A stretch of 64,000 nucleotides of DNA, from contig JAADJZ010000016.1 of NCBI GenBank assembly GCA_011032825.1, forward strand, positions 744,001 through 808,000. Direction: 5' to 3'. Each line of letters starts with the position of its first letter. Within the stretch, counting starts at the first letter, position 1. The position numbers were made by a program, and so were the translations under genes. Positions 1-64,000 of this stretch are shown here, piece after piece. The notes under the pieces are model-generated. The model saw nothing but the letters and a program-made list of their open reading frames with translations, was not told the origin of the DNA and made no database searches. Origin of the DNA: Massariosphaeria phaeospora. Its lineage: Eukaryota > Ascomycota > Dothideomycetes > Pleosporales.

Positions 1-1490
1 AAAGGCGTTTTTAGCAGATTGCGCTGTTGAAAACAACGCGCTTCTCTATCGAGAAAAGAAATAAGTGCTAAAAACGTATCAACTGCGCACTAGATTGATT
101 TTCGAAGCCTACGACTCGCCTATTGCAAAGCACTCTAGCAAAAAGAACACTTACAATATTCTCAAAAGAGATTTCTTCTAGCTAAAAATAAGCTTGGACA
201 TTTGATAGTACATTGCCAACTGCGATGCATGTAGACGAGCGAAACTATAGCAGAAAATAAAAAGTAGTTTTCTTTGCTTGCTCCTCGTTTTGAATAGAAT
301 CTAGAAAGAACTTTTTATAAACTTTATTACTAACCTGCTAAAAAGCAAAAGGTGCACGAATCTACTAGTTATTACAAACTAATTAAGCAAGAATATAATC
401 TTAATTTCTATAGCGAAAATTAACGCAGCAACTGTAGCAAAGGTATTTATCAAGAGAGTAGTAGCTTACTACTAGCTCTCTAACACTATTGTTTCTAACC
501 AAAAAGCACAATTTGTAAGTAAATTCTAAAAAACGCTTTGCAAAGAGCTTAGAATTGTAAGGCAGCTATCTATAGCTTTTTACCTAGAAACTAACAAAGC
601 TACAGAAAAAGCAAATTTAACAATCAAAACTGTTTTAAAGCCGTTTGTGAATTAAAACTAAAAAAACTAAGCGCAGCTATGCTCTATTGTACAAATCGCA
701 ATTTAGAAGCGAAAAGCAGTGTTGACAAAAGTAAGCTCTTTCTTTCTCTAGCATAGTTACGAGATGGACTTAATCTAGCTTCGAGCAGAAAAGAAAGCGG
801 ATACGCTCTACTAGGCAACTCTAGACTTTTAGCAAAGCGCAGCAGAAATAGCTAAAAAGATAAAAGAAGTTATTAACTTCGCGCAAGCTGCTATAGCGGA
901 GGCCTAATAGAAGCAAAAAAAATAAGCAAATCAACATAGAAAAAAAGCGCCGCTGCTTTGAGTAGAAGATAAAGTGTAGTTGCAATACAAAAAACACATC
1001 TCTAATAGGCGCTCAAGCAAGAAACTAAACTAGAAAAATAGCAAATATACAGTTTTACAAGTTAAGTTTCTAAGCAACGTAGTTTTAAACACACTTTCTA
1101 AAATAAATCTAACATTTCTAATAGATAGGCTTAGACTTGCAGCAGACAATTCTTTGAAAGGCTAAACAGTGTCTAATTGGCGCTCGAGAAGCGTTACCGT
1201 AGAAAGCGAGCAAAAATAGCTAGTCAAGCGCATTACGAGCGAGCGCTGGAAAAAAGTCAAAAGAAGCTAAAAGCTAGAATATTAGGTCAAATGGACTAGC
1301 TATAACTAGCTTACATAAGAACTAGCGCTAGAACTTGAAAACACAAAAGCTTTATCTACCTAGCAAGAATTTTCGGCAGCTTACTAGGACGCTAATAGAA
1401 AATTGCTAAAAAACTTTTAAAACAGCACGCTTTTAGAAAGGACGCTAGGACGCCGACGAAGTAAGTAAATTGCTACAAATTAGAGAAAAA
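1..1490 (+). pseudogene. Ty3/gypsy chromovirus integrase and chromodomain relic (RIP-degraded, 5' part outside window)
   Basis: Conceptual reading across stop codons gives, in order, an integrase zinc-finger segment (about 120-290, with a CDACRRAK-like HHCC end), an integrase core (about 300-660, including FIDF, the IVSN..AQF block and an ATEK block), the GPY/F-type C-terminal segment (about 965-1,160, with KKL-N-KNSKYTV and F-IDRLRLAA) and a chromodomain (about 1,270-1,390, with VKWTSYN and ALENTKAL). In the core the second catalytic Asp position reads Asn, which is a G-to-A change. Almost every stop is TAG or TAA where CAG, CAA or TGG would fit. The element is inactive. Its reverse transcriptase and 5' LTR would lie upstream of the window. 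The order integrase-chromodomain-LTR is typical of chromoviruses. Confidence 0.85.
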
Positions 1491-1495
1491 GCTTA

Positions 1496-1783
1496 TGTAA
1501 TAGGCTGAAAGCTCTATAAATTGCCTTAGTCGTAGAACTTTAGTAGCTATTAACGCTGTACGTAACAGCTTCGACGATACCTAGAAAAGCCTCGCTAGTT
1601 TCCGGTTAACGAAAGCCTTGCGGTATTGAGTTTTTACATAGCCTCTAAGAGCGCTCCGCAGGTGCTTTGGAAGCTAACTAACTATAAAGTATATAGAGCT
1701 CTTTTGTCCGCGCTGTAGATAAACTCTATCGAATTTATTACATTCTTTATCTAGAACCTGCTTTTCTAGGCGATTCCCTTTCA
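1496..1783 (+). repeat. 3' LTR of the Ty3/gypsy relic (288 bp)
   Basis: The segment begins TGTAATAGGC and ends CTTTCA, the TG...CA termini expected of an LTR. It follows directly on a purine-rich stretch (agagaaaaagc, 1,482-1,492) that fits a polypurine tract, and it lies just past the chromodomain frame. A second copy of exactly the same length lies at 3,964-4,251. Confidence 0.75.
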
Positions 1784-2640
1784 AAAGCAGCTTACTACTT
1801 TTTATTTATTCTAAAAGAGAATATTAGAAACACTATAGAATAGATATTAAACTTAAGTAGAATAAATCGCCTATATCTAATAGCTATTGCTTAGATACTA
1901 GCTTTTACGCTTTAAGTGCTAAGAACGCTACTTCGTAGCTATAAATAGCGTGCTAGCGCTGTATTTTAACTCTAGAACTAGAAAGTTACGTATAAAAACC
2001 TGCTAGATACTATCTATATAAAGAATACGCTGTTATTAGAGTACTACTTACTTTACTATAATAAATTTCTTCGCATGTTACTTATCTAGCTCTAGCGAAA
2101 GCATACTCTAATTAGCTTTCTAAGCTACGCTTTATTATAGAATTAGCATGCAGCTAGCAGCGAAGAACCTAACTCTAATACTCTAAGCTAACGGTAATTT
2201 TTACTATTGCGCTTACTTTGTACACACGCTACTACTAGTAGCTCTTTACTAAGTTAGAGTTTCTATAGAGAATAAAGTAAATAGTACTATACTTAAACTT
2301 ACCTACTAGAGTTAGTTTAAAAGAGTTCGCTTAATATAGCCTGCCTAAACGTGCAAGATTATAGAGCAAGCTGTTATTAAATTAATATACTAATATTCTT
2401 TACTTATATACGCTAATAGCTTTTTAATAACCTAAATACTAACTATAAGCTTATAAGTTTCTCTAGCGCTTGCAGCGTTTTATTCTAAGTTTAGCTAAAA
2501 TCGCATAAATACACAGTAGCAGCTAAGTGCACATCTATTAACTTTATCTATTATCTTTAATATAAAGCTACTGTCTACAACTTTTTTTATTTAATCTAAA
2601 GCATATATGTGCTAGTTTATTTAGGCAACATAAACTTAAA
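1784..2640. other. A+T-rich block with no recognisable gene
   Basis: The segment between the LTR and the left end of the hAT element is strongly TpA-rich and has stops in all frames. I could not match it to a transposon family. Confidence 0.6.
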
Positions 2641-3034
2641 TAGGCTAGCAAATAAGTAAAAGTTAAGTTAAAGTTAAGTTGCTTTTTTTATAACTTTAAC
2701 TTAACTCTACTTATATACTTAATCTTTCAACGCTAGTACAAAGTTATAGTTAAGTTGAGTTGCATAAATTTTAAGTTAAAGTTGAGTTATCTCGCACAAG
2801 CTTTAGGTTATAGTTGAGTTATAGTTAAGTTGTTATATTTAGAGTTTCTATATTGTATTTCAACGTTAGCAAAGTACAAGTTGCTTAAGTTTATTATAGA
2901 TTGTTATTACAGCGTAGAATTAGTTGCATTTTAATAGCTAAGTACAAAGCAACGTCTACGCTAGGTATTACTAGAAAATTCAAAATTATTATAGCTTTAT
3001 ACCGCTAGAACAAGTAGCAACTAAACTTTAGCTT

Positions 3035-3587
3035 TTACGTTTGCTGCGAACTTTTCTTGTACTTTCTATAGTATTTCTTTGCTAAATTTATGTTTCTTGT
3101 GTTAATCGTTACTCGTTTCGCGTGTATAGCGTTAATATTAGTATCTATTAAAATTAGCTTTGCACCTAGCAACAAGTAGAAAGCTATACTTTCAAAAATG
3201 CTAATTAGAAAAGCTTTTGTTACTTTTTGTATAGCTTTAATTGCACTAGCTTAGAAGCGTAGATTAAGCTTAAACTCTTGCGCAATCTTGCGAACTAGCT
3301 AACTAAATAGTAGTTTGCGCATAAAAAGCTTAGTTAATTTCTAGTATCGTTGAATTTCGCGCAACGCAATAGCTGCATGTTGTTAAAAATTAAGCTGCAA
3401 TTAACTGCTATAATAACTTACTTCTTTGCTTCTAGCAATAAAGCTTTTTTACACTATTTATTATTAGTTTCTTTTTATTCTTGTACAGATTGCTAGATTT
3501 GCGAGCTACTTTTACTACGAAAAGCTTTTGCGAAGCCTTGCTGCTAGTAGCAAAGTAGTAGTAGTTAGTTTGCTTAGTGCAAGCTAT
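3035..3587 (-). pseudogene. Histone H3 gene relic carried inside the hAT element (left copy)
   Basis: Three exons: 3,587-3,422, 3,372-3,190 and 3,144-3,035. Intron 1 is GTAAGT...CATGCAG (49 nt) and intron 2 is GTATAG...AATAG (45 nt). The start codon now reads ATA, followed by A-C-T-K-Q-T, matching the ARTKQT start of H3 with Arg2 changed to Cys (CGC to TGC). Further on come KVARKS (the K27 region), VKKLYC, T-IALREIQRY, LVRKIAQEF, NLRF-ASAI, FLISIFE and, after intron 2, NTNINAIHAKRVTI; these follow the whole H3 fold. The K9 segment ARKS is absent: NYYYFATSSK stands between T6 and K14. Three internal stops (TAG, TAG, TAA) and many Glu-to-Lys changes fit RIP. About 152 codons against 136 residues for H3, because of tail insertions. 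It is a dead gene here; recognition of the family is secure, function is not. Confidence 0.9.
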
Positions 3588-3963
3588 TGCGAAAGAATTG
3601 CTACGTAGTAGGTGTAGTATAAAAAGTAAAAAGTTGTAATAATTATTCGTAATAATTACAGTAGGTAAAGAAGCTGCAGAAGCTGTAGCAAAAGTGCGTG
3701 TTTTAAGTAGCTAGCAGCAAAGCGCTAGCTAAAGCTGTAGCTTTTGTAGTAGCGTACAAGCTACTTTACACAGAATCTAGCCTATAAATCTGCTACTTAA
3801 CTTTTTGCTACTTTACTTTCTGCTTCTACTTACTTACGTACTACGACTAGCTTTATTATTACCTACATTTTTTACAAATACAATAGCCGCAATTAAGTAG
3901 AAACTTAACAACGAAATAAACTACGAGCTTAATAATAAGTTACTTTTGTTTTACGAAATTGAA

Positions 3964-4251
3964 TGTAATAGGCTAAAAGCTCTATGAATTGCCTTGGTCG
4001 TAGAATTTTAGTAGCTATTAACACTGTACGTAACAGCTTCGACGATACCTAGAAAAGCCTCGCTAGTTTCTAGTTAACGAAAGTCTTGCGGTATTAGGTT
4101 TTTACATAGCTTTCGAAAGCGCTTCGTAGGTGCTTCGAAAGCTAACTAACTATAAAGTATATAGAGCTCTTTTGTTCGCGCTGTAGATAGACTCTATCGA
4201 ATTTATTACATTCTTTATCTAGAACTTGCTTTCCTAGGCGATTCTCTTTTA
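3964..4251 (+). repeat. Solo LTR (288 bp) inserted in the hAT element
   Basis: A second copy of the LTR at 1,496-1,783, beginning TGTAATAGGC. It is flanked by ttgaa (3,959-3,963) and ttaaa (4,252-4,256), a 5-bp target duplication with one G/A transition. The inverted hAT copy has the uninterrupted site (about 30,077-30,084 on the other strand), which shows this is a later insertion and not part of the hAT element. Confidence 0.85.
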
Positions 4252-4439
4252 TTAAAGTTCTAACTAGGTTTAAGCTAGCAAAGTAAAAAGCGCTTACAAA
4301 TGTAATTATTACAAAAGTTTATTACAGCATCTACTAACAAACTTAAAACTTTGAGTTTAAAAAGCACGAAGTTCTTAGCGTACTAGCGAATCGCGGTTGC
4401 GTTGAATTACGAAAAAAGCGCTTTACACATTACAAGCTA

Positions 4440-5505
4440 CTATTTAAAAATTAATTAAGCAATACTACTTGCGCAACTACTAAGAGAAATCAAATAGCTT
4501 ACTTAAGTGCTAAAGAAAAAGCTATTGCAAATGCTAGTGCAGAAAATCGGCAAGCAAAATACTAGCTTAAGAAAAAGCTTTAAGCGAAAGAGAAATTTAC
4601 TGCGTTGTTTGCGCACAACTAGAAAAAGTAGTTAGCAACTAAACTTAAGCTTTTAGATAAGCAACGCTACTGCGAACAAAAAAGTAGTAAGTTATTACAT
4701 TAGTTTATTACGTTATTGTACTTACAATAGTTACGCAGTTAAGTAGCTTTAAGCGAAACTTAGCTTTGTTTATAAAAAGTAAGCTTGTATTTATTACAAT
4801 GTTAACTTCTAATAGTACAAAAACATTCTTAAACAAATCGCTAAAGCACTAAAAAACAAGAAAAAAATTAAGAATTAGCTAATATCGCGAATATTTGGCG
4901 CTAGCGAAGCTACTAATAGAATTATGCGTCGTATCTACTTAGACAAATTAGCTAAGTTAAAGAATAATTCGTTTAAGAACAAGAAAGCTAAAATAGATTA
5001 GCAAGAGTTTGTAAAAACGTTAACTCTAGAGAATTTAACACTAGTAACTGCTAAAAACTAGAAGTAAGTTATTATAGCAGTTTATTACATATCTATACTA
5101 ACTGCACTAGCTTACGCAAGCTTATACTTTTTCTCGAACTACGCGTTAACAGCAACGATGCTTATAAAAATATTAATAGCTTGTATATTCTAGCGCTTAC
5201 AATTGATAAGTGTAAAGAAAAAGCAAGTAGCAACTTAGAAATTAATGCGTTTTACAATAAGTGTAAAAACAAATATAAAACAAAAAATTAGTAGAGAAAA
5301 GCGTTAGCAGAAGCAAACAAGTTTTCTAGTAAAAATAAAGAAAAAGTTAAGAATAAAAATAAAAATAAAGAGTAAAATAAAGTAGTAGATAAAGTAGTAG
5401 AGCAGACTAAAGTAGTAGAGCAAACTAAGTTAGTAGAGTATTTAGATTAAAAAAGTTTCTCTAACAATAGTAACGCTTATAAAAAAGCGTAGACTTAAGG
5501 CTTTT
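4440..5505 (+). pseudogene. Unidentified lysine-rich cargo reading frame with introns (left copy)
   Basis: Reading through TAG/TAA stops gives a long Lys/Gln/Asn-rich frame. It has segments such as KEKAIANASAENRQAK, a segment with ASEATNRIMRRIYLDKLAKL, and a C-terminal stretch of KNKNK and VVEQTK repeats. Two candidate introns start GTAAGTTATTA: about 4,688-4,732 and 5,087-5,130, the second with a CTAAC branch-like motif before its acceptor. I do not recognise the protein family. It sits between the histone H3 relic and the transposase in both hAT copies, so it is probably part of the element. It could also be a second transposition protein. Confidence 0.45.
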
Positions 5506-6099
5506 TACTTTTTTATGTAAATTAAAACGTTGCTAGCATAAACATAGCTAGTATTTACTATCTATAACGCGGCCTAAAACGTGCATAACATTGCGATTAA
5601 CAAATTAGCAAGTATAACTTAATTAGAACTGTAAAATTAAAGCGCTACTACTGCAGCTTTAATTTTAGCTCTAATCTTAGTTGCATTACTGCTTTAGCTT
5701 TTGCGCTTAAACGTTAGCAATATTTCGCAAGCAGAAAAGCATGTTCTGTTTTCTTTTAACAATCTGCGTATTCTCTTTTAGCAATGTACTTATTCTTTAT
5801 CTTTAATCTACTCTAATACTAATTATTATAGTTTATTATTACAGTACCTGCGCTTTTGTACTATACCTTTTGTTATAAACATAGCAAAACTTTCGCTACT
5901 TATTTGTTTATTTAAATTTAACGCTAAGCAATTCGTTTAAAAAAGAGAAAAAAATAAACTTTATTTAGTAAAATATTGTTTTACGCATATTAAAGATAAT
6001 ACAGAACAAGAAGCAGTAGTAACTGCGTAAAAAATGTAGTAGAGTTCTACTAAGTAGGCTTTAAACCTAGAAATAGCAAATTTGCGATAAAACTTTGCT

Positions 6100-8650
6100 A
6101 TACGCACTAGTTAAGTATAGCTATAGTTTAAAAAAGCTGCTAATTCTAGTAATAGCTACTTCTACGTATTCTGCTATAATTGCAGCTTTGCTCTTTAGCA
6201 CCTAGCAGTTAAAACTATCAAAACTAAACACTTACTTAACTACTTTAAATCTAGAACCTGTTAAAAAACGCTTACTTGTATTTACTCTTAACTTCGTCTA
6301 CAGCTAGTACTACGTTAACTTTAATTTACTACTATTGTACTACTATATTCAACTTAGGCTTTTAAACGAGAACTAGTACAAGTAGTTATATATAGCAACT
6401 AGTTTTTTCAAACAATTAAGCAGCTTTTATTCTAGCAATTTCTTCAATTTCTTCGACCTAATATTCTAAGTATTAGTTAATTTAAATTCTAAAGAATGTT
6501 CTATAAACGATTTAAAAAAGCTAAAGCATTACTTTTTAATAACATTAGCTAGTTAACTAAGATCTCAATTGCGATAGATAAGTAGTTTGCTTCTAATTAT
6601 TTTAGTTTTTTTGTAGTTAAAGAATACTACGTTAACTGCAACTAGTAGCTTTAAAAAAAGTTGCTAAATTTTGTTTCTTTATGCGAAAGACATACTAGTG
6701 CTGCTGTAGCTACTAATATACTACAAGTACTCTTAAACACTAGCATTAAATTACGCTTTCTAGCAATTACTACAAATAATGCTAAAAAAAACAAAACGCT
6801 TAGTTGTGTTATTAAACAGCAACTAGAAGCAAAGAACATACTTTAGAGCTTATTAAAAAACTTAATTTTGTATCTTGCTTACATTATTAACTTTGTTGTT
6901 TAAAATATTATTTTACACTTTAAGCTTGCAGCATTAGTAAGTGCTAACGTTAAACTAAAAAAAATACTACAAAGACGCTATTTAAGCGACGTGCAAGCAA
7001 ATATTTTTGTTTTAAACTCTTTTTACAAAGTATACAGTGCGTTATTACATACTTTTATTACAGCCTAATATACACCTAGCTTTGAGCTATTTGCATAGCA
7101 ATTAATTTGTTGTTTTAACAATACAAGCGGTTTATTGCTACGCAACTACACTTGCTACTAAAACAACAAATGTCTATTATTCGCAACGTTAAAATATAAT
7201 AAAATTTAACTTACAATATGTGCAAGCGCGCACTTAAAATCTAAAAATTTATTAACAAATAGCTAGTAAAAGAAATTGCACTTAAGATAACAATTAGTGT
7301 AAGCAGTATTCTACATAATGAAAATATAGCAAAAGTAAACTTCTACGACTTTAGGCAACTAAAATTAACACTAGATAAATAGCACTACTTAAAGTTAATT
7401 ACTAATATGCTTAAAAACTTTAAAAACGCAACAAATTTCTTAAGTAAAAACTATAAGCTACAAGTCTAGTATATCTAGCTTATGTACAACTATTTTTTCA
7501 ACTTTCTAAATAGTATGCAAAACGAACTTAACAACGACATAGAAAATTAAAATACTTCGAAGTAGCTTACAGTTGTACGAGCTGCTGCAAATAAAAAAAA
7601 AAGCTAAACTTAGTACGCTAGCGAATAGGTAGAAAGTACTTATTAATAGGTATAGGTTAAGTTATAAGTTGCACAAACTTTAAGTTAAAGTTAAGTTAGA
7701 GTTAACCTAGCGTAGGTAGAAGTTAAGTTAGAGTAGTTAAAGCTTTAGGTTAAGAGTTAAGTTAGAGTTACCTAAATAGTTAAGAAACTATAATAAATAA
7801 ATGTAATAAATATACATAAAAAACTTAATGTTAATATAAGTTGTAAATATTATGTAAGATTTAACTACAACTCTAAGCTTTAACTACTTTAACTTAACTT
7901 TAACTTAAGCTGCTTAGTAACTAGCGCAAGTTAAAGCTAGAGTTAAGTTAAAGTCTAACGTAAGCTAACTCAACTCTAACTCAACTTCTACCTATTTACT
8001 AGCCTAAAACTTAGCAAGTATTATAAAAGAACTAGCGATAAACGAAAGTTTTTATTTAATTGTACTACTATTCTAGACTCTAGCTAAAAGCTTACGACGT
8101 ACGAGGTATAGTTATTACAATTACTTATTACAGTTATATGCTAACTACGCGCTTAAGATAAAACCTAAAATAATTAAAACAAGCACACTTACTGCGAAGA
8201 GTTTTTTAATTACTTTAATTGCTATAACGACAATACTCGCTTTGCTTTTACTTCTATTTTTTTGTTTTGTACAACTAAACTTTAAAGTAGTAAATAGTTT
8301 TAAAAACTAAAGCTTTTGCTCTAGTTGCTGCCAAGCAGTTTTTTATTTGTTAACTTAAACAAAATAGAAAAAGAAAAGAGCTTAACTTGCTAAGAAAAGA
8401 AAGCTTATCTAAGCATTACCTACGTACGCGCTAGTGCTTCTTTTAATATCTTTAAATAGTAGCAAGTAAATAAAAAAACGTATCTATGCTTATTACAAGT
8501 TGCAAAAAATGTACTTGCAGTACAAATTGCCTAAGTTAGAGTTAAGCGCGAATTCAACGTTGCTAAGAATGTTATTAGCAATAAAAAGTACTAACTTGCT
8601 GCCTAAACGATTTAGCGAATTATAATATTAAAAAACTATATTACTTAAAA
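6100..8650 (+). pseudogene. hAT transposase relic, left copy, interrupted by a MITE
   Basis: The central part (about 6,560-6,850) reads with the hAT catalytic layout: SIAIDK-FAS (first Asp and Trp region), then RHTSAAVATNILQVL and LAITTNNAKKNKTL, where the second conserved Asp (ITTDNA) has become Asn. The C-terminal dimerisation block (about 8,455-8,640) reads VAKNVLAVQIA, VRVKREFN (from V-ER-FN) and VISNKKY-LAA-TI. Stops are TAG or TAA where Trp or Gln is expected. The MITE at 7,614-8,006 splits the frame. Nothing here can be active. The N-terminal boundary is approximate. Confidence 0.85.
7614..8006 (+). mobile_element. 393-bp MITE of the same hAT family
   Basis: Ends are TACGCTAGCGAATAGG and (reverse complement of the other end) TAGGCTAGTAAATAGG. 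They are flanked by a perfect 8-bp duplication AAACTTAG (7,606-7,613 and 8,007-8,014). The inverted hAT copy holds a single AAACTTAG at the matching place (about 26,726-26,733), so the insertion is directly demonstrated. Its termini and subterminal GTTAAGTT motifs match those of the large element, so it is probably a non-autonomous derivative. Confidence 0.9.
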
Positions 8651-8762
8651 AAAAGAATAGAACAGCGTTTTTTAGTTTGCAAAGGTAGATAATAAAAAAC
8701 TACTATGTAACAAAGTTAAAAACTTACTTAACTTTTAAGCGTAGTATATAGACTTTACTTTT

Positions 8763-8890
8763 AGGCTTATACCTACGCTTACACCTAGCTCGTTATCTAG
8801 GCTAACACTTAGGTTAATACCTAAGCTAATACTTAGGCTTATACTTAGCTTGTTATTTAGACTTATATCTAAGCTTACATCTAGACTTTT
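8763..8890 (+). repeat. 12-bp tandem repeat inside the hAT element (left copy)
   Basis: About ten units of the type aggcttatacct follow in a strict 12-bp register. The same array, reverse-complemented, lies in the right hAT copy at 25,864-25,985. The register is a multiple of three, so it could have encoded a tetrapeptide repeat, but it lies downstream of the transposase dimerisation block. Confidence 0.8.
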
Positions 8891-9353
8891 ACAATTAAAA
8901 ATAACTCTATCGAATAATAATTTAGGAAAAGAGAATTTGCTACTTCTGCTACAAAAGCGCGCTCGACTTTTACGCTACTGTAATTAATATTTGTAATAAT
9001 ACAACTTTTTTTACTCTACTTGTATTCTTGTACGTAAATAGTAGCTGTAGTAACAAAACTTCGTAAATACTATTTGCGCGTTCTTAAATGTAATAACTAG
9101 CTGTAATAACTTTTTAAACTCTAGCAACTTTCTAAGCTAATACATAACTTTATAACTTAAATGTAACTTTTAACTTAACTCTAACCTAAAGCTTTAATTG
9201 CTTTAACTAAACTATAACCTAACGCTTTGATAACTCTAACTTAACTTCTACCTACGCTAGAGTAACTATAACTTAACTTTAACTCAAAGTTTATGCGACT
9301 TATAACTTAACTTATACCTATTAACAAGTACTCTCTACTTATTCGCTAGCGTA

Positions 9354-9640
9354 GACTTAGATACTTTCTATTTCTATAAGAGTATTTATAAGCTTATCTA
9401 CATAATGTTTTTTAGTTTTAGAAAAAAGCGCATCTCTTAACGCTTTACTACTAAGAACTAACTTTTTGTTACTAAGCAAGTAAATTACTCTTTCTAAGCT
9501 ATTTACAACTTTAGTATTTTGTATTAAAACCTTATGCCTTAGAACCTATTGTAGAATAAGAAAACAAGCTAAGTAATAGTAGTTAATTTTAAGCGAGTAG
9601 AGTTCGTTAAGCGACGACTTGTACTAGCTGCTATCTCGGC
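9354..9640. other. A+T-rich tail of the left block
   Basis: RIP-like sequence with stops in all frames. Base composition changes to normal at about 9,620-9,650. No gene is recognised. Confidence 0.6.
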
Positions 9641-9887
9641 GAACTAGAAGAGAAAGAGAGAGTGCAATAGAAAGTTGTCTAAACGGGAAGAGAATAGTCT
9701 TTCCATCTTTTTGCGAGAAAGAAGACGGGTAGCTATTGAGTTGCGTGCGTGCTAGACCTAGTGAATAGAGGTATCTACTACTAATTTGATTCTGTCTCGT
9801 TATAACTAACCAATTTGCGCGACGTTTTGGCAGAGTGAAACACAGCCTGATTGTTCGTAGCGGCGCCAAGCCTACACAACCAGCGTT

Positions 9888-9966
9888 AGCCAATCAGCGC
9901 TCGTTCGCTGGCACAGATGAGTAGATCGCTCACCAGTTGTTGCCAGCGAACGGGCGCTGATTGGCT
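9888..9966. repeat. Near-perfect 26-bp inverted repeat with a 27-nt loop
   Basis: Arm 9,888-9,913 begins AGCCAATCAGCGC and arm 9,941-9,966 is its reverse complement with one mismatch. Each arm contains GCCAATCA, a CCAAT-box core. It lies about 250 bp inside the island edge. It may be the remnant of a small transposon or a palindromic CCAAT site; I see no gene close enough to assign it to. Confidence 0.75.
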
Positions 9967-10285
9967 AGCCGCTTCCTACCAGCATGCGAGCGCTCGACGC
10001 ATCGAAGCGCCCGATCACATGGCAGTGACGGTGTTTAGTCTAACAACAGTTTATTCAGCTTCTTTCGTGATTAGAAGAGCGCGTTCCCTTACCTATGGAG
10101 CGACCATTGTGGCTACAGCAGAGAAAGAGAGTTCATGACGTGCTAGCGAAGTCGTGCATGAAGGACATTTACTATATTCAATGGAGTCTTATTAATTCCC
10201 CAATTAGGCAACTTCCGGGCGCAAGAAATCGCTATAACTGGCTGACAAAAGAGCCAAGCGTGCAGCGATACGTCAGCCCGCATGC

Positions 10286-10375
10286 TCTGGTGCCCGTTTC
10301 TGGCCCTGTTGTGTTCCTAAAATAGAGATCAGCTGGGAAAGACGGAGAATGAGAACTCGAAAACGGAATCCAGAA
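10286..10375 (+). repeat. Copy A of a diverged dispersed repeat
   Basis: It shares a 24-nt stretch (starting TCTGGTGCCCG) with 15,707-15,730, one mismatch, and about 50 nt further on a second match (aacggaatccagaa). The region between about 9,970 and 10,600 otherwise holds only short uninformative frames. Confidence 0.55.
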
Positions 10376-10729
10376 ACTATGCCAATTCAAGCGCTCACGC
10401 CCATTCCGTTCTAATTATATCAGGACCGTTAGAACAAACGCAGATCTTTGGGCAAAGGGGGATCAGAGACGAGTAGACGAAGCCGAACGCTGGGGGGAAA
10501 CTGTAGGTATTGCGGACGCGACGAACGAGGCTCATGCCTCTTGGAGCCTAGAAACAAAGTGTACATTAGCATTAGAACCATCATCTAGACACGCAGGGTG
10601 CCAGCCAGTGGGGCGGATCGGATCAATAAGGCTCCGAGCTGCGTCGGCTGTTCGCCACGTCAGCCTAGCTGCGAGATTGCCCAGTCGTTCTCCATAATCC
10701 TTTGTCTCTATCTAAGTACAGCCACATCA

Positions 10730-11491
10730 ATGACCGAACCATTTATGATCAACGTGGGCGGCCGCTCATTCACTACACTCAAGTCTACACTCGAACAGTC
10801 ACCATTCTTAAACGCAATGCTCTCGAATCAGTGGGCTGGCAGTACTTGTTACGTTAATGGGATGCCTTTTGTCGATCGAAGTCCCCTTCTATTTGAACAT
10901 ATTCTAGACTTCTTACGAAGCTCCGTACCTCCCATTTTCTAGACTCGGACGAGTGGCTTTGATCTGCCTTTATATGCTAGCTTAATCCACGAAGCCGAGT
11001 ATTTCCAACTCGAGGCGCTCGCTACTTGGATCAGAAACGAGCAGTATGTCAACACAGTTTTGATAACTTCATCTATGGAAGTAATAACCCTGAGCGACTG
11101 CACTTATGGAAAGTCGCATTCGGGTGACACGGAACAAGAATTCGAACCTGGGACTGTATCTAAACCCGGCAAGTCTACCACTTTGTACAAACGACTCCTC
11201 CTGCGGAAGAGTAGATTGCGACTTCCAGTTAGTGATCATGTGCTTATCTTTACGTGTATCTTGGCTGATACATACGGTTATAGGAAATTCTCTAACTTGA
11301 TCAATGCACATAAGGCACTCCACGGCGTTTATAGAACGACTAGGGCCAATTCTTTCCCGGAGGTTTACCTGGCCTGTTTACTGGCACTCGTCGGCAGGCA
11401 AGACCAAACACTATCGAAGGTAACAAGACGCCCGCGACCGAACAGGCAGAGGCGGGTCCTTCAGCGCCCAAGAGGAGAGCAGCGGCAGTGA
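10730..11491 (+). pseudogene. BTB/POZ (T1/KCTD-like) domain gene with an in-frame stop
   Basis: From an ATG at 10,730 the frame reads INVGGRSFTTLKSTL, then SPFLNAMLS and RSPLLFEHILDFLRS, the T1-type BTB pattern. A TAG at 10,940-10,942 stops the frame. In the same frame the domain then continues with LPLYASLIHEAEYFQLEAL, the expected last helices of a KCTD-like BTB domain, and stays open to 11,491. CAG to TAG at the stop would be one C-to-T transition, as in the other relics of this island. An unusual readthrough or a sequencing error cannot be ruled out. The part after about 11,080 has no recognised domain. BTB proteins of this type mediate oligomerisation and cullin-3 adaptor functions. Confidence 0.65.
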
Positions 11492-11741
11492 AAGAAGTCG
11501 AGCAAACAAACGCTATGGCGGTGTCATGGGCAGCTCTAGTAGCGAAGATGTATCGATGTTGGGAACGACAAATGTATGCATGGACGTACTTTAGTTGACG
11601 TGTAATAGTAGGGGCAGTCTTACAAGCTAAGCCGTAATCCTCCCATGCTTCAGTAAAGGGGCGGTTCTGATGTCTAAGTACAGTGCAAGGCGGAGACTAG
11701 GTTCATTTGTAGACTACCTTCGCCTGTAATCAGCAGTCGGT

Positions 11742-11826
11742 CGCAGACCGTGATTGGCCGCAGACCGTGATTGGCCGCAGACCGTGATTGGCCGCAGACC
11801 ATGATTGGCCGCAGACGCTGATTGCC
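11742..11826 (+). repeat. 17-bp minisatellite, five copies (CCAAT-containing)
   Basis: Five head-to-tail units CGCAGACCGTGATTGGC start at 11,742, 11,759, 11,776, 11,793 and 11,810; the first three are identical. Each contains TGATTGG, the reverse of a CCAAT box. Confidence 0.95.
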
Positions 11827-12185
11827 CCTAGGGACTTTTGTAGGTTCACACAAAACACCCTCCCGCAGAGAGCAGTCCACGAACAAAGCTCGGCCGCAGA
11901 CGCTAATAGTTCAAGTTGTGTCTTAGGTAGCAAACGCTTAGCATACCGTGTAAGCAGGGGTGCTAACGTTGAACGGAAAACGGAAAAGTGCTAGATCACG
12001 AACGGCAGGGGTCACGAAACGCCGTAGAATGGACCCTGAATGGGGTTATACATGGGAAACAGAAACGTGCTATGCCCTAAGATGGAAAGAGCTGGGGTCA
12101 TGGCGACGTCTGGATTTCGAATTGATGCGCCAGTTTTCGGGATACTTTGCGTCATCGGTTGATGCTACGCAGGTTTCGCTGAATC

Positions 12186-12690
12186 AGGGTTCGTGGAGCC
12201 GTCGTTCGTGCGGGATCAGAGGCTCGTGAGGGTGTCTGGTACAGTAATCGGGGTTTGTGTGGAATCGTCGTTCGTGTGGAATCGGGGTTCGTGCGGGATC
12301 AGAAGCTCGTGGGGGTGTCTGGTACAGTAATCGGGGTTTGTGTGGAATCGTCGTTCGTGTGGAATCGTTGTTCGTGCGGGATGTCTACTACAGTAATCGG
12401 GGTTCGTGCGGGATTAGAGGCTCGTGCGGGATGTCTGGTACAGTAATCAGGGTTCGTGTGGAATTGTTGTTCGTGTGGAATTGTTGTTCGTGTGGAATCG
12501 TCGTTCGTGTGGAACCGTCGTTCGTGCGGGATGTCTACTACAGTAATCGGGGTTCGTGCGGGATTAGAGACTCGTGGGGGATGTCTGGTACAGTAATCAG
12601 GGTTTGTGTGGAATCGTCGTTCGTGTGAAATCGTCGTTTGTGCGGGATGTCTACTACGGGAATCGGGTTCGTGTGGCCTGGTAGTTCGAG
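12186..12690 (+). repeat. Minisatellite built on a 17-bp TTCGTGTGGAATCG-type unit
   Basis: The array mixes units like gttcgtgtggaattgtt (17 bp) and gttcgtgcgggattaga with longer inserts containing tacagtaatcgggg, giving a higher-order structure of roughly 100-130 bp. Several frames stay open on both strands only because the unit lacks stops, so no protein should be inferred. Confidence 0.9.
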
Positions 12691-13259
12691 GGGCTGATAT
12701 CTCGTGCGAGGAATCGGGGATCGTGTAGGGTTCGCTGTGTAGCGCGTAGAGGCATATGATCGCCAAGGAAAGCGACTCAGCTTAGAACTAGTTATTCATT
12801 ACACCAGACGTCCATCGAACTGCCCAACTACGACATCTTCATATTGCAACGACGATCCTAGGACCAGCGATTCCGTAATTGCACTACAAATTCGCGCCGC
12901 CTTTACACTTACTGCTAGGCGTGGCTACCAATTCTATTCTTGGATCTTACTAGACTGTAGTTCTGTTCTAGTACCTAGCCAATTTCTCTTTCCCGTTTTC
13001 AGCCCGGTTGGCGTTCATGTTCTGCTTCCCGATTCACATGGACAAGCAGCGCGACAGGGTGGCTTCCTGCAGATAAGCGAGATACTAGGCCTAGAATGAA
13101 ATAGCGTTGGTTTCACATATCAGCGTAGGCATCAGTGTAGGCAACAGCGCATCCGCGTGAAAACCACCCCACTTCATACAAAGTAGACCGCAAAGGTTCT
13201 AGTTAGCACCTTCCGGTATTTCCCTGTCACATACGTTTCTGTTTCTATCCAACCGCGCA

Positions 13260-15392
13260 ATGGATGAGACGGTTAGGGACCTCTATCGCGACCTCGTGCG
13301 CAAGTTTGAACGTCATGGTTCCCGGGTCGAGCAGATGTGGCGATCTCTCGCCCAGAAACAGCGAGAAAAGATCCTAAAAGACGCCTCTTACGATTGCTCT
13401 ATCCTGGAGCATCCTCTAGACACAAGATTGGGCAACGTCTGCAAACTCATCCCTGAATGGAACCTACGCGACATCACTTCGCCCTCGTCCGACTCACTTC
13501 TCGACATTCTCAAGCACCGGGCAACTACTCTGCTACAGGACCAGTATCTCCGTGGTATCAATGGAGGTCCTGGAGATCACGAGCACATAGTCGACATGAT
13601 GCAAAGGAAGAATCTTCAGCTTGTCAGCGCTTCGACCTATACGAACTGCTATACCCTTTTCTTCGAGGAAGAGAATTACGGCCAATCGTTTGAGATCAGC
13701 CCTGGGAAAGAGGATGAGGTTCTTGCGAACATGATGCCAGCCCTCCAAGCTCAGCTCATGGTTCCCCAGGCTATTGGCGAGCTAATTCTTACACGACAAA
13801 ATTTGCTACTGCAGCATCTCAACATTGCCATCGAACACATCCTCGACACTTCATCCACTACCCGTGTCCAGACAGAGCGCCCGAAAAAGCCTGCTAAGGT
13901 CGCGACTGCAGCGCTAGCCAAATTGTCGTTTCATTCATCACCCAAAAAGCTCGAGCTTTCCGACCTGGTTGACAGCTCTCTCGACCAGAAGTCGTCCCTG
14001 GAGGATTATATCCATTTGATCTCTACCGAACCTACCGTCCTCGCTCACGAAGTCAACCTTTGGTTTTTTACACGACCGGAACTGGTAGCTGACGAAAAGG
14101 GACGTTCGATGCCTGTACACACGGATCGGTACATCAGCGAGGCTGTGTTCGACGCTGTGCATAGCGCTATCAAGACTGCCGCTGTATGGAACTATCTATC
14201 ACGGCTTTTAGCATTGCTCCAAGGCTCGGCCGACAAACAGCTCCGAGCCATCGTTCTGCAAGAAGTCTCCAACACATGCCACTTGGAATATACGCGCGCT
14301 CAAGCATTGCTTAAGCGGAATGTGTCTGCATATTCAGGTGGCAGTAAGTGGTTCAAGCGAACGTCTACTGTACGCAAAGATGGCATCGTGCGTGTCTCCA
14401 TGAAACGCAGCCCTGAGTCTCTTACCGTGGAGAATCCGCAGTTGCATTACATGCTCCGACTCTGCCAAGACGAGACAGACTGGTCTGGGTCAGCCCTGTG
14501 GCTTCAGAAGCTGGAAGACCTTCATCGAGCCCACCCCTTAGAGATAGACAAAATGTCGGAACGAGAGTTCGATTCGCTAGGCGAGCTGGCCGTCATTGTT
14601 ACCTTCATTCAGTCTGTGTCTTCCGTGGTGCAGTTACCTGAGGTCAACCACAAGAAGGGGCACATGTTTGTGTCTGGACATTCGGATCTAGAAAACGAAT
14701 TCAGACAGCTCAAGACTGAGATTGACCTTAGCGAATTTGCTATCCCGATCAACAACTTGCTAGAGCCAGGTATGGCAAGTGGTGCACTTACAACACTCGA
14801 CCAATACCTTCTTGAGAAGACGGGCGGGAAGGTCGGCTTCCTCTACCAAGACCTAGTTGACGACTGTGTGTCCAACCTATACAACCAGTATGAGCAGCAG
14901 AAGGCGAAAGCTAGCAAGGCTAAGGCGGATTGTGCAGTGCCGGCGGCTCCCAAAGTCCCAAAGTCGTCGATTCAGCAGCGCAAGCAGAAGGAGAAGACGC
15001 GACCAGCACACTCCTCCATATACAACATTACACCCCAAGCTGACATGCCCATCTCTGACGAACAGCCCCGTAATGGCCAGGAAACATTCGAGGTCAAGGC
15101 GTCCACCTTTGACGTCTTCTCATCGCTGTTGTCGAGGTCATCGGCGGCTCGTGGATCAATTAATTGGATCGCGTTTACAGCCGCCATGACGGACCTAGGC
15201 TTCTCGGTAGTCCCTAAGGTCGGCTCCATCTACACGTTTGTCCCTCCAGAGAAGGTGGCTGTGCAGAGAGATCTTACGCTGCATCGACCTCATCAGTCGT
15301 GCATCGAGGGGCCGCGCCTGCTGGTCTACTCCCGGCGCTTACAGCGGGTTTATGGGTGGGACGACTCGACTTTTGTCGTTCGTACGCAGTGA
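13260..15392 (+). CDS. Conserved fungal protein ("ipa protein"-type), 710 aa, intronless
   Basis: A single uninterrupted exon of 710 codons, with a Met at the point where similarity to the family should start. The N-terminal part has the family phrases LLQDQYLRGINGGPGDHEH (residues about 92-110) and CYTLFFEEENYG. The tail has HRPHQS and RRLQRVYGW. A basic linker (about 540-580, KAKASKAKAD, RKQKEKTR) could be a nuclear signal. The last ~75 residues have a small alpha/beta look: an AA-LGF helix, GSIYTF (655-660) and an HRPH strand (675-678), which recalls the HicA-type fold. I remember proteins like this annotated as "ipa protein" or hypothetical in filamentous fungi; the biochemical role is unknown to me. 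It is the only long intact gene of the island, and its third codon positions show no RIP decay. Confidence 0.9.
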   Translation: MDETVRDLYRDLVRKFERHGSRVEQMWRSLAQKQREKILKDASYDCSILEHPLDTRLGNVCKLIPEWNLRDITSPSSDSLLDILKHRATTLLQDQYLRGINGGPGDHEHIVDMMQRKNLQLVSASTYTNCYTLFFEEENYGQSFEISPGKEDEVLANMMPALQAQLMVPQAIGELILTRQNLLLQHLNIAIEHILDTSSTTRVQTERPKKPAKVATAALAKLSFHSSPKKLELSDLVDSSLDQKSSLEDYIHLISTEPTVLAHEVNLWFFTRPELVADEKGRSMPVHTDRYISEAVFDAVHSAIKTAAVWNYLSRLLALLQGSADKQLRAIVLQEVSNTCHLEYTRAQALLKRNVSAYSGGSKWFKRTSTVRKDGIVRVSMKRSPESLTVENPQLHYMLRLCQDETDWSGSALWLQKLEDLHRAHPLEIDKMSEREFDSLGELAVIVTFIQSVSSVVQLPEVNHKKGHMFVSGHSDLENEFRQLKTEIDLSEFAIPINNLLEPGMASGALTTLDQYLLEKTGGKVGFLYQDLVDDCVSNLYNQYEQQKAKASKAKADCAVPAAPKVPKSSIQQRKQKEKTRPAHSSIYNITPQADMPISDEQPRNGQETFEVKASTFDVFSSLLSRSSAARGSINWIAFTAAMTDLGFSVVPKVGSIYTFVPPEKVAVQRDLTLHRPHQSCIEGPRLLVYSRRLQRVYGWDDSTFVVRTQ

Positions 15393-15706
15393 ACAAGCGG
15401 TGCGGTGCCTTCTAGATCTAGTACCGGCAGAGGATCTGTAGGAAAAGGTCGCTAGCGCCTCCTCGGGCATCGTTTCAGTTTCTTGCGCCTCGACGTTGGC
15501 TTATTAGCAATATCATGACCGTCCTTCATGCACGATTTCTTCAGCTTTGACTCCTTTCGGAAGCCCGTTGTCACCGAAACCGCAATCGCTAACGATTGTA
15601 GTAAATGGCTGGGCAAGACAGGAGCCAGCTATCACGTCCAGCGCATTCCCGGTTCCTGCAGGACAGGGCACGTTTCAGGTACCCGTTGGTGGTCTCGATC
15701 GCATTT

Positions 15707-15787
15707 TCTGGTGTCCGTTTCTGGCCCTGTGCCCAATCGACCAATCAGAACAGTCGCCCAGGCTGGGGCTCAGAACGGGATCCAGAA
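15707..15787 (+). repeat. Copy B of the diverged dispersed repeat
   Basis: It matches 10,286-10,375 in two blocks (24 nt with one mismatch, then 14 nt with one mismatch). A CCAAT motif (gaccaatcag) lies between the blocks. The stretch 15,393-16,020 otherwise holds no recognisable gene. Confidence 0.55.
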
Positions 15788-16129
15788 GACCAGAATCGGC
15801 GCCCACCGTGATGTCATACTTGATTCTATAGTTAGTACAGCAGTCCATACAATTTCTTGTCATTCGTACCTTCTAACGTGATTATGGCGTCTCTAGAGCA
15901 GTCACAGGTGCTGTCGCACTCAAAGGCTAGGCGGGCTGCAAACAATAACACAACAAGCTAACTCAAACCCTCTACGCAAAACTCACTAAACTGTGCCTTG
16001 AATATAACACCTACATCTATTTTCTAGCCTATCGCAATGGTCGATTCAACGGATTCGTATCATCAGAGGAGACCGGTCAGCCTTAGTTACCACCAGGTCA
16101 GGATGCTCTCGTAAGCACCTCCCTCTCTG

Positions 16130-16565
16130 CTGTTCGTTGTTAACACCAGTTGAGGACAAGTTGTATCCTCCGCCAGTTATGAAGTCGCCAGCTCATTGCC
16201 GTCGCGCTCCACGAGCACGAGTGAAGGTGTCCTTTCCAGTATCATCACGTAGGCTGAACGAAACGGCGTAGTTTCGGTCTAGGCAGAGCACATGAATCGG
16301 ATGGATCACCTCAGACAAGGTTCAGCCTGATGAAAACGTGCCCGTTCAACGAATGTTACCTCCAGGCCAAGAAAATCTAGCCTGTCCTCTACGTCCTCGC
16401 TAACATTACTTCGGCTAGAACAAAGGATACCAGCCGCTGTGTTGAAGTCGCCGGCTCCTTGTCGTCGGGTTCGACGGTACGTACGGTTGCGCGACATGTT
16501 CATCGGCGTAGTCCGGGTCGGGCCGGGGTAGAGGATTACGTCAGAGCAAGATCGGCCTGATGACT
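16130..16565 (+). repeat. Diverged tandem duplication of about 240 bp
   Basis: Copy 1 (about 16,175-16,335) has tgaagtcgccagctc, gtcgcgctc, ggcgtagttt and cagcctgatga. Copy 2 (about 16,440-16,565) has tgaagtcgccggctcc, gtcgggttc, ggcgtagtcc and cggcctgatga in the same order. No coding frame spans either copy convincingly. Confidence 0.55.
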
Positions 16566-16664
16566 AAGGAGCGCAGGCGCCCAATTCAACCTCAACGTCA
16601 CACGACTACAAGTACGAACACTTGCTTTCCATTCACGTTTAGATAGTATGCATTCGAAATTATC

Positions 16665-17196
16665 CTATGTTGCTAGTAGAATGCGAGCTTTCTCGCTCAT
16701 CTCAGCCCATTCTCGAAAGAACTCGTTCCACTTCACCTTCTCTTTTTCCAGCGCTTCGACCCTTGCTTCCAGATCCTGTATTGTTTTCGTGGACGTGCCT
16801 TCCTCCTATTATGCATGAGCAACCTGCTCCATTGTTCGGACTTTGGTGAAATAGCTTACTGTTGGAGAGACCTTTCTCTTGACGCTAGGACGCCCATCGT
16901 CTGGGTCTGAGTCTTTAAAGCGAACTCGCTTGTTACAAGGTCGGTCTCCCTGTTTGTCGCCGTGGGATTCCCGACCTAACTGAGATAGCACACCATCTTG
17001 CGGACATGCGAACGGTTCGTCTGGCTACCGTGAGGACAGGTAAGTACATAGTGGAAGTACACACTGCGGTGTTACTAACCTGGATTTTCATGCCCTCCAG
17101 ATATACTTTCATGGTATACAGATTGTCTTCAATGGTGGTGATGGAATCATCTGAACCTTGTGACGAGTTCATTGCAGACAGTTGGGTAGGTGACAT
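16665..17196 (-). CDS. Small spliced coiled-coil protein, 125 aa
   Basis: Three exons: 17,196-17,080, 16,979-16,860 and 16,805-16,665. Both introns are phase 0: 100 nt (GTTAGT...CTCAG) and 54 nt (GTAAGC...AATAG). The splices join a 39-codon acidic N-terminus (MSPTQLSAMN...), a 40-codon basic middle part (RVRFKDSDPDDGRPSVKRK) and a 46-codon C-terminus that is clearly coiled coil (DLEARVEALEKEKVKWNEFF). All three exons stay in frame to a TAG stop, which supports the model. An upstream in-frame Met would add about 52 residues, but that part looks like leader sequence. The family is unknown to me; the KRK cluster and coiled coil would fit a small nuclear or scaffold protein. Confidence 0.65.
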
Positions 17197-17886
17197 AACG
17201 AGCCAAGGGACGATGCGAGCGGTGGGGAGGCGGTGACAAGTCAGTCCTTTATATTCCTCCCTCCGACCCCGTATCTGAGACGGCGAGGCGCACCCTGACC
17301 TATGGACGCAGCTCCGGTCGCATATCTCCCCTCCGTGCGTCACCCCTCTCATCCATCATAGGGTGTCAGGAAGGGGTACTACTGTCGATGGCGCGGTGAC
17401 CATGTCGATCGCTGTATGGGTAAGCACACCAGCGCCTACACCAACTCAAGGTTCGATGTTTCCACTTGCCGTGCAAGACGAATGATCCGTTCTCCACCAT
17501 CGCTGGCACCAGCTGCTCCTTCCGCTAGCAAGGGGAGGTTCATGCAAAGAGGCATTCCTCCACGGCTGTTGGTAGAAGAGATACCCCGGACCCTAGGCTG
17601 CAACGAGTGCGGGCTGTGTGAGCGGTGTAGACGCTCGGAATTCGGACGTCTCCGGTCATGCGCCTGTTCGCGCCATCAGGACCGAGGGTTCAGGGTCTCC
17701 TCTTCCCCTGCAGGTTGACCAAGGCGCGACCGTGCTAGCAGGCTGTCTGCCGGCGTTGAGATATTGGCGAAGTCCTGCAGGTTGGGCGCAGCTCGTTGCA
17801 AGGCGCGGAGTCCCTGAGGGGGGCATCTCTGGAGAAGATAAGGAGCCCCCTTCGCGTCAGACGCTCAACGGATCATCTCCTCCATT

Positions 17887-18945
17887 ATGAACCTCATCCT
17901 TCTTATCGGCTTCTTTGTTGGCTTCGTAGGCGGATTACTGCTAAGTATTGTGTTTTGTTTCAAGGATGTCGCCATACATTTCAGGGAGGAAATACCCTTC
18001 TAGGAGACCATGGTATCTCTCCTCTTCAGCATCGGTCAAGCCGGGTTGTCAATCACTGGAATAGTGGCCATCTGCATCGCATTCATCACAGATACCAAGC
18101 CCCATTGGCTAGACCCAGTCATTCTGTGTACCTTTCAGCTGTTCGTCGGCACCAATGTAAGCGTACTCCCTAATTAGATGAATTCACGAACTTATACTAC
18201 AGATAGCTTGCCTAGACAATACGTAGCTTTGACGATTCGCACCGGGCGGTATGGCTAGCCTATAGTAGTATCGTCTAGACCGCGCCTAATGTTGCCTTCC
18301 GTATGAGGTACGTAAACTTTCCTCTCTAATTCGAATCCTTCTCATCTAGGCAGAGGTGACCTCATTAACGAGTACAAATTGATGTCTCGCGGTACTATAG
18401 CATCTGCCGTGCCGTTAGCGCTTTGGTACTATGCTCGACGAACCCATTTGGCCTCTAGAAAGCACGATCCTAACTATGTTTGAATGCAAATACTGTGCAT
18501 CGTTACCAACGCAGCTGCAACGTTATTTCAGATGTGTGGAGCCATCGTTTTTTACAGTCTTTCGCTTGCTAACCAGGAAAGAAGCAATCTCCGCCAGGCT
18601 ATCGTTCTTGTACGTCTCACCTCCTAAGATGACATTACCTAACACGAATAAGCTTGTTTCCTCGTGCAAGTGGTGAACTTGTTCACTGTATGCAAGGCCA
18701 CTATCAAACGCCTATTCATTCGGTACATGGCCACCATCAAACATCGCGTCAATGAGCTTTTTAGACGCTCGGCTCGTACCGGAAGTCATGATCTAGAGGG
18801 CGCAGTACGACTCGATAGTCTATGAGCCTCTAAGAGCTCACAAAGTGGAAGTCACTTTATACAGGGTGTACACAACAGAAACAGTCGGACACCATAGCCT
18901 TGAATGGAAAGGGACCAGTTTCAGCCGTCGAACCAATCGTGCCAT
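17887..18945 (+). pseudogene. Multi-pass membrane protein relic with RIP-type stops
   Basis: From ATG 17,887 the frame encodes a hydrophobic segment (LILLIGFFVGFVGGLLLSIV), then meets TAG at 18,001 and continues in frame into a second one (GLSITGIVAICIAFI). Introns can be proposed at 18,156 (GTAAGC...CTACAG), 18,308 (GTACGT...CATCTAG) and about 18,616 (GTACGT). After these the reading resumes with ASAVPLALWYYARR, AATLFQMCGAIVFYSLSLA and a charged tail (VNELFRRSARTGSHDLEGA). Stops at 18,481-18,483 and 18,823-18,825 are TGA where CGA would fit; the earlier one is TAG for CAG. One exon junction (near 18,203) is out of phase, and the acceptor before 18,672 reads AAG. So the gene is broken several times, mostly by transitions. 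Family not recognised. Confidence 0.65.
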
Positions 18946-18949
18946 TTAC

Positions 18950-20120
18950 GTTCCATTGACTTCTGCGGCCTTATGATCCGAAGTGCTATCTCGGGATAAC
19001 CCCCTCCCTCGTGACTTGGTACTCGACATCATCGGAGCACTTGGAGCACCAACAGGCCACCGGGGAGTCGCGTTCGGGCATGCTTCGTCCACGCTGGGAC
19101 GCCTATGTCATGCGGACGGTCAGGAGCCTTTCCAGCCCCCAGGATGGCTTCGGCGGCTGCCCTCCTTTTGCGATGGCCTCCACATCTTCGAGCCTGCAGG
19201 GGACCACGTCTCCCGTCTCCCCGTCTCCCCATCTCCAAGGAAGCCGGTCAGCTCATCAGTGTTTCGACCATGCAAGGCAGACTAGACTCGGTTGTACTCT
19301 CTGGGTACGCGTCCCAGCTGTGCCTCCCTTCTGGCGGCAACGTTGCTGATGGACTCGCCCTTGGCCTGTGTTCTGGATGTCTGCCTCGCAGCAACGGAGT
19401 CCGATGGATCAGGACGGCATGGCCACTCACTTGACATGATGTGGATGGTACCACTGCGGCATGCACACCGCCACCTATGCAGAGAGCGCTTGGAACCCTG
19501 CGGCAACCATCATGCGAGGCAAGATAAGGAGTGGTTGTTGCAGACAGTCTCACTGGTCAGCAGAGGCGGAATGCGGGTCCTGGAGCGCTTTCCATGGTGC
19601 TCTTGGATTTTGATTCGATTGGCATAGATCTACGTCGTCTGTTTCAAGGACGATGTGGAGGATCAGTCGGGCATCGAGGCGAGCACCGATGGGACACGAT
19701 CAGAGAGTGGTGTCGTCGGCAGGAGAGTTGGAAGGGCGGAGAAACCCAAAAGGAGGCGGTTAGAAGGCTTCGGACCATCTCCACCAATGCTCTTACGTCT
19801 CGGACGGGGCATAGCCACAGGTACGGGGGTGACGGATGGTGTTGATTGGGAAGAATCTACCGCTCTTCATGCGTACAGGTCATGCGGCACACTGCCTTTG
19901 CAAATTGCCCCAGGTGTAGTCTCAGAATCCCAGCCTCGAGGCGTAGGCCGGCGTTCCCGGCGGCAAGAGGTGATGTATATAAAGCCTCGCTGAGCCCGTC
20001 CTGCTTCCAGTTCACATACCACACGAACTTCACCCTTTGGCTTCGCGAGCTGTTCTACGCCCACCACGGAAGGGTTACACTTCGGAGTTCAACGACGCTA
20101 CACGGCAGAAGCAAGCCAAC
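18950..20120. other. G+C-normal stretch without a supported gene
   Basis: Short overlapping frames occur on both strands, none with a recognisable domain, convincing splice chain or biased composition. A frame at about 19,655-19,993 with a KPKRRRLEG cluster is the best of them but remains unsupported. Confidence 0.5.
19976..19983 (+). promoter_or_regulatory. TATA box upstream of the 20,124 relic
   Basis: TATATAAA stands about 140 bp before the proposed ATG at 20,124 and reads on the same strand. Confidence 0.45.
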
Positions 20121-20123
20121 AAC

Positions 20124-21396
20124 ATGGACCAGGTACGTTAGCACGGTCACTCACAACGCTTTGTTAGATGCTAATGAACGTCTAGACTAGAGAGATGAGG
20201 TCCGACTCTCTCCGGGATGCTGAAGAAGATGCCGATTCGAGCCTTGGAGAGACACCATGGCCCGAAACCGACGCCCGGGAGACGCAAGCAGTAGACGTCT
20301 TATGCAACATAAAGGCCAGCGACGGGAGTCCAGCCAGTAGACATGCCAGCATAGAACCGTGCCTTCTAGAGCAACCCGCGGCGCTTACTGCTTCGCAGAC
20401 GGAAGCAACAGTCGACCTAGCGATGGATCAGGCCGTGACTTCGACCTCGGAGCCGGAGGTGTTCGAACTGAGTCCTACAGAAGCCGCGATGACCTTCACT
20501 TCGGATCAGAAGCCCGATCCGAGAACGACCCCGCCCCCCAAATCCCCTCGAGTTGATTCTGCGAGAGACCCGGGCGGAGCCATGAACGTCCAGGAAGATG
20601 ACACCCAGCCCGTAACGCGTAACCACCATCTCAGCATAGGGAGTTCCGCTATCGATGAGCAAACTCGAGCCAACTCCGAACCGATAGCGGATGATCAGGA
20701 TGATAGTCATGTGGCCTCCGCCAGTCCGAGCGAGTGCCGTGCTAACACGGAAACTACTTCGCCGGTACTACACACGGCTTCTCACGGCCAAGATGCAAGC
20801 AGTAGAAGTGTAACGCATGGAAGTATAGGTACGTCATTTGCCTCGTAGTAGAAACTTCGCTGACAGAAGGACCAGACTTGTCCGAAGAGGAGCTATCTGA
20901 ATCAATCATCATTGATACCAATAGAGGCGAACCAATCGTCATCGACAGTTCCGATGAGAAAATGCACGATGACAATTCCCGCCCGAAACCCCGACGCCGA
21001 GCGCAGCGAAGACGGGTCCCACCACAGTCACCAGAGATGGTTAATTGGACATCTAAAGAGTTTGAGACTAGAAGTGCAGCAAGCGTTACCGCAGCGTGGG
21101 AGGAAGTGTAGAAGCATTAAGAATCGATCTGTACAAAAACGGATCGGCAGCTTGCCCAAAGCTTGGATCGGTTTTCCAATGTTATGTCTGACGTGTGGAA
21201 ATGCGAGCTGTAGAACGAGAAGTATCAGAGGAATAACGGCCGCAGGGTCTATGATGCCTGGCAAACATATAGAAAGAGAGTAAAGAAAGGAGAACTTGTG
21301 CGTGCGTTTGGAAAGGCTTTGAAGCGGTTACAAGAAGTAGAAGAGGAGTATCAGAGTATTGCGGTCACTATAGATAATAGAAACAGTGAGGACTAG
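20124..21396 (+). pseudogene. Acidic Ser/Thr-rich protein relic, three exons, three Gln-to-stop changes
   Basis: Exons 20,124-20,132, 20,186-20,828 and 20,867-21,396 are joined by a GTACGT...GTCTAG intron (53 nt) and a GTACGT...GACAG intron (38 nt, short but in phase). The long second exon is open for 214 codons. The third exon encodes an acidic IIIDTNRGEPIVIDSSDEK segment, a basic RPKPRRRAQRRR cluster and a coiled-coil end (FGKALKRLQEVEEEYQS). It is broken by TAG 21,109, TAA 21,118 and TAG 21,211. All three are CAG/CAA after one C-to-T change, and the frame then stays open to TAG 21,394. The relic ends where the A+T-rich block begins. Family not recognised. Confidence 0.7.
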
Positions 21397-21399
21397 GAT

Positions 21400-21697
21400 T
21401 ACGTGCTAACTTAGACACGCCGTTACCGGTAGAAGGCCTTTCGCATAGTCACAAGTTACAAGTCTAGTCTATACGTAGATAGCAGTCCGTCTTTGCGAGC
21501 AAACACTATTTTTATTCGTCGTTAGCTTATGTGTTGTGCACTAAGTAAAGTAGTCTCTTCGAAAGCAAGCTATGCTAATAGGCTAGGCACATGTACGACT
21601 ATAAAAGTAAGCATATGTATTATAAAAATAAAAAACTAGCACACTATAGCTTAGTTTCTTTAGCTAGATCTTTAATTTGTTCTAAAGCACGCTTTTA

Positions 21698-21728
<31 letters not shown>

Positions 21729-22178
21729 ATTTTTTTTATTATCTCTATTATCTTTATTTCTAGCGAAAACGGCACTGTTCTTTAATAGAATGCTATATTC
21801 CTAAAGGCGTTTTCCAACTAAAATCTAAATAAGCTTTTTTTTTACAACTAGCGAAAAGCGTAGAATTACCTAATAAAGTTAAACATATCGTTTAATTTAA
21901 ATTCTAGAAAATAAAGTAGCTAACTATACTGTAGAAAAAGTTATATTTCTAAAAAGTACTAGCAAAACTACTACTATAATAGTTAAGCTAGTAGTACTTC
22001 TACTAAGCTATATCTTTACACGCTACTAAAACTAAACTACTAACTTATATTTGCATCTAAGCTTATTATAGCTACTAGCTATTCTTGTACCTATAGCACT
22101 ACGATTATTAACTTCTCTATTGCAAAAGTAATTAGAAAATGCAATTTAAAATATATACTTTCTAGTTACTATATAGAT
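21400..22178. other. A+T-rich block edge with a T-rich microsatellite (21,692-21,740)
   Basis: Composition drops to A+T-rich from about 21,420-21,540. A (TTTTTA)n-like run lies at 21,692-21,740. No gene or named element is recognised in the rest. Confidence 0.6.
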
Positions 22179-22910
22179 TACGCTAGCGAATAGGTAAAAA
22201 GTATTTATTATTAGGTATAAACTAGGTTAGAGTTGCATAAACCTAAAGTTAAAGTTAAGTTAAAGTAATTAAAGCGTAGGTTAAAGTTAGGTTATAGATA
22301 CTACTTTTAAGTTAATAAACCTATTATAACTAGCTATTATAATTATAAAAAGAAAATATATTAAAATATAAAATTATAGAGGTCTATGCTAATTTAATCT
22401 TAACTTATGCTATTTAGTTTTAGCGTAGGTATAAGTAAGCTAGTAAATAAGTAAAAGTTAAGTTAGAGTTAAGTTAGCTTACGTTAAACTTTAACTTAAC
22501 TTTAGCTTTAACTTGCGCTAGTTACTAAGCAGCTTAAGTTAAAGTTAAGTTAAAGTAGTTAAAGCTTAGAGTTGTAGTTGAGTTTTACATAATATTTACA
22601 ACTTATATTAACATTAAGTTTTCTATATATATTTATTACATTTATTTATTATAGTTTTTTAACTATTTAGGTAACTCTAACTTAACTTTTAACTTAAAGC
22701 TTTAACTACTCTAACTTAACTTCTACCTACGCTAGGTTAACTCTAACTTAACTTTAACTTAAAGTCTATGCAACCTATAACTTAACTTATACCTATTAAT
22801 AAGTACTTTTTACCTATTCGCTAGCGTAGGTATAAGTTAAGTTAGTACTAGAGTTTTACGTAAGCTAACTTAACTTTAACTTAATTTATACCTATTTACT
22901 ACTCTAGTAT
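22179..22910. mobile_element. MITE-like element of the hAT family, carrying a nested copy
   Basis: The left end TACGCTAGCGAATAGGT matches the hAT/MITE terminal repeat. The right end is degraded (cctatttactac..., about 22,891-22,910). The segment between is filled with GTTAAGTTAAAG motifs and is interrupted by the 393-bp copy at 22,436-22,828. The right boundary is approximate. Confidence 0.6.
22436..22828 (-). mobile_element. 393-bp MITE, second copy
   Basis: Same length as the copy at 7,614-8,006 and its reverse complement in content. A perfect 8-bp duplication GGTATAAG flanks it (22,428-22,435 and 22,829-22,836). Ends read TAAGCTAGTAAATAAG and (reverse complement) TACGCTAGCGAATAGG. Confidence 0.9.
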
Positions 22911-23262
22911 AAATAAAAAAAGTAATAATATTAAGTTAACTTTACTTTAAATTTAATAGCTTAAGTATGCATATTCGAAAGCTATAGTTAATAAGTAATT
23001 AACGCTATGCAACTTATAACAACGTACTATAGCAAAATAAATATTATTACTAAAAAAAAATTAAGCGTTTATTTCTAAACAATTTTATTTCTAGAAGTTG
23101 CGTTTTAGTTATTATAAGTAGTAAGCTGCAAACGCTTAGTTAAATTTTAACAAAACTTTTAATTATTAGCGAAAAAGCGTTTATTTTTAGAAATAAATAA
23201 AATTCTTGTTTTGCATAGCTATTCTAATTAGTTTTCTTCTTAGAAACAAGTGCGAATTAGAC

Positions 23263-23500
23263 TATCCTAGAAATAAATAGTCCTAGAAATTAAATAGTTC
23301 TAGAAATTAAATAGTTCTAGGAATTAAATAGTTCTAGGAATTAAATAGTTCTAGGAATTAAATAGTTCTAGGAATTAAACGATTCTAGGAATTAAACAGT
23401 TCTCGAAATTAAACGGTTCTAGAAATTAAACGATTCTAGGAATTAAATAGTTCTAGGAATTAAATAGTTCTAGAAATTATATAGTTCTAGAAATAAACGC
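23263..23500. repeat. 17-bp minisatellite, about 14 copies (AGGAATTAAATAGTTCT)
   Basis: Head-to-tail units of exactly 17 bp, differing by single bases (agaa/agga; atag/acga). Confidence 0.95.
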
Positions 23501-23640
23501 TTTACTTAATTTCTTAAACTATCTAATTTCTAGAACTATTTTTAAGCGCTAGAACTATACGCTGCTCTACTTAGCTAGTTAATTAATAAATAATTAACTA
23601 CTTAACACTTGTAATAATTACGTTTCTAGAAATAGTACAA

Positions 23641-23705
23641 AGAATTTAATAGTTAGTAGAATTTAAAAGTTAGTAGAATCTAAAAGTTAGTAGAATTAAA
23701 AGAAT
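23641..23705. repeat. 17-bp minisatellite, three to four copies (AGTTAGTAGAATTTAAA)
   Basis: Three clear units of 17 bp followed by a partial one. Confidence 0.85.
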
Positions 23706-23792
23706 TAAAGTTTATATAATTAAAAAGTTGCTATAATTTCATAAACTTTTAAATTTATGCAATTTCGCTATTATTACAACTAGTACTCTAAA

Positions 23793-24045
23793 TAAGCTAC
23801 TTAAAAAGTTAAGCTACTTAAAAAGTTAAGCTACTTAAAAAGTTAAGCTACTTAAAAAATTAAGCTGCTTAAAAAGTTAAGCTACTTAAAAAATTAAGCT
23901 GCTTAAAAAGTTAAGCTACTTAGAAAGTTAAGCTATTTAAAAAATTAAGTTGCTTAAAAAGTTAAGCTACTTAGAAAGTTAAGCTACTTAAAAAGTTAAG
24001 CTACTTAAAAAGTTAAGCTACTTAGAAAATTAAGCTCGCTTAAAT
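23793..24045. repeat. 17-bp minisatellite, about 15 copies (AGCTACTTAAAAAGTTA)
   Basis: Head-to-tail 17-bp units, with variants such as agctgcttaaaaagtta and agctacttagaaagtta. Confidence 0.95.
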
Positions 24046-24900
24046 AATAGGCTAGTTAAAAGCTATTAATAGCAAGAACTTAAAATAAGCGTTTTTTCTA
24101 TTATAAATATATTTCTATAGAATTTTTTTTAAAACTTTTAAGCTAAACTATATATAGTTTACAGAACTACAAAAAGCTAGTAATAGTATAATATTATTTT
24201 GCGTAAACTTTTAGCCTGCGAAATACTTTATTTTAAGCTAGTTACTAAAATAAAACTATGCAATACTTTTCTAAAAAGTAAAGAAATAGCCTATTAGAAC
24301 TAATTATATCTATTCTAAATAATAGATTTCTATACTTAGTAGTTTATTTACTAAAATATTTTTAGCTCTAAAATAAAAGAAATTAACGTAATAGTAAGCT
24401 AGCTAGCATCTTTTAGTTATAAACCTATAACTTAAGTAATTAATTACATCTAGCTACTTTTATTTTATATATACTAAAGTGCTATGCATGCTTTTTTACG
24501 TAAATAATTAAAGTTAACTTATAAAGTAAACTCTAATTTACATTCTAATAAGCTTTTTATTTTATTTTCTTTTCTAGCTAACTTCTAGAAAATTATTTTC
24601 TATATTTCTAAAAGTTTTTTGATATTATGTTAAAGTAGCTTTAAAAGCATACTAAAATAAGCTATTAAAAGAGTTAAGTTTTTTTTAATATTAAATACTT
24701 TACTGCGCTTTTTCTAACGTGTAGTAGAGTAATCTATTAGTTAGTTTTTATTATTTTTAAAGAATGCATTTAGTAACATAGCTATTTTAAGTCTTTAGGC
24801 GATTTAGTTAGAAAAGTAAATAAATAAGCTTAGTATTTACGTACTATTATAATAGGTTCTAAACGTAGCAATATAAAGCCTAATAAAATGTAATAGCAAA
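24046..24900. other. A+T-rich block, nothing recognised
   Basis: Strongly TpA-rich with stops in all frames on both strands. I could not connect it to a transposon family. Confidence 0.5.
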
Positions 24901-25398
24901 ACTTAACTATTTTTAGGCCTTTACTTACGTATTTAGAATAGCAGTATATTTATTAATAACTATACTAAAGCTTACGTATCTCGCGAGCTATGCTTACTAA
25001 TACGTAGGTTTCAAAACATTTTTCGCTTAAAACTAGTTTACATTTACTTTAAAGTAAGTTAATACTACTAAGTTTTTTATATTAATAGAAGTTGTATAAA
25101 AGCTTTTAAGAGTACTACTAGCTACTATTTCTTTTTATAGTTTTCTTTTTTCTTTTTCTATTTATATTCGTTAATAGCAGCTAATATTTTCGCTGCTAGC
25201 TAAGTAAACAATAGAGCTCTTTTAATTATGCATTAAACGAAAGAATTTGCTAATTAACTAGCTTGAATGCTTTAGAAGTGTACGTTTAGTAGATAAGTTA
25301 ATAGAGCTATTATTATTCTATTAGTAAACTTTGCGCTGTTTTTAAACGTATTAATAGATAATGTATACTAAACGTAGACTTTAATTTTACATGTAAGC
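24900..25398 (-). pseudogene. Possible distal part of the Fot1/pogo-type transposase, cut off by the hAT insertion
   Basis: On the minus strand a frame with only TAG/TAA interruptions runs from 25,390 towards 25,050 and ends in a lysine-rich stretch (KKKKENYKKK). If one copy of the presumed 8-bp target duplication is removed, it is in frame with the transposase relic ending at 31,401. Fot1-type proteins end in a Gln/Lys-rich tail, which fits. This is inference; the sequence itself is too altered for direct recognition. Confidence 0.35.
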
Positions 25399-25863
25399 TA
25401 CGCTAGCGAATAAGTAAAAAGTACTTATTAATAGGTATAGATTAGGTTATAAGTTGCACAAACTTTAAGTTAAAATTGAGTTATAGTTACTCTAGCGTAG
25501 GTAGAAGTTAAGTTAGAGTTATTAAAGCGTTAGGTTATAGTTTAGTTAGAGTAATCAAAGCTTAAAGTTAAAGTTAAGTTAAAAGTTACATTTAGGTTAT
25601 AGAGTTATGTGTTAGCTTAGAGAGTTGCTAAAGTTTAAAAAGTTATTACAGCTAGTTATTACATTTAAGAACGCGCAAATTGTATTTACGAAGTTTTGTT
25701 ATTACAGCTACTATTTACGTACAAGAACACAAGTAGAGTAAAAAAAGTTGTATTACTACAGATATTAATTACGGTAGCGTAGAAGTCAAGCGCGCTTTTG
25801 TAGCAAAAGTAGCGAATTTTTTTCTTTTAAATTATTATCTAACAGAGTTATTCTTAATCGTAA

Positions 25864-25985
25864 AGGCCTAGATATAAGCTTAGATGTAGGCCTAAATAAC
25901 AAGCTAGGTATAAGCCTAGATATTAGCCTAAGTATTAACCTAGATAACGAGCTAAGTATAGGCGTAGATATAGGCCTAGAAGTAA
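25864..25985 (-). repeat. 12-bp tandem repeat inside the hAT element (right copy)
   Basis: About ten units such as taggcctagata, the reverse complement of the array at 8,763-8,890. Confidence 0.8.
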
Positions 25986-26088
25986 AGTCTACATACTACG
26001 CTTAAAAGTTAAGTAGGTTATTAATCTCGTTACATAGTAGTTCTTTATTATTTGCTTTTGCAAACTAAAAAACGCTGTTCTATTCTTT

Positions 26089-28238
26089 TTCTTAAGCAAT
26101 ACAGTTTTTTAATATTATAATTCGCTAAATCGTTTAGGCAGCAAGTTAGTGCTTTTTATTGCTAATAACATTTTTAGCAACGTTAAATTCGCGCTTGACT
26201 CTAACTTAAGCAATTTGTACTGCAAGTATATTTTTTGCAACTTGTAATAAGCGTAGATACGTTTCTTTATTTACTTGCTACTATTTAAGAATATTAAAAA
26301 AAGCACTAGCGCGTACGCAAGCAATGCTTAGATAAGCTTTTCTTTTTTAGCAAGTTAAGCTCTTTTCTTTTTCTATTTTGTCTAGGTTAATAGATGAAAA
26401 ACTGCTTGGCAGCAACTAAAGCAAAAGCTTTAGTCTTTAAAACTATTTACTACTTTAGAGTCTAGTTGTATAAAACAAAAAAATAAAAGTAAAAGCAAAG
26501 CAAGTATTGTTGTTATAGCAATTAAAGTAATTAAAAAACTCTTCGTAGTAAGTGTGCTTGTTTTGATTATTTTAAGTTTCGTTTTAAATGCGTAGTTAGC
26601 ATATAACTGTAATAAGTAACTGTAATAACTATATCTCGTACGCCGTAAGCTTTTAGCTAAAGTCTAAAATAGTAGTATAATTAAATAAAAACTTTCGTTT
26701 ATCGCTAGTTCTTTTATAATACTTGCTAAGTTTAGCTTTTTTTTTATCTGCAGCAGCTCGTACAACTATAAGCTACTTAAAAGTATTTTAATTTTTTATG
26801 TCGTTGTTAAGTTCGTCCTGCATACTATTTAGAAAGTTGAAAAAATAGTTGTATATAAGCTAGATATACTAGACTTGTAGCTTATAGTTTTTACTTAAGA
26901 AATTTGTTGCGTTTTTAAAGTTTTTAAGCATATTAGTAATTAACTTTAAGTAGTGCTATTTGTCTACTGTTAATTTTAGTTGCCTAAAGTCGTAGAAGTT
27001 TACTTTTGCTATATTTTTATTATCTAGAATACTGCTTATACTAATTGTTATTTTAAGTGCAATTTCTTTTACTAGCTATTTGTTAATAAATTTTTAAATT
27101 TTAATTGCGCGCTTGTACATATTGTAAGTTAAATTCTATTATATTTTAACGTTGCGAATAATAGACATTTGTTGTTTTAGTAGCAAGTGTAGTTGCGTAG
27201 CAATAAACCGCTTGTATTGTTAAAACAACAAATTAATTGCTATGCAAATAGCTAAAAGCTAGGTGTGTATTAAGTTGTAATAAAAGTATGTAATAACGCA
27301 CTGTATACTTTGTAAAAAAAGTTTAAAACAAAGATATTTGCTTGCACGTCGCTTAAATAGCGTCTTTGTAGTATTTTTTTTAGTTTAACGTTAGCACTTA
27401 CTAATGCTGCAAGCTTAAAGTATAAAATAATATTTTAAACAACAAAGTTAATAATGTAAGCAAGATACAAAATTAAGTTTTTTAATAAGCTCTAAAGTAT
27501 GTTCTTTGCTTCTAGTTGCTATTTAATAACACAACTAAGCGTTTTGTTTTTTTTAGCATTATTTGTAGTAATTGCTAGAAAGCGTAATTTAATGCTAGTG
27601 TTTAAGAGTACTTGTAGTATATTAGTAGCTGCAGCAGCACTAGTATGTCTTTCGCATAAAAAAACAAAATTTAGCAACTTTTTTTAAAGCTACTAGTTGC
27701 AGTTAACGTAGTATTCTTTAACTACAAAAAAACTAAAATAATTAGAAGCAAACTACTTATCTATCGCAATTGAGATTTTAGTTAACTAGCTAATGTTATT
27801 AAAAAGTAATGCTTTAGCTTTTTTAAATCGCTTATAGAACATTCTTTAAAATTTAAATTAACTAATACTTAGAATATTAGGTTGAAGAAATTGAAGAAAT
27901 TGCTAGAATAAAGGCTGCTTAATTGTTTAAAAAAACTAGTTGCTATATATAACTACTCGTACTAGTTTCTATTTAAAAGCCTAAGTTGAATATAGTAGTA
28001 CAATAGTAGTAAATTAAAGTTAACGTAGTACTAGCTGTAGACGAAGTTAAGAGTAAATACAAGTAAGCGTTTTTTAACAGGTTCTAGATTCAAAGTAGTT
28101 AAGTAAGTGTTTAGTTTTGATAGTTTTAACTGCTAGGTGCTAAAGAGCAAAGCTGCAATTATAGCAGAATACGTAGAAGTAGCTATTACTAGAATTAGCA
28201 GCTTTTTTAAACTATAGCTATATCTAACTAGTGCGTAC
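26089..28238 (-). pseudogene. hAT transposase relic, right copy, without the MITE
   Basis: It is the inverted counterpart of the left relic: the catalytic-domain block lies at about 27,490-27,780 and the dimerisation block at about 26,100-26,285. The frame is broken by the same kinds of stop. Limits are transferred from the left copy and are approximate. Confidence 0.8.
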
Positions 28239-28832
28239 AGCAAAGTTTTATCGCGAATTTGCTATTTCTAGGTTTAAAGCCTACTTAGTAGAACTCTACT
28301 ACATTTTTTACGCAGTTACTACTGCTTCTTGTTCTGTATTATCTTTAATATGCGTAAAACAATATTTTACTAAATAAAGTTTATTCTTTTCTCTTTTTTA
28401 AACGAATTGCTTAGCGTTAAATTTAAATAAACAAATAAGTAGCGAAAGTTTTGCTATGTTTATAACAAAAAGTATAGTACAAAAGCGCAAGTACTGTAAT
28501 AATAAACTGTAATAATTAGTATTAAAGTAGATTAAAGATAAAGAATAAGTACATTGCTAAAAGAGAATACGCAGATTGTTAAAAGAAAACAGAACATGCT
28601 TTTCTGCTTGCGAAATATTGCTAACGTTTAAGCGCAAAAGCTAAAGCAGTAATGCAACTAAAATTAGAGCTAAAATTAAAGCTGCAGTAGTAGCGCTTTA
28701 ATTTTACAGTTCTAATTAAGTTATACTTGCTAATTTGTTAATCGCAATGTTATGCACGTTTTAGGCCGCGTTATAAATAGTAGATACTAGCTATGTTTAT
28801 GCTAGCAACGTTTTAATTTACATATAAAAGTA

Positions 28833-29898
28833 GAAAGCCTTAAGTCTACGCTTTTTTATAAGCGTTACTATTGTTAAAGAAACTTTTTTAATTTAAATAC
28901 TCTACTAACTTAGTTTGCTCTACTACTTTAGTCTGCTTTACTACTTTATCTACTACTTTATTTTACTCTTTATTTTTATTTTTATTCTTAACTTTTTCTT
29001 TATTTTTACTAGAAAACTTGTTTGCTTCTGCTAACGCTTTTTTCTACTAATCTTTTGTTTTATATTTGTTTTTATACTTATTGTAGAACGCATTAATTTC
29101 TAAGTTGCTACTTGCTTCTTTTTTACACTTATTAATTGTAAGCGCTAGAATATACGAGCTGTTGATATTTTTATAAGCATTGTTGCTATTAACGCGTAGT
29201 TTAAAAAAAAGCGTAAGCTTGCGTAAGCTAGTGCAGTTAGTATAGGTATGTAATAAACTGCTATAATAACTTACTTTTAGTCTTTAGCAGTTACTAGTGT
29301 TAGATTCTCTAAAGTCAACGTTTTTACAAACTCTTGCTAATCTATTTTAGCTTTCTCGTTTTTAAACGAATTATTCTTTAACTTAGCTAATTTGTCTAAG
29401 TAGATACGTTGCATAATTCTATTAGTAGCCTCGCTAGCACCAAATATTCGCGACATTAGCTAATTTTTAATTTTCTTTTTGTTTTCTAGTGCTTTGGCAA
29501 TTTGTTTAAGAATGTTTTTATACTATTAAAAGTTAACATCGTAATAAATACAAGCTTACTTTTTATAAGCAAGGCTAAGTTTTGCTTAAAACTACTTAAC
29601 TACGTATTGTAAGTACAATAACGTAATAAACTAATGTAGTAACTTACTACTTTTTTATGCGCAGTAGCGTTGCTTATCTAAAAGCTTAAGTTTAGTTGCT
29701 AACTACTTTTTCTAGTCGTGCGTAGACAACGCAGTAAACTTCTTTTTCGCCTTAAGCTTTTTTTTAAGCTAGTATTTTGCTTGCTAATTTTCTGCACTAG
29801 CATTTGCAATTGCTTTTCTTTTAGCACTTAAGTAAGCTGTTTGATTTCTCTAAGCAGTTGCGCAAGTAGTATTGCTTAATTAACTCTTAAACAGTAGC
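28833..29898 (-). pseudogene. Unidentified lysine-rich cargo reading frame (right copy)
   Basis: The inverted counterpart of 4,440-5,505, with the same lysine-rich C-terminal repeats (about 28,900-29,030) and intron-like GTAAGTTATTA starts. Family unknown. Confidence 0.4.
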
Positions 29899-30453
29899 TT
29901 GTAATGTGTAGAGCACTTTTTTTGTAATCTAACGCAACTGCGATTTGCTAGTACGCTAAGAACTTTGTGCTCTTTAGATTTAAAGCTTTAGATCTATTAG
30001 TAGATACTGTAATAAACTTCTGTAATAATTACATTTGTAAGCGCTTTTTACTCTACTAGCTTAAACTTAGTTAAAACTTTAATCTCGTAAAGCAAAAGCA
30101 ACTTATTATTAACTTCGTAGTTTATTTTGTTGTTAAGCTTCTGCTTAATTGCGGCTATTGTATTTGTAATAAATGTAGGTAATAATAAAGCTAGTTGTAG
30201 TACGTAGGTAAGTAGAAGTAGAAAGTAAAGTAGCAAAAAGTTAGGTAGCAGATTTACAAGCTAGATTTTGTGTAGAGTAGCTTGTGCGCTGCTACAAAAG
30301 CTACAGCTTTAGCTAGCACTTTGCTGCTAGCTACTTAAAACACGCACTTTTACTACAGCCTTTGCAGCTTTCTTACCTATCGTAATTATTACAAATAATT
30401 ATTACAACTTTTTACTTTTTACACTACACTTACTACGCAGCAATTCTTCTGCA

Positions 30454-31006
30454 ATAGCTTGCACTAAGCAAACTAACTACTACTACTTTGCTACTAGTAG
30501 CAAGGTTTTGCAAAAGCTTTTTGTAGCAAAAGTAGCTTGCAAATCTAGCAATCTATACAAGAACAAAAAGAAACTAACAATAAGTAGTGTAAAAAAGCTT
30601 TATTGCTAAAAGCAAAAAAGTAAGTTATTATAGCAGTTAATTGCAGCTTAATTTTTAACAACATGCAGCTATTGCGTTGCGCGAAATTCAACGATACTAG
30701 AAATCAACTAAGCTCTTTATGCGCAAACTGCTATTTAGTTAGCTAGTTCGCAAAATTGCGCAAGAGTTTAAGCCTAATCTACGCTTCTAAGCTAGTGCAA
30801 TTAAAGCTATACAAAAAGTAACAAAAGCTTTTCTAATTAGTATCTTTAAAAGTATAGCTTTTTACTTGTTGCTAGATGCAAGGCTAACTTTAACAAATAC
30901 CAATATTAACGCTATACACGCGAAACGAGTAACAATTAACACAAGAAATATAAATCTAGCATAAAAATACTACAAGAAGTACAAGAAAAGTTCGCAGCAA
31001 ACGTAA
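30454..31006 (+). pseudogene. Histone H3 gene relic carried inside the hAT element (right copy)
   Basis: Exons 30,454-30,619, 30,669-30,851 and 30,897-31,006 have exactly the lengths (166, 183, 110 nt) of the left copy; introns are 49 and 45 nt. The second intron keeps a CTAAC branch motif, and its acceptor reads CAA here but TAG in the left copy, so the ancestral acceptor was CAG. The start also reads ATA-GCT-TGC-ACT-AAG-CAA-ACT. Some residues are less damaged here (RY-KSTKLFMRKL, QEFKPNLRF), others more (VACKSS for VARKSS). Both copies share the ATA start, the R2C change, the missing K9 segment and three stop codons. So part of the damage may predate the duplication, or RIP hit the same sites twice. 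Confidence 0.9.
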
Positions 31007-31400
31007 AAGCTAAAGTTTAGTTGCTACTTATTCTAGCAGTATAAAGCTATAATAATTTTAAATTTTCTAGCAATACCTAGCGTAGACGTTGCTTTGTACT
31101 TAGCTATTAAAATGCAACTAATCTTACGCTGTAATAACAATTTGTAATAAACTTAAGCAACTTGTACTTTGCTAACGTTAAAATACAATATGTAAACTTT
31201 AAATATAACAACTTAACTATAACTCAACTATAACCTAAAGCCTATGCGAGATAACTTAACTTTAACCTAAAGTTTATGCAACTCAACTCAACTATAATCT
31301 TGTACTAGCGTTGAAAGATTAAGTATATAAATAGAGTTAAGTTAGAGTTATAAAAAAAGCAACTTAACTTTAACTCAACTTCTACTTATTCGCTAGCCTA

Positions 31401-32679
31401 GCGAGAACACTGTTTTGAAATTAAACAACGACTTATTAGCAGCTGCGCGTAGAAAACAATTGGCTTTACGCTAGCTAAGCTTAGGCTTGTTTGCAAGCTT
31501 GTTTAGTAGCTTATTTAAAAAGCGCTTTATAACTCTCTTTCGATTCATAGACTATATACTAGTAGCAGCAAAAAACTGCAAAATTGTTCGCTTTTTAAAG
31601 CTCGCATGCTAGGCGTCCTAAAACAACAAAAAGAAGTTGCTTTTTTTAATTAAAACTAGCTTTTAGCTGCGCTAGGTGTATTCTGCAAGCTTTTTAGAGT
31701 AAGTTTTACTTAGCAGCTTAAAGTAAACTATATCTAGCAGCTACAGCGTATAAGTACTATAAAGTAGAAATACAGTAACATAGATCTTGTAAGTAAAGTA
31801 GTAGTATAAAAAGTTCTTTGTAAAGTAGCTGCTATAGCCGTTAAAAATAAGTAAGCGCTAGTTTTTTTTATGCCGCGCTTTTTTCTTCGTGCAGCAGTTA
31901 AAAACCTGCTCTAACTAAGCTAATTCTACGTTGTTATTCGTCTATCTAGATAGTGTTAAAGCTACAAAAACGTTGTGTACGCTAGGCTTAATATCTACTA
32001 CTTATAACAATTGTAAAGTATAGTTTGCAAACTCGTAGATTAGGCTAAGCAGCAGCGCAGTTCTATTAGCGCAAACTGCAGCGACAGTTGTTATTCAAGT
32101 ACGCAAGCTATCTTGAAAAGCTGCAGTAACTTTACGCTTTTCTTATTGTGCTTTTGTAAAAGTTTTTTTTAATTGTCTAATTACACCTATTATAAAGCCT
32201 TTTTTGTCTATATTGTAGCTATTTTTAGGCAGAATTTTATGCTTCTCTATTTTGCTGTGTAGCAAGTTAAAGTATAGCTTGTACTTAATATATAAGTTAG
32301 CTATGTAGCGCGTAGCGTTCATAGCAGTAGTGTATTTTGAAATAAGCTCGTTCTTGTGTCAGTGCTTAAAGCGCGTTACTTAAGACTTAGAAACGCGTTC
32401 GTAGGCTATCGTAGAAGCGAAATTTTGTATTATAGCTCTTGTAGGTAGTAGCTTTTGCTTTGTTAAGTCTCTAATGTAGAGTACAAGCTTTTTCTCTTGT
32501 CGTAGCGTAAGTTTTTTCTAGTCAAAGTTTTTAGTAGTTCGCGAGCCCTAACGACCTTGGTGTCTTCGAGCTAAAGTATTTCTATCTACGCTGAACATGT
32601 CAGCATATTCTTAGTATACAAGATTATCTCTTAGCTTGCGCAAGTTAATTGCTGCAATCGCCTCCTCGATTAGAGTCAT
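31401..32679 (-). pseudogene. Fot1/pogo-type (Tc1-mariner) transposase relic, RIP-degraded
   Basis: From an ATG at 32,679 the minus strand reads EEAIAAINLRKL and NTLARRHQG (N-terminal HTH). The CENP-B-type HTH follows (KLTLRQEKKLVLYIRDL, then FASTIAYERV), then HKNELISKYTTAMN and YNIDKKGFIIGVI, where the DEKGF catalytic motif has Glu changed to Lys. The second catalytic block LIFNGYSSY has Asp changed to Asn. The end of the core reads STYTLQLLDIVYFKLLSK. About ten stops are TAG, TAA or TGA at Gln, Trp or Arg positions. The frame runs up to 31,401, where the hAT element begins, so the hAT insertion truncates it. Inactive. Confidence 0.9.
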
Positions 32680-32779
32680 ATTGAGAAAGTTATGGCGTGT
32701 TGAAGTTGGGGTGTAAGTCGCGTCGATTGAAAGTCGGCGGTCGGCACGCGACGCGGTCGGCACGTGCACGAACACGGTA

Positions 32780-32917
32780 TAGCTGCGAGTTTAGTTCGTT
32801 TTCCAACGAGAGTATTACATCATGTTCTTTACTCATGTCAAAGATGGAATCTTTATCAAGCTTTCCGAGTGCGCCGGAAATTACCACATGCAAGCGGCGA
32901 GAGCGACTTTTGTTCAT
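32780..32917 (-). CDS. Short reading frame next to the Fot1-like element, status unclear
   Basis: The minus strand starts at 32,917 with a basic MNKSRSRRLHVVISGALGKL and continues about 45 codons, up to a G+C-rich segment (about 32,735-32,780) that may belong to the transposon end. It could be the truncated end of a gene hit by the transposon or a chance frame. No family is recognised. Confidence 0.25.
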
Positions 32918-33513
32918 GCTTGGAATACTAGTGACATTCTGACGTCCTCTTGAGTGTCTCTAAGAGAGCTAGGTGTGAACTGCGACGCATGCGGATGCCG
33001 TTGTCTTGTTCCAATCGCCAAAGCAGAGCACTATAGAGAGTTTTGGTTTTGTTTTTAGTAGTCGAAATCTTCGCATGGCTCGTTTTGGATCCAGTTGTAG
33101 AGGAGAATGCCGAGAGGAGTGCTATGTAGAGTTAGGGTCTCTAAATGAAAAGGTGGTTTATATAGGGGTCACCGTCTTCGACAAAGGCTAAGCATTAGTG
33201 TTCTTTGGTAGTCAACAATTCGCTTGAAGACTGTGCGAAGCCTGAGCCCCCAAAGATTGCCCGGACCATCCGCATCAACGCTAACCACCTGACCCTATGT
33301 TGTTTAGTATTTTTTGCAAGCTGATGTAGTGGCTGACGAAATTACTATATGAACTGAAGCTCAGTATGATTCAAAGGCACACGGAAGTGAGCAGAATGCG
33401 GCTGTTTTAGAAGGGTTTGTTTTGGGTAGTCTAAAAACGAAGGCGTTATGTTGAGGTAACGAGAAGTTCTCGTTACTGTCGTGTTGAAAGAATATCAACA
33501 GCGTGATACGAGA

Positions 33514-34499
33514 TCATAAGGAATCCAGATTACAAATATCTGATTTGACTCCATACTCACTGTTGCCAAGTTCTTCGTTTTTAGTGTCCGGTTCAGTGTC
33601 CACGATCGTGCTGATGTTACGATCATCAAGCCACCTCTTAGCCATTCCTGGATCAGCTATCGCTGACATAACCTTTTCCTGGAGGAAGTGCAGATGATCA
33701 TGTACAGTCTCAGTCGCATGTTGCGACCTCTCAAGTAATCTTTCAAGACGTTAGCAAGAATAGCACATGATAACACTCATACCAACCTTAGTAGAACCTG
33801 TACCCTTAGATCGGAGATCGATGACTCGACTTCTTGCATCCGATTTGCGATATCGCCTTGCGCCGTCGCCCATCTGATCCGTTGAACAGTCCTCCTGAGA
33901 TCCATCCATACCAATCCATTGTAGCAAAGAACTACGGCATCGTAAAGCAATGCAACAGCAAGCCATGACGGCGCCAGGACGAGAAATATTGAGACTCCAA
34001 CACACCAATAAACCATCGTTGCGAGCGTTCGTACCGCAATCCAAGGGATTGCACGATGCTCTATCATCGCTGGCCATACCGCTAAGACGAGAATCGGGTC
34101 CGAGATCGGTGCGAACGGTGCGGTTCCAAATACCCCCCAACTGCCGTCTGCCGATAGTTTCATGAACTGCTGCCAGTCGCTCGTACATTGCTCCCACGTT
34201 TGATGAGCAACATCGAGTTTTTTGGCCAAGACCTTTAGTTCAGATTTTTCCTCTTCTTTCCTGTCATATAGTTTCCCTCCGTACAATCCCTCGCGCTCTG
34301 CCTCTCGAAGCATGCGATCGCGCATGTGCAGAAGGGCACTTTCTCCATACTCTACCCGGCGCGCCAGGGATTTGAGATTGCGTTCTGACTGGTAGACCGC
34401 CTTCGCGTATATACTGAGGGAAATTCCGATGGCGTATACTAGTGTCAGTATGGCAATTACGCTTGCCGTAGTTGAGAGGGGGCTGTCAGTGTCGGCCAT
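33514..34499 (-). CDS. Putative membrane protein, 310 aa, two exons
   Basis: Exon 1 is 34,499-33,783 (239 codons) and exon 2 is 33,729-33,514, joined in phase 0 by a 53-nt GTATGA...TTGAG intron. Hydrophobic segments lie at residues about 11-33, 151-177 and 179-198; between the first two is a charged helical region (SERNLKSLARRVEYGESALL, later KEEEKSELKVLAKKLDVAH). The C-terminal part is soluble and helical. A different 3' end is possible: a consensus GTGAGT donor at 33,560 and a CAG acceptor at 33,476 would replace the last ~16 codons by a 44-codon exon ending at 33,345. I recognise no family; it looks like a lineage-specific fungal protein of the plasma or organelle membrane. A TATA-like tatacgg lies at about 34,563. 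Confidence 0.6.
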
Positions 34500-34777
34500 G
34501 GATTGGGAGATTGCCTTTGATGAGATTTGAGTGGCAATCCAAAGGCTGCGGAATGCGTAGACTTATACGGTATGGGTGGCTGGAAGAACAACCTCTCAGC
34601 CTAATCACGTGCCTTGTACAGCCCCGCCTCAGCCTTCGAAGGTTGTTCACCGGCAGGGTGCAGACACGAACCACTATACCGCCATTGATTGGAGACAAGA
34701 TAGTGACGTTGCATGTACGCTTAATATTAGGCTACGCTCAAAACAGCCTAGTGGATCGATTAATCAACCCAGCCTGC

Positions 34778-34945
34778 TCAATACGCGACCAGCCTCTTCC
34801 GCACTTCATTCATCATCTTCGAGACATCCAGATCCGTCTTCTCAAACTCCACCTCTATCAACTTCTGATGCTGCTCAACTCTCGGCTTAAACACCACTTC
34901 GAGTGGCTTCGGCTGGGACACCAGGCCGTCCGTGGATCGAGCCAT
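34778..34945 (-). CDS. Small reading frame of 55 codons, doubtful
   Basis: ATG at 34,945 opens a frame with VVFKPRVEQHQKLIEVEFEK and VSKMMNEVRKRLVAY, a plausible helical composition. An overlapping longer frame upstream (from 35,094; VVICGPYVVRKSRVNGVIEG) is in another phase and could be joined by an intron or be unrelated. No family is recognised. Confidence 0.3.
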   Translation of the reverse strand: MARSTDGLVSQPKPLEVVFKPRVEQHQKLIEVEFEKTDLDVSKMMNEVRKRLVAY

Positions 34946-35599
34946 TTACTCCCGTCCTCAGACCAGGTGTTGAAACCCCACAGCATCTGCGCGCTTAATA
35001 TGCCTTCTATAACCCCATTTACTCTGCTCTTCCTAACAACATAAGGTCCGCAGATCACAACGAAGGCATCGGAAGGTTCTTTTTCCACGTGCAACCCTTT
35101 CCCCGTAGCTTTTAGACGGCATGAGCAGGAGCTCCAAATCGTTTCTATGCATAACAGTTTATTGCTCCAGATATATAGAAGAACTCGCAGAGAAAGAATC
35201 CATCATTGCGTTCTTCCTAGGGTTCAAACTCGATTCCAAATCCGAAGAAGCGGACTTCATACATACTGCCCCCATGGCCTTTAATTGACAGCGGTGTTAG
35301 ACAGCATCATGTTGAATAGGGAAGACTATATTGCCCTTAGAACAGCAGCTTGAGCAAGCCACAAAATCCGAGAAAATAGAGATCTGGGCATACCCTTTTT
35401 AGTTCTCTTCCCCACACGGCTTTGATTCACAACTGTTTCGGTCCCCTACTCAAGGAGTATCTGCGTTAAGAGAAGATAAATAGCAGTCAATGGGCTCATA
35501 TGCGCTCTCAGACCGCACACGCCACATCACGAGGTTGCTGTAAATTTTAAACACAGACAGTTCAGTCGCCGATCAGAAAGAAACACAGACTCGATTATA

Positions 35600-38500
35600 A
35601 CCGTATTTGTGTCGGCATTTCGCAGGCCACACAACTAGGACATCCGTATGGTCTTGGACCTTTTTGTTTTTCAACTCCATGCTTCAATCTGCTGTTTCAT
35701 TTTTATTTCTCAGCAACTAAGAACTGTGTGAAGAGACGACAAGAAGGGCTCGTAACAGGAGCTTGTATATTCTTTTACACGGCACAAGAGCGCGGGTACA
35801 TGACTCTTTCTTGGGGGAAGTTAGTCGACATAAAGTCGGAGAGACGGAGTTTTATGCGAGGCTGAACAAGAGAGGGATCCGCATGCAAGGCAATAACTGC
35901 TGTTTCTTTGCAATCCAGCCGGTCACATGAGCGGACCTCCGTTGAGATTTCAACTCCATGGCATAGTCTTGGACGTTTTTATTTCCTAACTCAGGATGTG
36001 TAGTCTGTGTGAGAAGAGAATCCTAGCGAGCGATTGAGATGCTTATATACTCTTAGCTTGCCTCCCCACCTACGCAATAAGCTTCTTCGCTCGCGGCCAA
36101 CATGAGTGGGGGATAGCGAAGCTTTTCGATCAGTGAAAGCAAAAAATAAAGATCCACATAACTTATAACAGAAACTCTTTCCCTGGGCCAGACAGCCAGA
36201 ACCATAACTGAAGGACCCTCGGCTTTTCAGTTCCCAGCTCTAGGAGGCTTTCCGGTGTGTATTTTATTTCCCACTCGTGGGAAACGATACTCCGTGTGGA
36301 AATAGAATCGAAGTGAGCGATCAGGGGGCTTATATACGTCCCTTTAACCCCGCGTCCCAATTACACACGTATGTTCTCCTCCCCACAAGCACCATGGGCT
36401 CACTTCCATGGAAGTTTCAAATAACCACAGGCAGAACACCAACCAAGCCACATGAGCAATAGCCTGGGCTGGTTTCGCAGGCTAACAACCGCGCTCATTT
36501 GGCTGGACTTGTCATTTTTATAATATCTGCCCCTTTTCAATACATGCTTTTTTACTTGGAGCAACTCGACCTAGCATAATTGTTTGGTCGTTCATATTTG
36601 ATCACTGAAGAGAAGCACAAGCCACACCACATTGCAAGCTTTTGAACGTCTTTTTGCGGGTCAAACAACCAAGCTCATTCCTTTTGGACGTTTGCGTTTT
36701 AGAGATACCCAACTCTATAAGTCATTATGCAGAATGTTACATGCATGCCCTCATACCAGGATACATACATCTTTCACCTCCACAAGCAGCATTTTTCGGA
36801 ATGATAGAGTTTTGTAGCGATTAAGAAGGTGCACAAGACACGCCACATTACAAATTTTTGAACGACCTTTTGCAGGCCGAACAACCGAGCCCATACAAGC
36901 TGGATGCTGCTGTTTTTGAGGTACCCAACTCCATGTGCCATTATTTAGGACGTTGCATGCCCTCAAGTTCGATGCACACACCCTTCTCTCTAGAATCAGC
37001 ATGCATTTACTTCGTCTAGGATTTCTGATGACCGAAGAAAGAGCACGAAACAAGCCACATAAGTTGCTTGTTGTTTATGTTTTCGTAGTCCAAACAGCCG
37101 CGCACATTGTCTTGGACATTACCCAACTCGAGGTCTTAGGCTTCATTTGTTATTGTGCAGTATCTTCCAGGCCCTCAATCTCGATACACACATTCTTCTC
37201 TCCAGAAGCAGCATTAAATATGTTCCCTCTCTTTTCTTAATGACAGAAGAAAGAGTACAAGCCAAACAACATAAATTGCTTGGATAAAATTTTCGCAGTC
37301 CAAACAGCCGCGCACATCATACTGTAGATTCTCGATTTTAGATTTCCGAATCCCTTTGCCGTTATGCAGAGTATTATCTTGTCCTTAGATCAGACGTATA
37401 TATCCTTCTTTACTGGTACATCCGGCCCCATGGGTCGTTCCACCATAACTTTCTGGCGCGAGGAAAGAGCTCAACCCAAGCCGCATAACACTTCAATAAA
37501 GGCCTTTTCACATTCCAAACAGCCCAGCACATGTCTACCACTTCCTCCTACTTTTTCACCGCGTTGACTTCCATTTGTCGTTTTGTAGTGTATTCAATCT
37601 CCTGCTTCTTAAACACTGCACACACACACATGCACGCACATCTTTCTCCCACAAGCAACTCCGTCCAACATCAAAGACATCCTGGCTTGTTTCGAATAAG
37701 CAGAAAATACCACTCACCAGCCTCAGCTTAGGTGACATTTCCACTTGTATTTCCGCAGACCGAACATCCGACAAAGCACATTCCTTTTCCCCAGATCGAT
37801 TCTATAGTATCCTATGCACGTCCAGTTTTCCTTCTCGCTAGGGAGAAACTACGTCCAGCATAGCGACTTAGGCAGGGTTTTCAGAGAGCCATGTAAATCG
37901 GGAGGTGTCTATTTTCGCAGGACAAACAGCGCAGCACATTTCTCATTTGACGCGTTGTTGTTTTTACTGCTTCAACTTCATTTCTCTTTGAAAATCCTTT
38001 CTCTTCTCATGCAAAGCACATCTTGGATCTTTTTTCCAGGAGACACAAAGTCCAGCATAACGAAGTTGGCCCGGGGTTTCCAAAACCATGGATCTCAGGG
38101 GTTTCAATTTTCGCAGTCCAAACAGCGCAGCACATTTCTTTCAGTTTCGCCGATCTTTCTACTGCTTCAACTTTATTTGTCGTTGATGTGAAGGTTCTAT
38201 CTCCCTTGTAGAAGCTCTATCTTGGTAATTTTTTCTAGGAGACACAAAGTCCCGCATAGCGAACTTGACGGGGTCTTTTCAGAGCCATGCACCTCTAAGG
38301 GTTCTTCTTTTTCGTAGGGCAGACAGACAGACAGACAGACAGATAGATAGACAGCCAGACAGCCAGAGACATACAAATTTCATTGCTCTCTTTTTAGTGT
38401 CGTATTTGCTGCTCAGGACCATATGTCGAGTCCGTGTCGATTTTAATCTCCTCACTCTCCAGCGGTGTGTTTCGTGAAGAGATAAAGATAACTCGACTGG

Positions 38501-39300
38501 TCATCGGGGGACTTATATATCTCGACATCCTCCTGAACACGTGCGCGATTTCGAGGAACCTATCCATAGATAGTGTAGTTCAGATAGTGAACGCTGAAGG
38601 CCGGCTGCGACTCGCATATGTCACGGGAAAGTACATTTTCTCACACGACGTCGCCGACGAAACCGCTCAGATCCATCATTTTCTCAATTTCCCTATTTTA
38701 GCACCGGTCGCCATGACGGGCATCCCCGGCAGAAAGCAGAGGAGCATGTGCAAAGTCGTGCATTACTCGCGCAGCCAACACATATCTTTCGCAGACCCGC
38801 AAACCAGTCCAGAAACATAGGTCCAGTGTTCTTGCTTTGAGTGCCGGTCGCCATGAACGTCATGCCGGGTAGTTTTCAGTTTTTAGTTTTCAGTCCTCCT
38901 TCACTGAGGAACGCAGCCACCACAATCCCTCGCAGGCCTTCTCGACAGCCCACCATGCTAGTGCTGATATTACTCTTTCAGTTCCAGTCGCCATAGACAT
39001 TGGGTCGTGTATGTTTTAATTCTCCTCTAACAAGAACAAGAAGAAGAAAAGGAGCATGCGCAAAGTCGCCCATCACTCGCGCAGCCCCCGTACATATCTC
39101 TCCTCTCAACAGCGCACCACCATACTTTTCGCAGAACGCAATTTTTTTTAATCCCCGTCACCATACTACTCCAACCTATCCGATTTTAATCCTCTCTCGC
39201 TGGAAAGCCAACAGGTCCAGACACATAATACCGCTGTGTCGTCTTTTTTAGTCCCAGTCGCCGTCGCCATGCCGCCTTAACTTTTCGGTTTTTAGTTCTT
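35600..39300 (+). repeat. Array of strongly diverged ~200-bp tandem repeats
   Basis: A recognisable core, ttcgcagtccaaacagc followed by gcgcacat, recurs at about 35,628, 36,474, 36,655, 36,870, 37,083, 37,297, 37,507, 37,755, 37,914, 38,110 and, more altered, 38,310, 38,770 and 39,110. Spacing in the best part is 176-247 bp. Between cores the order is constant: a cccaactcca-like box, a catgcc-tcaatc..gatacacacat-cttctc box, a ccacaagcagcat box and a gaagaaagagcacaagccacac box. Identity between units is low, so the array is old. Only short frames occur, none conserved from unit to unit. I found no gene between 34,950 and 39,700. Confidence 0.75.
38321..38370. repeat. AGAC microsatellite
   Basis: A run of agac/agat tetranucleotides with two ccagac interruptions, inside one of the ~200-bp units. 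Confidence 0.95.
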
Positions 39301-39718
39301 CCTCAATGAGCAGAAGGACAAGAGCATGTGTGGAAGAAAGCGAGAGGACGAGAAGGGAGAGGGGCTTATATACCTTTCCGGTGCCCTCATCCGCAACAAA
39401 ACGTGACTTGCAATAGAAATGATCAAGTCATCGCGCCATCGCAAAAACACCAGAAAGAGCCAAAAACCGCATGTGAAAAAGCGACTAGGGTATCCATATG
39501 CTATGCACCTAAACTAAACAACCCAATCCATGTATCCACAAGTGTAAATGTAAATCCATCTCCAAACCAGAATCGAGTCAAAAGTATATACGAAGAAATA
39601 AAAACGAACTGGGTATCTGTATGCGCGCGCAAAACTCCATAGACACTCAATGTCTGTCTCTTCTTCATCTCCCGTCTATCATCTACCATCTTTTTAAAAA
39701 TCATCCGTTATCTATCAT

Positions 39719-41585
39719 CTATCGCCGCGCATCATGTTGCATAGCCCTTCGTCTGCGCTGGCGCACCTGTCTCACGCGTTTGGCGCCTACCCCAGCAGCA
39801 GAAGCAGCGGGACTCTCCACCGGAGCAGCAGCAGGAACAGTCACATACACAGTCTCCCACACCGTTGCAACAGCGTCGACGCCGACCGCACCGCTCGGCC
39901 CAGGCAGGTCTGGCGCGGCTGTAGTAAGAGAGACCAGTGATGCGATCGCACTGTTCAGCGGACTGGAAGCTTGCGACACGCTTGGAGCGGAGGAAGGGGT
40001 AGCGAGGCGCGTAGAACTTTGTGCTGGAACGTTGGGTTTAGGCTTGGAGCCACCGCCTTTGGGCCACTGGAAGCCGCTTCCTTGGCTGCCGGGCTTGCTA
40101 CCGGTAGGTTGAGCAATGCTAGAATCGGTGCGGTGCGTGGGTTTGCTGGGTTTGAGGGGAGATCGTGTTGACTGGCCTGCTCCGGGTGGAAGACTTCCTG
40201 GCGGTGCTGGCGGCGCGGGCGGGGGAGATGTCGCGTTGGCTGTAGGGAGTGGCGCGGGAGGCGCAAGCGTTGGCTGGGCAGGGGCTTCGGGAACTTGTGA
40301 TGGGATGGTCTCTGGGGGAGCTATGCTGGGGGGGCTGTTGTTGGTGGGGATGGGAGCGGGAGGCGCAATTGGAGAGAATGTCGCGTTGCTTGGTACTGGG
40401 ACGGCGGGGGCAGGGATCGAAGGGAATGGGTCGTTGCTGGTTGGGGCTGGCGGTAGCTCGGTGTCCGAAGGTGTCGGAATGTCTGATGGTTCAGGTGTGG
40501 GTACGACAGTCGGTTCGGGGCCCGGGACTGATGCCTCGCCATTTTCCTGGTAGACCCTCAACGCATTGACGGTCCAGTACGCCTCCTTGAAAGCTTCCGG
40601 GTTGTCGCGCACATACTCATTGCACGTCGGCGCCTTGGAAGCACACGTACTAGTGTTCCAAGTATTTCCAGCCCACTCCCCGCAGAAGGTCGTGTCGATG
40701 ATGATCTTCTGGTCGTTGAACATCCCCTTGATGTCGCAGCCGGTTGAGGCAAACTTCGCAGCTGGCTTTCCCCACGCTGTCGGGTCCGGGTTGTCTCCGA
40801 GAGCATCGTCGGGGACCTCGCCGCGAGGGAAGAAGAAGACGCTGATGGCGTCGTTCGACCATTCGGTCGCGTACACGCCTCCTTCGTTGCTGTTCAATCC
40901 AGCACCGTAGCTCTTTTCGGTGGGGGACTTGATTGTACAGCCCTTGTTTTTGCTCTGGCCCTCGGCATTGACATCGCAGTTCGGGGTATCCAGTGAGCCC
41001 GAGAAGCCGCCGGCTTCCGATTCGACAGCGCATCCAGGGCCAGTGTGAAGAGTGATGCCGTTGTGTGTTTCTTCGTGGACACCTTCAAGTATGTCTATCT
41101 CCCCGTTCTCCGGCCAGTCCGGACCCAGCATCCAGAATCTGTCTCTTACATTAGCTGAGCATTTCATGAGGATACGTTGATACATACGCAGGCCATGTAC
41201 CACATCCAAAAGGCATGTGCTGTACATCCAAGACCACCAATCCGTGCTCGTACGACTTCTTGCTCTCGAGGCGAAGACTCGGCCTGCCCTCGGGGGTCTG
41301 CTTGGTCGTCTCAACACCCCATTCCACAGAAGCAGTCTTAGAGTTGTTGCTATTGATCAAACCCAGCTCTCGAGCCTCAGACTCGCCGATATACTGCACG
41401 AAGCCTGGAAGCGTGAGCAATCGATCAAGCCCAAACTAGTTACACGACTAACCTTTTGTGGGGTCTGCCTCAGTGAAGAACTCAAAGCTACCGTAGAAGT
41501 CGTTCATGTAATCATCTTGTAAAACATAGCCAGCTATGGAAAGTTGTAACAGGGCTACGCCTGAAATGAACGTAGAGAAGTGCAT
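39719..41585 (-). CDS. Secreted GH16-family endo-beta-1,3(4)-glucanase-like protein, 589 aa
   Basis: Three exons: 41,585-41,453, 41,404-41,188 and 41,138-39,719; introns of 48 and 49 nt. The protein starts with a hydrophobic secretion signal (MHFSTFISGVALLQLSIAGY). It then has the GH16 core with FGCGTWPAFWMLGPDWPENG and the catalytic motif GEIDILEG, where E130 (nucleophile), D132 and E135 (acid/base) are all present. Enzymes of this type cleave beta-1,3 or mixed-linkage glucans of fungal or plant cell walls. The core ends at about residue 315. It is followed by about 240 residues rich in Pro, Ser, Thr and Ala, as in wall-linked fungal proteins, but the extreme C-terminus is basic (QVRQRRRRAMQHDARR) and lacks the hydrophobic tail of a GPI signal. 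A missed 3' intron is possible. Confidence 0.9.
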
Positions 41586-41711
41586 CTTCAAGACGACTGA
41601 AAAGAGTGACGTGCGTACTAGACGCTACGGAAAGAAGAGAAAAGTGAAGTGAAATCGACGCTGCAGACCTTTGTGGCTCAAAATAGGGACGGTCATGGTG
41701 GGGAGGCCCGC

Positions 41712-41721
41712 CTATATATCT
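41712..41721 (-). promoter_or_regulatory. TATA box of the GH16 gene
   Basis: The minus strand carries gatatatagg about 130 bp upstream of the ATG at 41,585. Confidence 0.5.
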
Positions 41722-41849
41722 ATCCGGCACTGCATGTTCTAGAGCGGCAGTGCGCTGAGGCAAGTCGGCCTTCTCAGCGCGTGATTCGACATTCGGCTTC
41801 TGTTCCTGGGTTGTGGAGCGGCAGATAGACATGTCTAATTGAGCCTTGT

Positions 41850-43219
41850 TTCAACGCTGGCTCAAAGCCACACCATAGCAGGGGCGCCGAGATGCCTGAG
41901 TGGAAGACCCGGCGCAAGCGAACAGCCCCTCTCGGCGGATGCTGCATGAGCCACTCACTCCCGCGGAGAGCCTCTTACTCAGGCTGGCGATATCCCTGGA
42001 TGTGGGACCAGCAGTGCCTGTGTTTCAAGCACATTGTCGAGCTGGACTGGTCGAGTGCTACCAGTGGCGCATGAAACAGGTACCTGAACAAACAGATCAC
42101 GCAGGCCTGGCCTTGCAGTCGGTTCGTTGTCCGCTGATCCGGGTGGTTCTCAAGAGAAACAACGAGCCTAGGTTTGTCGCCGCGACAGGACGTTGAAACA
42201 GAGAGAGGTCGGCGCCTGAGGTGTGGTTGACAAGTGATTCGCTGACGATGAATCGTCGGAAGGGTAGACCCGCCTGTTAAAGCTGCATAGTTGGCTTTTG
42301 GTCAGCCGGCTATCACGCGCTTACCCAAAGAATGCCTAAGTTACCCGCTGCCCGCGAATCAAGCACCGGCGCTTACGAATCGCTCGCGCTCGCGTATCCG
42401 GTCTAATGTTTCGACCACTGTGAAACATCTCCTGCCATCCACCAATCTTCCCATCTCCAATCCGATTTCCAGTCCCCTCGACTTATCGATAGGAATATAG
42501 CAGGCGACAAGATGCCAGCGAGCACTGCAATTTTCATGCACTACCCTATCATTCATCACCCAAACCTTGCCCGCTCCACCTTCATCGACACTTCCTCGGC
42601 GCGTCGCACAAGGTACCCCGGATACTGAGGAGACTCCGGTCCAAGGTACCAGGAACTCTGAGACCAAGTCCCCATAGTCAAGACTCTTTAAGACACCCTC
42701 CAATATCTGTATCTCCACAGTCCGTCTGTATTCAGCTGGTCTCTGTCCTTTCCGGTAGATATGCGAAACCCTAAGGCATTTGTTCGAAACTGCGGCAATA
42801 TTGAACGTCTAGTCGCGCTGTTATCGATACTATTTGCTGGGGTCCTGACTACTCTTGTGGTAAACTCCGATAGATATGCATTGCTCACAGCCAAAGCCCC
42901 ATGCAGATGGACCTAGATCATTACGCCTCACACCTCAATTGCCAATACGACACAGCGAACCCACCAGCCTAGAGTAGATCAGTCCTCGGCGTGAACCTGC
43001 TCTGTTCTACCAAACCTTGTATACTGTACATCGTACAGACTCACCACACGAGCACTTCTATCGCACCTCGCTACCGATTAGTTGAAGTAAGGGATATGAA
43101 ATCAAGGCGCAAATGATCAAATTACATGGTATATTCCGCATTCATCTCGTGTCTCATCCAGGGTAGGTGTATTATTTATGTGTTTTTACCGTCGAGGGGT
43201 ATGTGGGTGTGCGCAATAT
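41850..43219. other. Intergenic stretch without a supported gene
   Basis: Between the GH16 promoter and the end of ERG10 only short frames occur. A 119-codon minus-strand frame at 42,359-42,718 has no recognisable domain and no support from splicing. Confidence 0.5.
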
Positions 43220-44653
<1,434 letters not shown>

Positions 44654-45030
44654 GGCGGGCAGCTGGAGGGTATATCGCGGGTGAGTGCAGAAGACAGGCT
44701 AGAGAGAGAGTGCAGGCCAAAGACAAAGCAAGAGATATTTGAGGACTGGGAGACTGCCACTGTGCTTGTTGGTCGACAACTCGGGCTGGCCTCGGACAGG
44801 CATCGGCCGCTGTCCCTGCATGCTGCCGCGCGCTGATTGGCTGGCTTCTGCCGTCCGCCACCGCCTTCTCGGAGCTCGGAGCTGCTGCATCGAGCAAGCA
44901 GCGACTCACTAGTACGCGCTAGGGGCAACGTTGTTCCGCAACGCGCCAAGCATCGTAAACTTTCTGGATAGCTTCAAGCTCGCGTCGACCTCCACTGCAG
45001 CATCGCCAGCCGCGCGCCAACACCGCCACC
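44654..45030. promoter_or_regulatory. Shared divergent promoter of ERG10 and SNU114
   Basis: The 377 bp between the two start codons must serve both genes. It contains a CCAAT motif in reverse (gctgattggctgg, about 44,834). No clear TATA box is seen, as is common for house-keeping genes. Confidence 0.6.
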
Positions 45031-48000
45031 ATGGAGGAGCTTTACGACGAGTACGTATCCCGCAGGACCTAATCCTTCCTGCGTACCTAACATCCTCCAC
45101 AGGTTCGGCAACTTCATTGGCGATGCCCAGACCGACGCCGATGGGCAAACCGTCAGCGATGCCGCCGACGCCTACGTCATGGACGAGGAGTCCGAGGTTG
45201 ACGCCGCGGAGCACGACCAGCAGCTCATGGAGATCGACGAGGGCCCTTCGAACGCCGTGGTCCTGCACGAGGACAAGCAGTATTACCCCTCCGCCTCCGA
45301 CGTTTACGGGCCCGATGTCGAAGTGCTGGTGCAAGAGGAGGATGCGCAACCGCTGACACAGCCGATTATTGCGCCCGTGGTGCAGAAGAAGTTCACCGTC
45401 CAGGAAACAGATTTACCCCCGGTACACTTCAAACGAGAGCTCCTGACCGACCTGATGAACTATCCGGACCAGATACGGAACATCGCCATTGCGGGGCACC
45501 TACACCACGGGAAAACCGCCTTCATGGACATGCTCGTCATGGAGACCCACGATATTCAGGACAAACTCGACGCGAGAAAGGGCCGCAAGGTGGAGGAGCA
45601 GCTGCGGTATACCGATGTCCACATGCTCGAACGCCAACGCGGCCTCTCTATCAAAGCCGCTCCGATGAGCTTGGTTCTGCAGGCATCATCAGAAAAGTCA
45701 CATTTGATCAACGTACTCGACACTCCTGGCCATGTGAACTTCGCCGACGAGGTTGCCGCGTCGCTGCGACTGGTTGACGGCGTCGTCCTGGTAGTGGATG
45801 TCGTGGAGGGTGTCCAGGTTGGCACCGAGCAGGTCATCAAACACGCTATATTGGAAGACTTGCCAATCACGCTGGTCGTCAACAAGATGGACCGATTAAT
45901 CCTGGAATTGCGACTGCCACCCAAGGACGCATTTTTCAAGATTAGACATGTAATAGAAGAGGTGAATACTGTCATCGAAAAGACCATTCCCGGCAGGGGA
46001 GAGAGCCGGCGAGTAAGTCCTGAGAAGGGCAATGTCGCTTTTGCCAGCACGAGCATGCGATGGAGTTTCACTCTCAAATCTTTTGCCAGAATGTACTCGG
46101 ATTTCTACCCAGGCTCCGAAAGGCCCACAGGGTTCGGAAACAAGACTAGCAGTCTAGACGTAGACAAATTTGCCATGCGTCTCTGGGGTAACATATATTG
46201 GAACCCGGAAAAACGGAATTTCAGCCGAGAAGCCTTGGAAGAGTCTTCTCAACGGTCTTTCGTGCATTGGATTCTGGAGCCCATCTACAAGCTTTATTCA
46301 CACACCCTCAGCTCAAGCGCGGCACATTTAAAAGTCAAACTTCACCAGTTAGGCATTCGGTTAAAGCCATCCGAATACAAGGCGGACGCAAAGGTTCTGA
46401 TGAGACTTGTGTGCCAGCAATACTTCGGTTCATCTACCGGTTTTGTTGATATGGTCGTCCGACATGTTCCGTCTCCTGCTGAGGGTACACAAAGACTTTT
46501 GGAGCGGTATTATACCGGTCCTTTGGACACCAAAACCGCCGAGGCCATGCAGAAGTGCGACCAGGACGGGCCGTTGGTTGTCCACGTCACAAAACTGTTC
46601 AACACTCAAGATGCCAAAGCATTCCACTGCTTGGGACGGGTGATGAGCGGCATCGCAAAGCCATTCCAGTCGGTACGAGTACTAGGGGAGGGCTACACAA
46701 TCGAAGACGAGGAGGACATGGTAGCCGCGACCATTGCAGAGACTTGGATTGCCGAGTCCAGATACAATGTCACAACCAGCGGAGTCCCAGCCGGCAATTG
46801 GGTGTTGCTCGGTGGCGTTGACAACTCGATAGTCAAAACAGCCACTATCGTTGCGCAGAAACTACCGGATAACGAAGATGCCTTCATCTTCCGACCCATC
46901 CGACACTTCTTTGAATCCGTGTTCAAAGTCGCAGTCGAACCAATCAATCCCTCCGAACTCCCCAAGATGCTTGACGGTCTCAGGAAGATCAACAAGTCCT
47001 ACCCCCTCATCACCACGAAAGTCGAAGAGTCTGGCGAGCACGTTGTTCTTGGTACAGGCGAGCTGTACATGGACTGTGTGCTGCACGATCTGCGGCGCTT
47101 ATACGCAGACATGGAGATCAAGGTGTCCGACCCGGTGACGCGCTTCTGCGAGACCGTCGTCGAACAGTCGGCCATCAAATGCTACGCGCTCACCCCGAAC
47201 AAAAAGAACAAAATCACCATGGTGGCCGAACCCCTGGATCCCGGCATCGCCGAAGACATCGAAGCCGGCAAAGTCAACATCAAGGATCCAGTCCGAGTGG
47301 TCGGCAAATACTTCGAGGAGAAATACGACTACGACCTGCTTGCCTCGCGCAACATCTGGGCCTTCGGGCCCGACGACATGGGCCCCAACATGCTGCAAAA
47401 CGACACGCTGCCCTCGGAAGTCGACATGAAGACGCTGCGCACCGTCCGCGACTCGCTGCGCCAAGGCTTCAGCTGGGCCACGCGCGAAGGCCCCCTCTGC
47501 GAAGAGCCCATCCGCAACACGCGGTTTCGCATCACCGACGTCGATCTGGCCCCCGAAGCCATCTTCCGCGGCGGCGGCCAGGTCATCCCCACCAGCCGCC
47601 GGGCCTGCTATTCCAGCTTCCTCATGGCCAGTCCGCGGCTGATGGAGCCCGTGTACGCGTGCAGCATGATCGGGCTCGCCGACGCTAAGAGTAGTCTTTA
47701 CACGGTGCTCCAGCGGCGGCGCGGCCACGTCTTGCAGGACGCGCCTATTGCTGGCACGCCGCTGTACTCGGTCCGCGGCCAGATCCCCGTCATCGACTCG
47801 TTTGGCTTCGAGACGGATCTCAGGGTACGTACTTCTCTTGTCTTTCTTCTCTTTCTTTGCCCTTCCCTCCTCCCTTCTCCCTTCTCCCTTCCCTCCTCAT
47901 CCCTCATCCCCACCCCCTCACTAACCCCTCCCAGATCCACACCCAAGGCCAAGTCTCCCTCTCCCTCGTCTTCGACCGCTGGCAAATCGTGCCCGGCGAC

Positions 48001-48180
48001 CCGCTCGACTCCAACATCAAGCCGCGCCCGCTCGAGCCCGCCATGGGCCAGGCACTCGCGCGCGACTTTGTGCTCAAGACGCGTCGCAGGAAGGGCCTGG
48101 CTGAGGACGTGTCCGTCAGCAAGTTTTTGGAGCCGGAGCTGTTTCGGAGCTTAAAGGAGAGTGGCGTACTGGATGGGTAG
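45031..48180 (+). CDS. SNU114: U5 snRNP GTPase Snu114 (EFTUD2), 995 aa
   Basis: EF-2-like GTPase of the U5 snRNP that controls Brr2 during spliceosome activation and disassembly; nuclear. Exons 45,031-45,050, 45,103-47,824 and 47,935-48,180; introns of 52 and 110 nt. The first exon is only 20 nt; its start MEELYDEFGNFIGDAQ is that of the family and its ATG lies in a strong context (caccgccaccATGG). An acidic N-terminal domain is followed by the G1 motif GHLHHGKT (residues 138-145), G3 DTPGHVNF (from 213) and G4 NKMD (267-270). The RISPEKGNV-like block and EF-2 domains II-V follow, up to SLKESGVLDG at the end. The full reading is close to the human length (972 aa). The last intron is pyrimidine-rich throughout. 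Confidence 0.95.
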
Positions 48181-48653
48181 GTGGGGATCTATGTATGGGT
48201 CGATGTTTGGGTGAGCTTTGGGCTGGTTTGGCGGGCTTGTATAAAGAGTGAACATGTGGTTGGAGCTGGTGTGGGCGGCGAGCGGTGAGCGGTAAGTGCT
48301 GAGAGGAGGCCACTAAGAGCAGCGCAGATGAAAGGCAAGGGGCCTGGTATGACGATACCCGATTGAAAAGGTATATTTTTCCGCTTTTCTTGAAACAGTA
48401 ATTATTCTTTTGAAGTAGTGCTAACAACGCGGTGCTAGGTTTACTGTTATGCTGTCTATTTCGCTTCCACGTGCTGTACATGTGCCATTTGCGTCCGCCA
48501 CATGTTGTTGTCGTGTCTCCCTCCATTACCTACCTGTAAATCACGTCACGCTACATCAACATCTCCTCATCTGCATCCCCTCTCCCTCTCCCTCTCCATC
48601 TCCATCCCTATCCCCACCCCCCACACACCCCCACACCATATCCCCCAACACAT

Positions 48654-51462
48654 CTACATCCACCCCTTCCACCCTCTCATACCACCCCCCAACACCCCAT
48701 CAATCACACCCACCCACTCCAGCACCCTATCCCGCATAATACCTGGACTTCTCAACTCATCATACGCGTCTTCCGCCGCGCAACCCCATGCCGCGCTGTT
48801 GTGCGCCATGTCCAGCGTGCGCGTTAGGTGCGCGATAGCGGGGATTGAGAGCCCGAGTGTGAGAGTGAGGGTGTGGGTCGCGGAGGCGGGGGGCGTGCGT
48901 TCGAGGGGGAGGTGCGAGAGGGTGGAGCGGCGGCGGCTGCGGTTGTTGGTGCTGCGGCGGCGGGAGGGGCCTGCGGTGGCGAAGTGTGAGGATGGGGCTG
49001 GTGTATCGGGCGTCTCGGTGCGGTCTTCGGTGTGGGAGGAGCTGCCCGGACCAAGAGACGGAGCCTCGCGGTCGGCGTATGGGCGTAGTTGGTCGACTAT
49101 GTTGCGGGGCTCGGGCGTAGCGTTGTCGTCGTCCGGATGGTCATCGAGTGGGAGTCGAGTCCTTGTTTTGCTTGCGCGGAAACCGTATGGCGCGTCTTGT
49201 GCTGAGGAGTTGACTGGCGCGAAGGAAGGGCTGGTATGATGTCCCTCGTTAGATTCTCCCCGCTGCCGCTGGTTCGTCGCTCGGTTCGCGCCGAAGAACG
49301 TGCGGATGTCGCTGTTGACGTTGCTGTTGCTGTTGTTATTGATGTTCTCTGGGAAGAGGCTAGTGTCGGGCTGGCGGTCGGCTGTCGACATGACGGCTTT
49401 GAGGGGGCTTGAAGAGTTGGCGCGAGCTTGGAAAGGGGGAGGGGCTCGTTTCTTTGCGCGAGGAGGGGGGTTGGAGGAGCGGTCGGGGCCGGACGTTGGT
49501 TGACCAGACCATGAAGCATTGTTGCGTTGCTGGACGCGCGAGGGGGTTTTGAACGGATGCTGCTTTCGCTGGCTGCGGCGTGGTGTGGGGTTTCCGACCG
49601 GTATGCGGTCTAACGGCGTGCCCAGCGCATTCGTCGGTGCTGTGCAGGGTCGTTCGGACTGACTGATCTCGGATGGCGGTATTTTGGCTTGGAGTTGGAA
49701 GCCGGGAGAGAAAGTTCTGCTTCTCTGTGGAGAAGGTGCGCTGAACTGCTGGCGGTTCTGTAGAAGCGCAACTTCGTCGTCCCTGGAGCCCTCCGGCTGG
49801 TCAGTCGTATCCACATACGGAGGCGACAGTCTCTGAATGCTCCTTTCAAGCTCGTCGTCTATACGGGATCTGAGCACGTTCTGACGCGACAGGGGCTCCA
49901 TCGTAGCAGTCGGTGACGTGAATGCGTTGGAGGGCGAACTCGAGCTCGTTGCGGCGTCGAGTCGGCTCTTGGCTGGGGTCATCAATTGGCCGTTGTTGGC
50001 TGACTTGCGGGGCTTGATAGTAGCGTTCATTTTTGCGATTGTCCACGGATTGGAGACAGCAGCCGAGCGACGCTCTTCTTCTTCTTCTTCCTCGATTACC
50101 GGGGGTTGGTTCTCTGATGAAAGAAGGTCCAAGTCTTCTTCGTCGATGCCATACATGTTCGACCTCCAACGAGCTGGTTCCTTCCGAGGGGTGGTGTTTA
50201 GATGGTCTACTTCATCTTGGACCGAGTCCTCGTGTACTGGAAACGATTCGGATGAAGGCATCGGGATCAGCTCATCACTACGTCGCGGCTGTTGAGCAGA
50301 CGTCGATGGCTCGTCCTCTTCGACTACGGCGGGTGCTTCGGGGTAGAATGACTGGAGTAGCTTGTCGACCGCACTCACAACCAAGGCCTCATCTTCAAAG
50401 AGGACATCATCCTTCGCAGGCTCGATGTTCGGATCGTAGCTGTCAGGGGGACAGATAATGTTCAGGCAAATGAACGGGTCCTTGACTGACGCAAGGGCTA
50501 GATTAGCTTTCCGCAGCCGTTCCTTGAACTTGGCTACGATTTGCTTGGACGTTCCTCGCGTCGACACCGGCCGCGAGTCGATTGACAAGAACGCGCCTTC
50601 ATTCGCGATCATAGCTGCGCTCGCCGTGGGCTTGGGAAGGAAGGCATGGATCTCGTAGCCGTCAGTTTCCAGAGCCGTCCACTCACACTGTGAAGCGCAT
50701 TCTCTGCCAATCACTTTGAATGCGACATCTTCGACATTGGCGGTGGGTTTTGGCGCGTAGGTGAAATTGACTTTGTCGGATTTCGCTTTCAGAACCCGCA
50801 GCCCGAACCGGACTGTCGGTCTGGCGAACGCGTATGATTGCATTAAACGCCTGATCTTGGCAAGCCATTTCGACGAGTGTTTGAGGGCATCTTGCTTGCG
50901 AACGGGAAATGACTTGAAAAAATCGGTGATCTTGACGGTGGTGCCTACTGGATGCGAGCCCGATTTAGCTCTAGTCAGAATTAGACGTGCTGCTATGATA
51001 GTGATCGGTGCAGACGGATACTCACAATACCAGCTCCCCATCCCTTCCATACTTCAACAGAACAGCAGCGCGCTCGCCTTCCACTCTTGTCGTAATCTCA
51101 ATTGTACCGCTCATCTCAGCCATACTCGCCATGGCCTCGCCACGAAAGCCCAGCCATTTACCCCCCACTTCCCTCAGGTCAAGGAAGTCTCTGATCTTGC
51201 TCGTGCAGTACCGGCGACACACAAGAGCCCGATCCTCAGCTGGGATACCGTGGCCGTTGTCCTTGACTTGGATCGAATCGATAGTATTTGTGACGATGTC
51301 GACAAAGACCGCCGTAGCGCGACCGTCGAGAGCATTGTCGATGAGCTCTTTCACAACGGAGCTCGGGTCTACGAGGACTTGAGATGAGCCGATTTGCCTT
51401 ACTGTTGACGGTGGGAGTGCGACAATGCCTGGTAGAGAAGCTGCACCCAGGCTATCCGACAT
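48654..51462 (-). CDS. MLH2: MutL-family mismatch-repair protein (MLH2/PMS1-like), 917 aa
   Basis: Two exons, 51,462-51,026 and 50,970-48,654, joined by a 55-nt GTGAGT...ACTAG intron. The N-terminal GHKL ATPase is complete: KELIDNALDG with E39 and N43, DNGHGIP (68-74), GFRGEAMASM (from 105), then a HPVGTTVKITDFFKSFPVRK block and the SIDSRPVS and EPAKDDVLF motifs of the MutL transducer domain. The rest (about 400 residues) is low in complexity, rich in Ser, Pro, Arg and Asn. I see no DQHAxxExxxxE endonuclease motif, which argues against Pms1/Pms2 and Mlh3 and for the Mlh2 (human PMS1) branch; the symbol is therefore a best guess. It would act as a heterodimer with Mlh1 in the nucleus. It is divergent from the Ada-like gene. 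Confidence 0.85.
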
Positions 51463-52036
51463 TTTTCAGGGTGAAAGGCACCTCGATAGAGGTGAGTGCA
51501 TCGTATAAACCAGCGGGAGAATCCAGCTCTATTGCATCGCTACTGCTGTATCGGGGTGTTCACCAGACTGGAAAGGGGAAGAGCGACGCGAAAACTCTAC
51601 GCTGTCAGGTGACTCTATTTTTGTCCAGCTTCTAGGATCGTAGAGGTATCAACCACCTTACTTGCTGTGGCCTTCGTCTGTTCAGTATAGTAGGCACTTG
51701 CAAGGGTGTCTGCTTCCAATACCTCTGAAGCAGAGCTATGTGAGTTCGGAGTACGCTGAAAGGACTGGGCGTATAAACCAACCACATAGTTCAAACGAGG
51801 CCATGGAGGACTTTCCTCGAGGGAAGGTCTTCCTTGTCGCTGGTGTATACCAGTTGTTCGTCTATCACAACCGGTTGCATCATCCGAGAAGATGCTCCAA
51901 AAGTGGCCAATCAGAGTCAAGTAAGATGAGATCATGAAGATCTTTCACAACTCCCCTCTTTTAACGAGCGCATTCCCCCATCCACACGGCCAAATATTTA
52001 CGCACCGCATACCTAAACACACCGTTACCTTACCCT
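51463..52036. promoter_or_regulatory. Shared promoter region of the MutL-like and Ada-like genes
   Basis: 574 bp between divergent starts. I see a CCAAT motif in reverse (ccaatcagag region, about 51,908) but no TATA box near either start. Confidence 0.4.
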
Positions 52037-52903
52037 ATGTCTTTCACAACCGACAACGCTCGGTGGCGAGCCCTCACCCACCGCGACCCAGCAGCCAACG
52101 GCAAATTCGTCTACAGCGTCAAATCCACCAACATATACTGCCGACCCATATGCGCCGCTCGTCTGGCGCGCCGAGCAAATTGCGGCTTCTACAAAACCCC
52201 AGCCGAGGCCGAGGCGGCTGGTTTCCGGGCATGCAAGAGATGCAAGCCAGAAATCGAGAACGTGGAGAATCCACAAGAGCTGGCAGTGGGTAAAGCGTGC
52301 ACCCTGATTGAGCGGGCTATGAAAGAGGACGATCCCAAATCGATCAAGCTACGAGATCTTGCTAAGAGCGTTGGGTTGACGCCGCGATACTTCCATAAGA
52401 TTTTCAAGGACAAGACGGGTTTGACGCCGAAGGAATATGCGAAAGCGGAGAGCGCAGAAGCAAAAAGCAACTCGAGCACACCTCCTGTTCCAGCAGAAGG
52501 TGACTCTGGCTTCGAAACTTTTGACCTGGACGCTTTCATGTTCAGCGATCTGCACAAGTTTGACTTCGTACCGACATTCTCCTCAGACAACGCACTGGCG
52601 TTGAACGCACCACAACAAATTCTTCCAGAAGAGTGGGTGACTGAGATGGATCTGAATCTTGAGCTTCCAATTTGGACTCGCATGGATAGTCCGGACACTG
52701 TAGCGTCAGAACTTGGCATGGAATGGTACGACCACACTCTTCAACCCGACGCATTCACAAACTTCGGTACACTTGAACTGGCACCCTGTATACCAAACCC
52801 GTCTACTGTGTCAACCTTCGACTTGGATGTCGCCGCAGTTCTGGGTGCCGAATCATTGCCTGAGCTGCTTTACGGGCCTTTTGGGGGTATGGACGAGCTG
52901 TAG
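52037..52903 (+). CDS. Ada-like methylphosphotriester-DNA alkyltransferase/AraC-type regulator, 288 aa
   Basis: The N-terminal 75 residues match the zinc-binding N-domain of bacterial Ada: YCRPIC (C35, C39) and GFRACKRCKPE (C66, C69). They include the acceptor Cys that takes methyl groups from DNA phosphotriesters. An AraC-type helix-turn-helix follows (about 85-135: LRDLAKSVGLTPRYFHKIFK and TGLTPKEY). There is no O6-alkylguanine methyltransferase domain. The C-terminal half is acidic and aromatic (FETFDLDAFMFSDL), like a fungal activation domain. This layout suggests a sensor that turns on methylation-damage genes in the nucleus. One exon; the Met at 52,037 begins right before the domain. 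Ada-like proteins of this build exist in other fungi and are thought to derive from bacteria. It sits beside a mismatch-repair gene. Confidence 0.9.
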   Translation: MSFTTDNARWRALTHRDPAANGKFVYSVKSTNIYCRPICAARLARRANCGFYKTPAEAEAAGFRACKRCKPEIENVENPQELAVGKACTLIERAMKEDDPKSIKLRDLAKSVGLTPRYFHKIFKDKTGLTPKEYAKAESAEAKSNSSTPPVPAEGDSGFETFDLDAFMFSDLHKFDFVPTFSSDNALALNAPQQILPEEWVTEMDLNLELPIWTRMDSPDTVASELGMEWYDHTLQPDAFTNFGTLELAPCIPNPSTVSTFDLDVAAVLGAESLPELLYGPFGGMDEL

Positions 52904-55900
52904 TGTATGTAGGTTGGCTTCACAACACGCAAAGAGTTCCGCGACCCATGGATTCATGGCAGTGCCTTAAAGGACCGAATGTAATTATGCCCTGGAGTAT
53001 ATGTATCGCATCGAGCGCTGTGGCAGCCTGCTCCGTGTTCCTTTTCTCGAAGATGACATTATCCGTACGCCTCACGTCCAAGCCTCGACAGTGTATACAC
53101 AGGAAGATATCCTAATCGCTTCGTAACGCGTACTCGTCAGGCGGCGAAGTATTCCCTGTCTTCTCTAGTCAGCATCTGTGCCCCAGGATGATCCAAGCGA
53201 AGCATGTTCGAAAAGGTTTCTCTCAGAGACCGAGTTATAAGCAGCGACGGCGTAGCATATGTCGATGCTAGCCATACCTTTTCCGGCTCTTCCTAAATTT
53301 ATGTATGGTCGATGGCGATTTTCATCTTCGAGTGCGGCTGTTCGTGTACGGAATGAAGAGAAGGATGGCACGTACCTAGCTGGGCTGTGTTCATGGCCGA
53401 AGACCGCAAAGGCTAGATATTAGCAGGACGACTATCGATTGTTGCAGTATAAGCAGGCCAGTAGATTGTACTTTGACGAAGCGCGGCGGTCGTGGCGTTG
53501 CTGGTGTGTCTGCGTCGTGGATGAGAGAAATGTTGAAGAACTTTGCGGAAAGGCGGACAAGCAGAATCAGCCGAGGTGCTAACCCTAGAGCGGTTAGCGT
53601 TACTTAGTCATCCACTCCCCTCCGAGGTGAGGACACTCTCTTGCAACATCAAGTTAACCACTTCTTTCTTTTTCCTTGGTCTACAGAATAAAACTCTATA
53701 GAGCATGTGCTTGTCCCCCGGATTAGTAGCACCGCGTGTTACAATGCTCCTTGCTCCAACCCGCAAATGCGCGGCACAACCAAGGAACATATGTTTGCCT
53801 ACTGCGTCGTGAATGGGCATTTGGTAGCGCAAAATAGTTAATCATCACGGTTTTGCATGAACCCATATTACTTAAGACCAGAACTTTACATATATCGAAT
53901 TCAGTCCAAGAGCAGGCTGGTGGTCTCGTAAGCCAGATGCATCAGCGTCGCCTCAGTCGAGCCTTCCACGTGTAGTCTACTCTGACCAAGAATTGGGAAT
54001 AGAAAGAGTGATGTTGTCCTGGTATTCTACTATGCCGGCTTCCCAAGACCTCGGGTTCTCGTACCCGTCGGGCTTAAGATCGGCTCTATTTGTACTCCCA
54101 ACATCCGCGGAGCGAAGACACAAACCCCCCTCTCCGTCGTTGAGATTTCGGGGACGGATATGATGCTGTCATAAGGGAGTATGATTTTGGAAAGATATCA
54201 AGATGATCTCGTGCGTCACTAATCACCTGGGCAAGTTCTTAGGGTTGCCTTTGGTTGCGGCTCGCCGCCTCCGAGTTCAGTACCGTGAACACATCGGATC
54301 TTCAGCTCCGTGGCTGGTCCAAATATGGTTGGACGATATATGGTTTGGTCAAACTCATACCCACTCCATAGTCGGATCTAGAAACGATTCTCGGGCGATC
54401 TTTCCGTGTCGTCTTCGTCGGACTCTCCGTGTGCGCCTCCAACACTCACTCACTCGCCGGAGCGGCATGAAGTCACAATGATGGTGATGATAGTCGAACA
54501 CCAACCAACCAACCCAATAGTCAGGCTGTCCGTCCATCCGTTATTTTGGAGCACAAGTCGGCACGGCCAGTATGGTACAACGCGGTACGGCATGGTCGGC
54601 CGAAAACCCAAAACAGACACACGTGAGCGACCCTCAATCCCGGGATCATGTTTTCCGTGTCGAAGGATCGGTGGAGTAGTCCGCATACCTACTCACGCAG
54701 AACGTGCTCAGCTCCGCTCAACTCCTCGTTACTCGGGTCCGTACGTGTGAGCATAGTAGATTTAGGGTTCGCGTGGTTGGTTGCTGAGTAGACCAGGTGT
54801 GCGTCAAGAAGAGGCCGAAGGGTTCTAGAATAGTTACTACGCTGTCCGTAAGTGTATCTGTGTGGAGAGAGATACAAAGTAAAAGCCATGGCTTGAGTCG
54901 CCCCGCACTGGGAGAGTCCATGGTGCGCCGCACGGCTTAGATTCGCCACAGCCGTAAGCCCAGCCACAGCGATACGCGAATCGCAGAATGGGTAACGGAT
55001 TTTGACACGCGAAGGATCATTGCATTACTTCCACGGAAATCTCAATTCCAGGTTGCCTTCGACGTGGCGAGGGAATTCCTGAATTGGTACCCAGGTGGAT
55101 CGAGCTAGATCGGATTGATTGATAGTGCATCGCCCTAAAAGTCAGATGAGGAACTGCGGGAGAACGCAATGATGGTCGCGGGACGGGTCGGATCCTCTAC
55201 AGTGGTGTTCGGTGATCCATTCGTCTTTTCTTTTGGTGTTGGAACGGGAAGCCTAACTCGTATTTGGCCGCTAGCGGTACTGGAAAGCGTATAGCATGGG
55301 CGCGGAACTGTGCTGATCTGGAGCTTACATACCGTCCCGTCCCTACGGGAATTTTCGCATCCGCGCTGGACAAGTAATAATCTGATGTTACCCTGTCTGA
55401 AGGGTAGACAGATGTAAATGTGAGGAGGGCCCGCTGTTTTTGTTTGTGTAGGCTATACATGCACCCCACGCAAGGGCTTTTAGGTCTGCAGCTGCCAGCC
55501 TATCAAGCTCAGAACTTGAACATCGTTTAGCTGTGTATACGAGAGTTGGTTGTCCGCTAGGCACCATTGCGAGGTTCTGAGCTGACATTGCCATGCAGCT
55601 TCCAGTCATGCCCGGCATCTCGAGTCCAGACTGTCGTAACCTTCCCGTACTGTGGCCCAGGTTGTCGGTCACGGCTTGCTGAGGCGAATTTCCAGGCCAA
55701 GTTCGTATTTAGGCCCAAGAGGCCTTACAACGCTCAAGCTTCAGCTAAGCAGTAGTATACTGTGCGGTGTGGCCTTGGCATATGCAAGCCATATATTGGA
55801 TAAGTAGTCTTTGACTAAATGGGTCAGGTTGTGCTTCGACACTGAGAAAGAAGAGGTGGTTTGAACATACTCATTTTCGCCCTGTGTCTGAGATCGACAT

Positions 55901-57640
55901 GTATACAATAGACGTCACAAACCTACAGGCGGATTTAGGGCTCAGAGCCTCTCCATTTTGATAACTGAGAGGACGGTATCGAAGTAACGATATCAGCAAC
56001 CGGGACGATCGGCAACATTGCCTATAATGGAAACGAGGTCTTGTTGCATGTATTGATCTAAAATAGGATCGGTCGGTGAGCTGACCGTTGCCGTGTTGAG
56101 CCTCTAGACGTATGCAGACTCTACAGATACGAGACCGGCACATGGTAAGCTGCTGTTAAATCCGATGAGGAATCAGACGAGACGGACGCCCCGGAGTAAC
56201 TAAGGAGTCGAGTTCCGGTGGCCAGGTCGATAATGCGGATCTGTGCATCTCCCGAAGACCAGGAGAGCCTGGTTGGACTAGACCGGGCTTTTGTCCTCGA
56301 ACTCTATCGAACGTCCGCAAGTCTGGGGTGGTTCCAGATTTGGAACTCAATCAGCCCTCTCTCGCGAAGGACTCTTCAATCGTCACGTTGTCGCTTGTCG
56401 CCTGTCGCGTCCGGAGTCTGACATGACGTAGGAACCCGCTGTCATCGCGGAGGACTTTCGTATGTCTCAGGTGGAAATGCGAAGTGCACTGGGCTGATGC
56501 TGGAGCCATGTGGAGTCCGATTAGGGTGCCTCATCTTTCACGAGGCGGCTGAAGGTAGCAGAAAGGTTGTGGATGTAGTGCCGTGTTATTGGCGCTAATC
56601 GGTGGTCACGTTGCGATCTACCGCTAAGCACGGACTAGCCGAAGCTTGGCAATGGGGATCTCGACTCGCCCACCTCACCCACATCTCACCTCGCCTCATG
56701 GTAGACTACTCGGATGCCTCCCGCGCTGAAGCCACCGCCGCCGTCTGGCTTGGTCAACTATTCTTATCGGGGCAATAGCGCTATCTTTGGCCCCAGAAAG
56801 CTCCGAGTGTGCCGCACTTGACCGCTCCACAGCCTGCCACGATACTGGCCGTCCATGCCCTCACTCAAGCCCATGGCGGTATCTGGCCACTCATTGAGCG
56901 TTGTTTTGCTGACTCTACGAGACATGCAGCGCCGAGATCGTGGACTACCGCGTGCGCTGTCATCTCAAGTCAAATCTCAGCTGTGGCTGAAGATGACAGG
57001 AATCCTCGAAGAGTCAAAGAGTCTTTACCCTCTGGACCTCGCCTACCTTTACTTTATCGGGAGTACTCTACGGACTATGAGTTTCTCCGAGTCGGCGGTA
57101 TTTCAAATTCGTCCTGTGGTAGCCTTTCCTTTGCCAAGCATTTGGATCCTACCTAGGGACCAAGAACGAAGCTTTGGACGGCGTCTGCCTACAGCTTAAC
57201 TCGCATGAATTGTGAGCCTCTCCGTATTAGCACGATTCAAAAATCTTGACCGCCGGCCATGTAACCTAGACTTCCGTCTATACGTGTTACATACTCTCCC
57301 GTCTACTGCAGCGTATTTTCCCGTCGGAGCACCATTCCTCACAATCGATGGATCTAGCTTATGCACACAAGCTTCCCAAGCCAAGTCAGCCATGGCCTCG
57401 GACTCCAAGATACGAGAGAGGATGCTCGAGCCATGTTCGTGTCTGGCTTTTCACCATGCATCCAACCGACTGTGGCGTCTCGTGGACCCTACCCGTCCAT
57501 GGAAGCCTCGTGCTGCCACGCCGAGCTAAGTCGATCTAGAAGCTATTAACACCAACACGATGCAGAGTACTAGACTATTCGACGATTGCTAGATTGGGGT
57601 TCATGAGGCAGTGAAGGGAAGCATCCTGGCATCTCACTCT
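52904..57640. other. Long stretch (4.7 kb) without a supported gene
   Basis: Composition is normal and there is no RIP signature, yet I find only frames of 60-115 codons, none with a domain, splice chain or convincing composition. A lineage-specific spliced gene or non-coding RNA could still be present. Confidence 0.5.
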
Positions 57641-57641
57641 G

Positions 57642-57648
57642 TATAAAA
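57642..57648 (+). promoter_or_regulatory. TATA box of the multicopper oxidase gene
   Basis: TATAAAA about 100 bp upstream of the ATG at 57,746. Confidence 0.6.
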
Positions 57649-57745
57649 TCTACCATGAACGCCCTTTAAATTCTCTATCAGCCAAGCTCCCTCAGCTCCT
57701 CTTCGACAAGACTACTCAAAGCCTCAGTACGACTTTCTTTTTACA

Positions 57746-59739
57746 ATGCCGAGCTTTCGTTCCCTTGTGACGGCCTCCCTCCTGGCGTGTCAAGCTTTGG
57801 CAGGAGACGACGAATGGTTGAGTCCTGTGTACAAGGAGATCTTCCAGAACAAGCTCCCTTTTCCCCCAGACAAAGCTCCCAAGACGTAAGTTGCAGTCCT
57901 TCGAATCCAGAATCATGGCTGACAATGTAGTTCCTACTTCAACGAGACGACGAAGCAATGGATTGACTACTATGAGATCGAGATCAAGGAGTTTGAGCAG
58001 ACTGTCTACAAGGGTCTGAAGCCGGCCAAGCTTGTTGGCTACGATGGTATCTCTCCTGGTCCTACCTTTCGGATGGAGAAGGACCGAGAAGCCGTGGTGC
58101 GGTTTGTGAATCAAGCGCCCATGGATATTTCAGTTCATCTTCACGGGTCATACAGTACGTATTAGGCCGTTTCACTTTCACTTTCCAAGGTAGACTGACC
58201 ATTCTAGGCCGTGCCCCCTTCGATGGATGGGCCGAGGACGTGACGAAGAAGGGCCAATACAAAGATTACTGTAAGTTTTGTTCGCTCCTCCACTACACCT
58301 TACACCAACATCACTAACCTCATTCAGACTACCCAAACCACCAAAATGCGCGTACGCTCTGGTACCATGACCACGCTGTACACCACACTGCCGAGAACGC
58401 CTATTTCGGTCAAGCCGGCTTCTACATCCTTCATGACCCTGCTGAGGATGCGCTGGGTCTACCCTCTGGCCCCGTCTATGACCTCCCGTTGGCTTTGTCT
58501 GCCAAACAATACAACAGCGATGGCACTCTCTTCAGCCCTGCCCAGGAAACCACTTCGCTCTACGGCGACGTCATCCACGTCAATGGGCAGCCGTGGCCCT
58601 TCCATAACGTCGAGCCGCGCAAATACCGTCTTCGGTTCTTGGACACCGCCATCAGCCGTGCTTTCAAACTCACCTTTGAGGATGGCACCAAAAAGGTCCC
58701 ATTTCACGTCATTGCCGCTGATGCTGGGCTTCTCACAAAGCCGGTGCAGAGCGACACCCTCGAAATCGCCATGGCCGAGCGTTGGGAAATCGTAATCGAC
58801 TTCAGTGCCTATGCCGGCAAGAACATCACCGTCAAGAACTCCCGCGACGTGCAAGCAGACGAGGATTACAACTCCACCGACAAGGTCATGCGATTTGTAG
58901 TCGGCAAAGACGTGTCCAGCCAAGCAAACAACGGCCCTCTCCCTCCATCTCTCCGCACCGTCAAGTTCCCGCCCAAGAAAGACACCGTGGACCGGCACTT
59001 CAAATTCGAGCGGTCCGGTGGCCAATGGGTCGTCAACGGCGTGAGCTTCGCCGACGTCAACAACCGCATCCTGGCCAAGCCCGCGCGCGGCGCCGTCGAA
59101 GTGTGGGAGCTGGAGAACAGCAGCGGCGGCTGGAGCCACCCTGTGCACATCCACCTCGTCGACTTCCAAGTGCTGTCGCGCACGGGCGGCAAGCGCAGCG
59201 TGCTTCCCTACGAGCGAGAAGCGCTGAAAGACGTCGTGCTGCTCGGTACGGGCGAAACCGTGCGCGTCATTGCGCGCTACGCCCCCTGGGACGGCGTCTA
59301 CATGTTCCACTGCCACAACCTGATCCACGAGGATCACGACATGATGGCCGCCTTCAACGTCACCAGCCTGGCTGACTGGGGCTACGACGAGACGACCAAG
59401 ATCACAGACCCCATGGACGAGCGCTTCCGCGCAAAGGATGTCTCGACGGACGCGTTCTCCGCGGCGAGCATCAGTGATCGGCTTGCGCAGTTCGCCATGT
59501 TGGATGCGTACAAGGACCCGGATAAGGTCGAGGCCGCGCTCGAGTCGTACTGGGCGAATGGCGGGCCGAAGCCCACGACGCTGGCGACGAGTGCGAGATC
59601 GGCTTCTTCGGGTGCTGCGTCGAGTACGGCGGTTAGGGTTGCTTCTGGGTCGTCGACAATTACCCGGGCGCCGGTAGCAACTAGCACGAGCACGAGGAGG
59701 AGCGATGATAGCACGAGGTCGAGTACTAGGCGGAAATAG
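57746..59739 (+). CDS. Secreted multicopper oxidase, bilirubin-oxidase-like, 612 aa
   Basis: Oxidises phenolic or tetrapyrrole substrates and reduces O2 to water. Four exons: 57,746-57,885, 57,931-58,154, 58,208-58,270 and 58,328-59,739; introns of 45, 53 and 57 nt keep the frame. It begins with a signal peptide (MPSFRSLVTASLLACQALAG). All four copper motifs are present: HLHGS (116-120), WYHDH (154-158), HPVHIH (413-418) and HCHNLIHEDHDMM (470-482); the last supplies the T1 Cys/His ligands and an axial Met. The short HLHGS spacing and the HPVHIHLVDFQ motif are those of bilirubin oxidases and related bacterial-type enzymes rather than classical fungal laccases. The last ~50 residues are a Ser/Thr/Arg-rich tail (STSTRRSDDSTRSSTRRK). 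The substrate cannot be told from sequence. Confidence 0.9.
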
Positions 59740-60033
59740 CGAGGGGTTTCCGGATTGCTTAAGACTGACATACCAAAGAAAAGTGGCGGCGGCGTTCCGG
59801 GATTGTAAATATTGTGCAGAGGCCGGGAAGAAGAAGAAGTGTCTAATAAGGACTTGTACATAGCTTCGCAGTTTTCCTTGCTCAACAGTCTAGTTTCCAG
59901 TTTCCTTATTCCATCGCCATACCACCATACCCCACGAAGAAACACAACAACTCCTCTCGAAGCAACAACAACTCCCCGCAGTCTTAGACAGTCTTCCTCC
60001 CTTCTTTTTCTTTTCCCGCCCAGACCCACCTAC

Positions 60034-61117
60034 CTACCCCATAACGAGCTCACACTCCCAAACCCCCGTCTTCAACCTCACACCCTCACCGTCGCCCTCG
60101 CCCTCCTTGCCCAACCGCTCTTTCGCCCCTTCCTCCCACACCCCCAGCCTCCTCACCACCTCCGCCCGTCCAACCCCCTCCCCCTGCTCACCTAACAGCA
60201 AAGCAACGAGCCAGCGCTCGTCGGCCTCCGCGCCGCAGTTGAGCACTGGATGGTGGTCTGGATGCGCGGTGGCGCCGGCGTGGTGGTAGAGCGAGGTGGA
60301 GAGGGTGAATTCAGCAGGGGAGAAGTGTGCGAAGAGGGAGGTTTGCAGGGTGCGGATTACATCAGGGGTCGTGGCAGTGGCGGTTGTGGCGGGAGGCAGA
60401 TTGATAGATAGCATGACGAGGTGCGAAGGTTGTTGTGTAGCAGCGCCGTCCGGAAGCGGGAGCAGGTGGAAAGATCCGATATCCGCATCGTTCGAAGCCG
60501 GAAGTGCTGTGCCATCTTCCATTAGCATCATCGCCATCAAACATCACCCCGCCAAATCACTCACCACTGTCCCGCAACTCCCAAATCGCAAACCCCGCAT
60601 CACAAATCTCAAACACCATACTCCCCTCCCCCAACCCCTCCCTCCCACTCTCCTTCCCCCCAACCCCCTCCTCGCCCTCCTTCAACGCCCTCGTCTCTTC
60701 CACATTCAACTTCCTGCTAACATCGTAGTACGGCTGCGCGCGCACGATGCCGATGTCCTCGACGTGGCTGGTGTAGACGTACACGGGGTGTTTGGGTGGG
60801 CTGTCGGTTGAGAAGGGGGAGGCGGAGTAGTGGTTGGCATGGGAGTAGGAGGGGGATGCGTTGGCGTCCTCGGATGGAGAAGTAGGCGGAGTAGCAAACC
60901 GACACGTCCTTACAAAGCGCCCATGCTCGCGCGTCCACGGAATATCGAGCAAATCGCGATAGTGCATTTTCGTCCAGCGGAGGAAGAGATCCGACGTGTC
61001 GAGGCCGTCGGGCGAGCGCAGCAGCGGGTGCACGAGCATGAGGCCCGGGCGGTGCTTAGTGGTGGAGGTGGGCATTTCTGCGGCGGTGGATGGGGTGGTG
61101 GTGGTGGTGGTGGACAT
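60034..61117 (-). CDS. Unrecognised fungal protein, 344 aa, possible dimeric alpha/beta-barrel (EthD-like)
   Basis: Two exons, 61,117-60,565 and 60,515-60,034, joined in frame by a 49-nt GTGAGT...GGAAG intron. After a Thr-rich start (MSTTTTTTPSTAAEMPTSTT) there is PGLMLVHPLLRS then LFLRWTKMHYRDLLDIP, which resembles the first strand and helix of EthD-type dimeric ferredoxin-like folds. A second such unit may follow (ADIGSFHLLPLPDG and later). The resemblance is weak. A charged Gly/Glu-rich segment (KEGEEGVGGKESGREGLGEG) separates the halves. It is convergent with the multicopper oxidase gene, about 300 bp away. Confidence 0.6.
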
Positions 61118-62640
61118 GTTTGCGATGGCGTGAGTGGATGAAGCAACCGAACCGAGTCGATCGATCGGTAGAACTGTCTCTAACTCTTCAATCCGGATAC
61201 AATCAATTTATCCCGCTCAGCTCAGCTCAGCTCAGCTCAGCCCAACACTCGTTGTCGCCTCGCCGCGCCGGTCGTCGTTCGTCGTCCGAGTCGCGCTATT
61301 CCGCTTCCTCGAAGATTGAAATCGTCCGTCCAATGTATCAAACTCGAGTACCACGTCCCGTTCAGTCCCGTTCAGGTCCGTTCGATTCGATTCGATTTGA
61401 TTGATGCGTTGCGGCACCGTCGTAACAAGGCCTATCCAAGCAAACCAGCGCAGCTCCCCTTCCTCTTTATACACGCACCCGTCCGGTCCAGCACCCACCA
61501 GACGCCCCCTGTACGACGCCGACGCCCAACCTGCAGACCCTGCAGAACCGAACCGAACTGAGCTGAGCTGAACTAGATCGGAACCCCACTCCGAGACGAG
61601 CACGGCGTGTAGGTAGAAAGCGCCTTGCGTGTGCGTATGTGTGTATGCAAGAACATAGCCATTCAAGCCCACGCATGCATGCATGCATCAGCGCCACTCA
61701 CACGCCCACACTCTTCCCCATATGCACGCAACTCTCCCGCTCTACCTTCCCGAAAACCGCAAACCGCAACTCTTTTCCTCTCCCTTTTTCCTTTACCGCT
61801 TCCTGCCCCCCTCTTGCCTCCCTCTCGCATCGCATCGCATAGTCCAACCTGCCAGATACAGTATACGAGGGCGAATACAGTAAGTTAAGTAGATACCTAG
61901 GTGTATCTAGGTGTGCAGGCGTGCGTTGCGTTGGCGTTTACCATACCTAGTCTACCTATATGCAAGTATCAATAAGCAAAGAGTACCTAAGCAAAGCAAG
62001 AGCAAGCACGTAGCCACCCCACCTACTCCATGGGGACCCTGCATCTGCGCCTGCATCTGCACCGCATTATTTAGCCTAGACAGCGCACCGCACTACACCG
62101 CACCGCACCATATGTTATTTCATCACATCCTATCCCGCAGCTTATCGCGCACTCTGCCCTAGCAATAAAAATACCGTACACAGTCCAGACCATCAAATTC
62201 CACCCGCCAATTCGTCTCTCCCCACCCAACCCACCAGCCCCGCACTCCTACCCAGCACCCCTTCCGTAGCACCTATCTTTCACCGCAAAACCACATATGC
62301 AGGATACAACACTCAAAGCTTGCATCTGTGTTTACCGCAATACTACTTCTGCAGGATACATATCGCAAAGCCGGATATCGGGATAGGCGTCGGGCACGCT
62401 ATTGTATCCAGCATACAAAAAAAGGAACACATACATACGAACCGAATCGAAGCGAACCGACCTGATCTGACCTGACCTGCTTACACCGATCCATGCCATG
62501 CCATGCCATGCCATGCAAGAGATACAGATGACCCTTGCGCCCGATAGCCTAGCCTGTCAACCCACCACCCCGGAAGAAAGCAAGTCAGTTAAAGCAGCGC
62601 CGAACAGACACCGATAACCCCCAACAAGCCCGCGCAACAT
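61118..62640. other. Intergenic stretch with short repeats
   Basis: No gene is supported. It holds (GCAT)4 at 61,673-61,688, (CCATG)5 at 62,491-62,515 and several runs of 10-20 bp direct repeats such as accgcaccgcacc and cctgatctgacctgacctg. Small frames here are open by chance. Confidence 0.6.
61216..61240. repeat. (CTCAG)5 microsatellite
   Basis: Five perfect pentanucleotide units, about 100 bp upstream of the 61,117 start. Confidence 0.95.
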
Positions 62641-62700
62641 TTCGATTCCCTATCCTATCGTCTTGAATCAAATGACCGAGAAACAACAAACCCCTCTCCA

Positions 62701-64000
62701 TCACGACCGAGCGAGATGCAAGAAGATAGTGCACTTCTCCACCTCGACCTGCTCTTTGACGTCCTTGCTCTCCGGCTTGCCCTTGCGGTCCCTCTCCGCA
62801 ATGATCTCGATCTCGACGCGATTGACCCCGGCGCCAAGCTTGGCTTCATACACCGGCTCGCCCTTCTTCTTGCCGCCCTCGTAGCCCGGACCGATGCTGG
62901 CGCCATTGATACCCGCTGTGACGGGGACGCGGTTCACCTCGTATGTTTTGTTGCCGTTGACGGTGACGAAGATGCGGTAGAGCCGGTGGGTGAGTGCAAC
63001 GGGGATGAACGGCACGATCTGGAGGTATGAGTGAGTCGGCCTCAAGTTCATTGTCACACTGTGCACCGTTTTCTCCTTGTGGGCTGGAATGGTCACCGAG
63101 AAGGGCTGCGGTAGATTTAGCGCGGGATGGGTGGTCAGTGTGATCTTGGGTATAAGAGCTTCCGAGATACCTAGCACACCGTTAGCAGAGCATTGACTGA
63201 GGAATCGCGTAAACTTACTCTTAAGCGGACTTTTCCGGATATTCTCGAACTGGGGCGTAGTAGGCGGTACGTAGTAATTCGGTGGATTGTATTGAGGGTA
63301 GGTTGCCGTTTGATGGTTAATTGCACCATTCGGGTGGGGGCTGCCACTCGTAGTGCGTGAGGTGGTCTGCGGAGGAGGCATTGGAGTCTGGGCGGGAACA
63401 CTTTGCCGCTGGCTCTGGCCATCAGATGTGTTACTCGCCGGCCGTATTGCAGTGAGAGCCGGCGATTGAATGTCATTCTTGAATCCGTTCACGACTGCGG
63501 GCGATCCAGCTGCTCGTGTCTGAGGGGCAGCTATAGGCGCTATGGTCGTGGTCGCCCCTCGAGGTCCTGAGAAGGGATTTGCAGATGCTGATGGCGTGCC
63601 TGTTTTGCCGGAAGAGGGCGGCCGGGAAGAGCGTTTGGAAGTCATACTATCAAGCACGTGCTGCTGCTGCCGCAACAAGGCCGCATTGTCGACAATGACG
63701 CTTGGGGGAGCAGAAGTCCGTGGGACCGGAGTATTCGGGTCGGAGCCGGGGCTTTGTCGTAACTTTAACTTCAACTGCGGCTTGGGAGGGCCAGAGCTAG
63801 GAGGAGGAGGAGCTGCGACAGACATGTTCAATTTCAGTTTCTGTTGCGGCGGCTCTTCCACTTTGGACTTGGCCTCTTCCAATCGTTTCGTGAACACAAC
63901 CTGCTTGTGTTAGTTCTTGACTGGCGGTGTACCGGGTGATGCATACCTCTAACTTGAGCGACAGATTGTACATTTCGCTGCCGTCTTCATTGTAGTCTCG
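62701..64000 (-). CDS. RSC4-like bromodomain subunit of a chromatin remodeller, 3' part (gene continues beyond the window)
   Basis: Exons 64,000-63,947 (partial), 63,900-63,219 and 63,170-62,701; introns of 46 nt (GTATGC...AGCAG) and 48 nt (GTAAGT...GCTAACGGTGTGCTAG, with a textbook CTAAC branch site). The first visible codons, YNEDGSEMYNLSLKLE, are the last helix of a bromodomain. A Pro/Ser/Gln-rich linker of about 200 residues follows, then a conserved beta-rich C-terminal domain (SVTMNLRPTHSYLQIVPF, YRIFVTVNG, YEAKLGAGVNRVEIEI). This order fits fungal Rsc4-type proteins, which read acetylated histone H3 in RSC. The assignment rests on memory of the family; the N-terminal bromodomain(s) lie outside the window. 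Confidence 0.75.

Follow-up and report, generated by a model that had tools for sequence, protein, structure and literature searches.

hAT-type DNA transposons carrying a histone H3 gene have been published from Pyrenophora in 2013 (PMC3538342) and from the Mycosphaerellaceae in 2019 (PMC6710886). In Pyrenophora tritici-repentis (Ptr) the element is a hAT of ~5.6 kb with a transposase, a central ORF and an H3-like gene, H3L, for which ESTs are reported and for which the authors considered drift (PMC3538342). In Pseudocercospora fijiensis and five relatives, an H3-carrying hAT was judged to be independent of the one in Ptr (PMC6710886), and both reports describe transduplication of H3 (PMC3538342, PMC6710886). 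A repeat of Stagonospora nodorum, R25, shows likeness to H3 and weak likeness to a DNA transposon after deRIP, and was re-filed under endogenous gene origin on account of the H3 likeness (PMC3017866); likened to the element described below by description and not by sequence, R25 may instead be an H3-bearing hAT.

Here, we describe an H3-bearing hAT from Massariosphaeria phaeospora (Pleosporales), found in a window of 64,000 nucleotides (C8:744001-808000, the whole stretch of DNA analysed) and followed through the 42.08-Mb genome (51 contigs). An earlier note, made from the letters of the window alone, was aware of no hAT family with a complete, intron-containing H3; the Pyrenophora and Mycosphaerellaceae reports contradict the claim that such a hAT had not been described. 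The Ptr element has the same three gene kinds, comes from the same order, Pleosporales, and measures ~5.6 kb against 6.0 kb here; in M. phaeospora a single intact copy stands against others that have almost all been RIPped, and the comparison with Ptr is by description, not by sequence. The P. fijiensis element (PMC6710886) likewise carries H3, makes an 8-bp TSD, has RIPped copies and stands beside a separate intact host H3, but it is 9.5 kb long with one or two H3 copies called intronless, whereas here 6.0 kb hold one H3-like gene with two introns. In that report the host gene is the sole H3 copy free of RIP, whereas M. phaeospora has one unRIPped copy in an element. Literature searches for the combination of H3 and hAT brought up these three reports and no Massariosphaeria title among the matches listed; at least four papers mention the species. 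What is new is an unmutated copy from a further lineage, H3 introns placed elsewhere than in the host gene, relatives of the central gene in Pyrenophora and Bipolaris, an H3 that has lost K9 but keeps 12 of 14 host lysines, and 393-bp MITEs with little RIP.

Results

The window holds two inverted copies of one ~6-kb hAT element (2641-9353 and 25399-31400). As the earlier note had proposed, both carry an H3-like relic at the same internal site, on the strand opposite the hAT transposase relic. With its stops read through, copy 2 matches Histone (PF00125) at 3.2e-17 and, on the opposite strand, Dimer_Tnp_hAT (PF05699) at 1.2e-07. The features are as follows.

2641..9353, minus strand: element copy 1, RIPped, two inserts; flanks AACTTAAA / GACTTAGA agree at 6/8, both differences A/G
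3422..3587, minus strand: relic of exon 1 of the H3-like gene, copy 1; placed by mapping from the intact copy
3190..3372, minus strand: relic of exon 2 of the H3-like gene, copy 1; placed by mapping from the intact copy
3035..3144, minus strand: relic of exon 3 of the H3-like gene, copy 1; placed by mapping from the intact copy
3883..5494, plus strand: central gene relic, copy 1; outer bounds approximate; encloses a foreign insert at ~3963-4250
5881..8984, plus strand: hAT transposase relic, copy 1; bounds approximate; encloses the MITE at 7614-8006
7614..8006, no strand given: 393-bp MITE of the same family nested in copy 1; 8-bp TSD AAACTTAG on both sides
25399..31400, plus strand: element copy 2, RIPped, 6002 bp, no insert; flanks agree at 3/8
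25765..28457, minus strand: hAT transposase relic, copy 2; bounds approximate; PF05699 1.2e-07
28839..30158, minus strand: central gene relic, copy 2; bounds approximate
30454..31006, plus strand: H3-like gene relic, copy 2; exons 30454-30619, 30669-30851 and 30897-31006; PF00125 3.2e-17

Both ends of copy 2 are present but its flanks form no TSD, so this copy may have been rearranged. Elsewhere in the window, a 287-bp repeat (92% identical) occurs at 1495-1781 and at 3963-4249, the second inserted in copy 1. A 650-bp stretch at 22179-22828 has TACGCTAGCG ends in inverted orientation; its flanks do not match (1/8), and we rejected it as a MITE, although it is perhaps two joined MITEs.

An unmutated copy of the element lies at C23:1144888-1150888 (6001 bp), flanked on either side by AATGTACC, a perfect TSD of 8 bp. 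Its ends are TACGCTGGCGAATGGGTAGG and TAGGCTGGCGAATGGGTAGA; the two termini of the element are not identical, with TAGGCTRG... on the H3 side and TACGCTRG... on the other. Between this copy and window copy 2, 1132 of the 1152 substitutions are RIP-type (C>T or G>A, in the RIP direction). Three genes are open in it: a hAT transposase (863 aa, three exons), a central protein with an acidic tail (392 aa, four exons) and, on the opposite strand, an H3-like protein (152 aa, exons of 166, 183 and 110 nt, two introns). The intron models were placed by hand, and all seven introns are GT-AG; the spliced H3-like product is 100% identical to a deposited protein, P0002, 'histone H3 [Massariosphaeria phaeospora]'. 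The three exon lengths previously read from the relics equal those of the intact gene, which maps onto copy 1 at exactly 3035-3587, and the right-hand copy, said to be free of foreign sequence, is collinear with the intact one over its 6002 bp. The window relics thus derive by RIP from a hAT transposon of three genes, of which the genome has one intact and about forty mutated copies.

The TSD is 8 bp, matching at 8/8 in the intact copy and at 8/8 bases in eight of eight MITEs, against 6/8 in copy 1 and 3/8 in copy 2. The terminal inverted repeats are short, the first 19-20 bases of the two ends differing at two positions, and the transposase has the C-terminal dimerisation region (PF05699, 4e-16). 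Its C-terminal block can be aligned to the Hermes hAT transposase (PDB 6dww, 4d1q, 2bw3, 8edg) at 3.9e-14, and for the catalytic DDE residues good alignment is confined to that block; the protein is 863 aa long, compared with 517-612 for the Hermes chains. To our knowledge, Hermes has no accessory genes.

The H3-like gene is a regular part of this transposon family. A profile search of the genome gave 46 PF00125 matches, most with stops. The H3-like protein, used as a query, had 99 matches in the genome, of which 43 rows (the main piece per locus, with the intact copy represented by two) were entered in the linkage count as 42 loci; the host H3, two rows on contig C31 and 53 rows taken as extra pieces of the same loci were excluded. 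Two pairs among the 42 (C28/C50 and C14/C18) have identical scores, which may reflect duplication in the assembly. From the central-protein and transposase searches, 47 of 79 and 36 of 63 rows were entered, and transposase linkage is a lower bound, with 53 of 221 candidates scored. The central gene occurs at 35 of the 42 H3-like loci and the transposase at no fewer than 25, in the expected order and on the expected strand.

H3 is missing within 12 kb at seven of 33 transposase loci. At five of these, the sequence on the H3 side was examined: element likeness stops inside the element at four, at positions 3253 to 4246, one stopping at an inserted related element, and at the fifth none was found on that side. 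A sixth (C4, L028) is rearranged. Ten of 47 central-gene loci have no H3 nearby and include loci coinciding with the C18 and C4 transposase loci. At the loci that were inspected (five of the seven H3-less ones fetched), there was no transposase-bearing member with intact ends that lacked H3. Intact-ended members without H3 do exist, and the eight examined are all 393-bp MITEs, too short for a transposase too. The earlier attribution of the H3 to the element holds, since the gene lies inside the TSD of the unmutated copy and no intact-ended transposase member without it was met among the loci examined.

The intact gene encodes a protein with a histone fold and an ARTKQT start (PF00125, 3.1e-36). 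It is 66-71% identical to 11 other H3 proteins and shares 96 of 136 aligned residues with host H3, 52 of these 96 with a different codon. For the one lineage compared, dN to host H3 is 0.24 and dS 1.71 (near saturation); together with the codon differences, these values suggest that the divergence is old while the frame was kept. Ordinary H3s hardly change, so most of the divergence likely arose after the gene had left host constraint. Most DNA-contact and H3-H3 contact residues are retained, by the residue lists that we take to apply, and structure prediction gave a low-confidence model. We rejected a CENP-A identity, as the protein is 75% identical to the host H3 stretch against 51-53% to the two C31 stretches, which are taken for host CENP-A.

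The host H3 lysines are kept at 12 of 14 positions; K122 has become arginine and K9 is replaced in a tail that reads R8-HHPA-T11. All 19 further copies that extend over the tail, the two in the window included, read TAC at codons 9-10, which RIP makes from CAC (His), and so K9 was already absent in the common ancestor of the copies. Random loss of two of 14 lysines would include K9 one time in seven; hence its loss alone proves nothing. Slowed non-RIP change in the H3 exons, a sign of recent selection, was not seen among the copies: there are 56 such changes in 8721 aligned sites (6.4 per kb), compared with 44 in 30225 in the transposase (1.5 per kb), 68 in 20604 in the central gene (3.3 per kb) and 74 in 20495 in intergenic sequence (3.6 per kb).

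In H3 numbering, the introns of the host gene split R8 and Q120, whereas those of the H3-like gene split T45 and D106. The gene thus has introns, but not those of the present host gene, and a capture of that host gene complete with its introns is not supported. The second intron, of 45 nt, would add 15 residues if read in frame. One P. fijiensis H3-like copy is reported to have a 16-residue insertion (PMC6710886), and we conjecture that this is an unspliced intron like the 45-nt one here.

The central protein found two relatives in a protein search, in Pyrenophora seminiperda (47%) and Bipolaris sorokiniana (38%, on seven contigs), which ties the backbone of the element to the Pleosporaceae. 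No Pyrenophora or Bipolaris relative of the H3-like protein is among the matches listed (the best 120 of 7991 and the best 120 of 466). For the central protein, no chaperone family or fold was matched (fold search at E 0.001), and its predicted model is of low confidence.

A genome search with the 393-bp MITE, with 40 of 372 candidates scored, gave at least 40 matches of at least 351 bases at 91-100% identity and one at 83%; another 40 rows were shorter and mostly inverted. The eight examined are all exactly 393 bp with perfect 8-bp TSDs, one of them nested in window copy 1:

7614-8006 of the window
593-985 of L013
6969-7361 of L014
1906-2298 of L027
one each in L035-L038

Four that lie outside big elements are mutually 97-99% identical, and those inside RIPped elements are altered. 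RIP has a quoted lower length limit of ~400 bp (PMC6710886), with which the little-RIPped state of the 393-bp MITEs is consistent.

Ten direct pairs of TTATCAC...TTATCAC-like words (TTATCACA pairs), spaced by exactly 13 bp, lie in the intact element at positions 245, 1211, 1879, 3098, 3851, 4224, 4610, 4767, 4987 and 5732. One stands near each end (inverted), one upstream of each of the three ATGs, and five are in introns of the transposase and central genes (five of the seven element introns). By eye, splice sites are lacking around the pairs upstream of the ATGs, which we therefore rejected as introns. Such pairs are absent from 60 kb of host sequence, taken as five stretches. Across the genome, TTATYACANNNNNTTATYACA as a pattern occurs 255 times, often in this hAT family, against none for a reversed control, and one match falls in each of the four MITEs outside big elements. 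We conjecture that the pairs are a candidate binding site of an element protein.

Discussion

The H3-like gene is plausibly a kept working part of the element, and it may well have been kept because its K9-less product would form silencing-resistant nucleosomes. The protein would have to be made, to pair with H4 and to enter chromatin, and H3K9 methylation would then be blocked wherever it sits. The action on chromatin proposed in the earlier note appears better grounded now that an open gene exists and K9 is missing. In Neurospora, silencing proceeds through H3K9 methylation by DIM-5, which HP1 reads and DIM-2 follows. The M. phaeospora genome has one Pre-SET match, the best solved relative of whose protein is DIM-5 (7.5e-59), one Chromo_shadow match and, among four DNA_methylase matches, one protein that combines BAH and DNA_methylase; from their domain make-up, the last two are presumably HP1 and DIM-2. 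Against a DIM-5-like, HP1-like and DIM-2-like set, judged by these domains, a K9-less H3 would be a fitting counter-move. Speaking against anti-silencing, the other copies are heavily RIPped and protection from RIP is not seen, and we treat the anti-silencing step taken alone as a tentative suggestion. The full version, in which the H3 would be a core gene of a long-lived hAT lineage and its K9-less product, with an acidic chaperone of the element, would build the element's own anti-silencing chromatin, we consider rather unlikely.

It is quite possible, if short of probable, that the H3 is instead cargo, captured by transduplication, carried unused and left to drift, with K9 lost by chance. 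This is near the published view: both earlier reports describe transduplication, and the Ptr report mentions drift (PMC3538342, PMC6710886). The clearly changed tail and C-terminus fit unused cargo, as does non-RIP change in the H3 exons that is not slowed among the copies. Drifting cargo sits less easily with a gene that is open and has two GT-AG introns after long divergence (dS 1.71 versus dN 0.24), with the retention of most contact residues (from the lists we presume to be right) and with the presence of H3 beside the central gene at 35 of 42 loci.

We think it distinctly unlikely that the H3-like protein, perhaps with the central protein as its chaperone, packs element or target DNA during transposition, K9 loss being incidental. 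Three genes kept in one element would suit such a role, as would the acidic tail of the central protein, its relatives in P. seminiperda (47%) and B. sorokiniana (38%), and the same three gene kinds in Ptr (PMC3538342). The central protein, however, matched no chaperone family or fold and has a low-confidence model, and the MITEs move without encoding H3, though supply in trans is possible. We dismiss almost entirely the ideas that H3 entered the element later or that AT-rich DNA resembles it by chance. The window copies do contain other nested repeats and MITEs, but the unmutated copy refutes both ideas; against them also stand the collinearity of the 6001- and 6002-bp copies, exon lengths that agree with those of the unmutated copy, 42 loci in mostly fixed order and the Pfam Histone match of 3.1e-36.

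Two published readings are touched by this element: that Ptr and the Mycosphaerellaceae captured H3 independently, and that the carried H3 is intronless. Transposons are usually viewed as targets of chromatin silencing. If the anti-silencing reading is true, an open, element-carried H3 without K9 would be a counter-move at the histone itself, an idea that the intact copy makes testable.
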